The position numbers were made by a program, and so were the translations under genes. A stretch of DNA of 64,000 nucleotides, from contig NZ_CP007058.1 of NCBI RefSeq assembly GCF_000517625.1, forward strand, positions 1-64,000, written 5' to 3'. The first letter of the stretch is position 1. Every line of letters begins with the position of its first letter. A model generated the notes under the pieces. The model was not told the origin of the DNA. It saw only the letters and a program-made list of their open reading frames with translations, and did no database searches. Positions 1 to 64,000 of the stretch are shown here, piece by piece. The DNA is from Halostagnicola larsenii XH-48. GTDB lineage: Archaea; Halobacteriota; Halobacteria; Halobacteriales; Natrialbaceae.

Positions 1-15
1 GTTCCGGTGAAATCG
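1..15 (-). repeat. partial ORB-like repeat, inverted, cut by window edge
   Basis: Read on the minus strand the first bases give TTTCACCGGAAC, the left half of the repeat found at 221, 289, 415 and 1886. The right half would lie outside the window, so the copy may be complete in the chromosome. Its opposite orientation relative to the other copies is typical of origin arrays. Confidence 0.55.
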
Positions 16-220
16 CCGGCAAACCGACTAATGTAGGTTTTCCAAACCGACCCAATCAGTGGACTATACTCCCTACTACTATTAATAATTTGCTATGGAC
101 AGCAATATATCCACTCTCCCGGCTGCAATGTATCTACTTCCACGCTCAGATCTATCATATCGCTTGGAACCTCGTTTGTCGAACCCACGCATATGCACTC
201 ACCGAACCCACGCACTCCCG

Positions 221-240
221 TTCACCGGAAACCCGGTGTG
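221..240 (+). repeat. ORB-like origin repeat 1
   Basis: TTCACCGGAAACCCGGTGTG. The core CACCGG-AAAC-CCGGTG is a perfect 6-base dyad, as expected for a site bound by an Orc1 winged-helix/AAA+ protein. Identical over 20 bases to the copy at 289-308. Confidence 0.75.
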
Positions 241-288
241 TCCGTCTCCAGATCATCGATACCATCCACCCACTACCTCTCGGACCGT

Positions 289-308
289 TTCACCGGAAAC
301 CCGGTGTG
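289..308 (+). repeat. ORB-like origin repeat 2
   Basis: Exact 20-base copy of the repeat at 221-240, in the same orientation and 68 bases further on. Confidence 0.75.
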
Positions 309-414
309 TGCGCGCTCACTCTCGTTTACCTTCTTGCACACTTTGTCTGCGCGGGCTAGTCGTGATATCATCCGATCCGTTTCCCGGCTATCCCGATCCA
401 AACAGTAAAGATAA

Positions 415-434
415 TTCACCGGAAACGTGGTGTC
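415..434 (+). repeat. ORB-like origin repeat 3, adjacent to orc1 start
   Basis: TTCACCGGAAACGTGGTGTC, a variant copy with a weakened right arm. It ends 8 bases before the orc1 start codon at 443, so Orc1 bound here could also repress its own gene (inference). Confidence 0.7.
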
Positions 435-442
435 ATCAACCT

Positions 443-1657
443 ATGTCGAGTTCCGGCGATGATCTGTTCACTCGAGACGATCACATATTCGAGAACAAAG
501 AACTCCTCGAGATCAATCACTTACCAGAGGAGGGCCGTATCGTCGGTCGAGACGACGAGATAGCCGATCTCGCGAACGCTGTCAATCCTGCTATCTTCGG
601 ACAGAGCCCCAGCAATCTGTTGATTTACGGGAAGACGGGAACTGGCAAATCGCTCTGTGCCAAGCATATTTCCGAGCGGCTTGTGAGGGTCGCCAAAGAA
701 GAGGGTGTCACCGCGGAGTTTGCGTACGTCGATTGTGCACAGGACAACACGGAAACGCAGGCCGTCCAGACCATCGCCCATTCGATGAACAATTCGGAGG
801 CCACCGATATCAAAATCCCAGACAAGGGACTGAGTACCTCTACCTACTACAAGCGCCTCTGGCAGGTTCTCGATACGCAGTACGGCGTCGTCCTCATTAT
901 TCTGGACGAAGTCGACAAACTCGATGACGACGATATCCTAATGCAATTGTCTCGCGCGGGCGAGGCCGGCAAGCTAACGGACTGCAAGATCGGCGTCATC
1001 GGTATCAGTAACAAGATCAAGTACAAGGATCGAATGGACGAACGAGTCAAGTCATCGCTTTGCGAGCGAGAGTTCGTCTTCCCACCGTACGACGCCAATC
1101 AACTTCGAGACATTATGCAAGCCCGAAGCGACGCGTTCAAAGATGGCGTGCTCGAGCCGTCGGTCATCCCTCGAGCAGCGGCTCTCGCCGCCCGCGAACA
1201 CGGGGATGCCAGAAAGGCCATCGACATTCTTCGGTACGCCGGGGAGATCGCCCAATCGAACTCGAGCGAAACCGTTCGCGAGGAGTTCGTGGTTCAGGCT
1301 CGCGAACGAGCCGAAACTGACCGCTTCCGCGAGCTGATCCGGGGGTCGACACCACACTCTCGGTACGTACTTCAGGCGCTTGCAGTCCTTTCGCTGAACG
1401 AAACCGACGAGGACGGCTTCCGGACGACCCGTATTTTCGACGTCTACGAGGAGATCTGTCGCCAGGAAGGATCGGATACACTGTCGCTTCGTCGGGTCAG
1501 GGATCTGCTGAAAGAACACGCGTTTCTCGACATCATCGAACAGTCGCGACAGAGCGGCGGAAGTGCTGAAGGAAGTTACACCGAGCATCAACTGCTCGAG
1601 GATCCTGACGTAGTACAGAAGGTCCTCGTCGAGACGGTCGAGTCCAGCCAGCAGTGA
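443..1657 (+). CDS. orc1: Orc1/Cdc6 family replication initiator
   Basis: AAA+ origin-binding ATPase that recognises origin repeats and helps load the MCM helicase. From the ATG at 443 the protein has 404 residues, the usual Orc1/Cdc6 length; the frame is open further upstream to about 95, but that part runs through the origin repeats and encodes no conserved sequence. Walker A is GKTGTGKS (residues 63-70), Walker B is in VVLIILDEVDKLDDDD, followed by a sensor-1-like IGVIGISN; the C-terminal third (LSLNETDEDGFRTTRIFDVYEEIC onward) fits the winged-helix DNA-binding domain. ORB-like repeats lie immediately upstream and about 230 bases downstream. Haloarchaea carry many Orc1 paralogues; which one this is cannot be told here. 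Confidence 0.95.
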   Translation: MSSSGDDLFTRDDHIFENKELLEINHLPEEGRIVGRDDEIADLANAVNPAIFGQSPSNLLIYGKTGTGKSLCAKHISERLVRVAKEEGVTAEFAYVDCAQDNTETQAVQTIAHSMNNSEATDIKIPDKGLSTSTYYKRLWQVLDTQYGVVLIILDEVDKLDDDDILMQLSRAGEAGKLTDCKIGVIGISNKIKYKDRMDERVKSSLCEREFVFPPYDANQLRDIMQARSDAFKDGVLEPSVIPRAAALAAREHGDARKAIDILRYAGEIAQSNSSETVREEFVVQARERAETDRFRELIRGSTPHSRYVLQALAVLSLNETDEDGFRTTRIFDVYEEICRQEGSDTLSLRRVRDLLKEHAFLDIIEQSRQSGGSAEGSYTEHQLLEDPDVVQKVLVETVESSQQ

Positions 1658-1885
1658 CCGATATCCACTCGCCGTTCGGTCGTTGACGCTGTCGATTCTG
1701 TTGTCGCTCACATCACCGCTGTCTACTCAGTTGTCGATCCGATTTCGCTGTCGATCTAATTGACCTGATATCATCCAGTTGATGCTATTTCGGCGCCGTA
1801 GATTTTTCGGAGCCGGTTCGACCGGCGTATTTTCCTTGACAATTCCATACTTTCTGTCGGCCAACAAGCCGGTGAGCCGTCGTTC

Positions 1886-1905
1886 TTCACCGGAAACCCG
1901 GTGTC
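1886..1905 (+). repeat. ORB-like origin repeat 4, downstream of orc1
   Basis: TTCACCGGAAACCCGGTGTC, 19 of 20 bases identical to repeats 1 and 2 and in the same orientation, but on the other side of the orc1 gene. Confidence 0.7.
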
Positions 1906-1940
1906 CGGTTACCGACTTGCGATCCGCTCGAGCGCCCGGA

Positions 1941-1987
1941 TTCTGTGAACTGCGTCACGCGAGTTTCTGTAAACTTCGTCACACGAG
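1941..1987 (+). repeat. imperfect tandem repeat, 2 x 23 bases
   Basis: Units 1941-1963 and 1965-1987 match at 20 of 23 positions (both start TTCTGT and end CACGAG-like). Each contains a CGTCAC core. Function unknown; it lies within the presumed origin flank. Confidence 0.6.
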
Positions 1988-2012
1988 TACTACACCAGTG
2001 CGTGGTGGGTCA

Positions 2013-2031
2013 GACAGGTAGCTGACCTGTC
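2013..2031 (+). terminator. hairpin GACAGGT-AGCTG-ACCTGTC
   Basis: Perfect 7-base stem with a 5-base loop between orc1 and otsA. It could terminate orc1 transcription or be a protein-binding palindrome; there is no T-run directly after it. Confidence 0.35.
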
Positions 2032-2121
2032 CTTGATACGGAGTACTATCGACCAGTATTAGACTACCATGAGGTTGCAGGCGGCGAACCAACCCGTGGG
2101 GAGGCTGTGCTCTTTCAGCGA

Positions 2122-3804
2122 ATGCGAGATATTGAGGAGCGAGGTCAGTCGATCGGACGACGAAATGTGTCTACCACTAACCGTATCGACTCCAACTATC
2201 AGCGTGAAGGGCAAACCGAACTCAGCACGCAGTCTCCGTCTCTGTCCACCGTTTGCCCTGAATCCTTAATCGTAGTTTCGAACCGACAGCCGTACCGCCA
2301 CGAATTCGACGATGCGACCGACGGATCCAGCGACTCCGATTCAGATTCTCGACCGGCCGAAAGCGGCCATTCCACCGAACCTGACCGGAAGATAACGGTC
2401 GACGAGCCGGCCGGTGGCCTTACTGCGGGACTCGATCCAGTCCTCTGTCGTTCGAACGGAACCTGGATCGCGTGGGGTGATGGCGAGGCGGACGAACTAG
2501 CAGTCGATCAGAACGATTGCGTGCACGTGCCCCCAGATGACGAAGCCTATACGCTTCGTCGGCTCTGGCTTTCTGACGAAGCAGTAGATTCGTACTATTA
2601 TGGCTTCAGTAATCGCGTTCTGTGGCCGTTGTGCCACGGATTCGAACATCTCCTAGACGACCGACCGGGGGACCTCGAGTGGTATCGACGAGTCAACGAA
2701 CAGTTCGCGACGGCCGTCTCCGAGCACGTATCCGAGGAGTCGGTGGTCTGGCTGCAGGACTACCACCTCGGCTTCGCGCCGGCACTGATCCGAGAGCGGG
2801 TTCCCGATTCGGTAACGATCGCGCATTTCTGGCACATTCCGTGGCCGTCACCGGAGACGTTTGATCACTGTCCGGCGGGTAGGGAACTGCTGGCCGGATT
2901 GCTCGGGAACGATCTGCTCGGTTTCCACGTCGACCGGTACGCGGAATTGTTCGTGGAGTGTGTCGATACCCACCTTCCTGATGCAACCGTCCATCGTCCC
3001 ACTCGGACGATCAGATACGACGGAAACGAAACTCGAGTCGTAGCGACGCCGATGGGCGTCGATGCACCTACCTACGCGACGACCTCCCGTGAGGTCGATT
3101 CGGGTCAATGGTCCTCGATTTGCTCGAAATACGATATTTCACAGTCGAATGCGATCGGACTCGGCGTCGATCGACTCGATTACACGAAAGGCATTCCGCA
3201 GCGACTCGATGCGCTCGAAACCTTCTTCGAACGAAATCGTCCGTGGCGCGGGCAGTTTACGTTCGTTCAGAAAGCGACGCCATCCCGGACGAACATCCCT
3301 GCGTACCAGCAGTTAGGGGAGACTGTCCGACAGCGAGTTGAGCGAATCAACGACCGATTCGGGACCGATGAGTGGCAACCGATCGTCTACACGGAAGACA
3401 TCCTTCCCCAGGAAGACCTGTGTGCGCTGTACCGGAACGCAGATGTCATGGTCGTCAGTCCAGTCAGCGATGGAATGAACCTGGTCGCACAGGAGTACCT
3501 GGCCTCGAATGTCGACGAATCTGGGGCGCTCGTGTTGAGCAATCGAGCCGGTGCACACGAAATGCTCGGCTCGCACGCGTATACGATCGCACCCGACAGA
3601 ACCGATCACTTCGCCGACACCCTCGAGCGTGTCTTAACGACGGCTCGAGGGGAGAAACGGCAACGAATATCGGTGCTTCGAGACCGTGTGTTCGACGCTG
3701 ATCTGGACTCGTGGATGCGAGATCAGTTCGTTCAGATGCAGCGTCTCCGTACCGGTACTGATAGCTACGACGATCTGTCGAACGGATATCAGTCACCGGT
3801 GTAA
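2122..3804 (+). CDS. otsA: trehalose-6-phosphate synthase (GT20)
   Basis: Transfers glucose from a nucleotide-glucose donor to glucose 6-phosphate, making trehalose 6-phosphate for compatible-solute synthesis. GT20 hallmarks are the N-terminal strand LIVVSNRQPY, the glycine loop PAGGLTAGLDP, WLQDYHLGFAP, the long central block ending GVDRLDYTKGIPQRLDA, and DGMNLVAQEYLA. About 50 residues precede the first family strand and an acidic Ser/Asp-rich insertion (SDSDSDSRP) separates that strand from the glycine loop, unlike bacterial OtsA; a haloadaptive tail is likely. The start is uncertain: a GTG at 2107 sits only a few bases after a GGGGAGG, and the ATG at 2122 is the alternative used here. otsB follows after 2 bases, so the two are surely co-transcribed. 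Confidence 0.93.
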   Translation: MRDIEERGQSIGRRNVSTTNRIDSNYQREGQTELSTQSPSLSTVCPESLIVVSNRQPYRHEFDDATDGSSDSDSDSRPAESGHSTEPDRKITVDEPAGGLTAGLDPVLCRSNGTWIAWGDGEADELAVDQNDCVHVPPDDEAYTLRRLWLSDEAVDSYYYGFSNRVLWPLCHGFEHLLDDRPGDLEWYRRVNEQFATAVSEHVSEESVVWLQDYHLGFAPALIRERVPDSVTIAHFWHIPWPSPETFDHCPAGRELLAGLLGNDLLGFHVDRYAELFVECVDTHLPDATVHRPTRTIRYDGNETRVVATPMGVDAPTYATTSREVDSGQWSSICSKYDISQSNAIGLGVDRLDYTKGIPQRLDALETFFERNRPWRGQFTFVQKATPSRTNIPAYQQLGETVRQRVERINDRFGTDEWQPIVYTEDILPQEDLCALYRNADVMVVSPVSDGMNLVAQEYLASNVDESGALVLSNRAGAHEMLGSHAYTIAPDRTDHFADTLERVLTTARGEKRQRISVLRDRVFDADLDSWMRDQFVQMQRLRTGTDSYDDLSNGYQSPV

Positions 3805-3806
3805 CG

Positions 3807-4655
3807 ATGCTGAAGGATATTCCAAGCCCCGTCGACGAGCAGTTGCCACGAATCCGGTCAGCGGTTCGCGAGGCGAACAACATCTTGCTCTGTCTCGACT
3901 TCGACGGGACGCTGGCACCCATCGTCGACGATCCGGCGAAGGCAACACCGACCGATGCAGTAGTCGACGCACTGGAGGACCTCTCTTCGAATCCAACGAT
4001 TCGGACAGCAGTCGTGAGTGGTCGCTCTCTCACCGATGTTCGCTCTCGAGTCGATAGCCCGAATCTCTTCGCAGGAAATCACGGGCTCGAAATCCAGCGC
4101 AATGGCTCGATTTCGGTCCATCCGATCGCCCAGAAACGAGCGACGCTTGTCGACACTGTCTGTTCGCAACTTGCGAAAACGTTTGAGCCCGTCCCACACT
4201 GTTGGGTCGAAAATAAACGGTTGACGGGGTCAGTTCACTTTCGGTTGGCCTCAACTCATCGACTCGAGACGATCAAGAACGTCGCGAAGTCGGTCATCAA
4301 GCGAATCGGTCAGGGTCTTCTGGAGCATTCGTATGGGAAACGCGTTATCGAAATCTCCCCACGGATTCCATGGGGAAAAGGTAACGCTGTCGAGTTGCTC
4401 GAGCTTTCAGCGCCGACGGATTCGCTGGTCGTCTACCTCGGCGACGATACGACCGATGAGTCGGCATTCGAGGTCGTCGAACCCGATGGGATCGGAATTC
4501 GCGTCGGTGGGCCGTCCACGTCTTGGGCGTCCGCTCGAGTCAGGTCGCCTGCTGCGGTCGCCTCGTTTTTGCACTGGATCGGGACTGCAGGACCGCCACA
4601 CGCGACCGAGACCCCGGCGAAGCTTGAAGAGACACTTTCCCAGCGGTCCGCATAG
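3807..4655 (+). CDS. otsB: trehalose-6-phosphate phosphatase
   Basis: HAD-superfamily phosphatase that removes the phosphate from trehalose 6-phosphate to give trehalose in the cytoplasm. Motif I is LDFDGTLAP with nucleophile Asp31 and acid/base Asp33; motif II is AVVSGRS near residues 69-73; the motif III lysine lies in WGKG (189-192) and the metal-binding GDDTTDE is at 212-218. At 282 residues it has the normal length. The ATG follows the otsA stop by 2 bases, so the pair is a two-gene trehalose operon. The C-terminal 25 residues beyond the last HAD strand look unconserved. Confidence 0.94.
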   Translation: MLKDIPSPVDEQLPRIRSAVREANNILLCLDFDGTLAPIVDDPAKATPTDAVVDALEDLSSNPTIRTAVVSGRSLTDVRSRVDSPNLFAGNHGLEIQRNGSISVHPIAQKRATLVDTVCSQLAKTFEPVPHCWVENKRLTGSVHFRLASTHRLETIKNVAKSVIKRIGQGLLEHSYGKRVIEISPRIPWGKGNAVELLELSAPTDSLVVYLGDDTTDESAFEVVEPDGIGIRVGGPSTSWASARVRSPAAVASFLHWIGTAGPPHATETPAKLEETLSQRSA

Positions 4656-4889
4656 CCGCTTTCGAGAAACCCACCCATGAACCCACCTTCGTTCCCGAAG
4701 CACTTCGCAGGTAGTTCCACCTCCTCAGCCAGCAGCGATGACGCGATACACACTAGCATGCCGATCAGCCGATTTCTCGCCACATCGATGTTGGTACTGA
4801 TTACCAGTGCTTGTACGGGCGTTTCTCGAGCTAAAGCCGAAAGTATTAGTTACCACTGGAAATAGAGTACAGTACAAGAGCAATTAGAG

Positions 4890-5240
4890 ATGAAACTTAG
4901 ACAACCAACCGATTTCCTGATCCTCGAGTCACTTGAGGACAAAGGACGCAACGTCGCAACGAACCTCTCTGCGCACACGGACAAGAGTCGAAAGAATATC
5001 AACACTCGATTGCCAGTTCTCGAGGACTACGGACTCGTCGAGAAGATTGGCCCCGCCAAACGTTCCGGGCTGTACGAAATTACATCGCTCGGAAAGGCCG
5101 CACTGGTTTACCAGGACCAGTACGACGAAGTGGACGATTTCGAGGAACTCATCGAAGGGCCCTCCGCTGGCAATGTTGAATCGGCAGGCGCCTCGGCGAC
5201 GAGTTTCGCTCGTGGCGAGGAAGACACAGACGACGAATAA
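4890..5240 (+). CDS. winged-helix transcriptional regulator (PhiH1-repressor-like)
   Basis: A 116-residue DNA-binding protein. Residues 4-75 form a winged helix: PTDFLILESLEDKGRNVATN (first helices), HTDKSRKNINTRLPVLEDYG (recognition helix) and a wing ending SGLYEITSLGKAAL. This is the layout of the short haloarchaeal regulators often named after the PhiH1 phage repressor. The tail after residue 85 is acidic and disordered. It stands alone between otsB and the Bat-like gene, which reads toward it. Target genes are unknown. Confidence 0.8.
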   Translation: MKLRQPTDFLILESLEDKGRNVATNLSAHTDKSRKNINTRLPVLEDYGLVEKIGPAKRSGLYEITSLGKAALVYQDQYDEVDDFEELIEGPSAGNVESAGASATSFARGEEDTDDE

Positions 5241-5336
5241 CGACGTTCTGGTTATTCGCGGCCACCGAGATCCAGCAGTAGCAACTGCTACGATGACGTC
5301 TCGAAACCGGCCCAGTATGCGTTTCTCCGGATCTCC

Positions 5337-7328
5337 TCAGATGTCGAAATTCGTTCTCGTTCCTTCCTCGAGAAATTCACGGAGAAGTTCCTGTAGTGCC
5401 TTTCGAAGGTGCTGGTGCATCGTTGGCGGCGCAACGTCCATCGCCTGGGCGATTTCTTCGCCCGTGCTTCCACGGGGCCAATCGAAGTAGCCGCCATAGT
5501 ACGCCAGCCGAAGTGTCGTAAGTTGCTTTTCCGTCAGCGTATCGAGGATTCGATCCTGCTTTTCCGCCATCGTCTGTACGGATCGGTCGACCTCCCGTCT
5601 GGCGACGAGTTCGGTATTCTGGTATATTCGCCCGAGCGCGTTGAGGATCTCTCTGATGTCCGCATCTCTTGGGACGTCAAGGAGGCAGGTTCCGACGTTG
5701 TCCTCGACAGTAATATCCCTGATTGCCACGCCGAGATTCGAGAGCGCGCGGACTCCCGATTCGACGAGTCGAAGTTCGATGATACACTGCTGGTTTCCGC
5801 TGTGGACGACGCGACATTCTTGGACGGAATCGTGCTGATTTGCCTCTTCACGCACGATTTCACCGTCGATACCGTCGACTAGAACGTACTGATACGTCTT
5901 CCCACTCGTCGTCGTTCCCGCCCACTTCAGCGAACACGTGCAGTCGTATTTCTCCGATAGATCGAACGAAATAGCGTTTCCATCGTCGATTCTAATCTCG
6001 AGTTCGACGACCGAATCAGAAAAGAGGAGCTGTCGGTTTTTCACCGCATTAATCGAGAACCCGATCGATTCACCCAGCAATCGAAAACTATCGCACTCTC
6101 TCGAGCCGAACGCATTTGTTCTGGTCGCAAATACGGCGAGAACGCCGTAGACGACCTCGTCGTGATCGATCGGAACCACGATTGCCGAATTGATGTCGTG
6201 GTCGGTGCCGATGTTTGCGAGCGGTTCAGGGAGCTGATTCCCGTGGGTGCCATTGCTGAACGATTGTATTTCGCCAGTCTCGAGGAGACGGTCGTACTCG
6301 AGATTTTGTTCGAGCAGTGCTTTCAGTTCGGAATCCATTCCGCCGCTGCCAACCCGATACAAGACGCTGGATTCACTCCCAATTCCTGCGATGACGGCAC
6401 AGCGATAGAGGTCCGATTCGACGAGTCGATCGCACACGTTTCGCTCGATCGCGGACCGAGTCGGTGCTTCGACGACCGTTTTGATGACCTCTTTGATGAT
6501 CTCGTTGATTTCGTTCGTCCGCTCGAGGCGCTCGTGTCGAGATCGCAATTTCTGCTGTTTTGCTCGCAGATCCGTAATATCTCTGGCGAGCCAGACGACT
6601 GCTCGAACGTCGTTGATCGGTTCGTCTATGAGAACGACGCGGGCTTCGAACCGCCGGACACCTTCGACTGTCTGTGCTGTGTATTCGATCGATTGGATCT
6701 CGCCGCTTTCGATAGTTCGGGTGACGCAGTTTTGTAACTCGGTCGCAACCGGCGTCGGAAAAACGTCGTCGAGCTTCAGTCCGATGAGATCGTCTGCAGG
6801 AAGCGAGTACAGATTCGAGGCATCGGCACTGATCTGTGCGTCGAGGTACGTGCCGTTTTCGTCGATGATAAATGCTTCTTCCGGAAGCGCCCGTCCGAAC
6901 AGCTGTTCGTCTTCGTCGACCGCGTGTCCCATCGGGATTCCTACCTGCCCGAGGTGTGTCGCTTGCTGTTCGAGCGCGTCGACGATGCGATCGACGGCTG
7001 CCGTCGTCGACTGTTCGAAGACGTAGTCAGTAGCCCCTTCTCGAAAGGCGACCGTCGCTAGGCGCTCGCTCCCATTTCTCGGCGCAACGACGACCTTTTG
7101 GGCTGTATTACCCGGTTGAATCCGTTCGAGAACCGCCTTAACGGTTTCTGGATCCTCGAGTTCCAACACGATTCCAGTTTGGCCGGTCGCGGCGTAGGGT
7201 GGCGTGTCCTCTGCCGGATCGCTGATCTGGTGGACGCTCACGCGATCGTCTTCGTCGAATGCAGGTTTCAGCCGACTTCGATCTGCTGTCGAAACTAGCG
7301 CGACATCGTGGGGGATATCATCACTCAT
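5337..7328 (-). CDS. Bat-like sensor/transcription regulator: PAS, GAF, bacterio-opsin activator HTH
   Basis: A 663-residue cytoplasmic regulator of the bacterio-opsin-activator type. About 125 N-terminal residues look like a degenerate receiver-like fold; a PAS domain follows (about 133-255, from EEAFIIDENGTYLDAQISAD to VWLARDITDL), then a helical linker, a GAF domain (about 285-425, with CAVIAGIGSESSVLYRVGSG), the Bat-specific beta domain (VVELEIRIDDGNAISFDLS) and a C-terminal HTH_10 domain (LTEKQLTTLRLAYYGGYFDW, then a GSTGEEIAQAMDVAPPTMHQ helix-turn-helix). It probably senses a small ligand or redox/light state and switches a few genes; target not readable. The start overlaps the end of a small upstream reading frame (7321-7539). 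Confidence 0.9.
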   Translation of the reverse strand: MSDDIPHDVALVSTADRSRLKPAFDEDDRVSVHQISDPAEDTPPYAATGQTGIVLELEDPETVKAVLERIQPGNTAQKVVVAPRNGSERLATVAFREGATDYVFEQSTTAAVDRIVDALEQQATHLGQVGIPMGHAVDEDEQLFGRALPEEAFIIDENGTYLDAQISADASNLYSLPADDLIGLKLDDVFPTPVATELQNCVTRTIESGEIQSIEYTAQTVEGVRRFEARVVLIDEPINDVRAVVWLARDITDLRAKQQKLRSRHERLERTNEINEIIKEVIKTVVEAPTRSAIERNVCDRLVESDLYRCAVIAGIGSESSVLYRVGSGGMDSELKALLEQNLEYDRLLETGEIQSFSNGTHGNQLPEPLANIGTDHDINSAIVVPIDHDEVVYGVLAVFATRTNAFGSRECDSFRLLGESIGFSINAVKNRQLLFSDSVVELEIRIDDGNAISFDLSEKYDCTCSLKWAGTTTSGKTYQYVLVDGIDGEIVREEANQHDSVQECRVVHSGNQQCIIELRLVESGVRALSNLGVAIRDITVEDNVGTCLLDVPRDADIREILNALGRIYQNTELVARREVDRSVQTMAEKQDRILDTLTEKQLTTLRLAYYGGYFDWPRGSTGEEIAQAMDVAPPTMHQHLRKALQELLREFLEEGTRTNFDI

Positions 7329-7539
7329 ATACTGTTAATAGATTATAATTCTGTGAATATGTGTGACGCACTAACTCACCGGTCATTTCCATCAAATGGT
7401 TGCTGTAGTGAAACAAAAAGGTAGTGGTCTGCTTCTCGAATACAGCAGCTAGTTTTGCGTTTCGTCCGTGGTACCAACTCCGCCGATGTGAGCCTCTCTT
7501 GAAAAAGTCACACTCAGAACACTCGAGTTCATGGGACAC
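7321..7539 (-). CDS. possible small zinc-finger-like protein overlapping the Bat-like gene start
   Basis: A 72-residue reading frame that begins MSHELECSECDFF, a Cys-x2-Cys knuckle like those of small haloarchaeal zinc-finger proteins, and later has HYSNHLMEMTGELV, which could be a degraded second half (such proteins often end in His-rich HxxxTGH stretches). Its stop TGA overlaps the start region of the Bat-like gene (8 bases), as in coupled genes. The middle is compositionally poor and I cannot exclude a decayed gene or chance frame. Confidence 0.3.
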   Translation of the reverse strand: MSHELECSECDFFKRGSHRRSWYHGRNAKLAAVFEKQTTTFLFHYSNHLMEMTGELVRHTYSQNYNLLTVYE

Positions 7540-7611
7540 CCTTCGTACTAATCTGTTACCGAAGCCGTTTCGGTGAGGTCGGCAACTCCTGAAATAGCGG
7601 TCACGGGGCGA

Positions 7612-7863
7612 CTAGATTTCACCCTGATCTTTCAAATCTTCGATCACGTCGTCGACGAAGGCGTCGACGGATTCGTAGGGGAAGTCCCCACCGGACAGTT
7701 TCGTGTTCAGTTCCATCGCCGTCATCGAGAAATCCTCGGACTCGAATTTCGTTCCGGGTCCGTTTGGAAGCGCCGGAACGAGGTCCATTGGACTCGAAAT
7801 GGGGTAGTCTGCGCCTTCGAACGCCTCGGTCATCTGGTCTCGGAGTTCAGCTTCATCTGCCAT
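7612..7863 (-). CDS. MTH865-family small protein, copy 1
   Basis: An 83-residue acidic protein resembling the MTH865 family (small helical proteins of unknown function from archaea): LRDQMTEAFEGADYPISSPM, then DLVPALPNGPGTKFES, EDFSMTAMEL and FPYESVDAFVDDVIEDL. The start at MADE is chosen because a TATA-like TTTATTATTTATC (7885-7897 on this strand) lies about 27 bases upstream, giving a leaderless message; the frame is open further upstream without conserved sequence. A paralogue sits at 12141-12425. No function can be assigned. Confidence 0.82.
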   Translation of the reverse strand: MADEAELRDQMTEAFEGADYPISSPMDLVPALPNGPGTKFESEDFSMTAMELNTKLSGGDFPYESVDAFVDDVIEDLKDQGEI

Positions 7864-8101
7864 TGCAGCCCATAGTAACGTACGATAAATAATAAACCTG
7901 TTTATGCGTCTTATAGATGTATAGACAATAGTATTCCTTCGAGAACTGGTCGCTCGCATGAGTGCGAACCCTGGTTTCCCGCTCGAGTTATCATATCTTT
8001 CCCATTTTCATCCGTCTCCGTATCGATCAGAACCGTCGGTACGCTACTCTATACCTCGTAGCTGTACAATTTTATCTTTGTGCGCATATGTGATGCTCTC
8101 C

Positions 8102-8113
8102 AAAACTATAATT
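8102..8113 (+). promoter_or_regulatory. TATA box of the ribbon-helix-helix gene
   Basis: AAAACTATAATT centred about 30 bases before the ATG at 8138, the spacing of a leaderless haloarchaeal promoter; it supports that start over the longer frame reaching back to 7958. Confidence 0.5.
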
Positions 8114-8137
8114 ACCCCACGTCGTGTGTCTCTCACT

Positions 8138-8539
8138 ATGGCGAAAGATACCGTCAGGTACCCGGACGATGTTGTCGAGGAGATTGACGGTCTCGTCGAA
8201 GACGGTATGTTCGAGAGCAAATCCGAGTTCTATCGCTTCTCTGCGGAGTACGTACTCACGCTCGTCAACCCCGATCACGAAGTTGAAACGTTCAACTTCG
8301 ACGAAATCAAGAGTGAACTGAACATCTCGGATTCGGAGCGCCCTCCGATGGCGAACACTGACGGTGGGACGTTCTTCCTCGAGTCCGTGATCGCCGTCCG
8401 GAAGCAGGGACTCCGTGGAAATTACGAGGCGGCAGAGCGGTTTATCGACACGCACTACGATCAGACCGACCAGGAGTGTCTCATTCTCGAGGAGTTGTTA
8501 GGCACGTATCGGCGGGAAGCGGACGCAAACTCCGCATAA
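8138..8539 (+). CDS. ribbon-helix-helix (CopG-type) regulator
   Basis: A 133-residue protein. Residues 1-45 (KDTVRYPDDVVEEIDGLVED, then GMFESKSEFYRFSAEYVL) form a classic ribbon-helix-helix: basic/polar beta strand, helix, turn, helix; such proteins dimerise and bind operators through the strand. The remaining 85 residues include FLESVIAVRKQGLRGNYEAAERFIDTHY, a helical domain. The organisation recalls the longer RHH regulators linked to cell-division control in haloarchaea (CdrL type), but no ftsZ or cdrS is nearby, so that identity is only a suggestion. cobQ ends 4 bases away on the other strand. Confidence 0.8.
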   Translation: MAKDTVRYPDDVVEEIDGLVEDGMFESKSEFYRFSAEYVLTLVNPDHEVETFNFDEIKSELNISDSERPPMANTDGGTFFLESVIAVRKQGLRGNYEAAERFIDTHYDQTDQECLILEELLGTYRREADANSA

Positions 8540-8542
8540 TCG

Positions 8543-10141
8543 TCATTCGAAAGGATATCCGAGCGCCGATAAGTCGAGGTTTTCGGCGACGAGCGTCGCT
8601 GCCCGGTCGTAGGGGGATTCATGTGGCTCGCGTGTATCCGAATCGTGCTGATACTGTGTATAATTATCAGCCTCGAGCGTCGGGTGGCCCGCCTTGTCGG
8701 CGACGTGACCGAGAAATGCGTTACGGACGTTGTCGTTTTCGAAGAGTCCGTGCAAGTACGTCCCGAGGACGTTCTCGCGGGCGGCGCTAGCTTCACCCAG
8801 GGGTCGTCTGACCTCCTCGAGCACTGCAGTTTTGCCGACGTGTATCTCGTACCCTGAGGCACGGCCGCTCGCGCCGGAGAGAAGCGGTGATTCGTTTCCG
8901 TCGACCGTCACGGTGGTTTGCTCGAGGACTTTGGTCCCCTCGAAGGACGTTTCGATCGGAAGGAGCCCGATTCCTTCGAGGACGTCTTGCTCACCTGTTC
9001 CCTCGCGTGATGCGTTCGTAATTCGTTCACCAAGCAGCTGATAGCCGCCACAGATCCCGACGATCGGCCCGTCAAACGTTTCAATCTCAGTCCGGATATC
9101 CGCCGTCCGAAGCGCCAGGAGGTCGTCTACCGTGTTCTTGGTGCCCGGAATGACGATGGCGTCCGCCCGCTCCGAAATAGCGTCCCCGTCCTCGAGGGGT
9201 ACGTACTCGACTGCGACACTTGGCGTGGCTGCGAGCGCCTCGAGATCGGTCGCGTTCGAAATGTGCGGTAGTCGAGGAACGGCGATCGTGAGATGTCGAT
9301 CACGCCGGAGGTCGTCCTCGACGCCGATCGTCTTTCGGTCTCCGGGTCCGGGAAGCGCGACGCTGTCTTCTTCGGGGAGGCCCGGGTCGTCGTAGGGGAT
9401 CACGCCGAGTATCGGTACGTTCGTCCGCGCTTCGATCTCTTCGATACCAGGCTCGAGGAGGGAGCTGTCCCCGCGGAATTTGGTGATAACCGCCCCCACG
9501 ACTCGATCGCGCAGGGCATCGGGAAGCAACTCGAGCGTTCCATAGAGACTGGCGAACGCGCCGCCGCGTTCGATATCCACGAGCAGGAGGATCGACGCGT
9601 CGGCGATACGCGCTGTTTCGACGTTCGCCAGGTCGCGGTCGTGGAGGTTGATCTCCGCGATACTGCCCGCGCCTTCGGCGACGATCACGTCGTGATCCGT
9701 CGCGAGGCGTCGATACGATTCACTCGCCGCGTCTTTCGCCGTGGTCCAATAGTCCTCGTAGTACGCCCCGGCCGAGAGATGCGTGAGAGCAGTTCCTCGG
9801 ACGACGAGTTGGCTTTCGCCGTTCCCGCGCGGTTTCAACAAGACCGGATTCATATCGGTCGTCGGAGTGATCCCGGAAGCTTTCGCCTGGACGTACTGAG
9901 AGACGCCAATCTCGCCCCACTGATTCGACTGGTCAGGGTGGTCTTGAGCCGCTCGTTCCCCCGAGGGAGTCTCTGTGGCGTCGGCCGGTCGAACGACCAC
10001 GCGGGCGTTGTTACTCATGTTTTGTCCTTTGAACGGCGCGACGGACACACCACGATTTGCGAGGTATCGACACAGTCCGGCGGCTACCGTGGATTTTCCG
10101 ACGTGGCTCGCGGTGCCGGCGATGAGGATCGTTCGTGTCAT
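8543..10141 (-). CDS. cobQ: cobyric acid synthase (adenosylcobyrinate a,c-diamide amidase)
   Basis: ATP-dependent amidotransferase that amidates side chains b, d, e and g of adenosylcobyrinate diamide using glutamine, late in adenosylcobalamin synthesis. The N-terminal synthetase has the P-loop [10 protein letters not shown] (residues 9-18) and KGQNMSNNA; the C-terminal glutamine amidotransferase has the nucleophile Cys364 in [10 protein letters not shown] and the His464 in TYLHGLF. Length (532) is slightly above the common 480-510, the excess being in acidic loops (for example residues 56-72). It lies 73 bases downstream of cobA on the same strand, so the two are probably one operon. Confidence 0.95.
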
Positions 10142-10214
10142 CCGCGTACGACTGCTCGAGTCCCCGGTCCTATCGTCCTATCGATTTCCCCATCGGTCGA
10201 CTGGATTCTCGCGC

Positions 10215-10904
10215 TCAATACTCGGTTCCGCGTCTCGCACGCTGGTTCTCGTCGATCGGATGTTTCTCCTTGCTGACGTTCGTCACGAGATCGGCGTCGT
10301 CGATCAGGTACTCGGGACGGGTGTGACTGCCGGAGAGAACCAATTCGAGGCCGTCCGGTTTCGCCTCGATGAGCTCGAGGACGTCGTCTTTCTCGATCAA
10401 CTCACGATCCGCAGCGTACAGGATCTCGTCTAAAACGAGCATGTGAACGCCATCTTCCGCAGCGCCGTCAAGCGCAAACGGCGTCGAGAGGTCCGCGGCA
10501 GACGCCGCCTCGAGCAGCTCGTAGGTTCGTTCGAGGCCGGCCTGTGCCTCGGCTTCGTGATCGGTTTCGTCACTGCCGTCTTGCATGCCGTGCCAACCGT
10601 AGTGGCCGAGGTTTTCGTAGGAAATCGCAGGGAGCGCAGCGATGGCGTTGTACTCTCCTCGGACCGCATCGACGCTCGAGGCCCCACCTTTCATGAACTG
10701 CAGGAGGTGAACGCGATAGCCGTGACCGGCGGCGCGCATTCCCATCCCGAGCGTCGCCGTCGTCTTTCCTTTCCCGTCGCCCCACCAGACCTGGACGAGT
10801 CCGAATTCATCGGGCGCTGACGGTTCGATTTCGGCGGCTTCGGGGGATCGTCCCTGACCGGGAGTCTTCTCGAGGGTCGATTCGGGAGTGCGGTCCGTGG
10901 TCAT
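10215..10904 (-). CDS. cobA: cob(I)yrinic acid a,c-diamide adenosyltransferase (CobA/CobO/BtuR type)
   Basis: Transfers the 5'-deoxyadenosyl group of ATP to the reduced corrinoid cobalt. P-loop GDGKGKTT at residues 42-49 preceded by VQVWW; later blocks YRVHLLQFMKGG, LVLDEILYAADRELIEKDDV and ELVLSGSHTRPEYLIDDADL match the CobO family, which ends with a conserved TEMxxxKHP-like stretch (here TNVSKEKHPIDENQRARRGTEY). The first 35 residues are a non-conserved acidic tail. First gene of a cobA-cobQ unit. Confidence 0.95.
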   Translation of the reverse strand: MTTDRTPESTLEKTPGQGRSPEAAEIEPSAPDEFGLVQVWWGDGKGKTTATLGMGMRAAGHGYRVHLLQFMKGGASSVDAVRGEYNAIAALPAISYENLGHYGWHGMQDGSDETDHEAEAQAGLERTYELLEAASAADLSTPFALDGAAEDGVHMLVLDEILYAADRELIEKDDVLELIEAKPDGLELVLSGSHTRPEYLIDDADLVTNVSKEKHPIDENQRARRGTEY

Positions 10905-11137
10905 CGTTCACTGAGTTTTCCCTCCGGACGTAATTATACTCTCGTTTCGTTGATCGGCTCGACTCGGAACATCGGCTCACCGTTTCCACGGAGAATGTGG
11001 TCGGTGGCGACGTACCAGAATCGAAACTTGACGAGGCTGGTTCGACGGAAACCGGACGTTTCCACGAGTAAGCCCGGCGTACACGTTTCGATAGATCGAC
11101 CAAATACGTCATTAGGCTTCGCTTCTAACGTACGGTA

Positions 11138-11509
11138 ATGCCAGTCGAGTTTCCGCCGTCCGAGGACGACGCAGATCTCGAGCGTGTCGTCACCGTTCTG
11201 GACGATGCCGCCTGTCGGAAGATACTCTCGACACTCGAGGAACCGATGTCGGCTAACGAAATCGCGGCGGCGGCGGAACTTCCGCTTTCGACGACGTACA
11301 AAAAATTGGATCTGTTGTCCGAAGCCTCGCTCGTGCGTGAGACGGCTGCGATCCGTCCCGACCGACACCGAACGTCCAGATACGTCGCGGATTTCACCGA
11401 GATCGCGATCGATCTCGACGAGGAGCGCACGTTGCAGGTCTCGATCGACCGATCGAACTCTCGAAAGACTGATATATGGGCCGAAATCGCCGCGGATTTC
11501 TCCCAGTAG
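11138..11509 (+). CDS. ArsR-like winged-helix transcriptional regulator
   Basis: A 123-residue regulator. Helices DDAACRKILSTLEEPMSANE, then IAAAAELPLSTTYKKLDLLSEASL, then a wing with basic residues (IRPDRHRTSRYVADF) make the winged helix. There are no clustered cysteines that would suggest metal sensing. It is separated by 233 bases from the divergent cobA gene, so it could control that operon, but no operator is obvious. The C-terminal DIWAEIAADF helix may dimerise. Confidence 0.8.
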   Translation: MPVEFPPSEDDADLERVVTVLDDAACRKILSTLEEPMSANEIAAAAELPLSTTYKKLDLLSEASLVRETAAIRPDRHRTSRYVADFTEIAIDLDEERTLQVSIDRSNSRKTDIWAEIAADFSQ

Positions 11510-12140
11510 ACGCCTCTTCTGTATCGATTGACGCGTTCTCGAGGTAGAATCCCACCACCTGCCATTCCGATACGCTGACTGTCAGAAACGCCTCGGATCG
11601 TCACCTCATCTCACCCCGGTATAGTAAAATATCATTTTCGAGACTCGTAGGCTAGTTTCGTTCCTAGGAGCGGTCCACAATGCCTATAATAATGCACATT
11701 AAAAACATTTCTATGGCTACGTATGGTTGAAAATACTATATAATTTGATGAGCGAATCGATTTCTACTCTATCTCTGCTGATCAGAAGATAGGTAGTGGG
11801 TGACCCCTCTGTATATCCATGTTGCCATAATATGGCTGTTGTTCGGCCATGGTCCTGCGGATATGTTCTGCATTTCGACCGATCTCGAGTGGCACCCTTC
11901 GAGTTTACCTTCATAACGAATGTCATACTCGTGGTGAGAAATAAATAAATTGTAAATTTGGTATGTTGCAAAATCTGAATAACTATCCGAAAAACCCCTT
12001 CTGTTATCCTTCGAGTTGAACGACGAACTAGTTTCGTTGAACAGGAGTGAGCGCCTGTCGACCGCCATCGTTCTTGTCCGAGACATTCCATCGACGGAGT
12101 GTGCGTCTTGATTCTCGTTATCTAGACCGATGCGTTGCTC
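11510..12140. other. 631-base AT-rich stretch without a recognisable gene
   Basis: Lower GC than its surroundings, with AT-rich runs at about 11620-11760 and 11935-11990. Reading frames present have no haloarchaeal amino-acid bias (low Asp/Glu, high Ser/Tyr/His). I found no inverted repeats or tRNA here; it could be the remnant of a lost insertion. Confidence 0.4.
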
Positions 12141-12425
12141 TCATCCTTCGTTCGGGAGTTTTCCAGCGTCCTGTAGCCCCTCGACGATATCATCGGCGAG
12201 TGCTTCGGGCGTTTCGTAGGGAAACCGATCCGACGCGCCATCGGTTTCTTGGGCTGCGCTGCGAAGCTCGAGCACAGACATCGAAAACGTCCCGGACTCG
12301 AACGTCGTCGCAGGCCCGTTCGGAAGCGCCGGCAGGAGTTCCATCGGATTCGAAACCGGGTAGTCCGCACCCTCGAATGCATCGACCAACTGTCGTCGAA
12401 CGTCTTCGGTGTCGGGTTCTGTCAT
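12141..12425 (-). CDS. MTH865-family small protein, copy 2
   Basis: A 94-residue paralogue of the protein at 7612-7863, sharing VDAFEGADYPVSNPMELLPA, LPNGPATTFESGTFSMSVLE and the closing FPYETPEALADDIVEGL. It has a longer acidic N-terminus (MTEPDTEDVRRQL) and an extra QETDGASDR loop before the last block. Function unknown. It is monocistronic as far as can be seen. Confidence 0.8.
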   Translation of the reverse strand: MTEPDTEDVRRQLVDAFEGADYPVSNPMELLPALPNGPATTFESGTFSMSVLELRSAAQETDGASDRFPYETPEALADDIVEGLQDAGKLPNEG

Positions 12426-12600
12426 CGTCTGCTCCGGCGTACTGTTGGGATCGCCATACTACTTGCGTTCTGCAATGGAACGTAAGCCAGTAGACAGCGC
12501 CTCACTATTCGACCGTCATTACCGTATTACCATCGTTCGGGACACCGGTTCGAGTTGACGGATTAGCTCCACGCAAATGCGCTTGCGCCCGATGCTGGCG

Positions 12601-13674
12601 CTAGTTGTCGGTCGATAGCGTCGCCGTCGCCGTTCCCGTCAGCAACGTCTCTTCGTGGTGAGTGGCGGCCTCGAGCGCTACGTCGACTCGGCCATCGGCT
12701 CGATCGATTTCGGTGACGGTTCCGGTCGCTCTGACGGTCCTACCCGGGCGAAGCTGTGATTGGAACCGAACGCCGAACGACTCGAGTGTGTCCACGCCGA
12801 ACCAGTCTGTGACGACCCGCGACGCGATTCCGGCGGTGAACATTCCCTGTCCGAAGACGGTCTCGTTCCCGGCCGCTCGAGCGTAGGGCTCGTCGAAGTG
12901 GATCGGGTTAAAATCACCGCTAGCACCGGCGTACCGAACGAAATCCTGTCGGTTGATTCCTTCGACGACGACCGACGGCCCCGTTTCGTTGATCTCGAGT
13001 TCGTCGATGGATTCAACTCGCTGCGCTTGGTTCACCGGCCGGAGCGGTTTGGGACGCGTCCGTTGGTGATCTGTTGTGTTACCGTTCGACACTGCGGTCT
13101 CCCCGTCGTCTCCGTCATCTCCGTAGTCTCTGGAGTCAGTCGGCGAGTCGACCGGTTCGTCGGTCGTCGGTTCCGAGTCGACAGCACCACCGGTTTCGAT
13201 CACCGTCGCCCGTTCGGTGAGCACCCGCTCGTCGTGTTGGTCCCGGTATTCAGTCTCGAGAACCGCGAATGTCATCGTTCCAGCCTGGTCTCCGTCTCGT
13301 TCGTACAGATCCGTCAGTGTCGTGGTCCCCGTCAGGATATCTCCGACGACGGCTGGTCGATCGTATTCATAGGCATGTTCCCCGTGAAGGATGTATTCGT
13401 CACGAAACCCGAGGTCGAAGCCGAGTCCGTCGACGTCAGCGGGTGTGTACCGTGGAAATGTCCCAACGCGCGTGTACGTGAGAGGCGCAGGAATCTCCCG
13501 GTATCCGAGCACTGTGGCGGCTGTTGACGAGTGAAAGACGGGATTCAGGTTCGTGATCGCCCGAGCGAATTCGGCTACTTTGCCGGCCTCGATCTGGAAT
13601 CCCTCAACTGTCTTTCGCGAGTCACCGACCAACGCCTCGAGGTCCGAGAGCGGCTTAGTCGGCACGTCGTCCAC
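12601..13674 (-). CDS. MaoC-type double-hotdog dehydratase
   Basis: Probable (R)-specific enoyl/hydroxyacyl-CoA hydratase/dehydratase. The N-terminal half (about 1-165; LNPVFHSSTAATVLGYREIP, then YILHGEHAYEYDRPAVVGD) is a FAS1/MaoC-like hotdog without an evident full catalytic dyad; the C-terminal half (about 230-357) has the MaoC hydratase motif YAGASGDFNPIHFDEPYARA with the Asp and His of the catalytic pair. The halves are joined by an acidic, low-complexity linker of about 60 residues (DEPVDSPTDSRDYGDDGDDG). The order matches HadA/HadB-like fusions. It lies 163 bases downstream of an acyl-CoA dehydrogenase on the same strand, suggesting linked acyl-CoA oxidation steps. Confidence 0.88.
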   Translation of the reverse strand: MDDVPTKPLSDLEALVGDSRKTVEGFQIEAGKVAEFARAITNLNPVFHSSTAATVLGYREIPAPLTYTRVGTFPRYTPADVDGLGFDLGFRDEYILHGEHAYEYDRPAVVGDILTGTTTLTDLYERDGDQAGTMTFAVLETEYRDQHDERVLTERATVIETGGAVDSEPTTDEPVDSPTDSRDYGDDGDDGETAVSNGNTTDHQRTRPKPLRPVNQAQRVESIDELEINETGPSVVVEGINRQDFVRYAGASGDFNPIHFDEPYARAAGNETVFGQGMFTAGIASRVVTDWFGVDTLESFGVRFQSQLRPGRTVRATGTVTEIDRADGRVDVALEAATHHEETLLTGTATATLSTDN

Positions 13675-13837
13675 CTCCGAGTGTCGATCGTGACGGCGCT
13701 CGAGCGGTACCCGCCATCGTCGAACGTAGGTCGCGAATCGTCCGTTGGCGTCTCATTTCCTCAGTCTTTTCCGACCGGACAGATAATACTACGGTTGCGA
13801 GCGAACCGACGCCGACGAACGATTATCGGCCGCACAT

Positions 13838-15112
13838 TCACTCGTCGAGCGCGTCGATGCGTCGGTCCTCGTCGAAGCGCAATACGTTCTCGAGTTCGGT
13901 CTCGTCGACGTCCTCGAAGGCGTGACGAGCGATCGTCCGCCGGTGAACCTCGTCGGCCCCATCAACGATGCGAAACGCGCGGACGTGTTCGTAAAAGTGC
14001 GCCAACGGCAGATCCTTTCCGATCCCGTTTCCGCCACAACACTGGAGTGCGAGGTCGATACTGTCGTTCGTCACGTTTGCCGTGAACAGCTTCGCCATCG
14101 CGATTTCGATGCGCGCGTCGCTCCTGTCGAGTTCTCTCGCCGCGTGGCGACACATCGTCCGCGCCGCGTGGAGTCGCGTTTCCGCGTCCGCGATCCGGTG
14201 ACGGAGCGCCTGTTTGTCCTCGAGCGTCGTGCCGAACGCCTCGCGTTCGCTGAGATAGGCTTTGGCGATTTCGAGCGCTCGTTCGGTCATCCCGGAGTAA
14301 CGCATGCAGTGGGTAAGCCGACCGCCGCCGAGTCGCATCTGTGCGACCTGAAATCCTTCGTTTTCCGCACCGACCGTGTTTTCGACGGGTACGCGAACGT
14401 TCTCGTATTTAATTTCTGCGTGGCCGCCCGTTCGTTCAGTAATGGCGTGTCCGCCGAGGTGGGGAACGTTGCGGACGACGTTGACGCCGTCAGCGTCCGC
14501 AGGAACGAGGATGATCGAGGTACCTTCGTACGGGTGGGCCTCGAGATCCGTCCTCGCCATCACCAGGTAGAAATCGGCGTCGAGGCCATCTGTCGTCCAC
14601 CACTTGTGCCCGTTTATCACCCACTCGTCGCCGTCTCGTATCGCCGTCGTCTGGAGCATTTTCGGGTCCGAGCCCCCGCCTTGCATCGGTTCGGTCATCG
14701 AAAATGCCGACGAAATTTCCCCTTGTACGAGCGGTCGGAGCCACTCTTCTTTCTGTTCTTCCGTTCCGACCATCTCGAGGGTGTGCATATTTCCTTCCTG
14801 GGGCGCGTTGGCTCTGATCGCGAGCGCACCGATGAGCGAGCGTCCAACCTGTTCGAACGACGGGAGCATGTCCCGGAAATCGAGTCCCTGTCCGCCGTAT
14901 TCTTCGGGGACTTGCGGCGCGAAGAGGTCTCGATCCTTGGCCTGATCCCACAGCCCTTCTATTTCGTCGTCCGAAATCGGTTCGCCCGTCGCGAGCGCTT
15001 TTCGCTCGCGAGGAAGCACGACCTCCTCCATGAACGACGCTACTCGCCCCGCGACCGCGTTCGCCTTCTCGGAGTCGTGGTACTCCATAGCCCCCCCATT
15101 CAGTTCAATCAT
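13838..15112 (-). CDS. acyl-CoA dehydrogenase (ACAD10/11-like)
   Basis: FAD enzyme oxidising acyl-CoA to enoyl-CoA. Family blocks are PQVPEEYGGQGLDFRDML, SSAFSMTEPMQGGGSDPKML (FAD/substrate loop), VINGHKWWTTDGLDADFYL, QCCGGNGIGKDLPLAHFYEH and the end RIVDGADEVHRRTIARHAF. The DGADEVH motif resembles the ACAD10/11 group, which acts on long or branched or 4-hydroxy acyl groups; substrate here is unknown. The start at 15112 fits a leaderless message; an internal ATG at 15088 is an alternative (417 residues or so). A palindrome lies just upstream (15133-15151). Confidence 0.92.
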   Translation of the reverse strand: MIELNGGAMEYHDSEKANAVAGRVASFMEEVVLPRERKALATGEPISDDEIEGLWDQAKDRDLFAPQVPEEYGGQGLDFRDMLPSFEQVGRSLIGALAIRANAPQEGNMHTLEMVGTEEQKEEWLRPLVQGEISSAFSMTEPMQGGGSDPKMLQTTAIRDGDEWVINGHKWWTTDGLDADFYLVMARTDLEAHPYEGTSIILVPADADGVNVVRNVPHLGGHAITERTGGHAEIKYENVRVPVENTVGAENEGFQVAQMRLGGGRLTHCMRYSGMTERALEIAKAYLSEREAFGTTLEDKQALRHRIADAETRLHAARTMCRHAARELDRSDARIEIAMAKLFTANVTNDSIDLALQCCGGNGIGKDLPLAHFYEHVRAFRIVDGADEVHRRTIARHAFEDVDETELENVLRFDEDRRIDALDE

Positions 15113-15132
15113 TGTAAATCTATAGCCTATTG

Positions 15133-15151
15133 TAGTAACCAGTGGTTACTA
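15133..15151. promoter_or_regulatory. palindromic operator candidate upstream of the acyl-CoA dehydrogenase
   Basis: TAGTAACCAGTGGTTACTA: 8-base perfect arms around AGT, 21-39 bases before the start codon at 15112 on the minus strand, thus over the expected TATA/BRE position. An IclR-type or TetR-type repressor site would look like this; the binding protein is not known. Confidence 0.5.
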
Positions 15152-15701
15152 ATACAGATTGTAGGTTAGAATTTGTAAATATCTCTTGAACCGGAACTCC
15201 TTCAGTATGTACTCAACCCAATTACAACCCTATCTGTGTAATATATGGTCGGTCGGTATTGACGTGACAGATTTTGACTGCCCTTTTATGTCCTGTACTG
15301 AATAACTGTTCAATTCGACCGAATGTATTTCATAACGTGGCATAAACACTCAAAACCACATACTACTCTAATGAACTATGGTATCCTTTGGAAGTATTAG
15401 GCGACAAAGGCGATTTGTCCTATATTTGCCTGCATATCGATCTCTGTAATACTTTAGAATTTAAAAGCAATATTTGTCACACTATGCCGTATTTAGCACG
15501 AACTATTTTCGACCGGTGTTTTGTGATAGTCTGTTTTCGACGGCGTTCGCGTAATCATCGGCTATAGTCCTGTTCTACCACGGGAGCTGGAAGACAGCCA
15601 ACCGACAAGATGAATCGGAGTATCCGACCACGAACGGCGCTCCAATCGTCGACCACCTCATGCCGTTGTATGGTAATAAATAGCCATATTAAACCGGCAA
15701 T
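15152..15701. other. AT-rich intergenic stretch, no gene seen
   Basis: About 550 bases of low GC between the divergently read acyl-CoA dehydrogenase and the YjiH-type gene. Apart from promoter-like AT tracts I see no reading frame with coding character, repeat or RNA gene. Confidence 0.4.
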
Positions 15702-15709
15702 TTTATAAT
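15702..15709 (+). promoter_or_regulatory. TATA box of the YjiH-type gene
   Basis: TTTATAAT centred 27 bases before the ATG at 15732. This fixes that ATG as a leaderless start instead of the frame's earlier ATG at 15708. Confidence 0.65.
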
Positions 15710-15731
15710 GTATGTGTGTTACTCTCGGTCT

Positions 15732-17192
15732 ATGTTCGGCAGTAGTGCCTGGGAGGATGACGATTCAATCTCGGAGGGGGCGGTCGAACCCGAAACGAAA
15801 ACGATCGACGATATCGATCTGATCAAAAAGCGAGTTAGACCGACGGCGAAGTTTATCGCCGCGTTCACGATCGGCGCGTTCTTTTTCCTGTTTCCGATGG
15901 AATGGGAGGGCCAAACGACGATTCCACTGGACGTCGTCGTTTCGATCATCCAGTTGAAAATCCCGCTATTCGTCGATATACTCACGTTTTTGTTGATCGC
16001 CGCTGGCGGCCTCTTCACGACGCTCTCGATGGCCCATTACAGGGGCATAGTTTCGCTCGATCAGTCGACCGTCGATCGACTCGAGTTAGACTACTGGGAG
16101 ACATCGAACGTTTTCTGGCTGTTTCGATTAGTGGGAATCGTCCTTGCGGTCCCGATTCTCTTCGAGTTCGGGCCGGCGTGGCTTCTCAGTGAGGACACCT
16201 CGGGTATCGTCTGGGGTTCGTTGTTGCTCACGATCGCGCTCGTTATCCCAATCGGTGCCATTTTCGTCAATCTGCTCGCCGAACTCGGCGGCCTCCAGTT
16301 CGTCGGAACGCTCGCACAGCCGGTGATGAAACCGATGTTCAACCTTCCCGGGCGGGCGGCACTCGACAGTGCCGCGTCGTGGGTCGGTTCGTTCAGTATC
16401 GGCTACTACCTGACCCGAAACGTGTTCGATCGCGGTGGGTACAACAAACGAGAAGTGTTCGTCATTTGTACCTGTTTCGCGACCGGAAACCTCGGAACGG
16501 TCGGAGCGATCGCTGCCGTGTTGGAGATTCTCGACGTGTTCCCCGTCGTCGTGGTGCTGTACCTGATCAGCGTGGTGGTTACGGCCGCTATTCTCGTGCG
16601 CGTGCCACCGCTCTCGACGATTCCGAACGAGTTCGTCGCGGAACCAGATCCCGAACCGGTGTTCACGGGCAGCGTTCGTGACTACTTCCGGTTCGCGTTC
16701 AACGAAGCGGTCAAATCGGCTGAAGAGGGCTCGTCGATTACGCGATCTGCCGTCGTCGGACTCATCGACGGGTTGAAGCTGACCGCGATGATGCTCGGGA
16801 CGATTCTGACGATAGGTATGGGTGTCGTCTTGCTCAACGTGTACACGCCGTTCTTCGAAATCGTTGCCACGCCGCTCGTCCCCGTGATGAGTGCGTTTGG
16901 TATTCCCGATCCTCAACTGGCTGCTTCCTCGATCATCATCGGCGGGGCAGAAATGTTCATCGCCGCGACGCTGGTCGTCGGAGCCGACACGATTACGCAG
17001 GTGTTCATCGTGATCGTCGTGAGCTCACAGGCCATTTTCTTCGCCGCCTCCGCACCGATGATGGTCGATATGTTCGACGACGTCCCGATTCGATTCCGCG
17101 ACCTGTTCGTTCTGTTCGTCCAGCGAACGATCGTCCTCGTGCCGATTGCGGCCGCATTGACCCACGCTGCGGCGGCTCTCGGATTACTCTAA
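15732..17192 (+). CDS. YjiH-type membrane protein with nucleoside-recognition/Gate domains
   Basis: A 486-residue integral membrane protein with about ten predicted helices (for example FIAAFTIGAFFFLFPMEW, FVDILTFLLIAAGGLFTTLS, FEIVATPLVPVMSAFGIP). The repeated Gate-like segments, with ATGNLGTVGAIAAVLEIL and IIIGGAEMFIAATLVVGADT, are those of the YjiH/SpoIIM-like nucleoside-recognition family, thought to be transporters; the substrate is unknown. A polar, acidic N-terminal tail of about 40 residues faces the cytoplasm presumably. The IclR regulator 102 bases downstream on the same strand is a natural candidate controller. Confidence 0.85.
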   Translation: MFGSSAWEDDDSISEGAVEPETKTIDDIDLIKKRVRPTAKFIAAFTIGAFFFLFPMEWEGQTTIPLDVVVSIIQLKIPLFVDILTFLLIAAGGLFTTLSMAHYRGIVSLDQSTVDRLELDYWETSNVFWLFRLVGIVLAVPILFEFGPAWLLSEDTSGIVWGSLLLTIALVIPIGAIFVNLLAELGGLQFVGTLAQPVMKPMFNLPGRAALDSAASWVGSFSIGYYLTRNVFDRGGYNKREVFVICTCFATGNLGTVGAIAAVLEILDVFPVVVVLYLISVVVTAAILVRVPPLSTIPNEFVAEPDPEPVFTGSVRDYFRFAFNEAVKSAEEGSSITRSAVVGLIDGLKLTAMMLGTILTIGMGVVLLNVYTPFFEIVATPLVPVMSAFGIPDPQLAASSIIIGGAEMFIAATLVVGADTITQVFIVIVVSSQAIFFAASAPMMVDMFDDVPIRFRDLFVLFVQRTIVLVPIAAALTHAAAALGLL

Positions 17193-17294
17193 GGCCCGTT
17201 CAGCGGTATTCGTTCAACGGATACGAATCGACCCGATTCTGTCGAATCGATGGAGAGGGAAAGACGTTAGGCAGAGCGGAACGAGTATTCGACA

Positions 17295-18053
17295 ATGGCA
17301 ACAGACACCAAGAAAATACACGCCGTCCAGCGAACGCTCGAGATCATTGAGGCTATCCGCGACCTCGAACCGGCGGGCGTTTCCGAAATCGCTCGGAACG
17401 TTTCGGTGTCGAAAAGTACGGTTCATACGCACCTGGTGACTCTCGCTGACGAGGGGTACCTCATCCGTGAGGACGACGAGTATCGATTAAGCTGTAAATT
17501 TTTGAGTATCGGCTCCGCGATCCAGGAGCGATTCAGCCTCTATCGGATGGCCAAACAGAACGTCGATGAACTGGCTCACGAGACTGGCGAATCGTCGAAC
17601 CTGGTCGTCGAAGAGGACGGAAAAGGGACGTGTCTGTACGCGACGAACCCAAAGGATTCTCCCGACGTCTACATGTCCGCCGGGGAGCAAAACTACATCC
17701 ACGCGACGGCAACGGGGAAGGCGATACTCGCCCATATGCCGGAGTCCGAGGTCGATGCGATCATCGATCGGCACGGACTTCCGAAGCTGACCGAACAGAC
17801 GGTTACGTCGCGCGAAGCGTTGTTTTCTGAACTCGAGGAGATTCGAGATCGCGGGCTGTCCTTCGATCGCCAGGAGACGATTAACGGACTCTTCTGCATT
17901 GCAGCCCCGGTCGTCGTCGACGACCGCGCGATGGGTTCGATCAGCGTCTCGGGTCCCGTCAGTCGATTCACGACCGAGCCCCGAAAGGAACAGCTGTGTG
18001 AGGCGGTCGAGGAAATCGCCAACGTCGTCGAGTTACAGTTCGTCTTTTCCTGA
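17295..18053 (+). CDS. IclR-family transcriptional regulator
   Basis: A 252-residue regulator. The N-terminal winged helix (residues 1-65) has IHAVQRTLEIIEAIRDLEPA, then GVSEIARNVSVSKSTVHTHL; the C-terminal effector-binding GAF-like domain has YIHATATGKAILAHMPESEV and GLSFDRQETINGLFCIAAPV, signature blocks of IclR proteins. IclR proteins usually control catabolic genes for organic or aromatic acids next to them; here the neighbours are the YjiH transporter upstream and the 2-oxoacid dehydrogenase genes 466 bases downstream. Confidence 0.93.
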   Translation: MATDTKKIHAVQRTLEIIEAIRDLEPAGVSEIARNVSVSKSTVHTHLVTLADEGYLIREDDEYRLSCKFLSIGSAIQERFSLYRMAKQNVDELAHETGESSNLVVEEDGKGTCLYATNPKDSPDVYMSAGEQNYIHATATGKAILAHMPESEVDAIIDRHGLPKLTEQTVTSREALFSELEEIRDRGLSFDRQETINGLFCIAAPVVVDDRAMGSISVSGPVSRFTTEPRKEQLCEAVEEIANVVELQFVFS

Positions 18054-18519
18054 TGGCTTCGAGAGATCGTCCGATTCGATCGTTTCCCACACCCGAACGA
18101 AGCGTTGAGAAGGCCGAACGGATCGCCCTCGAGCGTGGTCGGTTCACCGACCTCGGGCGACAGCGCACCTTCCGATTGGATTACAACTATACAACTGTAA
18201 TGGCGCATGAGGCGGTATCACACTCATTTCGATTCCGGAACCCGATTTTCGATCTTCTTAACACAGCAATACCGCCGCCGGAATACCGCAAATCGTTCCG
18301 GACAGCCAACGGAGTATCCTCCTCTGTCGAACAACCCTTCCCCACGAACAGCTGAGGTATCCGTTCCGCTGACAGAGCCCCTGATTTTTTCTATCGTTTG
18401 TAGGCTGTTCGAACGGATCGAACCCGCTGCTCGCCGCAGTTACCGTTCTCGATCCCCGACGACCACGACACGAGTCACCGAAGAGCGTATAGTCCTCTAC
18501 GCGAGAGGTAAACTCACGC
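18054..18519. other. 466-base intergenic stretch before the E2 gene
   Basis: No reading frame here has coding character on either strand. The stretch near 18484-18519 holds the likely E2 promoter and a GAGAGGT 13 bases before its ATG. Nothing else recognised. Confidence 0.4.
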
Positions 18520-20124
18520 ATGGTTAGAACAGCGTTCGAACTTCCCGACGTAGGCGAAGGCGTCGCCGAGGGTGAACTCGTCACCTGGCTCGTCGACACC
18601 GACGAACGGGTCGCCGAGGATCAGCCTATCGCTGAAGTCGAGACGGACAAGGCCCTGGTCGAAATCCCCGCCGCGTACGACGGCGTCATCGCGGAGCGGC
18701 GTGCCTCCGAAGGTGACGTCATTCAGGTTGGCGAGGTCTTCGTCGTATTCGATGTCGACGAGACGGACTCGGCGGAAGAATCGGCCTCGAGCACCGAATC
18801 GGCTCCCGAAACAGACCAGGTAGAGGAGCCGGAGCCATCGAATGGTACCGAGACAGCGATCGATGCTGATGCCGGACGCGGGGAATCCGGCGTCGCCGAT
18901 TCCAGCGGTACTGCTGAATCGGATGTGACCGTCTCCGACGGGCGTGTTTTCGCCCCGCCGAGCGTTCGAGCCCTCGCCCGCGAAGAGGGTGTCGAACTGG
19001 CGGCGGTCCGGCGACAGGTCGGTGCGACGGACAGACGCCTCACCGAGTCCGACGTGTACGCCGTCGCGGACGGACGAGTGGAGTCGGAAGAACGCACTCC
19101 TCAGCGTGGTTCGGATTCGACGGAGGCACCTTCGGCGAAACAGGAATCGGACTCGTCGGCTCCCGATCGGGTCGAGAGTGAGTCCGCATCGATTCCGACC
19201 GACCGAACCGCAGACGCCGGTCGAGGACGCACGCTCGCGATGCCGGCGACCCGACGACTCGCACGCGAGAACGACGTCGATATCAACGACGTGCCTGCGA
19301 GCCAACGGCGAGACGGTGCCCCCTTCGTTACCCCAGACGATGTCGAGCAGTACGGCCAGGGTGACGCGTCGGCATCGACCGCGACCAGCGAGACGGAGAC
19401 GAGCCCTGATACATCCGGTCAGCCCCGACCCGGCGCTCGAATCCCCTACACCGGTGTGCGCCGAACGATCGGCGAGAAAATGGCGACCTCGAAATACACG
19501 GCCCCGCACGTGAGTCATCACGACGAGGTCGACGTCTCCGAACTCGTCGAGGCGCGCAGCCGACTCAAACCGGAAGCACAAGCGCGAGAGACGAAGCTAA
19601 CGTACATGCCGTTCGCGGTCAAAGCCGTCGTCGCGGGATTAAAGGAGGTTCCGGCGATCAACGCCGAACTGGACGAGGAAAACGAGGAGATCGTGCTCCA
19701 CGACGAGTACAACATCGGGATCGCGGTGGCGAGCGATGCCGGGCTGATGGTGCCGGTGATCAAAAACGCGGATCAGAAAGGGCTGCTCGAGTTAGCCGAC
19801 GAAATCTCTGATAAAGCCGCGCGGGCTCGAGACCGCTCGATCGGGCTCGAGGAGATGCAAGGTGGGACGTTTACGATAACGAACGTGGGCGCGGTCGGCG
19901 GTGAATATGCCTCACCGATCATCAACCACCCCGAAGCGGGCATTCTCGCACTCGGCTCCTTGAAGGAGCGCCCGTGGGCCGAGGACGGCGAGATTGTGGC
20001 TCGAGAGACGCTGCCGATTTCGATGTCGGTCGATCACCGGATCGTCGACGGCGCGGAGGCCGCACGGTTTACGAACGAGGTCAAGCGATACCTGAACAAT
20101 CCCGAACTGCTGCTCTTAGAATAA
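18520..20124 (+). CDS. 2-oxoacid dehydrogenase E2 (dihydrolipoamide acyltransferase) with two subunit-binding domains
   Basis: Core of a 2-oxoacid dehydrogenase complex; transfers acyl groups from lipoyl-lysine to CoA. Residues 1-78 are the lipoyl domain with the modified Lys44 in VETDKALVEIPA. A long acidic linker follows, then a peripheral subunit-binding domain at about 143-180 (FAPPSVRALAREEGVELAAV), a second linker, a second such domain at about 238-278 (LAMPATRRLARENDVDINDV), and the catalytic domain from about 305, ending with SVDHRIVDGAEAARFTNEVK containing the DHRxxDG active site (505-511). Two subunit-binding domains are unusual. E3 starts on the last base of the stop codon. Confidence 0.95.
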   Translation: MVRTAFELPDVGEGVAEGELVTWLVDTDERVAEDQPIAEVETDKALVEIPAAYDGVIAERRASEGDVIQVGEVFVVFDVDETDSAEESASSTESAPETDQVEEPEPSNGTETAIDADAGRGESGVADSSGTAESDVTVSDGRVFAPPSVRALAREEGVELAAVRRQVGATDRRLTESDVYAVADGRVESEERTPQRGSDSTEAPSAKQESDSSAPDRVESESASIPTDRTADAGRGRTLAMPATRRLARENDVDINDVPASQRRDGAPFVTPDDVEQYGQGDASASTATSETETSPDTSGQPRPGARIPYTGVRRTIGEKMATSKYTAPHVSHHDEVDVSELVEARSRLKPEAQARETKLTYMPFAVKAVVAGLKEVPAINAELDEENEEIVLHDEYNIGIAVASDAGLMVPVIKNADQKGLLELADEISDKAARARDRSIGLEEMQGGTFTITNVGAVGGEYASPIINHPEAGILALGSLKERPWAEDGEIVARETLPISMSVDHRIVDGAEAARFTNEVKRYLNNPELLLLE

Positions 20125-21548
20125 TGGTCATGGGAGACATTACGACGGCGACAGATGTACTGGTAATCGGCGGCGGCCCCGGCGGCTATGTGGCTGCGAT
20201 CCGGGCGGCCCAACACGGTCTCGACACGACGCTCGTCGAGCGCGACGCCTACGGCGGTACCTGCCTGAACTACGGCTGTATTCCCTCCAAGGCGATGATC
20301 ACCGCAACGGACATCGCCCACGACGCAGCGTCGGCCGAGGAGATGGGCATTCACGCCGACCCGTCGATCGACATGCGAGCGCTCGTCGAGTGGAAAGACG
20401 GCGTCGTCGACCAGCTCACCGGCGGCGTCGAGAAACTCTGCAAGGCTAATGGCGTCTCGCTGCTCGAGGGGACTGCAACGTTCGTCGATGAGGAGACGGT
20501 CCGGGTTGCCCACGGCGGCGAAGGCCAGGGGAGCGAATCCATCGAGTTCGAGCACGCGATCATCGCGACGGGAAGCCGGGCGATGTCGATCCCCGGTTTC
20601 GACTTCGCAGACGACCAAGTCTGGTCTTCACGTGAGGCGCTTGAAGCGGACGAAATTCCCGAGGAACTGGTCGTCGTGGGTGCCGGCTACATCGGGATGG
20701 AACTCTCGACGGTATTCGCGAAAGCCGGTGCGAATGTGACTGTGGTCGAAATGCTCGAGGACGCGCTGCCGACCTACGAGGACGACGTTGCACGCGTCGT
20801 CCGCGACCGGGCCGAGGAACTCGGGATCGACTTCGAGTTCGGTCTTGGCGCGAGCGAGTGGCGCGAGACAGACGACGGGATCGAAGTCGTCGCCGCGGAT
20901 GAAGACGGCGAGAAGTCGGTCTTCGATGCGGATCGCGTGTTGGTCGCAGTCGGCCGGGAACCCGTGACCGACGCGCTCGAACTCGATGCATTGGGTCTCG
21001 AGACCGACGAGCGCGGCTTTCTGGAGACGGACGAGTTCACGCGAACCGACCTCGAGCACGTGTTAGCGGTAGGTGACGTCGCGGGTGAGCCGATGTTAGC
21101 GCACAAAGCCAGCGCCGAAGGGCTCGTCGCCGCGGGCGTCGCGGCCGGTGAGCCGGTAGCTCTCGACCACCAGGCGATTCCCGCGGCCGTCTTTACCGAC
21201 CCTGAAATCGGGACGGTCGGGATGACCGAAGCTGAGGCCGACGAGGCTGGGTTCGACCCGGTTGTTGGAACGATGCCACTCAGGGCGAGCGGTCGAGCGC
21301 TCTCGATGGGCGAGTCGGACGGATTCGTCCGGATCGTCGCCGACGAGGAGACTGAGTTCGTTCTCGGCGCACAGATCGTGGCACCCGAGGCTTCAGAGCT
21401 CGTTGCTGAACTCGGGCTGGCGATCGAGATGGGCGCGAAACTCGAGGACATCGCGGGCACTATCCATACCCATCCGACGCTCTCGGAGGCGGTGATGGAG
21501 GCGGCTGAGAACGCACAGGGAAAAGCAATCCACACGCTGAACCGATAA
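20124..21548 (+). CDS. lpdA: dihydrolipoyl dehydrogenase (E3)
   Basis: Flavoprotein that reoxidises dihydrolipoyl groups with NAD+. Residues 11-25 are the FAD-binding VLVIGGGPGGYVAA; the redox disulfide is Cys47/Cys52 in GGTCLNYGCIPSK; the NAD-binding VVVGAGYIGMELSTVFAKAG follows, and the C-terminal dimer interface has the catalytic His in HTHPTLSEAVMEAA. From the ATG at 20124, which shares its A with the E2 stop (TAATG), the protein has 474 residues; an ATG two codons later is an equally possible start. Translationally coupled to E2; the E1 genes converge on it from the other strand 6 bases away. Confidence 0.96.
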   Translation: MVMGDITTATDVLVIGGGPGGYVAAIRAAQHGLDTTLVERDAYGGTCLNYGCIPSKAMITATDIAHDAASAEEMGIHADPSIDMRALVEWKDGVVDQLTGGVEKLCKANGVSLLEGTATFVDEETVRVAHGGEGQGSESIEFEHAIIATGSRAMSIPGFDFADDQVWSSREALEADEIPEELVVVGAGYIGMELSTVFAKAGANVTVVEMLEDALPTYEDDVARVVRDRAEELGIDFEFGLGASEWRETDDGIEVVAADEDGEKSVFDADRVLVAVGREPVTDALELDALGLETDERGFLETDEFTRTDLEHVLAVGDVAGEPMLAHKASAEGLVAAGVAAGEPVALDHQAIPAAVFTDPEIGTVGMTEAEADEAGFDPVVGTMPLRASGRALSMGESDGFVRIVADEETEFVLGAQIVAPEASELVAELGLAIEMGAKLEDIAGTIHTHPTLSEAVMEAAENAQGKAIHTLNR

Positions 21549-21554
21549 AGACAT

Positions 21555-22523
21555 TCAGTGCTCGAGCGTTTCTTCGATGGCCGCTTCGATTTTCGGGGGA
21601 TGGGGGATGTAGTAGTCTTCCATCGAGAGGAGGGGGACGGGCACGTCGAAGCCGGTGACGCGGTTGACGGGTGCTTCGAGGTACATCAGGGCCTCATCGT
21701 TAATGGTGGCGATGACTTCGGCGCCGAAGCCGCCGGTTTTGGCCGCTTCGTGGACGACGACGCAGCGCCCGGTCTTTTCGACCGACTCGAGGACGGTTTC
21801 CTTGTCGAACGGCGAGATCGTCCGGAGATCGATCACCTCAGCGTCGACGCCCTCGAGGTTGTCGACCGCCTCGAGGGTGTTGTGCATCATGGCACCCCAG
21901 GAGACGACGGTGAGGTCCTCACCTTTTTGTCGCACCGCTGCCTCGCCGAGCGGTTCAGTATAGGAACCTTCGGGAACGTCTTCGCGGATGGAGCGATAGA
22001 CGTGTTTGGGCTCCATGAACAGCACCGGGTCGGGATCGCGGATGGCGCTGATGAGCATGCCCTTCGCGTCGTGGGGGGTTGACGGGATCGCGAGTTTCAG
22101 TCCGGGGATGTGTCCGTAGGCCCCCTCGAGGCTTTCGGAGTGATGTTCTAATGCCCGTACACCGGCGCCGTAGGGGGTGCGGACGACCATCGGGGCGGTG
22201 AGTTCGCCACGGGTACGCCAGCGGATGCGACTGGCGTTCGTCACGAGCTGGTCGAACGCGGGCGGGAGAAAGCCCGAGAACTGAATTTCGGCGATGGGAC
22301 GGTAGCCGTGGGTTGCGAGGCCGACGGCTGCGCCGACGATGGCGATCTCCGAAAGCGGCGTGTCGAGGACGCGCTCGGCGCCGAACTCCTCGAGCAGTCC
22401 CTCAGTGGCTCGAAAGACGCCGCCGGATTCGGCGACGTCCTGGCCGAAGACGACCGTCTTCTCGTCGGTGGTCATCTCTTCGTGCAGCGCGTCGTTGATG
22501 GCTTCGATGATTGTCGCGTTCAT
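21555..22523 (-). CDS. 2-oxoacid dehydrogenase E1 component, beta subunit (copy 1)
   Basis: Thiamine-diphosphate-dependent decarboxylase, beta chain. A 322-residue protein with the transketolase-pyrimidine domain (VFGQDVAESGGVFRATEGLL, then SEIAIVGAAVGLATHGYRPI, AEIQFSGFLPPAFDQLVTNA) and a transketolase C-terminal domain (TVVSWGAMMHNTLEAVDNLE, VIDLRTISPFDKETVLES, RCVVVHEAAKTGGFGAEVIA). The Glu in AEIQ is the one that activates thiamine diphosphate. It follows the alpha gene by 6 bases on the same strand. Confidence 0.95.
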   Translation of the reverse strand: MNATIIEAINDALHEEMTTDEKTVVFGQDVAESGGVFRATEGLLEEFGAERVLDTPLSEIAIVGAAVGLATHGYRPIAEIQFSGFLPPAFDQLVTNASRIRWRTRGELTAPMVVRTPYGAGVRALEHHSESLEGAYGHIPGLKLAIPSTPHDAKGMLISAIRDPDPVLFMEPKHVYRSIREDVPEGSYTEPLGEAAVRQKGEDLTVVSWGAMMHNTLEAVDNLEGVDAEVIDLRTISPFDKETVLESVEKTGRCVVVHEAAKTGGFGAEVIATINDEALMYLEAPVNRVTGFDVPVPLLSMEDYYIPHPPKIEAAIEETLEH

Positions 22524-22529
22524 AGTAAC

Positions 22530-23687
22530 TCACCCCTTCGGTCGTCGTTCGATGTGATCGTACATCTCGGGTCGCTCCTCGAGGAGTTCCTGGAATTCGT
22601 CGAGTTGGCGTTCGAGTTCCGGCGGCGTCTCCTCGTAGAGATGGGCGAAGATTTCTTCGATGCCGCGTTCTTCGAACGCATCGGCGGCGTCGACCGCCTC
22701 GGAGAACTCGGCTTCGACCTCCTCGCGGATCGCCTCCTCGTCGATTCCCTCCCAACGACCGGTCTCCTCGAGGAACGCCTGATACCGCTCGAGAGGATCC
22801 TGGTCGGCCCATTCTTCGACCTCCTCGTCGGAGCGGTATCGGGTCGGGTCGTCACTCGTCGTGTGGGCTCCACGTCGGTAGGTGACCGCTTCGACTAACA
22901 CTGGATTGCCCTCGAGCGCGCGTTCTCGCGCCCTCGAGACGGCGTTGTAGACGGCCAACACGTCGTTACCGTCGACACGAATACCGTCGAGACCGTACGC
23001 GAGTGCCTTCTGTGCGATCGTTTTGGCGTTGGTCTGTCCGTCGAACGGCAGTGAGATCGCGTACTGATTGTTCTGGCAGAAGAACACGGCGGGGACGCCG
23101 AGCACGCCGGCGAAGTTCATACCCTCGTGGAAGGCCCCCGTTGACGTTGCGCCGTCACCGAGGTTCGCGAACGCGATCGCGTCTTCGTCCGCCAGTTGCA
23201 TCCCCCAGGCTTTGCCGGTCGCGAGCGGAATGTGCGAGCCAATCGAAATCGCGAGACCGAAAATATTCGCTCCTTCCATGCGCGAGGCGTCTTCGATCCC
23301 GCGCCAGTACAGAAGCAGGTCGCGCATCGAGAGTCCGTGCATCAACAACGCGCCGGCCTCGCGTCCGTACGGGAAGATCCAGTCCTGATCGGCGAGCGCG
23401 AAGCCGCTGCCGATAATCGCGGCTTCCTGTCCCCGTCCGGAGGCGACCGTTCCGAGCTTACCCCGTCGTTGGAGTTTCGTGGCTCGATTGTCGTACACCC
23501 GCTGTAAGAGCATCCACCGGTAGAGATCACAAAGTGCCTCGTCGTCTAGGTCCGGAACCCGGTCCGAATCGAACGTCCCGTCCGGCCGTACCACCCGATA
23601 GGTCTCGATCTCGAGGTCGCCCTGTGAGAGGGAATCGACACCGACGTCTCCCGTCACAGGTGTGACTGACCGCGGACTGTTGTCCAT
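22530..23687 (-). CDS. 2-oxoacid dehydrogenase E1 component, alpha subunit (copy 1)
   Basis: Alpha chain of the E1 decarboxylase, 385 residues. It has the thiamine-diphosphate motif GDGATSTGAFHEGMNFAG ending near FFCQNNQYAIS and the phosphorylation-loop-like block YRRGAHTTSDDPTRYR, whose HTTSDD form is typical of branched-chain 2-oxoacid dehydrogenases more than of pyruvate dehydrogenase. Genetic studies in Haloferax found such complexes do not act on pyruvate, which haloarchaea oxidise with a ferredoxin enzyme; the substrate here is therefore open, with branched-chain 2-oxoacids a good guess. A palindromic site (23720-23740) lies in its promoter region. Confidence 0.95.
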   Translation of the reverse strand: MDNSPRSVTPVTGDVGVDSLSQGDLEIETYRVVRPDGTFDSDRVPDLDDEALCDLYRWMLLQRVYDNRATKLQRRGKLGTVASGRGQEAAIIGSGFALADQDWIFPYGREAGALLMHGLSMRDLLLYWRGIEDASRMEGANIFGLAISIGSHIPLATGKAWGMQLADEDAIAFANLGDGATSTGAFHEGMNFAGVLGVPAVFFCQNNQYAISLPFDGQTNAKTIAQKALAYGLDGIRVDGNDVLAVYNAVSRARERALEGNPVLVEAVTYRRGAHTTSDDPTRYRSDEEVEEWADQDPLERYQAFLEETGRWEGIDEEAIREEVEAEFSEAVDAADAFEERGIEEIFAHLYEETPPELERQLDEFQELLEERPEMYDHIERRPKG

Positions 23688-23719
23688 GGTATACCCGAAA
23701 TTGGCCTAATCAGTTTAAT

Positions 23720-23740
23720 ATTGTTGTTGGTAACGGCAAT
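23720..23740. promoter_or_regulatory. interrupted dyad in the E1alpha promoter region
   Basis: On the minus strand it reads ATTG-cc-GTT-acc-AAC-aa-CAAT, with outer arms ATTG/CAAT and inner arms GTT/AAC, 33-53 bases before the E1alpha start. A plausible regulator site; the divergent transporter gene begins 220 bases away. Confidence 0.35.
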
Positions 23741-23929
23741 AATGTCCTGTTATTCTACGCCCATCGATTACCTGTAGGTCCCAACGCCAGCTCTCGCCTC
23801 ATCAGTTTGTTCGACGATGTTCGTCTTGACCGATGTTTGCCCCGACAGACGTTCGTGCGTGCGTTAGTCCACAGAAAACTGAAAGCTCTTTGTCCCACTC
23901 ACTATTTGACATGGTAATTCACCACAATC

Positions 23930-23938
23930 CTTATATCG
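23930..23938 (+). promoter_or_regulatory. TATA box of the ABC substrate-binding protein gene
   Basis: CTTATATCG centred about 26 bases before the ATG at 23960, consistent with a leaderless transcript. Confidence 0.55.
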
Positions 23939-23959
23939 AGTTGGCGGCAATACCTCGAT

Positions 23960-24976
23960 ATGCCATCACATAGCAGGAGGGCTGTCCTCAAGACTGGTGC
24001 AACAGCCACGGCAGTCGGTCTCGCGGGAGTAGCGGGTTGCCTCGGGGGAGGCGGCGGAGACACGCTCCGATTTAACTTCGTCGTGCCCGTCGAGAACCTT
24101 GGATCGTTGCTCGACATTCCAGAAATACAGGACGAACTGAGCGGTCTTGGAGAAGATTACGAACTCGAGGTCTCGCAGGACGCGAGCACGCCGGATTCGA
24201 TCAACTCGCTCGCTGCTGGGGAAGCCGATATGGCGCTCGTGACCACCGAGAGTTTCGGCGGAGCGATCGTAGGCGATGCAGTTCCGAGCGGGCTGACTGC
24301 GATCGCGACTGACTTCTGGGACGCCCACCCCGATTACTTCGGGTTCGAAATTTACTCCTTGCCCGACTCGGACGTGACCGACCCGGAGGATCTCGAAGGA
24401 GCGTCGCTCGGTGTGAACGCGACTGGGACGGGGATTCACGCCGTATTCGAGAAACAATTGGACAACATGGGGATGAGTTCTGACGATGTCGAGTACAACG
24501 AGCAGGGGTTCGCCACGTTCGTCGAAGGCTTAGAAGACGGGATCTTCGATGCGGCGATCTTCCCGGGGTTGTACGCGGTCACTCCCCGGAACCAGGATTT
24601 CAATCTGGTGTTCTCGAGCCAGGACGCCTTCGGCGACGAGTTCGAGAACGGGTATCCGTTCGCCTACACGGTCTCGACTGGCGACGCACTCGACAACAAA
24701 GGCGAGCAGATACAGTCGTGGGGTGACGACTATCTCGAGGTCGTCGACTACATCGAGTCGAACCGCGACGAGGTCGTCTCGCTTGCAGCAGACCACTTCG
24801 AAATCGACGAAGGCCAGCTAGACGAGTTCTTCATGACGGAGAACGATTACTACCGGGACGAGATCGAAATCGACGAGGAGGCCCTTCAGGGAATCATGGA
24901 CGAGTTGGCAGCTCTCGAAATCCTTGACGAGCAGTTCGACGTTGGAGAGCACGTCACTAACGAGTACATCACCTAG
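23960..24976 (+). CDS. ABC transporter substrate-binding lipoprotein, SsuA/NMT1 type
   Basis: Extracellular solute-binding protein for the importer that follows. The N-terminus has a twin-arginine signal (SRRAVLKTGATATAVGLAG) ending in a lipobox-like AGC, so it is exported folded and lipid-anchored, the rule in haloarchaea. The mature part (LRFNFVVPVENLGSLLDI, AAGEADMALVTTESFGGAIV, LEGASLGVNATGTGIHAV) fits the SsuA/TauA/ThiY-like class that binds sulfonates, nitrate-like ions, pyrimidine precursors or aromatic acids. Ligand unknown. 338 residues. It is followed after 65 bases by the ATPase. Confidence 0.9.
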   Translation: MPSHSRRAVLKTGATATAVGLAGVAGCLGGGGGDTLRFNFVVPVENLGSLLDIPEIQDELSGLGEDYELEVSQDASTPDSINSLAAGEADMALVTTESFGGAIVGDAVPSGLTAIATDFWDAHPDYFGFEIYSLPDSDVTDPEDLEGASLGVNATGTGIHAVFEKQLDNMGMSSDDVEYNEQGFATFVEGLEDGIFDAAIFPGLYAVTPRNQDFNLVFSSQDAFGDEFENGYPFAYTVSTGDALDNKGEQIQSWGDDYLEVVDYIESNRDEVVSLAADHFEIDEGQLDEFFMTENDYYRDEIEIDEEALQGIMDELAALEILDEQFDVGEHVTNEYIT

Positions 24977-25041
24977 AACAGTGTTGGTAGTTATCAAGTC
25001 GCATAATATTCAAATACGACATTGGCGTACTATCGGTCACT

Positions 25042-25827
25042 ATGGTTGAAGGACACGTAACGATCTCGAATCTGGAGAAGGTGTACGAATCGGGCGACGA
25101 ACGAACGAAGGCGATCGACGACCTCTCACTGGAAGTGCCCAGCGGCCAGTTTCTCAGCGTCGTCGGCCCCAGCGGCTGTGGCAAAAGCACGCTGCTGTAC
25201 CTCATCGCCGGCTTCCTCGAGGAATCGACCGGCACCATCGCCGTCGACGACCAACCCATCGACGGGCCGGGCACCGACCGAGGTGTCGTCTTCCAGGATT
25301 ACGCTCTCTTTCCCTGGCGCACCGTCATGGGTAACGTCACCTACGGCCTCGAACAGGACGGCGTTCCCAAAGAACAGCGCCGGGCGACGGCCCAGGAGTT
25401 CATCGATATGATGGATCTCGACGGCTTCGAGGACAAGTATCCCAAAGAGCTCTCCGGCGGGATGAAACAGCGGGTCGCGCTCGCGCGGACGCTGGCGTAC
25501 GATCCAAAGATCCTCCTGATGGACGAGCCGTTCGGCGCGCTCGATCAACCGCTGCGGGAACTCCTGCAGGATCACCTCCTCGAGATCTGGGGCGACCTCG
25601 GAAAGACGGTGATCTTCATCACCCACGACGTCGAGGAGGCGGTTTATCTCTCCGAACGCGTGATGGTGATGACGCGCCATCCGGGCACCAAAAAGACGAC
25701 CGTCGACATCGACGTCGACCGCACGCAGCCGCGCGAGGACATCATCCTGTCCGACGAGTACACGGACGTAAAAAATCAGGTCTGGCAATCCCTGCGCGAG
25801 GAGACCCAGCCGGAGGCCCAACTCTAA
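25042..25827 (+). CDS. ABC transporter ATPase, SsuB/TauB type
   Basis: ATP-hydrolysing subunit of the importer, 261 residues. Walker A GPSGCGKST at residues 42-50, Q-loop VVFQDYALFPWR near 82-93, signature LSGGMKQ at 137-143, Walker B ILLMDEP at 157-163 and H-loop ITHDVEEAV with His195. The FQDYALFPWRTVMGNV block is typical of the sulfonate/taurine/nitrate group. Permease genes follow with gaps of 2 bases and an overlap, so it is one operon. Confidence 0.95.
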   Translation: MVEGHVTISNLEKVYESGDERTKAIDDLSLEVPSGQFLSVVGPSGCGKSTLLYLIAGFLEESTGTIAVDDQPIDGPGTDRGVVFQDYALFPWRTVMGNVTYGLEQDGVPKEQRRATAQEFIDMMDLDGFEDKYPKELSGGMKQRVALARTLAYDPKILLMDEPFGALDQPLRELLQDHLLEIWGDLGKTVIFITHDVEEAVYLSERVMVMTRHPGTKKTTVDIDVDRTQPREDIILSDEYTDVKNQVWQSLREETQPEAQL

Positions 25828-25829
25828 CG

Positions 25830-26630
25830 ATGTCCTACGCCGATTTGCAACTAGGGGCGCTCGAGGAGACGCTGCCCGCACCGCTTCAGCGGGTCGTCTG
25901 GTTCGTCTTCGAGTGGATTCCGCTCGTGATCGTGGCCGGCTTCTGGGAGTTCGCCAGCGGCACGTTCGTCCCCAGCACGGTTCTCTCGCCGCCCTCGGAG
26001 GTCGCGTTCGTCACCTGGGAGTTACTCGTCGCGGGCGATATCATCCCGCACTTGCAGGTGTCGCTGTTTCGAGTCGCGGCTGGGCTCGTCCTGAGCATTT
26101 CGATCGGTGTCCTGCTTGGGGTTGGGATGGCTCGAGTGAAGCCGGTTGAGAACTTCTTCGAGGTGTTTCTGGCGTTGATCTACCCGATTCCCAAGTCGGC
26201 GCTCGTGCCGCTGGCGATTTTGTGGCTGGGGACCGGCACGGAAACGTCGGTTCTGATCGTCTTCCTCGCGTGCTTGCTCCCGATCGTGCTGAATAGCTAC
26301 AACGCGGCCCAGACCGTCGATCAGAACCTCATCTGGTCGGCCCAGATGATGGGAATGCCGTCGTGGCAGATTCCGCTGAAGGTCGTGATCCCGGCGACGA
26401 TTCCGAGCATCCTCACGGGGATTCGCCAGGCGATTCCGATCGCGTTTATCGCGCTGGTGAGCGCGGAGCTGATCGCGTCGAATCAGGGCGTCGGCTTCGA
26501 AATTCTCCGGTACAGTCAGGTTGGTGCGTACACGGAGATGTTCGCGGTGCTCGTGTTGATCTCGGCGATCGCGTTCTTCGCCGTGCGGGGCTACGAGTGG
26601 GGTGAACGGAAGGTGGTTCGATGGACGTGA
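25830..26630 (+). CDS. ABC transporter permease 1, SsuC/TauC type
   Basis: Integral membrane subunit, 266 residues, about six helices. The cytoplasmic EAA-like loop is NAAQTVDQNLIWSAQMMGMP followed by WQIPLKVVIPATIPSILTGI, the segment that contacts the ATPase. The first 45 residues are amphipathic. It starts 2 bases after the ATPase stop and overlaps the next permease by 10 bases. Confidence 0.93.
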   Translation: MSYADLQLGALEETLPAPLQRVVWFVFEWIPLVIVAGFWEFASGTFVPSTVLSPPSEVAFVTWELLVAGDIIPHLQVSLFRVAAGLVLSISIGVLLGVGMARVKPVENFFEVFLALIYPIPKSALVPLAILWLGTGTETSVLIVFLACLLPIVLNSYNAAQTVDQNLIWSAQMMGMPSWQIPLKVVIPATIPSILTGIRQAIPIAFIALVSAELIASNQGVGFEILRYSQVGAYTEMFAVLVLISAIAFFAVRGYEWGERKVVRWT

Positions 26631-27400
26631 ATACTACATTCTCGGTCGGACGTGAGGACGTGATCAACGCCGGCAAGTCGATCTACTCGCTGGTCATCGT
26701 GCTCATCCTGTGGGAGCTCGTGACGCAGATGGGCATGGTACACGAGTACTTCCTCCCGCCGCTGTCGCAAATTCTCGCGACGTTCTACGAGCTAACCGTC
26801 GATGGAACGCTCGTCACGAACGGCTATCTGACGGTCAAACGCGCTTTAATCGGGCTCGTAATCGCCTGCGTGCTGGGTATCATTGTCGGCGTGTTGAGTG
26901 CACGCAGCCGCCTCGCGCGGTGGTTCTGGGATCCGATTATCGAGGTCGGCTACCCGGTTCCGGTCATCGCGCTGGTGCCGGTCTTTCTGTTCTGGTTTGG
27001 AACGGGTGATTTCGCGAAGATCGTCCTCGTCGCGATCGGCTGTTTCTGGCCTGTTGCGATCAACGTCCGGAACGCGGCTCGAGACGTCGACGAGAATCTG
27101 ATCTGGTCGGCGCGGATGATGGGTACGTCGGATCGCCAGTTGCTCAGAAGGGTGATTATACCGGCATCGGCTCCGGGAATCATCTCCGGGATCCAGATCG
27201 CGTTGCCGATCTCGCTCATCATCACTTTCGTCTTCGAGATGGTTGCCGGCGGTGGCGGACTGGGCCACCTCGAGATTCAGGGCGTTCGGTCGTTCGATTC
27301 GGCGCAAGTGTACGCGTCATTGATTGCGATCATGATTCTCGGGTTCGCACTGGATCGAGCGCTTCGAGTGCTCCGACTCAGACTACTCTCGTGGACCTAA
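26621..27400 (+). CDS. ABC transporter permease 2, SsuC/TauC type
   Basis: Second membrane subunit, 259 residues, homologous to the preceding one: VRNAARDVDENLIWSARMMG, then RQLLRRVIIPASAPGIISGI is its EAA-like loop. SsuC/TauC systems usually work with a permease homodimer, so two different permease genes suggest a heterodimeric pore. The ATG at 26621 lies inside the end of permease 1, indicating coupling. Confidence 0.93.
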   Translation: MDVNTTFSVGREDVINAGKSIYSLVIVLILWELVTQMGMVHEYFLPPLSQILATFYELTVDGTLVTNGYLTVKRALIGLVIACVLGIIVGVLSARSRLARWFWDPIIEVGYPVPVIALVPVFLFWFGTGDFAKIVLVAIGCFWPVAINVRNAARDVDENLIWSARMMGTSDRQLLRRVIIPASAPGIISGIQIALPISLIITFVFEMVAGGGGLGHLEIQGVRSFDSAQVYASLIAIMILGFALDRALRVLRLRLLSWT

Positions 27401-27500
27401 TCCCCGATTCAATCGTCTTTCGGGTATCGAATACCGGTTCGTGAACGATGACATGGTATAAGTGCCCGGCGGCCACCCATATGAATGGGTATTGAGAACA

Positions 27501-28460
27501 ATGCACGTTGCAATAATCGGTGGTGCGAGCACCATCGGCTCGACGGTTGCGTACACGCTGGCGACGAAGGATCCGACGATGGACATCTCCCTGGTCGACA
27601 AGGCGCCTGAGCCGGCCTGGGCACACGCGATGGACATCACGCATTCGAAGTATCACGGAACCGACGCTCCGGTCGACGAACGGACGGCTGCATCGTACGG
27701 AACGGTAACGGGGGTCGGAACTGACGAGATGTCGTCTATCGATCCGGATCTCGTCGTCCTCACCGCCGCGGCCCCGCGTCCGGACGACGCCGCTGACCGG
27801 GGGGTCCGCAAAGCGGAACTCGAGGCCAACCGGGCAATCGCCGACGATGTCGCCACACAGCTTCAGTCGATCGATCCGGTTCCAGTGGTGGTTTTAACGA
27901 ACCCGATCGACCGAATTACGTACAGGCTGTGGACCCAGCTGGGCTGGCCCCGCGAGAAGTTCATCGGTTACTCGCTCTCGGAGACGGCTCGTACGGCCCA
28001 CGCCATCGCCGACCTGCAAGGCGTTCATCCGAGTCGCGTCTCCTGTCCCGTGATGGGTGAACACGGCGAGGGAATCGTCCCGATTTTCTCGAGGGCCCGC
28101 GTCGGCGAAGCGTCGGTTTCGTTGACCCCCGAACAAGAATCGGAGGTCCTCGAGTACGTTCGGGACGTCCCCTTCGAAATCGCCTCGAAGCGGGGAGCCG
28201 GCGAAACCTCGAGGTGGGTTACGAGCGCCGGCGTGGCGAAGGTAGTCCGCTCGATGCTCTCCGGGGAGACGACGTCGCCGGGTTGTCTCTCGACACCTCT
28301 CTCAGGCGAGTACGGGTTTGACGATGGCTGTCTCAGCGTTCCCGTTTCCGTCGATTCGACCGGTGTGACGGCGATTCACGAGTGGGAACTCGCCGACACG
28401 GAGTACGAGCGACTCGTCGACGCGTTCGAATCGGTTCGAACCGATCTCGAGACGCTGTGA
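27501..28460 (+). CDS. malate/lactate dehydrogenase-like NAD(P)-dependent oxidoreductase
   Basis: A 319-residue member of the LDH/MDH superfamily. The Rossmann start is HVAIIGGASTIGSTVAYTLA, the NAD-ribose acidic residue follows in DISLVDKAPEP, VVVLTNPIDRITYRLW contains the conserved Asn-Pro, and the catalytic His is in CPVMGEHGEGIVPIFSRA. The active-site loop that normally reads PRxPGMTR is AAPRPDDAADRG here, so substrate preference may differ from malate and lactate. The start is the ATG at 27501, directly before the first strand. Its place between an importer and an amidohydrolase suggests a hydroxy-acid step in that pathway. Confidence 0.82.
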   Translation: MHVAIIGGASTIGSTVAYTLATKDPTMDISLVDKAPEPAWAHAMDITHSKYHGTDAPVDERTAASYGTVTGVGTDEMSSIDPDLVVLTAAAPRPDDAADRGVRKAELEANRAIADDVATQLQSIDPVPVVVLTNPIDRITYRLWTQLGWPREKFIGYSLSETARTAHAIADLQGVHPSRVSCPVMGEHGEGIVPIFSRARVGEASVSLTPEQESEVLEYVRDVPFEIASKRGAGETSRWVTSAGVAKVVRSMLSGETTSPGCLSTPLSGEYGFDDGCLSVPVSVDSTGVTAIHEWELADTEYERLVDAFESVRTDLETL

Positions 28461-28507
28461 TTTCGCGCGATAGTCGCTGTGGACGGACTCGCTTCGAACG
28501 TGCATAA

Positions 28508-28517
28508 TCTTTATAGT
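28508..28517 (+). promoter_or_regulatory. TATA box of the amidohydrolase-Rieske unit
   Basis: TCTTTATAGT, placing transcription start near 28540 and giving a 5' leader of about 30 bases, which then includes a five-codon reading frame (28554-28571) overlapping the amidohydrolase ATG. Confidence 0.45.
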
Positions 28518-28568
28518 CAAATGCGCACTCCTTTCTTGTGTGGTACTAACAGCCATGGGTGACCGAGT

Positions 28569-29657
28569 ATGATCGACGCTGCGGAGCACCGGGTGATCGA
28601 CTGCGACTGGCACTACCAGGACTCGTTTACGGATATCGTCGAGTACATGGACGAGCCCTGGAAGACGAAATACGAGCGAAGCAACTGGGACGCGGCGGGT
28701 GTCAAACAGAACCTGAGTTCGTTTTTCCCGACGTCGACTGGCGACCGACAAGCGTACGGGAAAATCGAACGCGAACACTCGAACTACCCGGACGAGGCCG
28801 AAACGCCCGACAGAGTTCGGGAAGGCATGGAGTTCCTCGATGTCGACCAGAGCCTCCAGATTTCGCACCTCGCACTCGCGATGGGCGGCGTCCAAACCGA
28901 CGACGAGCGTACGCAGGCGTTTGCGAAGGCCCACATCGAGTACATGATCGATCAGGTCCTCGATCCAGAGGACGGCGTCTACGGGCTCGTTCCGCTTCCC
29001 TACAGCGACATCGAGACCTCTCTCGAGATTCTCGATCGAGTCGAGGACGTCCCCGCGATACGAGGGGCCTGTTTCATCACCGCTGGTGCGAACCCGCCCC
29101 TCGGAAACCGGAAGTACGATCCGCTGTACGAACGTTGCGAAGAGATCGGCTATCCGGTCGTCTTCCACACCGGCGGTTCCGGCCTGGACGATTACGTTCG
29201 TGCCGGCTATCAGGAAATGCTCGAGACCCACACGCTCGGCTTTCTCGAGTCGAACATGTCCCAGCTCGTCAGCGTTACCTGCCAGGGCGTCCCGGAAAAA
29301 TTCCCGGATCTCGATATCGTGTTCATGGAATCGGGCGTCACGTACGTCCCCGGTCTGATCAGCCGACTCGAGGAGGAGTACCTGAAACGACCCGAGGAAG
29401 CACCGTTGCTCGAGAAGCGCCCAAGCGAGTACATCACCGACTACTACTTCGGGACCCAGCCGCTCGAGGTGTCGGCGAGCCCAGACCTCCTCGAGTTGTG
29501 TTTCGACATGCTGGGAACCGACAGGTTGTTGTACGCATCGGATTATCCCCACTGGGACTTCGATAGCCCGTCGACGATTACGGACCTCCCCTTCATATCC
29601 GACGAAGAGCGGAAGGCGATTCTGGCGGGCAACGCCGTGGAGGTGTTCGATCTATGA
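28569..29657 (+). CDS. amidohydrolase family 2 protein (ACMSD/decarboxylase-like)
   Basis: A 362-residue TIM-barrel metal enzyme of the amidohydrolase-2 group (amino-carboxymuconate-semialdehyde decarboxylase, gamma-resorcylate decarboxylase relatives). The usual N-terminal HxH metal motif appears as VIDCDWHYQDSF with only one His; VVFHTGGSG supplies a metal His, FMESGVTYVPGLISRLEEEY is the family's ESG-W-like helix, and LLYASDYPHWDFDS has the metal-binding Asp with the conserved SDYPH. Likely decarboxylation or C-C hydrolysis of an aromatic or ring-cleaved acid. A GGTGA precedes the ATG. The Rieske gene overlaps its stop by 4 bases. Confidence 0.9.
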   Translation: MIDAAEHRVIDCDWHYQDSFTDIVEYMDEPWKTKYERSNWDAAGVKQNLSSFFPTSTGDRQAYGKIEREHSNYPDEAETPDRVREGMEFLDVDQSLQISHLALAMGGVQTDDERTQAFAKAHIEYMIDQVLDPEDGVYGLVPLPYSDIETSLEILDRVEDVPAIRGACFITAGANPPLGNRKYDPLYERCEEIGYPVVFHTGGSGLDDYVRAGYQEMLETHTLGFLESNMSQLVSVTCQGVPEKFPDLDIVFMESGVTYVPGLISRLEEEYLKRPEEAPLLEKRPSEYITDYYFGTQPLEVSASPDLLELCFDMLGTDRLLYASDYPHWDFDSPSTITDLPFISDEERKAILAGNAVEVFDL

Positions 29658-30031
29658 GCGAGGACGGACTGGTCGAGGTAAAGGCGGTCGAATCGTTCGC
29701 CGACGGTGACCACGAACTGGTCGACGTTCGCGGCGTCGAGGTCGGCGTCGTCCGGGACGAAGACGAGTTTTACGCGTTTCGAAACACCTGTCCACACGAT
29801 GGCGGGCCGGTGTGTACGGGACCGGTCTCTCGAAAACTCGTCGGCGAATTCGTCGGCCCCGGTGAGCGCGTCGAGCGGTCGTTCAGCGACGAAAAGATCA
29901 TCTCCTGTCCGTGGCACGGCTGGTCGTTCGACCTCGAGACGGGCGAAAACGTCGCCGACGAAAACATCGTGCTCCCGTCGTACGACGTGGTCGTCGAAAA
30001 CGGCATCGTCTACGTCGACGACGGTCGGTGA
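29654..30031 (+). CDS. Rieske [2Fe-2S] ferredoxin-like protein
   Basis: A 125-residue soluble electron carrier. Cluster ligands are in CPHDGGPV and CPWHGWSF (each supplying Cys and His). Between them lies an insertion of about 40 residues, longer than in bacterial Rieske ferredoxins. The ATGA overlap with the amidohydrolase gene shows translational coupling, so the two act together; such pairs are seen with aromatic-ring or ether degradation genes. No oxygenase subunit is next to it, so its electron acceptor is unknown. Confidence 0.93.
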   Translation: MSEDGLVEVKAVESFADGDHELVDVRGVEVGVVRDEDEFYAFRNTCPHDGGPVCTGPVSRKLVGEFVGPGERVERSFSDEKIISCPWHGWSFDLETGENVADENIVLPSYDVVVENGIVYVDDGR

Positions 30032-30054
30032 GCGAACCGTTCCGTTCGAAGCGA

Positions 30055-30543
30055 TTATTCGACCCGGTACACCCGCAACTTCACCCCGTTCGGCTGGCGA
30101 GTCCCCGACGCGACGAACACGCTCTCGGTCAACCACTCGAGGTCGGGGTCGGCCGTTTCGAACGTCGGCACTGATTGAAAGTAGACGTCTTCCGGGTCGA
30201 CGGGTCGTCCGTCGCGAATGCGCTCGCTCGTTTCCGGAGACGCGTGACGAATCCCCTCGTTTTCGACGTACACGCGGGATCCCTCGTCCGTTTCGAACGC
30301 GTACTTCGCAACGAGTTCGGTTGCGCGCTCGGTTCGATACAGCTGGTAGTCAGCTCCCGCTTGCAACACCGTTCCGTCACACCGACCGGAGACGGTCCCG
30401 CCGCGAATCGGAATGATACGTCGACTTCCGTCGCCTGTCTCGCCTATTTCGATCGGGTCGTCGACTTCGATGTCGAGTTCCAACACCTGCTCGAGCGTCG
30501 GAACGAGTGGATCCGCTTCCTGGTCCGTGTTCTCTTCTCCCAT
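30055..30543 (-). CDS. DUF3237 family protein
   Basis: A 162-residue protein matching the DUF3237 layout: RIIPIRGGTVSGRCDGTVLQ, AGADYQLYRTERATELVAKY, EGSRVYVENEGIRHASPETS, and a closing YFQSVPTFETADPDLEWLTE followed by VFVASGTRQPNGVKLRVYRV. The family forms a beta barrel; biochemical role not established, though members often sit beside catabolic oxygenase and hydrolase genes as here. It converges with the Rieske gene (23 bases apart). Confidence 0.85.
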   Translation of the reverse strand: MGEENTDQEADPLVPTLEQVLELDIEVDDPIEIGETGDGSRRIIPIRGGTVSGRCDGTVLQAGADYQLYRTERATELVAKYAFETDEGSRVYVENEGIRHASPETSERIRDGRPVDPEDVYFQSVPTFETADPDLEWLTESVFVASGTRQPNGVKLRVYRVE

Positions 30544-30725
30544 GAAGGGTTGTCTCGATGGCGAAAGTTATAGTTAGCGCTCGTCGCATGGCGCTGACTG
30601 GCTGCCGGGCCGGCCGTTCGAGCGCCGTGGCCCGTTGCATATTGCGGGTCCGACGGCCGGTGGATCGACTCGGAAACGCGTTCGTTCGCCTAAACGTTTA
30701 GTAGGTGTTATACCAATGGTACCGT

Positions 30726-31151
30726 ATGGCAATACTCTGTGCCGTCGATGGGACACAACCACACGAATCGGTCGTTTCCACTGCTGATGACCTCGCTAGA
30801 GCGTACGATGACGAACTGATCGTCCTTCACGTCATGACCAAAGACCGGTTCGAGTCTCGAGGCCAGGACCGAACAGAGTACTACGTCGATGACGCCGCTC
30901 GCGAGGCGCGCGAGATGGCTCGAGAGGCCGCGGCCGACGTTCTCGATTCGACCGACCGGGTCGTCGCTCGCGGACGCGTCGGCGACCCGACGGCGGAAAT
31001 TCTCGAGGTTGCCGACCGCGTCTCGGCCCGGTATCTCGTTCTCGGCGGACGCAAGCGGTCGCCAGTCGGGAAGGCGCTGTTCGGAAGCACCACGCAATCG
31101 ATTCTCTTGGAAGCAACGACTCCGGTGGTCACCGTTATGGATGAAGAATGA
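30726..31151 (+). CDS. universal stress protein (UspA family)
   Basis: A 141-residue single-domain Usp. MAILCAVDGTQPHESVVS is the first strand and ATP-binding start; the nucleotide loop is LVLGGRKRSPVGKALFGSTT followed by QSILLEATTPVVTV, matching the G-2x-G-9x-G(S/T) motif of ATP-binding Usps. The start at 30726 is directly before the first strand and an AT-rich promoter lies about 27 bases upstream. Monocistronic. Confidence 0.93.
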   Translation: MAILCAVDGTQPHESVVSTADDLARAYDDELIVLHVMTKDRFESRGQDRTEYYVDDAAREAREMAREAAADVLDSTDRVVARGRVGDPTAEILEVADRVSARYLVLGGRKRSPVGKALFGSTTQSILLEATTPVVTVMDEE

Positions 31152-31200
31152 TAATTAGACAATTGTATCAGGTTACCATTATTCAACGGCCGATCCGGTC

Positions 31201-31617
31201 CTAATGGTCTTCGTACCGCGTGTCGACGGTTTCCAGTGAGTTCCGAAGCCCATCGGGGAGGGCCACTCCACTGTCGCCGCCGACGGGAACACAGACCCGG
31301 TGTTCGGTTCCGTCGAATACGATCTCGCCGTCGTGGGTGGCCGTGTAGTCGAACTGAACGCTCGTTTCGCCAACCGTTGGCGTCACCTCGATCTCGACGG
31401 CGTCACCTGCCTCAACCTGCCCTTTGAAGTCGAAATCCATCGAGACGAGCGGCAAGCCGATTCCCTCGTTCTGGGAGAGCTCCCAGAACGGCCATCCGAT
31501 CGATTCCATGAGCATGTCCGAGGATTCGTGAACCGCGTCGATCATGCGCGGGTAGTGAGCGATACCGAACGGATCCGTATCCGAAAACCGAACAGTCCAG
31601 GTTCTCGTAAAACTCAT
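31201..31617 (-). CDS. 4HBT/YbgC-like acyl-CoA thioesterase
   Basis: Single-hotdog protein of 138 residues from the ATG at 31617. The family motif with the catalytic Asp is RFSDTDPFGIAHYPRMIDAV; then ESIGWPFWELSQNEGIGLPL and the strands DFDFKGQVEAGDAVEIEVTP. It probably hydrolyses acyl- or hydroxybenzoyl-CoA. An upstream ATG at 31641 adds eight unconserved residues. A palindrome lies about 150 bases upstream (31764-31779). Confidence 0.9.
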   Translation of the reverse strand: MSFTRTWTVRFSDTDPFGIAHYPRMIDAVHESSDMLMESIGWPFWELSQNEGIGLPLVSMDFDFKGQVEAGDAVEIEVTPTVGETSVQFDYTATHDGEIVFDGTEHRVCVPVGGDSGVALPDGLRNSLETVDTRYEDH

Positions 31618-31763
31618 CGATACCGTAATCGTGCCTCTCACCTCGTATAAATGTAGTGTGATCGCTTTGGCCCGCCAAATCTTGGCACGAACAAACTATT
31701 TTGTCGATCGCTGTCCAGGTCTTTTCCTCCTGGTTATAATCAAATCACGTAACTATATGTCTG

Positions 31764-31779
31764 ATTGGTACTAACCAAT
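31764..31779. promoter_or_regulatory. inverted repeat ATTGGTACTAACCAAT
   Basis: Six-base perfect arms around ACTA in the intergenic space between the thioesterase and crcB genes. The GGTACTAAC part recurs at 28542-28550 before the amidohydrolase gene, so a shared regulator is conceivable. Confidence 0.35.
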
Positions 31780-31901
31780 ATCGTATTCGAACCCGGAGGT
31801 AGCTACCATGCACTTTCGGTTCCTCGAGCGAGGTCACAGTTTTGGGTTGATACTGAAACCCGTTACTACCCTTGGCTGAGGCGGCTCTTCTTGTCTCTCG
31901 A

Positions 31902-32261
31902 TCAAAACGGCAGTACCATCGCGATACCAACTGCGCCACCAGCAGCGAGCAGACACGAACTCAACGTCCCGCCTGCGTAGATCACCGCCTGAACGCGATC
32001 ACCCGTCTCCCACAACTGGACAGTTTGGACGGAAAACGACGAATATGTCGTAAAAGACCCACACGCTCCAGTCCCAACGAAGAGAACGGCCTCGTGACTG
32101 AACCCGACGAACACGACCAGCCCGAGTGCAAAGCTGCCTACGACATTGACGACGAGCGTCGATATCGGGAACCGGTCGTGAGCGAGTTTCTGGTCGACGA
32201 GATATCGAAGTACAGCGCCGATTGCGCCGCCGGTCCCGAGAAGATGGGCAGCCTCCATCAA
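31902..32261 (-). CDS. crcB2: fluoride channel CrcB/Fluc, subunit 2
   Basis: A 119-residue, four-helix membrane protein that exports fluoride. Motifs GTGGAIGAVLRYLVDQKL, VVNVVGSFALGLVVF with the conserved pore Asn, and GTGACGSFTTYSSFSVQTVQ with the Phe-box and central Na+ site residues. It overlaps the upstream crcB gene by 4 bases; the two probably form an antiparallel heterodimer with opposite topologies, as known for paired Fluc genes. Confidence 0.95.
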   Translation of the reverse strand: MMEAAHLLGTGGAIGAVLRYLVDQKLAHDRFPISTLVVNVVGSFALGLVVFVGFSHEAVLFVGTGACGSFTTYSSFSVQTVQLWETGDRVQAVIYAGGTLSSCLLAAGGAVGIAMVLPF

Positions 32262-32668
32262 TCGCTCACCTCCGGTGTGGGGGGTGTGACACTACGCAGC
32301 CATCGTGCACCTTCTCGGCCCACCAAAACCGCGCCGAAGCCAAGCGCATAACTTCCGATGATGTATCCAACCGCCAGTGCCGGCGTGGTCGTGAGCGCAT
32401 CGACGACGAACGTACTGTAGGTAGTAAAAGACGCGATGAACCCGGTGGCAATGAGTGTTCGACTGGTCTCGGAGATCGTTCCAGTCAAGCGACTCTCGTA
32501 GATGAGAAATCCAAGCGCCAGGCTTCCGAGGACGTTGACCAGTGCCGTCGCCGCCAGTGAACTCGGAACGAACAGTTCAACGGCGTACCGGAGGTTCGAG
32601 CCGCCGAACCCGCCGATTCCGACTACGAGCATCGCCTCGAGATGTTCGAGAGTGCGTGAGTGTGCCAT
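32258..32668 (-). CDS. crcB1: fluoride channel CrcB/Fluc, subunit 1
   Basis: From the ATG at 32668 (MAHSRTLEHLEAM) a 136-residue four-helix protein with GIGGFGGSNLRYAVELFV, ALVNVLGSLALGFLIY and ATGFIASFTTYSTFVVDAL, the Fluc hallmarks. The frame is open to an ATG at 32701, but that start falls inside the riboswitch-like leader and must be wrong if the leader is real. First gene of the crcB pair. Confidence 0.94.
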   Translation of the reverse strand: MAHSRTLEHLEAMLVVGIGGFGGSNLRYAVELFVPSSLAATALVNVLGSLALGFLIYESRLTGTISETSRTLIATGFIASFTTYSTFVVDALTTTPALAVGYIIGSYALGFGAVLVGREGARWLRSVTPPTPEVSD

Positions 32669-32683
32669 CGCTGATTCAGTGAC

Positions 32684-32731
32684 GGAGCCATTAGCCAACA
32701 TGGCGGTAGAGACAGGCGGACTCCATCGCCC
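32684..32731 (-). promoter_or_regulatory. fluoride riboswitch (crcB motif) aptamer
   Basis: Read on the minus strand: GGGCGATGGAGTCCGCCT, a spacer, ACCGCCATGTTGGC, then TAATGGCTCC. This reproduces the crcB RNA: stem 1 GGGCG/CGCCT (one G-U), its loop AUGGAGUC pairing by pseudoknot GGAGUC/GGCUCC with the 3' end, and stem 2 GCCA/UGGC ahead of the conserved GCUxAUGG. Each part aligns with the bacterial aptamer of known structure (GGGCGAUGAGGCCCGCCC ... GGGCUGAUGGCCUC). The 3' end is 15 bases before the crcB1 ATG. Base pairs and position are seen; fluoride sensing is inferred. Confidence 0.85.
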
Positions 32732-33152
32732 GAACAGGCCCGCGACAGGGTGTTAGCTCACCTTGTCTCAGGTACAATGTTAACATAGCGATTTACCGAC
32801 CGCCGGGAGTGGCACGACCCTGTCCCCACGCCCTTACTGCTGTGCGTGCGCTCTGTCGGCGTTTTCTCCCTCGAGACAGGCTGCGATGTCGTCCATCGTT
32901 TTCATCTCGAGGATATTGTATCCGCATCGGCAGCATCAAAACCCTCTCGTATCACTGTGCTGTCTGCGACCCCGGGTCACACGGACAACAAAAAGTTAAC
33001 GACCACTCCGTGTGGAGTCCGTGACATCGGTAATGGGTGCCCCGATAGTAATCGGACGACGAAATCTTCGGCGTTCGCCGATAGCGCGTACGACTACCAT
33101 ACGAGGGGTCCGTTTGCAACTCTCTTTGCTCCGTCACGAGGTGAGCTAACCC
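32732..33152. other. intergenic region between crcB leader and flippase-like gene
   Basis: About 420 bases with no frame of coding character. It contains the presumed crcB promoter (AT-rich around 32775-32795, minus strand) and a GAGGTGAG at 33139-33146, which is the ribosome-binding site of the next gene. Confidence 0.4.
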
Positions 33153-34169
33153 GTGCGACGATCGATTCGGTTCCTTCTCGGTACGTGTGCGGGCAGCGCC
33201 ATACTCGGCGGCTACCTCTATACGGTCGGCGCAGAGACCGTTCTCGCTCGGATGACTACCGTCGCCCCGTGGGCGCTTGGAATCGTCGCCGTGCTGGTCG
33301 TCCTCGAGGGAATCGCGGATGGGATCGGCGTCTGGGCCTCGATTGCACCGCTGGGTGATGGACTGTCGGGGAGCAAAAGCGTCCAATTCGCGCTCGCCGG
33401 CGACTTCTTCGATACGCTCAGTCCAGCGGGTCCGGTGAGTTCAGAGCCGATCATGGCCCGGTTTTTCAGCGTCGAGACGGGAACGGGCTATGCCGAGGCG
33501 CTCGGCGTTCGATCGACCGCGAAATACGTTAAATCGGCAACGCAGGTCCTCGTCTCCGGCCTCCTCGGCATATTTTTGCTCGTCGATACACCCAATGCAA
33601 CGCCCATTTTGCTCACGCTCGGCGGTTCGCTCGCCGGCCTCGTGGTGTTCGGTGGCGTCGTCCTCTGGTCACGAACCCAACTCTCGAGCGCCCTCGTCGT
33701 CGTTCTCACCCCGATCGTCGCGCGGATTTCAGGCCTGTATCGAGAACAGCCGTACGGTCGAGATTTCGTCGCGGCGGGCGTTGAGCGATATTGGAGCCGT
33801 CTCGTTGGCTTTCGCGAGACACCAGGATTGCTTGCCCTCATTGCGATTGGCGGACTCGTCGAACAGTTGTTGACTGCAGCCGCACTCTGGGTCGCGTTCG
33901 CTGGATTAGGTGTCGACAGCGTCTTTCTTCCGATACTCGTGATTATTCCGCTGCCACAGATCGCAAGCGTTGTGCCGATTCCCGGCAGTCTCGGGGCGTA
34001 CGATCTGTTGCTCGGCGGGGCGTTGGTGGTGGTCACCGGTGTTCCAACTGCCGTTGCGACGGCGGCGGTCCTCCTCGTTCGAACCCTCACGCTCCCCTTC
34101 AGTGCAATCGCCGGCGGCGTTTGCGTCTCGTATCTGCGCGGCTGGCGGTTGCGAGGGGACGCGGCTTAA
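33153..34169 (+). CDS. flippase-like membrane protein (lysylphosphatidylglycerol-synthase TM domain family)
   Basis: A 338-residue membrane protein of the UPF0104/LPG-synthase-TM family with about eight helices. Diagnostic blocks are FALAGDFFDTLSPAGPVSSE and the late VVPIPGSLGAYDLLLGGALV, characteristic of proteins thought to translocate lipid-linked molecules. It starts with GTG; the strong site GAGGTGA 8 bases upstream decides this start. Standing alone; substrate unknown. Confidence 0.87.
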   Translation: MRRSIRFLLGTCAGSAILGGYLYTVGAETVLARMTTVAPWALGIVAVLVVLEGIADGIGVWASIAPLGDGLSGSKSVQFALAGDFFDTLSPAGPVSSEPIMARFFSVETGTGYAEALGVRSTAKYVKSATQVLVSGLLGIFLLVDTPNATPILLTLGGSLAGLVVFGGVVLWSRTQLSSALVVVLTPIVARISGLYREQPYGRDFVAAGVERYWSRLVGFRETPGLLALIAIGGLVEQLLTAAALWVAFAGLGVDSVFLPILVIIPLPQIASVVPIPGSLGAYDLLLGGALVVVTGVPTAVATAAVLLVRTLTLPFSAIAGGVCVSYLRGWRLRGDAA

Positions 34170-34302
34170 TCGCTGGCCCGTCTCTCGTTCCGATCGTTGC
34201 TTTCACGTTTTCTAGAATTCAAGAACCCATTGTGTAGGCCGCTCGAGTCTTGTCGCTTCCCACCTTCAAACTCCCCGGCTTCAAATTATGGCGAGGCAGA
34301 TT

Positions 34303-34324
34303 CCCCGCTCCACTGTGAGCGGGG
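34303..34324. terminator. GC-rich hairpin CCCCGCTC/GAGCGGGG
   Basis: Perfect 8-base stem with a CACTGT loop, lying between two convergent genes and 9 bases before the MFS stop. It may end transcription from both sides, or be the hairpin of a lost IS200/IS605 element end; I cannot decide. Confidence 0.45.
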
Positions 34325-34333
34325 CTGAATCGG

Positions 34334-35698
34334 TCAGACGTACGCGTCGAACTCCTTGCCGAACACGAGGAAGTAGCCGGTTCCGATCACGCCGATGACG
34401 GCCGCGATCGTGAACGCGAGTCCGGGACTGACGAACTCCCAGAGATAGCCGCCGAGTGCGGCACTCGGGATAACGATCGTGTTCCTGAGGAGATAATACG
34501 TGCCCGTGACGCGCCCGCCGGAACCCTGCTCAGCGGGGCCGACGATGAGCGCTTTGTGTGACGGCAGCCCCGCGAATCGAAGCCCGGAGAACGCGAAGAT
34601 GAGGATCATCGCCCAGGAGAGCGCCATGAACGGAGCGAGCACGTCCGGTCCGGCGATCAACACGATGGGAAAGAGCGCGTAGACCGCGAACCCGAGTGCA
34701 ACAACGGGTTTGAGACCGACTCGCTCTGCAATCTTCGCTGCGGGGATCATCGACAGCAGCGCGACCAGCATCTCGATGCCGAGGAGATAGCCGAAAAACG
34801 CCGCGGGAGAGAGATCGATCGCGTACGAAAACCCCGCCAGCGACACCGTCGTCTCGAGCCCGACCTCGTAGAACTGCGTGATAACGAGCACGAAGAAGAC
34901 GTAGACCATCCCATTGGCGAACCTGACGAGCGTGTCGCCGATGAGCAGCGGACGCAGCGGATCGGGCATGGTACGCAGGTCCCGTCTGATCTGTTCGAGT
35001 CCGTCGAACGAATCGCCGAAGGAGTCTTCGCTCGCATCATAGAGGACGTGCTGTGCGACCGTCCCGAGGACGCCGAACACGACCGCAACGCCGAGTACGT
35101 ACTGGAAGCTGACCGCGAAATCTGCCTCGAGGCCGATGAGAACCGCTGCAAGCACCGGCCCGATGAAGAACGCGGTTCGGCGGAACGTCTCGGTACTGGC
35201 GAACCCAGCCGCGAGCCGCGACGGGTCAGTCGCCTGTTTTACGACTGCGAACGTTGCGCCCAGTCCGAACGATTTCCAGGCTTGCGCGAGGAGCAAGCCG
35301 ACGAAGATCCAGACCCACGGCTGAATCGTGACGCCTCCGAGGGTAATCGCGCCGACGTTCGGAGCGACGAGCCAGACGACGAACCCGAGCGTCGATACCA
35401 ACCCGAACACGGTCAGCGCGTATCGCGAGCCGAGCCGATCCGAGATGGCTCCACCTGGATAGGGATACACCGCCGAAATGACGTTTCCGACGGTTCCGAA
35501 CAGACCGACCACGAACCCAGTCGCCCCGAGCGCGGTCATATACTCGGGGAGAAATCGGTTGGTCATCTGAAAGCCCAGACTGAACGCGAACATCGCGAGC
35601 GACAGTACGAGCACGTCCCGCTCGAGGGCGAAGAACTGTCGAACGGTATCAAGCGGGCTCGGCTCATCTGCGTCGACAGTCACCTGTTCTTGACTCAT
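34334..35698 (-). CDS. major facilitator superfamily transporter
   Basis: A 454-residue protein with about 12 helices. The loop between helices 2 and 3 reads GGAISDRLGSRYALTVFGL, the MFS signature; the first helix FSLGFQMTNRFLPEYMTALG and the second half (IAERVGLKPVVALGFAVYAL) agree. An acidic N-terminal tail of about 25 residues precedes the first helix. The ATG at 35698 is preferred over one five codons upstream. Substrate cannot be told. Confidence 0.9.
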   Translation of the reverse strand: MSQEQVTVDADEPSPLDTVRQFFALERDVLVLSLAMFAFSLGFQMTNRFLPEYMTALGATGFVVGLFGTVGNVISAVYPYPGGAISDRLGSRYALTVFGLVSTLGFVVWLVAPNVGAITLGGVTIQPWVWIFVGLLLAQAWKSFGLGATFAVVKQATDPSRLAAGFASTETFRRTAFFIGPVLAAVLIGLEADFAVSFQYVLGVAVVFGVLGTVAQHVLYDASEDSFGDSFDGLEQIRRDLRTMPDPLRPLLIGDTLVRFANGMVYVFFVLVITQFYEVGLETTVSLAGFSYAIDLSPAAFFGYLLGIEMLVALLSMIPAAKIAERVGLKPVVALGFAVYALFPIVLIAGPDVLAPFMALSWAMILIFAFSGLRFAGLPSHKALIVGPAEQGSGGRVTGTYYLLRNTIVIPSAALGGYLWEFVSPGLAFTIAAVIGVIGTGYFLVFGKEFDAYV

Positions 35699-35842
35699 TT
35701 CTCCAGTATCCACTCAATTAGCCTGTTTCGAGTGTACCTTCCTGTGCGTTTGGGGTGTCCTGTGGAACAGTATCATGCACGTCAGTCCAACCAACGGCGT
35801 CTTGGCTACTGCATCGGCTCGAGCCGTCCTAAACCGACCCCT

Positions 35843-36127
35843 TCAGATTAGATCGTCGGGGTCGTGTTCTGCTTGCATTCGGCGAGCTTCAGCAGCGTAC
35901 TGTTCTCGTAATTCCGGTTCCTCGACCACCCCGAGATTTTGGGAATCGGCAGCGACTGCTGCAGTCGTGTCACGGACATCGGTGAAAGATGTCAGCGCGC
36001 GCTCCTTGCGGTAATAGCGCTCGCCGTCTGGGGTCGCGTACGTGAGGATGATGAGGTTTTGTTCGTCGTCGGAATACGTCCGTTCGACGAGCCAGACCCG
36101 TACCTGCTCACTAGACGAATCAGCCAT
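35843..36127 (-). CDS. haloarchaeal protein of unknown function
   Basis: A 94-residue acidic protein, MADSSSEQVRVWLVERTYSD onward, with two amphipathic strands (LIILTYATPDGERYYRKERA) followed by a helical region rich in Ala and Glu. It has haloarchaeal composition and clean codon use, so it is real, but I recognise no domain. It stands 43 bases downstream of the second E1beta gene on the same strand and could be the third gene of that operon. Confidence 0.7.
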   Translation of the reverse strand: MADSSSEQVRVWLVERTYSDDEQNLIILTYATPDGERYYRKERALTSFTDVRDTTAAVAADSQNLGVVEEPELREQYAAEARRMQAEHDPDDLI

Positions 36128-36169
36128 AAGCGGGTCTATGAGCGCCACCCAGAAAAAGCGGTGTGGGAT

Positions 36170-37138
36170 TTACCCCGAATTGAGAGCCCTGTGGATCCCT
36201 GCCGTGATTCGTTCGGTATCGGGAACGTATGCGTCCTCGCGCGCAAAGAAGGGGACCGGCACGTCATAGCCGGTTACCCGTTCGATTGGGGCCTCGAGGT
36301 AGAAAAACGCCCGCTCGTTGATGCGCGCAGTAATCTCCCCAGCCATGCCGCCGGACTTCGGCGCTTCGTGAACGACGACACACCGGCCGGTCTTTTTTAC
36401 TGACTCGACGATCGTCTCGGCGTCGAGCGGGTACAGCGTCCGCGGATCGATGACCTCCACGCTCGCGTCGACGCCCTCGACAGCGTCGAGCGTTTCTCGG
36501 AGCATCGACCCCCAGGCGACGACCGTAAGATCATCGCCATTCACAACGACACGTGCCTTGCCGAGTGGAATCTCGTGTTCATCAGGGACCTCCTCACGAA
36601 ACGACCGGTACAGCCGCGTCGGTTCCATGAACACGACCGGATCGGGATCGCGGATCGCCGACGTGAGCAGCCCTTTCGTCTCAGCCGGCGAGGAGGGGAA
36701 GACGACCTGCAGTCCAGGGACGTGGGCAAACCCGGCCTCGAAGCTCTCGGAGTGGAGTTCGAGTGCGTGGATGCCGCCGCCGTAGGGCGTCCGGATCGTC
36801 ATCGGACAGGTGATCGTTCCGCGAGTGCGACTTCGCATGCGGGCGACGTGCTGGACGAGTTGGTGAAATCCCTGGTAGAGGAAGCTCTGAAACTGGATCT
36901 CCGGAACCGGTCGCAGTCCGGTGGCGGCGAGCCCGACGCCGACGCCGACGATACCCGCCTCCGCGGCCGGCGCGTCGAAGACCCGGTTCGGGTGCGCTTC
37001 CATCAGCCCTTCGGTCGCCCTGAACACCCCGCCGGCGCGCCCGATATCCTCTCCGTAGACGACCACGTCGTCGTCACGCTCCAGCTCCGAGCGTAGCGTC
37101 TCCCGAACCGCCTCGATCATTCGGAGCCGTTCAGACAT
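36170..37138 (-). CDS. 2-oxoacid dehydrogenase E1 component, beta subunit (copy 2)
   Basis: A 322-residue beta chain: VVVYGEDIGRAGGVFRATEG, AGIVGVGVGLAATGLRPVPE with the cofactor-activating Glu in PEIQFQSFLYQGFHQLVQHV, and C-terminal VVAWGSMLRETLDAVEGVDA, RCVVVHEAPKSGGMAGEITA. Clearly paralogous to copy 1. The ATG at 37138 overlaps the alpha gene's stop by 8 bases; an ATG three codons earlier is possible. No E2 or E3 is adjacent, so this pair may use the core at 18.5-21.5 kb or one elsewhere. Confidence 0.95.
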   Translation of the reverse strand: MSERLRMIEAVRETLRSELERDDDVVVYGEDIGRAGGVFRATEGLMEAHPNRVFDAPAAEAGIVGVGVGLAATGLRPVPEIQFQSFLYQGFHQLVQHVARMRSRTRGTITCPMTIRTPYGGGIHALELHSESFEAGFAHVPGLQVVFPSSPAETKGLLTSAIRDPDPVVFMEPTRLYRSFREEVPDEHEIPLGKARVVVNGDDLTVVAWGSMLRETLDAVEGVDASVEVIDPRTLYPLDAETIVESVKKTGRCVVVHEAPKSGGMAGEITARINERAFFYLEAPIERVTGYDVPVPFFAREDAYVPDTERITAGIHRALNSG

Positions 37139-38204
37139 CCGTCCCACCCGTGAACGCCTCGCGCTGTCGTTCGAGTTCCGTCGGCGAGTCGTCGTACACG
37201 TGACGGAACATGTCGACCTGATCGAGGATTTCCTCGCCTTCTTTCGCTTTCTTGATCGCCTCGGACAGTTCCGACTCGATCCGATCCTCGATCGCCGCCT
37301 TGGTCTCCTCGTCGAGGAGCCCCCGTTCCTCGAGGAACACCTGGTAACGCACGATCGGATCGCGGGCTTTCCACCCCGCTTCTTCCTCGGATTCGCGATA
37401 GACGGACGGGTCGTCCGAGGTCGTGTGCATCGATCGTCGGTAGGTGAGTGCCTCGATCAGAACCGGCTCTCCGTTCCTGGCCTTCTCGATTGCCTCTCGT
37501 GTGACGGCGTAAACACCCAGCACGTCATTGCCATCGACCTGGATTCCCTCGATTCCCGCCGCAATGGCCTTCTGGGCCAGCGTTTCGGCAGCGGTCTGAT
37601 CCTCGAGTCGCGTGGAAATCGCGTAACGGTTGTTCTGACAGACGAAGACCGTCTGGGCGTCGTAGACCCCCGCGAAGTTGAGCGCCTCGTAGACGTCGCC
37701 CTGACTGGTCGCACCATCGCCGAAGTAGGTGACCGCGACGTTTGATCGATCCTGCAATGACTCGCCCCACCCGATTCCGACAGCGTGCAGTGGTTGCGTG
37801 CCGATCGGAATCGCTGGCGGCAGCGCTCGGTTACCGCCGGGAATTTCGGCTCCCTCTTCCATCCCCATCGCGTACCAGAGGATCTTGTGAGGCGGCGTGT
37901 CGCGGACTAAGAGCGCTGGTTGTTCCCGAAACGACGGGACGATCCAGTCGTCTTCGGCCATGGCGAACGCACTCCCGACCTGTGCTGCCTCCTGACCGAT
38001 CGCCGGGGCATAGGTCCCCAGCTCTCCGCGACGCTGCAGCGCAACGGCCCGCTCGTCCAGTCGTCTCGATCGTTTCATTTCCGCGTATAGCTCGAGCAGT
38101 TCGTCATCGGTGAGGTCGGGTATCCCTTCCTCGTCGACCGTCTCGTCTTCGTCGAGTATCTGTACGGACTGAACGGTAAACTGCGCAACGTCCTCGCGGG
38201 ACAT
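37131..38204 (-). CDS. 2-oxoacid dehydrogenase E1 component, alpha subunit (copy 2)
   Basis: A 357-residue alpha chain with the cofactor motif FGDGATSQGDVYEALNFAGV leading to VFVCQNNRYAIS and the loop YRRSMHTTSDDPSVYRESEE. Compared with copy 1, the region around the substrate helix differs (ALLVRDTPPHKILWYAMGME against ALLMHGLSMRDLLLYWRGIE), so it likely prefers another 2-oxoacid. First gene of the alpha-beta unit. Confidence 0.95.
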   Translation of the reverse strand: MSREDVAQFTVQSVQILDEDETVDEEGIPDLTDDELLELYAEMKRSRRLDERAVALQRRGELGTYAPAIGQEAAQVGSAFAMAEDDWIVPSFREQPALLVRDTPPHKILWYAMGMEEGAEIPGGNRALPPAIPIGTQPLHAVGIGWGESLQDRSNVAVTYFGDGATSQGDVYEALNFAGVYDAQTVFVCQNNRYAISTRLEDQTAAETLAQKAIAAGIEGIQVDGNDVLGVYAVTREAIEKARNGEPVLIEALTYRRSMHTTSDDPSVYRESEEEAGWKARDPIVRYQVFLEERGLLDEETKAAIEDRIESELSEAIKKAKEGEEILDQVDMFRHVYDDSPTELERQREAFTGGTDV

Positions 38205-38629
38205 GGTGCACGTTGGTTAGCCAGAAAAATAACGTCCAACCCGGTATGCGACGGCTATTCACTTCCGTTCCGAGCGAATGAACGAATTACGTGCAAATGG
38301 CTCCGTTAAAAAGCCTATCTGTCTTACACTTATGTGGACTACTCAGGGTGAAGGGACCATCGAGATTACAGTCAAAAAGCCTTCTTTTATGGGCTAATCT
38401 ATAAGAAAAACCACATATAAATAAGTTTTCATCGAACACTGACGGTCGAATCTCAAGATCGAAGGACAGAACAGAATGCAGACCCGAGTCGTTCGGACTC
38501 TCAGATACCAAAACAGAACGTTCTTATCAGATAGGTGAAACGATACGCGTCTCGATAAAAGGTCCACAATACGTGGATTTCGGCTATTGGACCAGAACGG
38601 CCATTGAATGCCAAGAGTAAATCTCCGTA
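38205..38629. other. AT-rich intergenic stretch
   Basis: About 425 bases, clearly lower in GC than the neighbours from 38280 to 38560. Short minus-strand frames have Cys/Phe-rich, non-haloarchaeal composition and I take them as chance. It includes the promoter of the following gene. No repeat or RNA gene recognised. Confidence 0.4.
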
Positions 38630-39988
38630 ATGCCAACTGAAGAGCAACGATCGAATCAGACCGCTCCCGATCAACAGGACTCGGGTGCAGGGATCACAAT
38701 TACGAACAACCGAGTGATTCGGTTCTTACTCACGAACAAGAACGTCCAACACGCAGTCAACCTAATCACCGTTGCGATTTTCTTCTACGCGATCTACCGG
38801 GCCGCGGTGGGCCCGACGGATTCGGCAACTAACTTCGGGAACGTCGCGTTCTTCGGCTTTTGGTGGGCACCAGTTATGCTTCTCAGCCTCCTCTTTGTCG
38901 GTCGAATCTGGTGTTACTTCTGTCCGATGGGGGCGATCGTCCGGTTCACTCAGCGATTCGGGCTGCAACGCCACTTCCCAATGTACACGCGGAAATGGTT
39001 CGTACTAGGGATACCGCTGTCCGTTCTGTCGCTGACGGCGCTGTCGTTCGCCATGGCGCGATGGCCGATGTACAAGGTTGGCGTCGCGTACTCGCCTCGT
39101 CTCATCCCCGTGTATTGGCTCACAATCCTCGGCGTCGCCGTCGGTGTCAGCCTCGTCTATCAACGGCAGGCGTTCTGCCGGTACGTCTGCCCCGCCACGG
39201 GCGTCATGAGCGTTACCTCGAAATTCTCGCCGCTGGAAATCGCACAGAACACCGAGACCGGCGTCCAGTGTGCGACACTCGAATACAAGAGTGACTTCCT
39301 CAGCACCGACCGCCGGTGTACCGCCTGCATGAAGTGTACGACGGAACAACCCGACGAAGATGTCGAGCTACGGTTCCGCTGGCCGGGCGCGAAGGTCCTT
39401 ACCGAGCGCATTCCGCTCGTCGACGAGGCGCTCGTCGCGCTTATCATCTGGGCCGTCTTCCCGATCGATCACGTGCTCGGCGGTCCCGTCGAGGAAACAA
39501 CGCTCGTTGGAAGTCTTCCCGGTTTCCTCGCCCCGACTGCGGCCTATGCCGTGAGCATTATCGCGACGATTCTGGCATTCACCGCCGTCAATCGGCTGGC
39601 GAGCAGTTGGAGCGGTATCGACTGGACGACATCGTTCACGAAGTTCGGTCTCGCGTACGCACCCCTGGGACTCATGTTCACGCTCGGTAGTCACGCTATC
39701 GGTGGACTACTGGAGTCGGGTGGACAGACACTGAACGTGTTCGCGCGCGGGCTGGGGATACCGCTTTCCCTCCCAGCAGGGGCGAGCCCCGCGATTGTGT
39801 CGGCCTGGAACGATTTTTTTGTCACCGGGTGGCTGTGGCTCGCGGTCCTATGGAGTGCAGTGATCGCGTGGCAAATCGCACGGACAATGACCGACACGAA
39901 AAAACTAGCAGTGAAAGCGTTTGCGCCGCACTTTGCACTGATGGTTGGGAGTACGTACGTCGTTGCCACCGTTCTAGCGAGCCACTGA
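38630..39988 (+). CDS. membrane-bound 4Fe-4S polyferredoxin-like protein (NapH/CcoG-like)
   Basis: A 452-residue membrane protein with about ten helices and three cysteine clusters: CYFCPMGAI near residue 98, CRYVCPATG near 183 and CTACMKC near 226. The first two are the CxxCP motifs of the NapH/NosR/CcoG membrane iron-sulfur proteins; the third is a shortened ferredoxin motif. A polar N-terminal tail of about 30 residues precedes the first helix. It probably moves electrons between the quinone pool and an extracellular or metal-handling partner, but no nap, nos or cytochrome gene is adjacent. Confidence 0.82.
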   Translation: MPTEEQRSNQTAPDQQDSGAGITITNNRVIRFLLTNKNVQHAVNLITVAIFFYAIYRAAVGPTDSATNFGNVAFFGFWWAPVMLLSLLFVGRIWCYFCPMGAIVRFTQRFGLQRHFPMYTRKWFVLGIPLSVLSLTALSFAMARWPMYKVGVAYSPRLIPVYWLTILGVAVGVSLVYQRQAFCRYVCPATGVMSVTSKFSPLEIAQNTETGVQCATLEYKSDFLSTDRRCTACMKCTTEQPDEDVELRFRWPGAKVLTERIPLVDEALVALIIWAVFPIDHVLGGPVEETTLVGSLPGFLAPTAAYAVSIIATILAFTAVNRLASSWSGIDWTTSFTKFGLAYAPLGLMFTLGSHAIGGLLESGGQTLNVFARGLGIPLSLPAGASPAIVSAWNDFFVTGWLWLAVLWSAVIAWQIARTMTDTKKLAVKAFAPHFALMVGSTYVVATVLASH

Positions 39989-40027
39989 TAGCTATCTTGT
40001 AATTTCTTCTCGCCATTGTGTACGAAA

Positions 40028-40433
40028 GGCTCTGTTGAACCCCTCAGAGAGTTGCCGATTCGTCCTGTAAATTCACGAGATGAACACCCTCCCGAAGTCG
40101 CGGATTCTCTGTTTCAGTGAGAAGCCATTCATCGATAATTCAGTAGAACAACCTTCTGTGACCAAATACTTGTAAGTGGATTACTATGTGGGGGTCAATG
40201 GCACAAGTTGGGGTAATTCTTCGACTTAACATCGTCATCTGGCTCCTATCCATTCTCATAGCGATAGAACTATGGCCAGTTCTACGAACGACGAGAGGCA
40301 TCGTCGTCATCTTGGTCGTGACGCTGGCCGTCATTCTCTATTGGGCACTTTACAAACTGGAGTAATAATACGCAATCTTCACCGACCAACTGTTCCATTC
40401 TGTGTGTCTGAAGAATAGGATTTCAACAGAGCC
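40028..40433. mobile_element. 406-base inverted-repeat (MITE-like) element
   Basis: Bounded by perfect 12-base inverted repeats GGCTCTGTTGAA (40028-40039) and TTCAACAGAGCC (40422-40433), which resemble the ends of haloarchaeal IS5-type elements. It carries no transposase; its only plausible gene is a 55-codon membrane protein (40198-40365). No clear target duplication was found in the flanks. Confidence 0.65.
40198..40365 (+). CDS. small two-helix membrane protein inside the inverted-repeat element
   Basis: A 55-residue protein starting MAQVGVILRLNIVIWL with two hydrophobic segments (about residues 6-23 and 34-53, separated by WPVLRTTRGI with positive charges), i.e. a helical hairpin. GGGGGT lies a few bases before the ATG. 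The frame is clean and fills the middle of the element. Function unknown; a toxin-like or element-maintenance role is only speculation. Confidence 0.5.
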   Translation: MAQVGVILRLNIVIWLLSILIAIELWPVLRTTRGIVVILVVTLAVILYWALYKLE

Positions 40434-40521
40434 GTACAAATATAATGGAGCCGATTCGACGGATGCGCTTTCCCTCGTTACCACGTCGACGAAGCTGATC
40501 AATCGAGTCGTTCTCGCGCCG

Positions 40522-40886
40522 TCACCGAACGCTTTGGTCCCCTCCAGGCGATGACAGAAACGGCTCTATCTGGGCGAGTGCTTCGCCAGGAGTTGCTATC
40601 TGTTGGGTCGTCTCGTACGCGATGACCCCGTGCTCAGCCAATCTTGGAAGGTGGTTGTGATGGAGTGCAGTTACGGTCCGGGATCGTTGCGCTTCGGAGA
40701 TGTCCGTCCGTGGGATATCGTGCTCTCGAGTACAGACTTTCGTTGCGAGGGCAGATAGCGCCATTCCCGATCGCGAGACGCGAGCACGGTGAGAAGGGTT
40801 CGACGGGTGGAATCGGAGAGGAGTTCGTACACCGCGTCGGTGGCAATCGGATCGGGTGCTCAAGTTGCTGGTTCGTAGCTAGCCAT
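40522..40886 (-). pseudogene. broken winged-helix regulator (DUF7344-like)
   Basis: Reading from the ATG at 40886: MASYEPAT, an in-frame TGA, then IATDAVYELLSDSTRRTLLT in the same frame, and after a one-base shift near 40765 ALSALATKVCTREHDIPRTD and VTALHHNHLPRLAEHGVIAY. Together these give the order of the haloarchaeal DUF7344 winged-helix proteins (ELLSDxxRR, ATREHxxP, ALHHxHLPKLAExG), so the gene is decayed by one stop and one frameshift. It lies just after the inverted-repeat element. Confidence 0.75.
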
Positions 40887-40915
40887 ATAGATGGAAGGCG
40901 ACTCAGAGAGGAGAG

Positions 40916-41680
40916 TTAGCGGCCGATCGTTCCCTGACGGGTTATCGGGGCGTCCGGATTGAGACAAAACGCGACGATAATCGAGTCCTCGCTCGCCGTA
41001 ACCGTCACGTCCTCAGTACCGGTTACGAGCGCGCTCTCGGTGTATCCGACCGTCTCGTCGCCGATCTCGAGTGCACCCTCGAAGACGTAACAGTAGGTGT
41101 CCCACCCCGGACGGGACGGAAGCGTGACAGCGGCTCCCGCTTCGAGCTGACAGTCGTAGAAGTCGACATCGTTTCGGACTGATAGCGGGGCGTCGCCGTC
41201 TTTGGGCCCAAACAAGTGTCGCCACTCGTTGGGGACCGGATCAGGAATCGGCTCGTGCTGGATATCCGGCTCGAGGTCCAAGCTGTGCGGGCGGACGAAG
41301 ATCTGGAGCATTCGGAGCGGCGGGTCGTCTGCGAGGGTTTTCTCTGCATGCCAGAACCCGCTTCCGGCGTTCATTACCAGCAAGTGGTTGGGATCGGTGA
41401 CCAGTTTGTTGCCCTGCCGGTCATCGTGACGCATGACGCCCGCCGGCACCCACGAGATGATCTCCTCGTTGCGGTGCTGGTGCATCCGGATGAGCGTGTC
41501 CGGATCCATGAACGACTCGACGATGGTCGAAAGCGGGCCGTAGCCGTGATCGTCGTGTCCCGGAACGGCACGGCCGGGGAAATTGAAATGCGTCCGGAAT
41601 GCGCCCTGCTTTTGTGACACGTCCGTCCGTGGCGCTGTATGAATTCGCGACTGTGGCTGCGCCGAAGCGGAATCGTCCAT
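40916..41680 (-). CDS. pirin family protein (bicupin)
   Basis: A 254-residue bicupin. The N-terminal cupin has the metal ligands His-x-His in RMHQHRNEEIISWVPAGVMR and the second pair in NAGSGFWHAEKT, the pirin arrangement; the C-terminal cupin (YCYVFEGALEIGDETVGYTE) lacks ligands as usual. Pirins act as redox-sensing cofactors or quercetinase-like dioxygenases; in haloarchaea the role is not settled. The Lrp-like regulator is divergent 126 bases away. Confidence 0.92.
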   Translation of the reverse strand: MDDSASAQPQSRIHTAPRTDVSQKQGAFRTHFNFPGRAVPGHDDHGYGPLSTIVESFMDPDTLIRMHQHRNEEIISWVPAGVMRHDDRQGNKLVTDPNHLLVMNAGSGFWHAEKTLADDPPLRMLQIFVRPHSLDLEPDIQHEPIPDPVPNEWRHLFGPKDGDAPLSVRNDVDFYDCQLEAGAAVTLPSRPGWDTYCYVFEGALEIGDETVGYTESALVTGTEDVTVTASEDSIIVAFCLNPDAPITRQGTIGR

Positions 41681-41806
41681 TAGTCTGTTCTAGTTCCTCG
41701 GGCGCTATATGCGTTCTGCGCGTGGGCATCCTTCGTCTGTCACTCTGAACGGCCCCGTTCATCGGTGTAGGTACCTTTTTATCACGACTCCCCCACGTAG
41801 ACGACA

Positions 41807-42352
41807 ATGGTAGACGACGACTCGTTTGATGTCTCGCCGCGGGATATCGTCATCCTCAAAGCGAGAGTCGATAATCCGACTGCATCGACCCGAAAACTCA
41901 GCCAGGTTCTCGAGTCGGAGTACGGAATCACTCTTTCTCACAACCGGATCAACGAGATCCTTCGGACGATGTCCGAAGAGGAGATTTTTCGGGAGACCAT
42001 CCTGCCGAACCGAGAAATCTTCCGTCACTATCAGTTCCGGATCGCGTTTAACTTCCCCAATTTCGAGGACAACTGGCGGTCGTGCTACGAGGACCTGATG
42101 AACGATCCGCATATCCTCGTGTTCTTCACTGCTGACAGCAATTATCACTGGCACTGCATTTCACAGTTCCGAACGAACGATCAGATGGAGCGCTGGGTTC
42201 ACGAGTTTTTCAAAACTCATGGTGAACTAATCTCCGAATTCCACAACACGATGCTTCACAGCGTCCACAAATTCCAGACCGAAGCCGCAATCTTCGACGA
42301 CATTCTCGCCGAAACTGAAGAAGGCCGCAAGTACCTCGAGCACGGGGAATAG
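41807..42352 (+). CDS. Lrp/AsnC-like winged-helix regulator
   Basis: A 181-residue protein. Residues 8-60 are an AsnC-type helix-turn-helix (SPRDIVILKARVDNPTASTR, then KLSQVLESEYGITLSHNRIN); the following 110 residues (HYQFRIAFNFPNFEDNWRSC, ILVFFTADSNYHWHCISQFR) have alternating strands and helices like an effector/oligomerisation domain. Divergent to the pirin gene, whose promoter it may control. Confidence 0.78.
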   Translation: MVDDDSFDVSPRDIVILKARVDNPTASTRKLSQVLESEYGITLSHNRINEILRTMSEEEIFRETILPNREIFRHYQFRIAFNFPNFEDNWRSCYEDLMNDPHILVFFTADSNYHWHCISQFRTNDQMERWVHEFFKTHGELISEFHNTMLHSVHKFQTEAAIFDDILAETEEGRKYLEHGE

Positions 42353-42379
42353 TGTCGGTAGTGTCTCTTATCTCTTTTT

Positions 42380-43315
42380 GGCTCTGGTGAATCGCTAGAC
42401 AGCGACGACTTGATCCGTCACAACTAGGAGGTGAAACGGGAAACGGCGGATACTCTATGTCCAAAATTTCCCGCTTCACTGGGAAAATGGTGACGTTAGC
42501 TAAAAGTGCTGTTAGTGGCCAAGGCGAATCCGCCGCCCCGAGCGGTGGCGGTGGATTCGCCGACTACGCCGTCGTTTCGCTCCATTGTCTCCGAATCCAC
42601 TTGGAGAAATCCTATCACGAAGCGCTCGACCTCTTGAGCGAGATGCCACAAATACTCGGGGAGATCGGCCTTCTCAAGGCCGGTCTCCCAGACCACTCGA
42701 CGCTAGTGAAAGCGTTTGACAGGATCAAGACGGCAGTCTGGCGAGTGCTGCTGGCCTGTCGGCGCAGCTGCACGAGCCGTCTGGTCATGCGGTGATGGAC
42801 GCGACGTTTTTCGACCGTGAAAACGCGAGCAAACACTACTACCGACGAACGAATTACCGCGTTCAAACCCTCAAAACAACCGTTCTCGTCGATACAGAGT
42901 CACAAGCCGTCCTTGACGTTCACTGTACGACCAAGAAACGACACGACACTCAGGTCGGCTGGTAACTCGCCCACCGCAATGCGGGCGAGTTGCACAGCCT
43001 CGTAACCGACAAAGGCTACGACTGGCAGCAATTACGTGAGAAACTGAGAGAAGAAGGTGTGAGACCGCTGATCAAGCACCGTGAGTTTCGTCCCATCGAT
43101 CACGCGCACAACGCGCGGATCGATGGAACTCTCTACGGTCAAAGCGCGTTATCTGTGACCGTCTTCTCGGTGATCAAGCGCACGCTCGGCGTCGCCGAGC
43201 GTGCGCGAAGCTGGTATCGAGAGCTCCGTGAAATCGTTCTGATGTGTGCCGTCTACAACATCAAGCGTGCCGTGAGCTAGGGAAATCAGCCGCCGTATGG
43301 GGATTCACCACGGCC
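42380..43315 (+). mobile_element. decayed IS5-type insertion sequence
   Basis: 936 bases with imperfect terminal inverted repeats: GGCTCTGGTGAATC at 42380-42393 and, read inward from the right end, GGCCGTGGTGAATC at 43302-43315 (12 of 14 match). It encloses one broken DDE transposase gene. No clear target-site duplication. The element is probably immobile unless a related transposase acts on it. Confidence 0.85.
42457..43280 (+). pseudogene. IS5-type DDE transposase, inactivated
   Basis: The N-terminal frame (MSKISRFTGKMVTLAKSAVS ... LPDHSTLVKAFDRIKTAVWR) loses its frame near 42750 by one base. The next frame has MDATFFDRENASKHYYRRTN with the first catalytic Asp, then TTKKRHDTQVGW followed by TAA (about 42963), and LVTDKGYDWQQL with the second Asp. 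The expected catalytic Glu of the last motif (SETVFSVIKRT in relatives) is Val here: LSVTVFSVIKRTLG. So a frameshift, a nonsense codon and a lost active-site residue are all present. Confidence 0.88.
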
Positions 43316-43420
43316 AAATTATGTTACAATCCCACAGCAATATCGTTCTACTTAATGCATTTTGTCCTACTAGAAGATGATAACGAAATCTTCATCTATC
43401 CGTGAAAACAGCAGGATCTA

Positions 43421-44194
43421 ATGGCCCCAGAGATACTCAGTACACTAATACCGATATCCTTTGGGTTGTTCTTTGTGGGAGTTGGCTGTCACGTCATAAA
43501 TATTGGTCGCAAGCAATATGCACGGAGTGATCGGATTACAGACACCAATACGACATCTATTAATGGTCTCGAGCCAGGGACGGTTGAGGTTGAAGGGATT
43601 GCTCATCCCGCTGAGGATGCAACAGTAAGAAAATCCCCGATAGAAATGAATGATGCATTAGTAACTCGTGTTAAGGTTGAGAAGAATACCGGTGGTGAGG
43701 GGACAAACTGGAAAATCATTCACGAAGAAACGATCAGTGAGCCACTGATCGTCGACGATGGGACCGGTGAGATCCGAGTTGAATTCCCCGTTGATGGAGA
43801 ATTGGTCGTTGAGCAGATGCACACAGAGGTTCACAGTGGACACGAGCCTCCAGAGCGGATTCAGCGATATGTCGAGACCGAACCGAATGTTGATGAAGCC
43901 CCAAGACGCCGCTACGGTCCAGTGGGTGTCGGGGAACATCGGCGCTACACGGAAGAAGTAATCGAACCCGGGGAGAACGTCTACGTGCTCGGAACCGCTC
44001 GTGAGATACAGGGTAGCGGGAGTGAACAGCAGTATCTAGTCGACGAACCAACGGAAGCCGGGGATTTTATCCTCTCAGATAAATCCAAGGACGAGCTAGT
44101 ACAACAACTGAAACAGATCGGGATTAAACGGTTAGCTGCCGGGGGATTATTCGTATTCATCGGCACACTGTGCATAAGCTGGCCCTGGCTGTAG
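43421..44194 (+). CDS. GIDE-domain membrane protein
   Basis: A 257-residue protein with one hydrophobic helix at each end (IPISFGLFFVGVGCHVI near 9-27 and LAAGGLFVFIGTLCISWPWL at the C-terminus) and a central soluble domain: TVEVEGIAHPAEDATVRKSP, WKIIHEETISEPLIVDDGTG, EEVIEPGENVYVLGTAREIQ. This is the GIDE domain found in mitochondrial MUL1-type ligases, here without a RING. Role in haloarchaea is unknown. Its GC content and codon use are somewhat lower than in neighbours, and it is bracketed by an IS and a related 186-base element, suggesting acquisition by transfer. Confidence 0.75.
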   Translation: MAPEILSTLIPISFGLFFVGVGCHVINIGRKQYARSDRITDTNTTSINGLEPGTVEVEGIAHPAEDATVRKSPIEMNDALVTRVKVEKNTGGEGTNWKIIHEETISEPLIVDDGTGEIRVEFPVDGELVVEQMHTEVHSGHEPPERIQRYVETEPNVDEAPRRRYGPVGVGEHRRYTEEVIEPGENVYVLGTAREIQGSGSEQQYLVDEPTEAGDFILSDKSKDELVQQLKQIGIKRLAAGGLFVFIGTLCISWPWL

Positions 44195-44218
44195 GGTAAT
44201 ACCACTATTCAGGGTCAA

Positions 44219-44404
44219 TACTCTGGTGAATCACTAGACGGCGTCCGGATTGGGGTTAAGATTCGGAGGATCGTAGCGAAAATCTTCTTGTGCTCGTTCT
44301 CAGCGGTAGCTATCTCCGCAACAACCTCGATTGGCCCTTGTCGAGGGCGGTTACAACGCACGCTCACCAGCCGAACCGACGCCCTATAGCGGTTCACCAG
44401 AGCC
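44219..44404. mobile_element. 186-base MITE related to the nearby IS5-type element
   Basis: Left end (TA)CTCTGGTGAATCACTAGA at 44219 and right end TAGCGGTTCACCAGAGCC at 44387-44404 are inverted copies of each other and match the left terminus of the insertion sequence at 42380 (GGCTCTGGTGAATCGCTAGA). No gene inside. It is thus a non-autonomous derivative or solo-end remnant of that family. Confidence 0.7.
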
Positions 44405-44509
44405 CTCTTTTTCAATATATTCCGGCGCGCTATGACTGTAATCGGATATTTAAAGCAAAGTATAGAACATCTGCCATATGGTCATCGCATTTTGCGAATT
44501 CGGACGATG

Positions 44510-45037
44510 TCAAGCGTTTTGTTTCGCGAACCGTTCGCGAACCTTCTCCATCTTGGGGGCCGCGTGCATCGAACAATAGGCGTCGTTCGGATTTTTCTCG
44601 AAGTAGTTCTGATGTTTTGGTTCCGCCTCGTAGAAGGTATCGAGCAGTTCTATTTCCGTCACGATCGGATCGTCGTAGCCGCCTTCAGCCTCGAGCGCTT
44701 CGACGAACGAGTGTGCCTGCTCGAGTTGCTCGTCGTCGTGGGCGTAAATCGCCGAGCGATACTGCGATCCGACGTCTGGGCCTTCGCGGTCGCGAGTCGT
44801 CGGATTGTGGATCGTAAAGAACACCTCGAGAAGCTTCTCGTAGCCTACCGTCTCCGGATCGTATTCCAACTGGACGACCTCCGCGTGTCCCGTCGTTCCG
44901 GAACAGACCGCTCGATAGGTCGGGTCCTCGGTGTCGCCACCAGCGTAGCCTGAGGTCGCCGACTCGACCCCCTCGAGTTGCTCGAACGCGGCTTCGACAC
45001 ACCAGAAACAACCGCCGCCGAATGTCGCTTTGGCCAT
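44510..45037 (-). CDS. msrA: peptide-methionine (S)-S-oxide reductase
   Basis: Repairs methionine S-sulfoxide in proteins. The catalytic motif GGGCFWCVEAAF places the nucleophile at Cys10; GYAGGDTEDPTYRAVCSGTT and GHAEVVQLEYDP are family blocks, and a resolving Cys occurs in NDAYCSMHAAPK near the C-terminus. 175 residues, the normal size. Monocistronic, facing the ribD-like gene in tandem 81 bases away. Confidence 0.96.
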   Translation of the reverse strand: MAKATFGGGCFWCVEAAFEQLEGVESATSGYAGGDTEDPTYRAVCSGTTGHAEVVQLEYDPETVGYEKLLEVFFTIHNPTTRDREGPDVGSQYRSAIYAHDDEQLEQAHSFVEALEAEGGYDDPIVTEIELLDTFYEAEPKHQNYFEKNPNDAYCSMHAAPKMEKVRERFAKQNA

Positions 45038-45117
45038 ACGACTCGTTCGCGTTCGACGAGGAAAGATGTGACGGGTCGATCAGCACACTCCCGATCGATC
45101 TCGACGGCTACAGGCGC

Positions 45118-45780
45118 TCAGTACTGGACCGCCCAGCTCAGCACCACCCCGTCGTCCAGTTCTTCGAGTCCCTCGAGCGAGAGTTCGGGATAGTTCTCGA
45201 CGAAGCCGTCACCGTCGGTAAGCGTCGGCGCATCACGCCCACCGATGAGTTGCGGGCCGACGAAGACCGTCAATTCGTCGACCAGTCCATCGTCCAGCAG
45301 CGAGAAGATGAGTTCGCCGCCGCCTTCGACCATGATCTGCTCGAGGCCGTGTTGTTGGAGGGTCGCGAACGCACGCAACAGGTCGACGCGGTCGTCTCCC
45401 GCCGTGACGAGCGTCGCCTGATTGGAGAGATCCATCCGTCGTTCGACTGGGGCGTTCTCGCTGACACAGAGATACGTCTCAGCTTCATCGTCGACGACTC
45501 GAGCGTCCGGTGGTGTACGTGCCTTCGAATCGACGACGACGCGAGCAGGGTTCGCCGTTTGGCCGTTCTCGAGACGCTGTTCGCGACGGCCGCTGTCTTT
45601 GACGGTGAGACGCGGATCGTCTGCAAGTACCGTTCCGATACCGACGACGACGGCATCGCTCTCGGCGCGGAGGCGGTCGACCCGTTCGAAGTCCTCGTCT
45701 CCGCTGATCGTCACCTGCTCGCGGCGTCTCGAGGACAGTTTGCCATCCGCGCTCATCGCGGCGTTGACGACGACGTGCAT
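45118..45780 (-). CDS. 2,5-diamino-6-(ribosylamino)pyrimidinone 5'-phosphate reductase
   Basis: NAD(P)H-dependent reductase of archaeal riboflavin synthesis (RibD C-terminal family, Rib7-like), acting on the ribosyl side chain before deamination. Blocks are VVVNAAMSADGKLSSRRREQ, RAESDAVVVGIGTVLADDPR, and IMVEGGGELIFSLLDDGLVD followed by FVGPQLIGGRDAPTL, the nucleotide-binding and substrate regions of this family. 220 residues, typical. In tandem with msrA but likely independent. Confidence 0.93.
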   Translation of the reverse strand: MHVVVNAAMSADGKLSSRRREQVTISGDEDFERVDRLRAESDAVVVGIGTVLADDPRLTVKDSGRREQRLENGQTANPARVVVDSKARTPPDARVVDDEAETYLCVSENAPVERRMDLSNQATLVTAGDDRVDLLRAFATLQQHGLEQIMVEGGGELIFSLLDDGLVDELTVFVGPQLIGGRDAPTLTDGDGFVENYPELSLEGLEELDDGVVLSWAVQY

Positions 45781-45876
45781 ACCCGTCTTCTAACGCGTCC
45801 GGTAAAGAATCCAGTGCACATCCGAACCGAAAAACCGGGGAGGTTTTGATGGGTACCTGCCAAGGAACGAACGAAT

Positions 45877-46092
45877 ATGGCACAGGACTCCGATGACGGG
45901 CCGTCCGTCCCGATCGTCTGCGACCAGTGTGAGACGACGGCTCGAGTGCCCCTCCCTGAACTCGCGGAGACGCTCGAGGGACACAACGACCGATTACACG
46001 ATGGCGAGGAACGGGCGGTCGTCGACCCCGCCGTTGCGGATTCGTTAGCCGATCTGATCGCCGACGATCTGGGGCTGTTAGACGGTGCGTGA
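45877..46092 (+). CDS. small zinc-finger-like haloarchaeal protein
   Basis: A 71-residue acidic protein with a Cys-x2-Cys pair (IVCDQCETTARVPL) and a later GHNDRLH giving two His, a possible C2H2 zinc site; the C-terminal half is helical and acidic (DPAVADSLADLIADDLGLL). Composition is fully haloarchaeal. Function unknown; proteins of this size are often regulators or adaptors. Confidence 0.68.
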   Translation: MAQDSDDGPSVPIVCDQCETTARVPLPELAETLEGHNDRLHDGEERAVVDPAVADSLADLIADDLGLLDGA

Positions 46093-46336
46093 TCGCTCGA
46101 GATCAGCCTTCGAACCACGAGCGAACTCGAGGCGTTTCGTCGACTCGATGACCGTTGACGGAGCCACCCCATAAATTTCAAGATGGTCCAGTTGGAAGGG
46201 CTATCGTACTGATGGACACCTCCGTATACGGGACTACTTTAATCACCTCTCTTACCGTACGTTGCTAACTATGGCAGGATGTGCTTGCAACTCATTGTAT
46301 GGAATCTCTACTGTACCACCAACATGAATACGTACT

Positions 46337-48109
46337 ATGTCTGACCTGATTGGTGACCGAATAAGCAGGCGAACGGCGCTGGTGGCGGGTGGTGGCGTTA
46401 TCGCCGGCACGATTGGTGGGAGTGCATTACACCGGATAACCACAGACAATACCACCAATCAGGTTTCGGTAACGATCCTCTCGCTTCCGGCGGACAACGA
46501 TCAGCGGAGCAGTGAGATCGCTCGGGAGTTCGAGAAGAACCTCCGGGCGGTCGGGATCAACGCCAGTATCGAACCCCGTTCCGAAGCCGAGTTACTGCGC
46601 GCGATTTTGCTCGAGCACGACTTCGATTGTTACGTCACCCGCCGTCGCAGTGACCACGATCCGGACTTCCTCTATGAGATGTTTCATTCGTCGTACGATC
46701 CCGAGGCGGGCTGGCAAAATCCGTTCGGATTCACCAACCCCCAGGTGGACGAACTACTCGAACAACAGCGTTCGATGGACGGCGACGAGCGGACGGAGAC
46801 TGTCAACGAACTACTAAACAAGTTAGCGCAGACACACCCGATCGTTCCGATCTGTGTCTCCGCTGAACGCCGAGTCGTCAGAACGGATCGATTCGACGGG
46901 TGGGATGATCACTCCCTCGAAAGTCGGCTCGGATACCTCGGCCTCGAGCCAAACGCTTACGAGTGGTCAGATGGAGAGGACGTGGTGCTAACGGCCATCC
47001 TCACCGATACTCGGGCAACCAAGAATCTTAATCCGCTGACGGCAACCCATCACGATAAGGGGACGTTCGTTGATCTCCTCTATGATTCTCTCGCAGTCGA
47101 GGACGATGGAGAAATTCGGCCGTGGCTCGCCGAATCGTGGGAGTGGGACGGCGCTGTCGCCACCGTTTACCTCCGAACGGGGTGTCAGTTTCACGACGAC
47201 CATCCGGTCACTGCCCGGGACGTCGAGTTCACCTACGAGTTCCTCGCGGACACCTCTCTCGGGGAGCAAGACGCGCACTCACCGACGCCGAGATATCGCG
47301 GCCTCGTAGACGCCGTCGAGCGAGTCTCCGCCGTCGACGACCACACGGTTCAGATCCGTATCGATGCGCACGCCGACATCGGTGAACGTGCGTTCACGAT
47401 CCCAATCCTCCCGAGACACGTCTGGGAACCCGAGGTCAGTAACCGACTCGAGAACGGACAGGAACCGACGCAAGGGACCTGGGAGATCGTGACGGCCGAT
47501 TCGATTCCGAAAATCGGGAGCGGTCCATACGCCTTCGTCAATCAAGAGCCGCGCTCGTCGCTCCAATTCGAGCGCTTCGATCAGCACTTCACGCGCCGTG
47601 AGAGCGTCGACCTCCCGGAACCGACTCCCGACGAACTCGTGTTTCTAGTCGGACTCAACAGTGGACTGGTAATGAGCGAACTTCAGGACGGGAACGCGGA
47701 TATGACGGCGTCACGGATGGCAGTAGGAGAGATCGGCGATACCAGTGATCGCTCTCTCGAACTCATCGAACCAGCGACGCCACGGTTCTACCACGTCGGG
47801 TTCAACGTCAGGAACGCACCGTTCAGTAGTCCGAACTTCCGCGAAGTCATCGCGAGCCTGATCGACCGGGAGTCTCTCGTTTCGGAAATTTTCAACGGAC
47901 AAGCCACCCCGACCGTCACCCCGGTAACTGACGAGTGGACGCCGGAGGACCTCGAGTGGGACGGAGAGGCACCGTACGCACCCTTTTTCCGTAAGAGTGA
48001 TGAAACAGGGGACGAAGATTCAGGTAATCTCGACGTGGAACAGGTAAAACGCGCCTTCGAACGGTATGGCTTTCAGTACAGCGACGACGGCGAGCGTCTG
48101 GTGAGATAG
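46337..48109 (+). CDS. oligopeptide-type (SBP family 5) binding protein, apparently circularly permuted
   Basis: A 590-residue protein with a twin-arginine-like signal (SRRTALVAGGGVIAGTIGGS, no lipobox Cys). Residues 42-205 (SEIAREFEKNLRAVGINASI, HDFDCYVTRRRSDHDPDFLY, FTNPQVDELLEQQRSMDGDE, HPIVPICVSAERRVVRTDRF) correspond to the C-terminal lobe segment of DppA/OppA-type proteins. Residues 215-590 (TDTRATKNLNPLTATHHDKG, LAESWEWDGAVATVYLRTGC, IGSGPYAFVN, FREVIASLIDRESLVSEIFN) match the N-terminal and middle parts, and the protein stops where the C-terminal lobe would begin. No permease or ATPase genes follow; a PAP2 phosphatase does, 2 bases later. Confidence 0.85.
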   Translation: MSDLIGDRISRRTALVAGGGVIAGTIGGSALHRITTDNTTNQVSVTILSLPADNDQRSSEIAREFEKNLRAVGINASIEPRSEAELLRAILLEHDFDCYVTRRRSDHDPDFLYEMFHSSYDPEAGWQNPFGFTNPQVDELLEQQRSMDGDERTETVNELLNKLAQTHPIVPICVSAERRVVRTDRFDGWDDHSLESRLGYLGLEPNAYEWSDGEDVVLTAILTDTRATKNLNPLTATHHDKGTFVDLLYDSLAVEDDGEIRPWLAESWEWDGAVATVYLRTGCQFHDDHPVTARDVEFTYEFLADTSLGEQDAHSPTPRYRGLVDAVERVSAVDDHTVQIRIDAHADIGERAFTIPILPRHVWEPEVSNRLENGQEPTQGTWEIVTADSIPKIGSGPYAFVNQEPRSSLQFERFDQHFTRRESVDLPEPTPDELVFLVGLNSGLVMSELQDGNADMTASRMAVGEIGDTSDRSLELIEPATPRFYHVGFNVRNAPFSSPNFREVIASLIDRESLVSEIFNGQATPTVTPVTDEWTPEDLEWDGEAPYAPFFRKSDETGDEDSGNLDVEQVKRAFERYGFQYSDDGERLVR

Positions 48110-48111
48110 CT

Positions 48112-49131
48112 GTGCTCGTCGAACTGTTAACACAGTTAGTGGTCGTCGTAGCGCTTTTACTCGCTATTTTCATTCCTCTCTGTATCGGTTGGGGCCGAAT
48201 CAAGCGGACTCGACAGGAGTGGCAGAGCCGACTGCGTCAGTCGACTCCCGTCGCTGCCATAGTGGTCGTCGTGTTACTCATAAATCGGTTCGCTCGTCCG
48301 CGACTTCCAGATCTGTCCTGGGCAATCGACTGGAATCTAACGCCGGTATTCTATGCCATCGAAGGTGAGGCGGTCGTCTGGTTCCAAGCGTTCGCTAGCC
48401 CAGCGCTTACGCAGTACTTCTCGTTCATTTATATCTACGGGTACGCTTTCATGCTGATTTTCCCAGTGATCGCGTATTTCGCGCTGTCGGACACATACCC
48501 GCTCAGGAAACTGTTGTCAGCGTACGCACTGAACTACGTTATCGGACTCGTCATCTACTTGCTCGTGGTCGCGTACGGGCCTCGAAACCTAATGCCGGAG
48601 ATGATCGAAACCGCGCTGTACGACTTCAATCCGCAATACCAGTCGCTCACCAGCGAAGTAAACCACAACACTAACGTCTTCCCGTCGTTGCACACGTCTC
48701 TTTCCGCGACTATCGCGCTGTTTGCGTACCGAACCAGGCGGTCGTACCCGATCTGGTTCGTCGTCTCAGTCCCACTGGCGGTGAGCGTCGCCATTTCGAC
48801 GATGTATCTCGGCATCCACTGGGCGATCGATGTCGCCGGGGGGATCGTGTTGGCACTCGTCACTGTGAAAGCGTCCGACCAACTCGTTGGCCGGTGGTCT
48901 CTCTCAGAAGACTTCGGAATCGATCTCGAGGCGTACGAGAGCCGACTCAAAAGAACCCTCGGCAGAGATGACCAACTCGACACGAACGACCGTATGTCGG
49001 AATCCGTATCGGAGGCCGATGCGCAAACAGATTCGAGACCCGACACGTCTGGGGTCGATCGACCCGCAGAATTGGAGCGGACGACTCAATCCGGTGCTGG
49101 CAACGAAAACGGCGAGAACGACAAAATCTAA
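48112..49131 (+). CDS. PAP2-family membrane phosphatase
   Basis: A 339-residue protein with six or more helices and the lipid-phosphatase motifs: PSLHTS at residues 191-196 and YLGIHWAIDVAGG with His236 and Asp240; the first motif (normally KxxxxxxRP) is represented by VAYGPRNL only, so it is of the divergent inositol-phosphoceramide-synthase/AglR-like kind. It may remove phosphate from a lipid carrier or transfer a head group. The C-terminal 75 residues are acidic and disordered. GTG start 2 bases after the binding-protein gene, so the two are one operon. Confidence 0.85.
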   Translation: MLVELLTQLVVVVALLLAIFIPLCIGWGRIKRTRQEWQSRLRQSTPVAAIVVVVLLINRFARPRLPDLSWAIDWNLTPVFYAIEGEAVVWFQAFASPALTQYFSFIYIYGYAFMLIFPVIAYFALSDTYPLRKLLSAYALNYVIGLVIYLLVVAYGPRNLMPEMIETALYDFNPQYQSLTSEVNHNTNVFPSLHTSLSATIALFAYRTRRSYPIWFVVSVPLAVSVAISTMYLGIHWAIDVAGGIVLALVTVKASDQLVGRWSLSEDFGIDLEAYESRLKRTLGRDDQLDTNDRMSESVSEADAQTDSRPDTSGVDRPAELERTTQSGAGNENGENDKI

Positions 49132-49157
49132 GACGTAGGCTGAGGGAACAAGAAAAG

Positions 49158-49179
49158 CCACGGATCACCCGACCCGTGG
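49158..49179 (+). terminator. hairpin CCACGG/CCGTGG after the PAP2 gene
   Basis: Six-base perfect stem with a 10-base loop, 27 bases after the PAP2 stop; it may end the binding-protein/PAP2 transcript. Confidence 0.35.
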
Positions 49180-49407
49180 TCGTTTACTCCTCGGTCCCGG
49201 CATTAATGTCACCCGAACACAAGTCTGTTCCAGTTCTGACGCCCGATCGCGAACTATCTCAGTCGACGCCGACATGTCGGGACTGCGACGCTCCTACCGA
49301 TTCGAACGGTTCGATCAGACACTCCGTTTCAGTTTTAGAACGATGGCCACGGGATATATACGAGTCCCCCGAGAACGCTACGACCAACGTCAGTGGTCGA
49401 AGATACA

Positions 49408-50163
49408 ATGGAACGGGTACTCCGGCAGCGTCAGGATTTACTCGAGACGCTGGTCGACAATCCGTCTACCAAGCCAGAAATCGTCGACTGCATGTCGATC
49501 TCTCGATCGACCGTCGACCGGGGAATCGCCGATCTCATCGAACGCGGCTGCGTAGAGAAGGTTGAATCCCGGTTTCAACTGACAGATACGGGTCGGCTGG
49601 CACTCGAGGCTCGACTCCAGTACGAAGCAACTATCGACCAGATTCAGGCTGTCGACCCCGTTTTGGATGGAGTCGATATCGAATCGATCTCGCTCGAGTT
49701 CCTCCGCGGGGCGACTGTCAACGTTGCCGATCCGAGACGGCCATGGAAGGTCCTCGATCAGAGCAGAGAACTCATTACCGATGCAGAGACGTTGTATGGG
49801 ACTGGTCCGGCAGTTTTTCAGAGATTCTTCGACGATATCTCTCGATCCGTCGAGAATCGCGGCCTCATCTGTGAACTCGTCATAGACGAAACGGTGTTCG
49901 ATTCGCTCGATTCGGCCCAGGTCGAGGCGTTACGAGAACTCATGAAACGGGGGGAGGGAACGCTACTTTTGACGGATCTGAACGACTCGTTCGCGATATG
50001 GATTCTCGAACTTCCAGACAGTGAATATGCGGGAATAACCGTTTACAGTTCGACTGGCTTCGAAGGCGTGATTTACAACGCCGCTCCGAACGCGGTATCG
50101 TGGGCCCGGACCCAGTACCAAAAGCGGAAAGCGTCAGCGGAACTCCTCTGGGACTTTCACTAG
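49408..50163 (+). CDS. helix-turn-helix regulator with FilR1-like (DUF1724-type) domain
   Basis: A 251-residue regulator. Winged helix at about 1-75: RQRQDLLETLVDNPSTKPEI, VDCMSISRSTVDRGIADLIE, then FQLTDTGRLALEARL. The rest (PRRPWKVLDQSRELITDAET, ELVIDETVFDSLDSAQVEAL, AIWILELPDSEYAGITVYSS) fits the FilR1-type effector domain common in archaeal regulators. ATG at 49408 preferred over a GTG five codons earlier. It follows the PAP2 gene by 276 bases; target unknown. Confidence 0.83.
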   Translation: MERVLRQRQDLLETLVDNPSTKPEIVDCMSISRSTVDRGIADLIERGCVEKVESRFQLTDTGRLALEARLQYEATIDQIQAVDPVLDGVDIESISLEFLRGATVNVADPRRPWKVLDQSRELITDAETLYGTGPAVFQRFFDDISRSVENRGLICELVIDETVFDSLDSAQVEALRELMKRGEGTLLLTDLNDSFAIWILELPDSEYAGITVYSSTGFEGVIYNAAPNAVSWARTQYQKRKASAELLWDFH

Positions 50164-50248
50164 TTCGCTTTCCAATCGAGGCGCCACCGAACGGCGTGTG
50201 ATTCGCCCGTTGCCCGATCCCCAGCGGGAGTGTGAGTCAACGATCACT

Positions 50249-50590
50249 TCACGACGAATCGGGCGAGGTTTCTTCCAGGCAGTGAACCTCGGTGTCGAAC
50301 CCGTCGTCGGTAATCGCGATCGTTATCCGGTCGACGACGGGGTAGTACAGTTTGCAGTGATTGCCATCACACTGCAGTTTCACCCGAGAGCCGATGAGAC
50401 CTGCATCCTCGAGGCTGTTGAGCCGTCGATAGATCGTCACCCTCGACCCGTCACAGCACTCGCGTAGTTGGGCTGCTGTCGACGGTCCCCGTTTGAGCGC
50501 CTCGAGGATTTCCATGGCGTATTCGTCGCTACACAGCGAGAGGGTGGCTTCGATTTCGATATCCGGTTCCTGTGTTTCCATCGTCTGCAT
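50249..50590 (-). CDS. ArsR-like winged-helix regulator
   Basis: A 113-residue protein: LCSDEYAMEILEALKRGPST, AAQLRECCDGSRVTIYRRLN, SLEDAGLIGSRVKLQCDGNH form a winged helix with a cysteine-containing turn (ECCDGS) and a further Cys in the wing, so thiol or metal sensing is possible though unproven. It is divergent from the CARF-like gene, sharing a 99-base AT-rich promoter region with repeats. Confidence 0.83.
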   Translation of the reverse strand: MQTMETQEPDIEIEATLSLCSDEYAMEILEALKRGPSTAAQLRECCDGSRVTIYRRLNSLEDAGLIGSRVKLQCDGNHCKLYYPVVDRITIAITDDGFDTEVHCLEETSPDSS

Positions 50591-50640
50591 GACAGCTTAT
50601 CGTACTGCGGGGGATATGTTCAATTCTATCCTATTACTAT

Positions 50641-50683
50641 CGATACAAACGATACAATTATAGTATTACTACTTTCAATACTA
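50641..50683. promoter_or_regulatory. operator-like repeats in the shared ArsR/CARF promoter
   Basis: Two direct copies of CGATACAA (50641-50648 and 50650-50657) and an inverted repeat TAGTATT (50661-50667) / AATACTA (50677-50683), the last ending 6 bases before the CARF-like ATG at 50690. The region is very AT-rich. Good candidates for sites of one of the two flanking regulators. Confidence 0.5.
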
Positions 50684-50689
50684 TCTATA

Positions 50690-51442
50690 ATGACATCCGA
50701 TACCGAACTCAGGTCGATCGTCGAAGTGCATATCGCCCCGCTCGGATACGAATTCGACCGAATCAAAGACCCCGTTCTCGAGTACAATGCCGATATATTG
50801 TACTTGCTCCGCGACAGACATCAAGAGCGCCTGGATTATCACAGAGAACTCGAGCAGACGCTCACAGACCACGGCGTCGCCGTGCACTTTCGGGAGATCG
50901 ACCTCGGCGACATGTACGACGTTCTTGGCGAGATCACGACCATCGCGGCCAGTTACGACGACGACATCGTTCGAGTCAACGTCTCGAGCGGACCGAAGCT
51001 GGCCGCCATCGGCGCAGCGCTGGCGTGTATGGCTGCGGATGCGAGCGGCTATCACGTCCATCCCGAATCACGGTCGCATCCGATCGACGAAACGCCGCGA
51101 ACGCAGGGAATGCGTCTGGCCGAACAGCTTCCCTCTTACCCCATCGAAACGCCGACTGAAGATCAGGTGCGGGTACTGAACTACATCGACGAAACTGATG
51201 ACCCGGCATACACGCCCAAAAAGAGCGATCTGATCACCTTCGCCGAAGAAGCCGAACTCGACTTCATGACGAAATCGACGCCCGCGAACGACAAAGCGAA
51301 ATTCGCACTCCTGAACAATCGCATCATCACGCCGCTGGTCGAGAACGGCTACGTGCAGGTCGAGTCAGTCGGCCGGTCAAAGCAAGTTTCCCTGACCGAA
51401 ACCGGCACGAACGCGTTGCGAGCGTTTCGACACAAATTGTAG
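50690..51442 (+). CDS. CARF-like/winged-helix regulator (DUF6293, HFX_2341 family)
   Basis: A 250-residue protein. The N-terminal domain (RSIVEVHIAPLGYEFDRIKD, ADILYLLRDRHQERLDYHRE, DLGDMYDVLGEITTIAASYD, VRVNVSSGPKLAAIGAALAC) has the Rossmann-like pattern and the SSGxK loop of CARF domains, which in other proteins bind cyclic or linear oligoadenylates. The C-terminal part (YTPKKSDLITFAEEAELDFM, NNRIITPLVENGYVQVESVG, QVSLTETGTNALRAF) is a winged helix. No CRISPR array or cas gene lies in the window. The ATG at 50690 is used because everything upstream is promoter-like. Confidence 0.85.
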   Translation: MTSDTELRSIVEVHIAPLGYEFDRIKDPVLEYNADILYLLRDRHQERLDYHRELEQTLTDHGVAVHFREIDLGDMYDVLGEITTIAASYDDDIVRVNVSSGPKLAAIGAALACMAADASGYHVHPESRSHPIDETPRTQGMRLAEQLPSYPIETPTEDQVRVLNYIDETDDPAYTPKKSDLITFAEEAELDFMTKSTPANDKAKFALLNNRIITPLVENGYVQVESVGRSKQVSLTETGTNALRAFRHKL

Positions 51443-51505
51443 GTGGCGGGTTTCGAGGCGGATTCACGAGAAAACTTCATTGCGTTTGCATTATATAGTA
51501 CTCGT

Positions 51506-51946
51506 ATGAGCCAGTCCCTCCACCGTTCGAAGTCGGTCGCAGTATCGGGAGTTGTCGGGCTCGCCCTCTGTATCTGTACGTTTGCCGTCCACATTTATCT
51601 GGCCGGTTTCGAGTACGACGCCGGACTCGCTTATGGGAACCTGAAACTCGGGTGGCTACTCGCGGGGTCCGTCCTTCTCGGAGCGATTCCAGCCCTCGCG
51701 TGGGTGCAATACCAACTCCGTACGCCGGTTCTCGTCGCCCTCGGAGGCTATCTGTTCCTCCTCGTCACTTCGTGGCCGAATATGATCGACTCCGCTCGTT
51801 CCGCCAGCGCAAGCGCCACCATAACGATGTTCGAACTGGTGCTCACTCTCTGGGTTCTTCCACTAGCTATCGCTCTCTTTTTCGGATTTGTCGAAAACTT
51901 GCTCCGGCCCACTATTGGGAGATTCATTTCTGTTAACAATGGCTAG
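51506..51946 (+). CDS. four-helix membrane protein of unknown function
   Basis: A 146-residue protein with about four helices (AVSGVVGLALCICTFAVHIY, GWLLAGSVLLGAIPALAWV, LVALGGYLFLLVTSW, MFELVLTLWVLPLAIALFFG). I recognise no family. The start MSQSLHRS at 51506 is chosen as the first Met before the first helix; a TATATAG only about 13 bases upstream is too close for a leaderless start, so the true promoter is elsewhere. Same direction as the CARF-like gene, 63 bases after it. Confidence 0.65.
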   Translation: MSQSLHRSKSVAVSGVVGLALCICTFAVHIYLAGFEYDAGLAYGNLKLGWLLAGSVLLGAIPALAWVQYQLRTPVLVALGGYLFLLVTSWPNMIDSARSASASATITMFELVLTLWVLPLAIALFFGFVENLLRPTIGRFISVNNG

Positions 51947-52088
51947 TCTCCCTTTGATACGTGATGAACCACCTGTAGAGGCTAGAAGTGATTGTCAATG
52001 CTGTAAACTTGAATAACTACAAACGAGGGATAACGTGAACTGCTCACTTGCCCCTATATCTTTATCTTTCGATAAAAAGTGATGTACT

Positions 52089-52304
52089 ATGAACCAGATT
52101 CAAAGCACAAACAACGGACGGTTGTTACTAACACTGGGAGGGTTCGCTCTCGTTATCCAATTGGTCGTGTTTCAAAATAGTCTTGGCATAGTGGCGGATC
52201 CTGGAATGTCTGGATTGGCTGAAAACGTTTTGAGTGGGGGACTCTTGTTCGTAGCGGTAGTTTGCTTCGCTGGCGGACTGTATCTTTCCCAACGTGATTC
52301 ATAG
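52089..52304 (+). CDS. small two-helix membrane protein
   Basis: A 71-residue protein with two hydrophobic segments (LLLTLGGFALVIQLVVFQ and ENVLSGGLLFVAVVCFAGGL). A TATA-like CTTTATCTTTCG lies about 30 bases before the ATG, supporting the start. No family recognised. Confidence 0.6.
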   Translation: MNQIQSTNNGRLLLTLGGFALVIQLVVFQNSLGIVADPGMSGLAENVLSGGLLFVAVVCFAGGLYLSQRDS

Positions 52305-52408
52305 TCTCCTCCACTTTGTCATCCCAATCTAACTTCTCTAATGGCTGTTGTTCTACCCTTCTCCTTGTCTTTATCTGAGAGTGGACTCTCCCGCTGCAAA
52401 CAGGTCCG

Positions 52409-53473
52409 TCACTCGAGATCCGCACCGATGGCGTCCTCGACCGATCGAAAACCGTCGCGCGTGAGCAGTTGGACGAGGCCCCGATTGATCTCTCTGGCAG
52501 TCGACGGTCCGTTGTAGACGAATCCGGTGTATAGCTGGACCAACGAGGCTCCCGCTCTGATTTTCTCGTAGGCGCTCTCTGCTGAGTCCACGCCGCCGAC
52601 GCCGATGATCGGCACGTCGGTATGACCGGCGATCGTTCGGATGACTTCCGTCGAGCGATCCTCGAGCGGGGCACCGCTCAACCCGCCCCACTCCGCTTTG
52701 TTCGGCGACTCGAGTCCGTCTCTGGCGGTCGTCGTATTCGTTGCGATGATGCCGTCGAGGTCGAACTCCTCGAGGATGTCGACGAGTTCGAGTATCGAGT
52801 CGGTCGGGGAGTCGGGACCGATTTTGACGAGGATCGGCACGTCGCGGTCGTTTTCGGCTTCGATCGTCTCGAAAATCGTCCGGAGATGCGCTGGCGAGGA
52901 CTCGTCGAACTCCTCGGGCGTGTTCGGACAGGAGACGTTGACGACGACGTAGTCGGCGAACGGGGACAGACGGTCGAAGACGCGCCGGTAATCTTCGATC
53001 GCCTCCTGCTGACTCGAGGTGTTCATCTTGCCGATGTTGATCCCGAGCGGAACCGACGGGAGGCCGTCGCGCTGGAGTTGCTCTTTGACGTGGTCCATTC
53101 CGTAGCCGTTGAACCCCATTCGGTTGACCATCGCCTCGTCCTCGCGAAGACGGAACAGGCGCGGGCGTCGATTACCCTGCTGGAAATACGGCGTCACGGT
53201 ACCGATCTCGACGAATCCAAAGCCCAGCGCCGAAAGTGCGTGCGTTACCTCGGCGTTCTTGTCGAATCCTGCGGCGACACCGACCGGATTCGGAAATTTC
53301 GTGCCGAACCGTTCGATTTCGAGAGCCGGGTTTTCGTACCGGTATGCGGCGGCCAGCCCGGCTTTCGTCGGTCGGGTCGACTGTGCCGCCCGGAGCAGTC
53401 CTTTCCCGAGTTCGTGGGCCGTTTCGGCCGGGAGTTTGAACGCCAGCGGCCGAATCCTCGAGTAGATGCTCAT
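52409..53473 (-). CDS. pyrD: dihydroorotate dehydrogenase (quinone), class 2
   Basis: Membrane-associated FMN enzyme oxidising dihydroorotate to orotate in pyrimidine synthesis with quinone as acceptor. The N-terminal amphipathic helices (SIYSRIRPLAFKLPAETAHE) mark class 2; NPVGVAAGFDKNAEVTHALS and IGTVTPYFQQGNRRPRLFRL follow, and the catalytic base is the Ser in VVVNVSCPNTPEEF (class 2 has Ser where class 1 has Cys). FMN phosphate binding: IIGVGGVDSAESAYEKIRAG. 354 residues, typical. Monocistronic. Confidence 0.96.
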   Translation of the reverse strand: MSIYSRIRPLAFKLPAETAHELGKGLLRAAQSTRPTKAGLAAAYRYENPALEIERFGTKFPNPVGVAAGFDKNAEVTHALSALGFGFVEIGTVTPYFQQGNRRPRLFRLREDEAMVNRMGFNGYGMDHVKEQLQRDGLPSVPLGINIGKMNTSSQQEAIEDYRRVFDRLSPFADYVVVNVSCPNTPEEFDESSPAHLRTIFETIEAENDRDVPILVKIGPDSPTDSILELVDILEEFDLDGIIATNTTTARDGLESPNKAEWGGLSGAPLEDRSTEVIRTIAGHTDVPIIGVGGVDSAESAYEKIRAGASLVQLYTGFVYNGPSTAREINRGLVQLLTRDGFRSVEDAIGADLE

Positions 53474-53904
53474 GCGTATCGGTGCGACCGCAGGACAAGT
53501 AAAGCTCTCGAAGATACTCGTTCACTAGATTACTGCTCGTGCATTCGTCGTACCAGAACGGGTAGAAAGCTCCTCGAGCGAACCGAGCGCCTGTTCGTGA
53601 TCTCTCTGAGTCGTGCTTACTAATTGCAGTTACCGGTACACATCGGAGCCGTTTACGCCGTCCTGTTTCCGAACGACGTTTTTCGATCCCGTTTTGTGCC
53701 TATTTCTCATCGATTGCCCGTCGAATACCAGCCTTTGAATAAACCGCCATTTCGATGCGGATCGTTGAGTCTGACCTTGTCGTTCCACCACGCCGTCTTT
53801 GGATCCGTTGCATAACGAAATAGTTTTCCTACCGGTTACGCTTGGGTCGAGTAACAACAGTAACGCCATGACAACTGAACGACGGTATTCTGGAGGCACG
53901 TCTC
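53474..53904. other. 431-base intergenic stretch upstream of the Mrp operon
   Basis: No frame with coding character. It holds the promoters of pyrD (minus) and of the Mrp operon (plus); a GGAGG at 53892-53896 is the ribosome-binding site for the GTG at 53905. No repeat or RNA gene recognised. Confidence 0.4.
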
Positions 53905-54936
53905 GTGGCGACTAACCAGATACTCGTCCCGCTATCGGACACCGTCACAGTCCGGCAGACGGTCGGGTACGCCGTCCAATCCGCCCTCGAGGACAGCGAC
54001 GAACTCGTTTGTCATCTGGTGGTCGCACTCCCTCAGGATGGGACCGACCCGACGGGCGAATCGAGTATCGAGGAGGCCGAACAGCTCCTCGAGCGTGCAA
54101 CTAGCTGGGTTCACGAAGACGCCGGGAGTGCCACCGTCTCGGTCGAAACTAGTATCCTCGGATCGACTGAGTACCTGTTCGGGCCGCGGCAGTTTGCCGA
54201 GGCGTTCGTGGCGTACGCGGACGAACATGGTCTCGATTGCATTGTTCTCGATCCGGAGTACCGACCCGGCGTGACCGCACCGATGCTCCAGCCCCTCGAG
54301 CGTGAACTCTCGAACGTCGGGCTCGAGTACGACGAAGCGCCGGTCGATCGACCCGCCCAACACGCGCGCCTCGTCGTTCAGGAGAGCTTTGATCGGATGT
54401 TCGCGCTCTTTTGGATCTCGTACGCCTTCTATCTCGTTCTCGGCGACCCGACCTACTGGTTCGATCTCGTCACGGGTGCGGCAGTCGCCGGAATCGTTGC
54501 AGTTTCCCTCTCGAGTATCACGTTTACCGTCGCGCCCGATCGGATACAGTCGCCGCTTCGAACGGTCCGATTCGTGCTTTACGTGCCGTATCTCGCCTAC
54601 GAGATCGTCAAAGCGAATCTGGCGATTTCGGTCGTCATCTTGCGACCGTCGATGCCGATCGAACCGACGGTCACGCGCCTCGAGGCTCGGGTTGGGGGCG
54701 GACTCCCGCTGCTCGCGCTTGCGAACAGTATCACGCTCACACCCGGGACACTCACGGTACGAGCGAACGATCAACGGTTGATCGTCCACACGCTCATTCC
54801 GAGTGCTCGCGAGGACCTCTTCGGCGGGAGTCTCGAGCGCGCAGTCCGGTTCGTCTTCTACGGGCGAGATTCCGCGTCGATTCCGACTCCCGAAGAACGC
54901 GGCGACGCCGAAATAGTCGGCGGTGATGAGCTGTGA
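53905..54936 (+). CDS. mnhE: Mrp antiporter subunit E fused to an N-terminal UspA-like domain
   Basis: First gene of the antiporter operon, 343 residues. Residues 1-150 (TNQILVPLSDTVTVRQTVGY, LVCHLVVALPQDG, AYADEHGLDCIVLDPEYRPG) have the fold of a universal stress protein; residues 165-340 are the MnhE domain with two or three helices (MFALFWISYAFYLVLGDPTY, VRFVLYVPYLAYEIVKANLA) and the family motif NSITLTPGTLTVRANDQRLI. The Usp part lacks a clear ATP loop. GGAGG 8 bases before the GTG decides the start. Bacterial MnhE has no Usp domain. Confidence 0.93.
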   Translation: MATNQILVPLSDTVTVRQTVGYAVQSALEDSDELVCHLVVALPQDGTDPTGESSIEEAEQLLERATSWVHEDAGSATVSVETSILGSTEYLFGPRQFAEAFVAYADEHGLDCIVLDPEYRPGVTAPMLQPLERELSNVGLEYDEAPVDRPAQHARLVVQESFDRMFALFWISYAFYLVLGDPTYWFDLVTGAAVAGIVAVSLSSITFTVAPDRIQSPLRTVRFVLYVPYLAYEIVKANLAISVVILRPSMPIEPTVTRLEARVGGGLPLLALANSITLTPGTLTVRANDQRLIVHTLIPSAREDLFGGSLERAVRFVFYGRDSASIPTPEERGDAEIVGGDEL

Positions 54937-55214
54937 GTGGCGAGTTCGTGGGTACGATCTTCCTCACGAGCGCGGCGCTTTTCGTCGTTCTCGCGATCGC
55001 GATCTTCTACCGCGCAATCGTTGGTCCGACGACGCAGGATCGATTGCTGGCTGTGAACGTCCTCGGGACGAACACGGTGGTTATTCTCGCTCTTCTCGCG
55101 GTCGGACTCGACCAGCAGTGGTTCCTCGATATCGCACTGATATACGCTCTGCTCAACTTCCTGATGGCGATTGCCATCTCGAAGTTCACTGTCGAACGGG
55201 GTGGTGTCCTGTGA
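54933..55214 (+). CDS. mnhF: Mrp antiporter subunit F
   Basis: A 93-residue, three-helix subunit: IFLTSAALFVVLAIAIFYRA, then GPTTQDRLLAVNVLGTNTVV (the MrpF signature) and FLDIALIYALLNFLMAIAIS. GTG start overlapping mnhE by 4 bases (GTGA). Confidence 0.95.
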   Translation: MSGEFVGTIFLTSAALFVVLAIAIFYRAIVGPTTQDRLLAVNVLGTNTVVILALLAVGLDQQWFLDIALIYALLNFLMAIAISKFTVERGGVL

Positions 55215-55564
55215 GCACGATCCCAGCGTTGCTCGAGAACCTGCGGCTAGTGGTCATTGTCGTCCTGTTAGCTCTTGGCGTATTCTTTACGTTCGTTTCG
55301 ACAGTGGGGGTACTTCGATTGCCGGATCTGTTCGCACGGGCTCACACGGCTTCCCAAGCCGACACGCTGGGAGCCGGATTGAGCCTCGCCGCTGTTGCGC
55401 TGGCGTTGGGCTGGCAAGATTCGACGGCGTACACAGTCTTGCTGTTGTTTTTCGTGTTCATCACGAATCCGACTGCGGCACATGCGATCGCCCGATCTGC
55501 CGCCGAAACGGGTGTGACGCCGTGGGAGTCGTCCGAGGAGTCGAACGACGGTGATGAGCAATGA
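55211..55564 (+). CDS. mnhG: Mrp antiporter subunit G
   Basis: A 117-residue, three-helix subunit. Signature VSTVGVLRLPDLFARAHTAS, QADTLGAGLSLAAVALALG and LLFFVFITNPTAAHAIARSA. Started at the GTG at 55211, which overlaps the mnhF stop (GTGA); the frame is open upstream within mnhE/F but not conserved. Acidic C-terminal tail. Confidence 0.95.
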   Translation: MSTIPALLENLRLVVIVVLLALGVFFTFVSTVGVLRLPDLFARAHTASQADTLGAGLSLAAVALALGWQDSTAYTVLLLFFVFITNPTAAHAIARSAAETGVTPWESSEESNDGDEQ

Positions 55565-56100
55565 GTGTCATTGCCTATACGCTGGCCGCCTTCATCCTCG
55601 CAACCGCCGTCGCAACGGCGTTGTTCCGGGATGTCCTCTCTACGATCATCGTCTTCGGTGCGTACAGCCTCGGCATGGCGATTTTGTACACGGTCCTGTT
55701 CGCGCCCGATGTTGCGATGACCGAGGCGGCAATCGGCGCCGGTGTGACGACGATCTTACTGCTATTGACGATCACGCGAACGTCGCGGCCGCCGACCGAT
55801 CAACTGTTCGAACGACTCAACGTCCCCGCTGTGTTCGTGGTTGGCGCATTCGTCCTCGTCTTGCTGGTCACGGTCTTGCCCGAAATGTATCCGGTCGGGT
55901 ACGAGGAGGCCCCCGCGTGGGCTAACGACGCCGTTTCACAGTACTATATCGAGAACGCCTACAAGGATACCGGCGCTGAAAACACCGTTACGGCCGTACT
56001 CGCCGCGTATCGTGGATTCGATACGTTCGGTGAGGCGGTCGTCGTCTTCTCGGCCGGTATTGCCGTCTTGATGGTCCTCAAACGCGAGGTGTTCGTCTGA
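55561..56100 (+). CDS. Mrp antiporter subunit, DUF4040/MbhD-MbhE type (equivalent to MnhA C-terminal part)
   Basis: A 179-residue membrane protein. The first half (AFILATAVATALFRDVLSTI, GAYSLGMAILYTVLFAPDVA, MTEAAIGAGVTTILLLLTIT) is the DUF4040/MbhD domain, with the family's FAPDVAMTEAAIG motif; the second (VVGAFVLVLLVTVLPEMYPV ... TVTAVLAAYRGFDTFGEAVV) resembles MbhE. In many bacteria these form the C-terminal end of MnhA; here they are a separate gene. Overlaps mnhG by 4 bases. Confidence 0.9.
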   Translation: MSVIAYTLAAFILATAVATALFRDVLSTIIVFGAYSLGMAILYTVLFAPDVAMTEAAIGAGVTTILLLLTITRTSRPPTDQLFERLNVPAVFVVGAFVLVLLVTVLPEMYPVGYEEAPAWANDAVSQYYIENAYKDTGAENTVTAVLAAYRGFDTFGEAVVVFSAGIAVLMVLKREVFV

Positions 56101-56594
56101 TGGCGGAGCGTCCCAACGATACTTACACGGAGAGTCAGGTCATCTTAACGTCGGTCAAAATCATCGCTCCCTTTACGCTTACGTACGGGATGTTCATGGC
56201 GTTACACGGCGCAGATAGCCCCGGCGGCGGATTTCAGGGCGGTGCGATCATCGGCGTGACGATCCTGATGATTGCGTTCGCATTCGGCATCGAACCGACC
56301 AGACAGTGGCTCAGTAATTCGGCCATCGTCGGGTTGGTCACCGGTGGCGTTGCGATTTTCGTCGGAATCGGCCTCACGACGATGTTGCTTGGGGGGGACT
56401 TCCTCGAGTACGTTCGCTTCGAGAGCGCACTCGGCGTTCCCGATGGCGGAAAGTGGTCGATGGAAGCCATCGAAATCGGCGGAATCACCCTGATCGTCGG
56501 CGGCGTGGTGATCACGCTGTTCTTTGCGATGGCAGCGGGATTTACACCGCAACGAAAGACTGAGAACTCACAGGAGGTGACTGACGATGATTGA
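56100..56594 (+). CDS. mnhB: Mrp antiporter subunit B
   Basis: A 164-residue, four-helix subunit with the MnhB hallmark IIAPFTLTYGMFMALHGADS, then PGGGFQGGAIIGVTILMIAF, and a last helix IGGITLIVGGVVITLFFAMA. The ATG shares its A with the preceding stop (TGATG). Hydrophilic tail overlaps mnhC by 8 bases. Confidence 0.94.
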   Translation: MAERPNDTYTESQVILTSVKIIAPFTLTYGMFMALHGADSPGGGFQGGAIIGVTILMIAFAFGIEPTRQWLSNSAIVGLVTGGVAIFVGIGLTTMLLGGDFLEYVRFESALGVPDGGKWSMEAIEIGGITLIVGGVVITLFFAMAAGFTPQRKTENSQEVTDDD

Positions 56595-56958
56595 GATACT
56601 CGCTTCACGCTATGCGTACGCTCTCATGTTCGTATTGCTCGGTATCGGGCTCTACATGATGATCGCAAACGAAAACCTCGTCAACAAACTGATCGGCGTC
56701 AACCTCTTTCAGTCGTCGATCTTCCTCTTTTTCGTCTCGATGGCGTACGTCGACGGCGGGTCATCGCCGATCGTTCCCGCCCATCCGACGGAAGGAGATC
56801 TTCTCGTTGCGAGTCCGCTTCCGCAGGTGATCGTCCTCACGGCGATTGTGGTCGGAATCGCACTCACCGCGGTCGGACTCGCGTTGATCATCCGAATCTA
56901 TTCGGAGTACGGTACGCTCCGGGAAGACACTCTCCAGGAGGTGCGCTCCGATGAGTAA
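56587..56958 (+). CDS. mnhC: Mrp antiporter subunit C (NuoK-like)
   Basis: A 123-residue, three-helix homologue of complex I subunit NuoK: YALMFVLLGIGLYMMIANEN, KLIGVNLFQSSIFLFFVSMA and PLPQVIVLTAIVVGIALTAV, the last containing the conserved ALTAVG-type motif. Overlaps both neighbours by 8 bases. Confidence 0.95.
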   Translation: MIEILASRYAYALMFVLLGIGLYMMIANENLVNKLIGVNLFQSSIFLFFVSMAYVDGGSSPIVPAHPTEGDLLVASPLPQVIVLTAIVVGIALTAVGLALIIRIYSEYGTLREDTLQEVRSDE

Positions 56959-58501
56959 CGTCGATCTCATACCGGTGTTGCTCATCGCGGTTCCGATCAT
57001 GGCGGCGATCGCGCCGATCGCGCTCGGCCTTCGATACCAACGAACCGGATGGTCGATCGCCGCGGTTACGACGACTGGCCTCTTCGCCGCGAGCGTATAT
57101 CTCGCGTCGGTCGTTTACGGGGACAATTCCTCCGTCACCCACCAACTCGGGGATTTTCCTCCCCAGTACGGGATCGAACTCGTCGCCGATCCGCTCTCGA
57201 TGCTCATCGTGCTCTTGGTCACGACGATCGCAGCGGCCGTACTGGCTCTCACTCGCCTCGGCGGTCCCCGTGGCAACGTCTTCTATAGCGGCTATCTTCT
57301 CTTGACGGGTGGCTTGCTCGGCCTCGCACTCACCGGCGACGTATTCAACATGTTCGTCTTCCTCGAGATCGTCGGGCTCGGCACGTACGCGTTGATTTCG
57401 AGCGGCGACGGTCCCGAATCGGCTGTCGCGGCGCTGAAGTACCTGATTCTCGGGACGACCGGCGCATCGATGTACCTGATCGGCGTCGCCTTCCTGTTTA
57501 TGGCCACGGGGACGTTGAACATGGTCGAGTTGGCCGACCTCCTCCAGGGCAGCGGGTTGGATCAACAACAGTTGAGTCTGGTTCGAACCGCCTTCGCGTT
57601 CATATTCGTCGGCTTTTCGATCAAGGTCGCTCAGTGGCCGTTACACACCTGGCAACCCGATGCCTACCAGCACGCTCCCGATGGAGTGACGCCGCTTATT
57701 GCGGCACTCGTTTCGACAGTCTCTGCGTACGCGCTCGGGCGAATTCTGTTCGACGTATTCGGACCCGAATTCCTGATCCAGACGCCCTACGTCAAAGAAA
57801 TACTCGTCACAGTCGGCTCGATCAGTGTTATCGCGGGAAGTACACTCGCTGTGATCCAACAGGACGTAAAGCGGATGCTCGCATACTCGTCTGTCTCGCA
57901 ATTCGGTCTCGTCATCGCCGCCTACGGGGTCGTGACCGAGACGGCGTTTACGGGGGCAATCATCCACCTGGTCGGCCACGGCGTGATGAAGGCAGGCCTG
58001 TTTGCTGCTGCGGCCGTTGTTTCGCTGGGCTACGGTGCACGAACGGTCAACGAGTACGCCGGGCTGGCGAAGAATAGACCGGTCTCGGCTGCCGGGATGG
58101 CCGTGTTACTCGTCGCGCTCGTCGGCATTCCGCCGTCCGCCGGTTTCGTCGGGAAGTGGTACATCGCCCTCGGCGCGGTCGAGGCACAGGCCTGGCCGGT
58201 AGCGGCGGTCATTTTCCTCAGCACGATGTTCACGCTCGCCTACGCCGCTCGACTGCTCGAGAAGATGTACTTTACTCCCGCAGCCGATTCGGGACCGCAT
58301 CGATCGGACGGGAACCCGGCCGCGTCCCAGATGGCGACAGATGGCGGGAACGACGGCCGGGCGAGCGCCACGCCCGACGCGGTCTCGATCGGGATGATCG
58401 TCTTCGTCGTTGGACTTGCAGGTATCGCCGTCGGCTTCGGCTTTGCCGGCGGTGCGTTGTTCGAACTGCTCGAACCGTTCGCTGAAGAGGTGTTTAACTG
58501 A
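56951..58501 (+). CDS. mnhD1: Mrp antiporter subunit D, first of three (NuoM/N-like)
   Basis: A 516-residue, about 14-helix proton-pumping-type subunit. The conserved Glu of helix 5 is Glu139 in VFNMFVFLEIVGLGTYAL; the lysine/histidine-bearing helices include VGFSIKVAQWPLHTWQPDAY and the discontinuous helix IPPSAGFVGKWYIALGAVEA with its Lys. The loop near residue 445-470 is acidic. Overlaps mnhC by 8 bases and shares a base with the next gene. Confidence 0.94.
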   Translation: MSNVDLIPVLLIAVPIMAAIAPIALGLRYQRTGWSIAAVTTTGLFAASVYLASVVYGDNSSVTHQLGDFPPQYGIELVADPLSMLIVLLVTTIAAAVLALTRLGGPRGNVFYSGYLLLTGGLLGLALTGDVFNMFVFLEIVGLGTYALISSGDGPESAVAALKYLILGTTGASMYLIGVAFLFMATGTLNMVELADLLQGSGLDQQQLSLVRTAFAFIFVGFSIKVAQWPLHTWQPDAYQHAPDGVTPLIAALVSTVSAYALGRILFDVFGPEFLIQTPYVKEILVTVGSISVIAGSTLAVIQQDVKRMLAYSSVSQFGLVIAAYGVVTETAFTGAIIHLVGHGVMKAGLFAAAAVVSLGYGARTVNEYAGLAKNRPVSAAGMAVLLVALVGIPPSAGFVGKWYIALGAVEAQAWPVAAVIFLSTMFTLAYAARLLEKMYFTPAADSGPHRSDGNPAASQMATDGGNDGRASATPDAVSIGMIVFVVGLAGIAVGFGFAGGALFELLEPFAEEVFN

Positions 58502-60372
58502 TGGCTGATCCGATTACGTCCATCCGTCCGCTCGCGGCCGTTCTGGTCTCGGCGATCGCGGTGGTGTTGATTATCGCGTCGTATCGGTACCCGAACGTTC
58601 GCGAGGGCTGGTCCGTCGTGGCTGCACTCGCGAAATTCGGAATTGTCCTGAGCATGCTCCCCGGGGTCCTCTCGGGTGACACGTACGAGTGGAGCCTCGC
58701 AGACGCAACCGGTGTGGAGTTCATCGACGGAATCGACTTCGCGCTCGAGGCGGACCCGCTCGGGATGCTGTTTGCGCTGCTCGCGAGTTTCCTGTGGATA
58801 TTCACGTCGTTCTACGCGACCGGCTACATGCGTGGGCTCGACGAACACTCCCAGACGAGGTTTTTCGCGGCGTTCGCGGCGAGTCTCTCGGCCGCGGTCG
58901 GAATCGCCTTCTCGGCGAATCTGGTGACGATCTTCGTCTTCTACGAACTGCTCTCGCTGGTCACCTACCCGCTGGTCGCTCACAACGGCGATGCAGAGGC
59001 TCGAATCGCGGGGCGGAAGTACCTCGCTTACACCTTCTTCGGTGGCGGCGTCTGCCTCTTGGCCGGGACCGTGATGATCTACTGGCTCACGAGCGGCGTC
59101 GGCGATCCGACCGTCGCGTTCCAGTCGGGCGGCATGGACGCCGTCGCCAGCGCAGCGAGTGACGACAGCGCCAAGGTGTACGCACAGGCGGCGTTTTTCC
59201 TCTTGATCGCCGGCTTCGGTGTCAAAGCAGCGATAATGCCGCTTCACTCATGGCTCGCGGATGCGATGGTCGCGCCGACGCCCGTCTCAGGATTGCTCCA
59301 CGCGGTCGCGGTCGTCAAGTCCGGCGCATTCGGTATCGCGCGCGTGATCCTCGAGGTCTACGGCGTCGAGACGATTCGTGATCTGCCGCTCTCGGTGCCG
59401 GGTGTGGGCGAGGTCGGATTGAACATTCCTGTCGCGATACTGGCGACGTTCACGTTGCTCGCAGCGAGCATCATCGCGCTTCGGAAAGATCACCTCAAAC
59501 GACGGCTCGCGTATTCGACGACGGCACAGCTGTCGTACATCGTTCTCGGGCTCTCGATGCTTCATCCGTTCGCGATCCTGGGTGCGCTCTTTCACATCCC
59601 CGCCCACGCGTTCGGAAAACTCACGCTGTTTTTCTGCGCGGGGTCGGTCCACGTCGAGACCCACACCGACTACATCAGTGAGATGGCTGGTATCGGAAAA
59701 CGCATGCCGTTGACGATGACCGCCTTCGCCGTCGGCTCGGCAGGAATGGCCGGAATTCCGTTGGCTGCCGGTTTCGTCAGCAAATTCTACATGCTCATCG
59801 GAGCGATGAACGCGAGCTACTGGCCGTTTGCGCTCGCGCTCATCATTTCCGGGGTTCTCAATATCGTTTACCTCTGGCCCGTCGTTTACACCGCCTTTTT
59901 CGAGAGCGAGGACCGACACGACGCAAAGCCCTTGCTTGAGTTCCCGCCGGGCGGAAAACGAGACGCAGTGGTCGGGACCGACGCAGAACACGACGTCGCC
60001 ACGGACGGGGGCGACCGTGAGAACGACGATGACACCGACGACGGCTTCGCAGTCGATCAGTATCCGAGCGATGCTGACGTCCCGTTCGGTCCATCGACGG
60101 GCGGTGACTCTGATGGAACTCGAGACAGTCCCGATGGCGTCGATCACTCTCCGGCCCCGCACGATGACGACCACGGCCACCACCACGGCGGAGCCCCGCC
60201 GGGTGGCTGGGAACGCCGCTCTCCTTTCGACGAGAGCACGTGGCTCATGCTCCTCCCGATAGCGGTCATCGCGACCGGCGGGATCGTGCTCGGGGTCGTC
60301 CCTGACCTCGCGATCTTTCTCGAGCTCGCCAGTGAAATCGTTGATGTGGTAACGGGTGTGTCCGTCCCATGA
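58501..60372 (+). CDS. Mrp antiporter subunit D/A-like, second of three
   Basis: A 623-residue NuoL/M-type subunit. Glu149 lies in TIFVFYELLSLVTYPLVAH, the proton-channel Lys in GFGVKAAIMPLHSWLADAMV and the later Lys in GIPLAAGFVSKFYMLIGAMN. Between the last helices there is a hydrophilic insertion of about 110 residues ending in a His-rich patch (HDDDHGHHHGG), which could bind metal or act as a pH sensor and is not in bacterial homologues. It may fill the place of the MnhA N-terminal part. Confidence 0.92.
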   Translation: MADPITSIRPLAAVLVSAIAVVLIIASYRYPNVREGWSVVAALAKFGIVLSMLPGVLSGDTYEWSLADATGVEFIDGIDFALEADPLGMLFALLASFLWIFTSFYATGYMRGLDEHSQTRFFAAFAASLSAAVGIAFSANLVTIFVFYELLSLVTYPLVAHNGDAEARIAGRKYLAYTFFGGGVCLLAGTVMIYWLTSGVGDPTVAFQSGGMDAVASAASDDSAKVYAQAAFFLLIAGFGVKAAIMPLHSWLADAMVAPTPVSGLLHAVAVVKSGAFGIARVILEVYGVETIRDLPLSVPGVGEVGLNIPVAILATFTLLAASIIALRKDHLKRRLAYSTTAQLSYIVLGLSMLHPFAILGALFHIPAHAFGKLTLFFCAGSVHVETHTDYISEMAGIGKRMPLTMTAFAVGSAGMAGIPLAAGFVSKFYMLIGAMNASYWPFALALIISGVLNIVYLWPVVYTAFFESEDRHDAKPLLEFPPGGKRDAVVGTDAEHDVATDGGDRENDDDTDDGFAVDQYPSDADVPFGPSTGGDSDGTRDSPDGVDHSPAPHDDDHGHHHGGAPPGGWERRSPFDESTWLMLLPIAVIATGGIVLGVVPDLAIFLELASEIVDVVTGVSVP

Positions 60373-62198
60373 TCGAAGCTGAACTGCTCACCTACGCGTA
60401 CCCGCCGTTTATCGTCCTCGCAGCAGCTCTGCTCATGTTGGTACTGCCGCGGACGCTCGGCTACGCGGTCGGGACCCTGAGTCTTATCGCCGTAACGGCG
60501 ATTGCGTTTTTCGTCCCCGAAGGTGCCCACCTCACGACCGAGTTCCTCGGATTTGCGGAAATCCAGCCGTTCTTCGTCGACGACTTCAGTCGACTCGTGG
60601 GACTCGGCCTCGGATTCCTCGGTACGTTCGCCGTGGTCTACGCCTACTCGAGTGAAGCCTCTCGAGTGATGGGTGCGTTCGCACTGGCCTACGTCGCTTC
60701 GGCTATCGGAACGGCGTTTACCGGCGACTGGCTCGTGCTGGTGTTCATGTGGGAACTGATGGCCGTGACGAGCACGCTGTTGGTCTGGAATTACGGCGGC
60801 GACGCCGTCCGCTCGGGATATCGGTACGCCATCGCACACGGTATCGCGGGCAATCTCGTCCTGTTCGCAGTCGCCGCTCACTATGCTACGGTCGGTGAAT
60901 TCGTTTACGGAGCGGGCGCTGACGGTATCGCGACCGGTATTCCCGCGATACTCGCGACGCTCGGTATCGGTATCAACGTCGCCTTTATTGGTTTCCACAC
61001 GTGGCTACCGGATACGTATCCGAAGCCACACTTCGCCGCGTCGGTGTTCCTCTCGGTGTTCACGACGAAGACCAGCGCATTGATCTTCTATCGTGCGTTC
61101 CCCGAGACAAACCTCTATCTGGCATACATGGGCGGATTGATGGCCGTTTACGGGGCCACCTTTGCGTTGCTTCAGCACGATATGCGTGCGCTCCTGTCCT
61201 ATCACATTCAGGCCCAGCTCGGCTACATGGTCGCCGGAATCGGGATCGGATCCGCGCTCGGCGTCGCCGGCGCAATGGGTCACTTGTTCAACAATATACT
61301 CTACAAGAGTCTCCTGTTCATGGCGGTGGGAGTCGTAATCTACCGGACCGGCGAGAACGACCTCTACAAACTCGGTGGACTCTGGAAGGAAATGCCGATT
61401 ACCGCCATTGGGTATCTCTTGGGTGCGCTCTCGATTACCGCCGTCCCCGGATTCAGCGGCTTCGTTAGCAAAGGAATGGTACTCGATGCTGCGTCCGGCT
61501 ACTTCGGCGGTCCTGAGTATCAGGCGCTGTACTGGTTGCTTTTCATCGGCGCGGTCGGCACCTTCCTCTCGTTCATCAAACTCGGCTACTACGTCTTCCT
61601 CCACGGTCCAAGTGATCGCGAGGTCAAAGACGCCAAGACGGGCCAAACTGTCGCAATGCTCTCGGTCGGTGGGGCCTGTCTGGCACTTGGGCTCCCCGAA
61701 CTCGGTTGGCCGATCTTCACTGATCTCCTCCCGTTCGTCGACGGCACGTCAGTTATCGTCGGTGAGACGACGGAGGCGCTCCATCCATACAGCCCGAGCC
61801 ACCTCGAGGACGCCGCGATTCTCTTTGCAATCTCGGCGGTCGGCTTCGTTCTGATTCGCAAACCGCTCTCGAAACTCGACCTCGGCGATCCGGCGATGAT
61901 AGTATTCCCGCTTGGCTACTACGTCGGACGTGGGTCGATGGTAGCCGTCACGGAAACGTATCGGGCGGTCGACTCGCTCGCAGTCGGTTTCGTTCGCCGC
62001 GTCTACTGGATCGGCAACAACCCCGTGTTGGCCGTCGATGCGTTTTGTCATCGCTTGCCCGACTGGGTCGTAGAACTCGAGGAACGACAGCCGGCCGACG
62101 GCGGTCGTCCGTCGACGATTCACTTGCGAGCGGATATCGGGATTACCATCCTGGTACTGACGATACTCCTGACGATTCTGGTTCTCTTACTCGTGTAG
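60369..62198 (+). CDS. mnhD3: Mrp antiporter subunit D-like, third of three
   Basis: A 609-residue subunit of the same superfamily. Glu129 in LVLVFMWELMAVTSTLLVW; Lys-bearing helices TFALLQHDMRALLSYHIQAQ, NNILYKSLLFMAVGVVIYRT and ITAVPGFSGFVSKGMVLDAA. It has additional C-terminal helices (ADIGITILVLTILLTILVLL) joined by a soluble stretch. ATGA overlap with the preceding gene. Last gene of the operon; the recombinase gene converges 64 bases later. Confidence 0.92.
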   Translation: MIEAELLTYAYPPFIVLAAALLMLVLPRTLGYAVGTLSLIAVTAIAFFVPEGAHLTTEFLGFAEIQPFFVDDFSRLVGLGLGFLGTFAVVYAYSSEASRVMGAFALAYVASAIGTAFTGDWLVLVFMWELMAVTSTLLVWNYGGDAVRSGYRYAIAHGIAGNLVLFAVAAHYATVGEFVYGAGADGIATGIPAILATLGIGINVAFIGFHTWLPDTYPKPHFAASVFLSVFTTKTSALIFYRAFPETNLYLAYMGGLMAVYGATFALLQHDMRALLSYHIQAQLGYMVAGIGIGSALGVAGAMGHLFNNILYKSLLFMAVGVVIYRTGENDLYKLGGLWKEMPITAIGYLLGALSITAVPGFSGFVSKGMVLDAASGYFGGPEYQALYWLLFIGAVGTFLSFIKLGYYVFLHGPSDREVKDAKTGQTVAMLSVGGACLALGLPELGWPIFTDLLPFVDGTSVIVGETTEALHPYSPSHLEDAAILFAISAVGFVLIRKPLSKLDLGDPAMIVFPLGYYVGRGSMVAVTETYRAVDSLAVGFVRRVYWIGNNPVLAVDAFCHRLPDWVVELEERQPADGGRPSTIHLRADIGITILVLTILLTILVLLLV

Positions 62199-62262
62199 AT
62201 CACTGCAGTAACAGGGCTTCTTTCGGATTGAACGGAATCGACCGGAAATCGAACATAGTCGT

Positions 62263-63375
62263 TCAATTCTCCCGCGAGAAAGCGGATGTGGGGATGTTGA
62301 TGATGCGTGGGTGGTCCTCGAGGCGTGCGATCGATTGCTCGAGAAAGGAGACACGAAGCGAGTTCGTTGGCGCTGTCGCGGCCCGCCGGTGGGAGGCCTC
62401 TATATCGCGACCGACGCCGCTCGGGGTGAGGTATTCACCGTTGACATCGATCCCGGCATCTTTACAGAGTCGTTTGAGGATCGTACGAACTCCTTCGGTC
62501 GTAATCGCAGGCGGCGTGATAGCGTACTCTCGGAGGAGCGACTTCGCCGTCGAATCCTCGAGCAGCGAGTCGATTTCGCTCTCCTCGTAGCCGCGTTCTG
62601 CGAGTTCGGACCGAACGTGACGCGCGATCGAGGGTGCGTGGCGCGTCGGAAACAGGGGCCACTCGTTCGTCGGCGGGTCGAGCGCAACTCGGTATCGGCG
62701 AAGCGGTGTCCGAGCGGGCGCTGGAAGGGGGACCGCCTCGTGACGTTGTGACTTCCCGAGTACTCGTATGGTCCCGGTGTAGAAGTCGACGTCATCCCAC
62801 GTCGCACCGGCGCGTCGCGTATCGTCCGGCACTCGGAATAGCTCCGACCCTCGAATCTCAGTGTGTGCCAGCAATGCGACGACCGCATACTCACGGAGAC
62901 GGCTGCACCTTTCTCCGTCGTCTTCGTGTGTCGATTCTATGGCTCTTCGCCGGACGTATTGCTCGAGCGTTTTGCGCTGACGGTCGGTCCAGAACTGATC
63001 TGCCCCGTGGTCGCTTTCGGCCGGCAGAACGGCCTGTGCACGCTGGGTAGTCGCTGGATTCGCCTCGAGCAGTCCACCGCGGACACACCACGACAGGAAC
63101 GCTCGCACGACGGCGTAATACGTATGAGCGGTTGATGCAGCGTACGTTCCTCGTTCGGTTCGATTCGCTAATTCCTGTGCGTAGGCCTCCAGGTGGGTGT
63201 CGTCGAGCGCCCGAAGGGCGGCTGTTTCGCGCTCTGTCTCGAGCCATGCTGCCCATCGTCGAAGGATTGACTCTGCGTTGGAGGCGTAGGCTCCAGAGCC
63301 CGGACCGTTCGAGTCCCCGATGGATTTCCGCCGGAGATACGCGTCGATCGCGTCCGAGATTGTGACTTCTGCCAT
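62263..63375 (-). CDS. tyrosine recombinase/integrase-like protein with degenerate active site
   Basis: A 370-residue protein. The N-terminal SAM-like core-binding domain (residues 1-110) has ILRRWAAWLETERETAALRA and STAHTYYAVVRAFLSWCVRG, then GLLEANPATTQRAQ as in XerC/D integrases. In the catalytic half the first Arg is present (LLAHTEIRGSELFRVPD) and the beta-hairpin Lys region is GKSQRHEAVPLP. But the expected HxxR motif (here LTPSGVGRDIEASHRRA), the second His (SLRVSFLEQ) and the nucleophilic Tyr (LEDHPRIINIP) are not recognisable. It may be a DNA-binding remnant or a divergent group. Confidence 0.8.
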   Translation of the reverse strand: MAEVTISDAIDAYLRRKSIGDSNGPGSGAYASNAESILRRWAAWLETERETAALRALDDTHLEAYAQELANRTERGTYAASTAHTYYAVVRAFLSWCVRGGLLEANPATTQRAQAVLPAESDHGADQFWTDRQRKTLEQYVRRRAIESTHEDDGERCSRLREYAVVALLAHTEIRGSELFRVPDDTRRAGATWDDVDFYTGTIRVLGKSQRHEAVPLPAPARTPLRRYRVALDPPTNEWPLFPTRHAPSIARHVRSELAERGYEESEIDSLLEDSTAKSLLREYAITPPAITTEGVRTILKRLCKDAGIDVNGEYLTPSGVGRDIEASHRRAATAPTNSLRVSFLEQSIARLEDHPRIINIPTSAFSREN

Positions 63376-64000
63376 TGCTACTTATGCGCTCTCAATATGT
63401 CGCGTATCGTCCGGTGGGAACGGTTTTGCGTGCCACTGGGTAGTGCTCGTGCGGAGATCGATATGGGGTGTCCATCTCCAGTCATGCGTCCGTTCCCATA
63501 GTGGATGCGTCCACTAAATTTGTGTTTCGGTGTGGTGACTCTTTGCACCTTCCTCGAACGAGGCCAGTCGTACGAACCGATTTTCGTTATTCGCCTCGAT
63601 AGGATTTTAACCACCATCTATTCATACATGTGCATATTGGGATGATAGAAAATAAATAATATATTGGGAATCTTATTAAATATAACTGAACGTATGGGTG
63701 ATGGGCTATTTAGAACAGATACCTGGAGTTTGTCGAATATGGGATATGAAGTATGATTATCTAATAAATCATATTTCACAATACTATATGCTATTTATAT
63801 AATATTCACTACAACATCTGGAGTGGGAGTTTATGAATTTCGTCGGTCGTCCATCCCGTTACGAACGAGTTATCACCGTTCTCCCCTCGAGAACAATATG
63901 TTAATTGCTACCAACAACATGAGGGAAAGAAGTAGCTATTACATTCATATATATGTAACGACGGTAGGACTTGCATCTAACACGGCCCCGCGGATGAATA
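63376..64000. other. AT-rich stretch at the window end, no gene recognised
   Basis: About 625 bases; from 63600 to 63830 the sequence is strongly AT-rich (runs of TATTAAATATAA type), unlike the rest of the window. No frame has haloarchaeal composition, and I see no direct repeat that would mark an attachment site within the visible part. It may contain a promoter for a gene beyond the edge. Confidence 0.45.

Follow-up and report, generated by a model that had tools for sequence, protein, structure and literature searches.

A circularly permuted cluster C solute-binding protein encoded beside a PAP2_3 phosphatase gene in haloarchaea

The window (the whole stretch of 64,000 nucleotides of Halostagnicola larsenii XH-48 DNA that was analysed) contains a gene, P0001, for a family-5 solute-binding protein (SBP) whose two pieces stand in the reverse of the usual order, and the next gene downstream encodes a PAP2_3 membrane phosphatase (Table 1). 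In our overall reading, which we consider likely, P0001 is a circularly permuted SBP of cluster C (OppA/DppA type), the outcome of a permutation that has recurred at the same loop, and forms a two-gene unit with the phosphatase. A wider reading, in which permutation at this fixed loop is recurrent and possibly reversible, including a swap within an otherwise conserved operon, and in which one lineage has departed from ABC transport and serves throughout the haloarchaea as the extracellular ligand-capturing subunit of PAP2 enzymes, has in our judgement an even chance of being right. The permutation had been proposed in an earlier sequence-only reading of this DNA and has stood; what that reading missed is how common the permuted form is, that it occurs in bacteria, that it has at least two origins and that it is linked here to a PAP2 gene instead of ABC transporter genes.

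In normal family-5 proteins the N-lobe and middle domain come first and the C-lobe piece is C-terminal, an arrangement that is reversed in P0001. The Pfam profile PF00496 (SBP_bac_5; 368 positions) scores 162.9 bits against P0001, for a gathering cut-off of 32.4, which assigns the protein to SBP_bac_5 by homology, and profile positions 1-285 fall on residues 259-586; a whole-genome profile scan repeats the two-part match. The sequence-only reading had placed the C-lobe segment at residues 42-205 and the remainder at residues 215-590. Aligned separately, as it had suggested, the second part matches profile positions 1-285 (E 5.9e-41) and the first matches positions 291-363 (E 2.8e-5), so that both belong to SBP_bac_5 in swapped order and the first segment does not align to a family other than that of the C-lobe; its 23.9 bits are a modest score that falls below the whole-protein cut-off. 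Because of this modest score, separate HMMs for the N-piece and the C-piece, trained on normally ordered proteins only, were used as an independent test. The C HMM matched P0001 from about residue 42 (i-E 3.5e-17) and the N HMM from about residue 217 (i-E 1.9e-49); neither HMM matched any of the 242 shuffled or reversed controls. Both cluster C pieces, the N-lobe with the middle domain and the C-lobe, are thus present in P0001, with the C-piece ahead of the N-piece, and the canonical order of N-lobe, middle domain and C-lobe is absent. Among the 121 permuted proteins examined, the C-piece was detected by this HMM in every one and lies ahead of the N-piece by envelope midpoint in 118, the other three having over-long C envelopes that also begin ahead of the N-piece. 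No Pfam family other than SBP_bac_5 matched P0001 at E<=1.

The order proposed earlier was therefore borne out by Pfam and by the canonical-only HMMs, with the junction corrected to about residues 213-217. A chance match of the N-terminal piece is ruled out by the canonical-only HMM and the shuffled and reversed controls, and a frameshift or assembly error by the occurrence of this order in over 100 genomes; the HMM test, together with mostly collinear full-length homologues in many genomes, indicates that the order is not an accident of any of these kinds. In view of its swapped order, P0001 is classed as a permuted variant of SBP_bac_5/cluster C and not as a canonical member.

Table 1. Coordinates of the features discussed (window positions, except where a locus handle is given).
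Feature	Coordinates	Strand	Basis or remark
P0001, circularly permuted family-5 solute-binding protein, 590 aa	46337..48109	+	ATG start; Pfam, HMMs, collinear homologues
Tat-type export signal (SRRTALVAGGGVIAGTIGGSA), residues 1-41	46337..46459	+	sequence; low pLDDT at residues 1-39
C-lobe piece, residues 42-213	46460..46975	+	PF00496 291-363; canonical-only C HMM
Linker region, old C-terminus to old N-terminus, ~residues 193-217	46913..46987	+	
N-lobe and middle domain, residues 214-590	46976..48106	+	PF00496 positions 1-285; canonical-only N HMM
PAP2_3 integral membrane phosphatase	48112..49131	+	PF14378 E 1.1e-17; GTG start, 2 bp past P0001 stop
G141, permuted	L182:7568-9556		
G158, canonical	L203:7114-9108		
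Aryl-sulfate sulfotransferase genes	L196:964-2316; L194:3161-4585		two different families

The Pfam break falls at PF00496 position 284-288 in P0001, in L004 and L006 (two further permuted proteins of the same genome) and in the bacterial proteins, and the new termini lie in the third domain, within the loop that connects the 'AxxLLxxAGY' helix to the next strand. The N-lobe/middle piece of P0001 ends in the helix and loop that precede the strand now opening the C-piece. In the L007 family, a separate group of proteins discussed below, the break can be located at single-residue resolution, the canonical '...ERAEELLEEVVDDLGLDTPIEIQLEVNADNDD...' being cut ahead of the strand 'IEIQLEV', and the linker joins the C-terminal end of the canonical protein ('..DEQVxWLDR') to the sequence that opens its mature form ('DLQEGGTLR'). 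Breakage of this helix-to-strand loop is common to both separate permuted groups.

An AlphaFold2 model of P0001 (a single model, run without templates on an alignment of 22 sequences) forms one confident chain with a pLDDT of 81.7 and a pTM of 0.81, low pLDDT being confined to the signal and three short loops. Such a pTM would not be expected for two unrelated, freely moving domains, and the two independent domains that the sequence-only reading had named as the outcome against it did not appear. Foldseek matched the model to the family-5 structures TM1226, NikZ, DppA, AppA and OppA, the first four being the best matches (E about 1e-13 to 4e-15). The accompanying TM of ~0.4 comes from a sequential method that does not score a permuted superposition, and is the value expected if an in-order alignment reaches one piece only. 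The model suggests that P0001 would fold as one complete two-lobed trap; a model of the second permuted family (pLDDT 47.5, 13 similar sequences) was too poor and points neither way.

The signal peptide had been correctly placed directly ahead of the C-lobe segment, to which we can add that it carries a Tat-type RR motif without a lipobox Cys. By the haloarchaeal Tat lipoprotein criterion, which asks for both, P0001 lacks the Cys. This residue is found in 49 of 51 PAP2-type proteins and is missing from just two, P0001 and its nearest orthologue, G035 (L019), so the protein may be released or, alternatively, retained by an uncleaved signal.

The permuted form is common and old, bacteria included. 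The genome of the window encodes 13 family-5 proteins, five of which are permuted (P0001, L009, L004, L006 and L007). Within the same family-level group, proteins like P0001, mostly collinear over their full length, are encoded by 97 of 101 genomes (E<=1e-10), and at the class level by 113 of 195 (E<=1e-60). The search of other haloarchaea for the swapped order that had been recommended was successful: by a two-state classification, a haloarchaeal set of 163 proteins, a sample biased by the use of permuted queries, comprised 116 permuted, 47 canonical and no ambiguous members. In total 121 of 168 proteins were permuted, including four bacterial proteins and one plasmid-borne haloarchaeal protein. 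The bacterial occurrence is drawn from plasmid sequences only, in which tblastn located permuted forms of the Alphaproteobacteria Maritalea, Nitratireductor, Ketogulonicigenium and Microvirga, with the order confirmed by HMM; those of Neorhizobium and Roseomonas were judged permuted by nearly full-length collinear matches. Three bacterial loci with readable annotation are ABC-importer operons. None of the PDB chains or NCBIfam models matches in the permuted order, the best stretches lying within a single piece, and annotation pipelines, whose models cover one piece, label the permuted proteins as ordinary ABC binding proteins.

The phosphatase gene beside P0001 has the motifs GPRN, NVFPSLHTS and STMYLGIHW..DV. 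The PAP2 proteins paired with these SBPs keep GPRN, NVFPSLHTS and HW..DV, which cover the catalytic His/His/Asp positions of the family, and FPSLH and HW..DV are conserved in nine aligned members. RefSeq annotates a 'phosphatase PAP2 family protein' beside the SBP in Haladaptatus, Haloferax and Natronorubrum, and the genome of the window has five PAP2_3 matches, two of which adjoin permuted SBPs. The PAP2-linked SBPs form one clade (31 rows, 100/100) within the permuted clade. Linkage to permease and ATPase genes, the mark of an ABC importer, is absent from the gene in the window and from its clade and present in permuted relatives outside that clade. Since the PAP2-linked clade is nested in the permuted clade, the simplest account would be the recruitment of an already permuted ABC binding protein to a phosphatase, with the root of the tree being uncertain.

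We consider it quite likely, judging from the gene neighbourhood, that P0001 is coupled to the PAP2 protein in some way. The alternative is that P0001 is an ordinary ABC binding protein using permeases encoded elsewhere, with a PAP2 neighbour unrelated in function, which would agree with the complete dppBC/ATPase operons that encode the other permuted types of the same clade and with the presence of several such operons in the genome of the window. We regard this as unlikely, because in 47 of 50 window-type loci tblastn places the PAP2 gene immediately downstream of its SBP partner, and the pair is kept in about ten family-level groups with varied outer flanks; its stop and start codons often overlap or adjoin (by 4 bp in Haloferax gibbonsii and 1 bp in Natronorubrum bangense), it has been duplicated as a unit (L060 and L197), and a permease gene stands directly beside window-type SBP genes only once, upstream in L065. 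The three exceptions are L059, where a second SBP has its PAP2 gene upstream, and L062 and L169, which are without PAP2. Two window-type SBPs without an adjacent PAP2 gene, G206 and G210 (L062:8111-10252 and L205:4082-5833), are natural tests of partner loss versus a partner encoded elsewhere. Conversely, PAP2_3 proteins of similar size occur without an adjacent family-5 SBP and with differing neighbours (L199:5144-5995, in the window's own genome (C2); L200:5075-5923; L201:5284-6144; L202:5574-6374). In Haloferax gibbonsii and Haladaptatus caseinilyticus the SBP-PAP2 pair also has a gene for an aryl-sulfate sulfotransferase a short way upstream.

If P0001 is coupled to the phosphatase, as we favour, we propose that it may be a ligand-capturing or regulatory subunit of the enzyme. 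The RR motif would direct P0001 through the Tat machinery, and the binding protein would be held at the outer face of the membrane, with a lipid as the anchor in most relatives, P0001 excepted. An extracellular ligand would then be captured by closure of the lobes and either delivered to the PAP2 protein, or the closed form would regulate the enzyme; transfer of a phosphorylated solute would fit as well as control of the enzyme through ligand sensing. The permutation would have placed the anchored end on the third domain in place of the first, which may alter how the trap faces its partner. The link to PAP2 genes, conserved in nearly all sampled members of the family-level group, suggests that a Venus-flytrap protein has a so far undescribed use other than in ABC transport.

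In a tree of 88 proteins, all rearranged into canonical order, 59 permuted proteins from haloarchaea and Alphaproteobacteria form one clade (support 98/88), indicating that the clade of P0001 is common to both groups. The L007 family and L064 fall outside it, among canonical proteins (100/98 and 100/100), and within the L007 family, which includes the canonical L005 and about 14 canonical orthologues, permuted and canonical proteins are intermixed. One ancient permutation, with the mixed orders of the L007 family due to tree error or gene conversion, might be suspected from the breakage of the same loop in all permuted proteins and from the similar linkers of the L007 family, and the C-piece of that family taken alone is compatible with a single permuted clade (AU test p 0.079, not rejected). 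We nevertheless find this very unlikely: the L007 family falls within the canonical proteins, well away from the main permuted clade, a single permuted clade inside the family is rejected both with the whole protein (p 0.0005) and with the N-piece (p 0.001) by AU tests that were set up after the pattern had been seen, and a permuted and a canonical copy stand at the same place of one operon in two haloarchaea. These copies, G141 and G158, are 82% identical in the signal peptide and 72.7% identical in each of the N- and C-pieces, with the order swapped, and are sisters in both the N tree (100/99) and the C tree (97/91); their operon neighbours are a phosphoribosyltransferase (90% identical), DppB (86%), DppC (90%), DppD (86%) and DppF (71%). 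A permutation event has thus taken place at this locus, whether the canonical order of G158 is the original one or was regained. Permutation is accordingly seen at no fewer than two separate positions in the tree, the second having arisen or been reversed in a separate haloarchaeal family. A DppB tree aimed at dating the switch was consistent and weakly resolved. No left-over duplicate pieces or double-C intermediates were found beside permuted genes in the L007 family, and the PAP2-type loci have only whole tandem copies, some seen partly at the ends of stretches.

That P0001 is instead a chimera, with an N-terminal piece shuffled in from a different family-5 protein, is scarcely credible: the identity of its pieces to canonical proteins is only about 20-29%, which makes their origin hard to read, but N-piece and C-piece trees agree on the PAP2-type (100 and 99), other permuted and L007-family (99 and 99) groups, the C-piece tree splitting the 59-row permuted clade once, and G141 and G158 have equal identity for both pieces.

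The permuted L064 protein (L064:1323-2984), encoded in an ABC operon, is the sister of the entire L007 family and possibly represents a third independent permutation. The ABC operon of the L007 family adjoins a phosphoribosyltransferase gene in three genomes (L049:4553-5119, L182:6693-7259 and L203:9331-9897; family PF00156 confirmed for L182), a neighbour which hints that the operon may serve purine or nucleoside uptake. As a rule, natural circular permutations are ancient events that took place once and were deduced from structures. In this case the two orders are present at one locus, with pieces 73% and signals 82% identical, which provides near-identical proteins on which to test the event and how it affects folding, anchoring and docking.

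No literature on permuted family-5 SBPs was found in a search that had preprints and most subscription journals outside its scope, nor any on a PAP2_3 member, haloarchaeal ones included, paired with an SBP, and the earlier reading's remark that it knew of no description of such a family was borne out in that search. The nearest precedent, and the one case in the papers searched, is TpMglB-2 (Tp0684) of Treponema pallidum and its relatives, a natural circular permutation of an SBP termed 'Type Ic / Cluster Bc', which belongs to another SBP class (PMC4990184). Its authors raise membrane tethering as a possible reason for the permutation and allow that the permuted part derived from another gene (PMC4990184). 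Like P0001, TpMglB-2 is a two-lobed SBP that keeps its bilobed fold after permutation, but it is a type I/cluster B sugar binder that is permuted within the N lobe (PMC4990184); P0001 matched only SBP_bac_5, and the PDB matches listed are family-5 proteins. Canonical family-5/cluster C SBPs (PF00496; OppA, DppA, NikA, AppA and TM1226) are homologous to P0001 over both pieces and share its predicted fold and an export signal, and its permuted relatives resemble them in being encoded in dppBC operons. P0001 differs from them in the swapped order of its pieces, and its clade in the PAP2_3 gene that replaces the ABC permeases, a gene that belongs with the Aur1-type PAP2 phosphatases (PF14378) and keeps PSLH and H...D.
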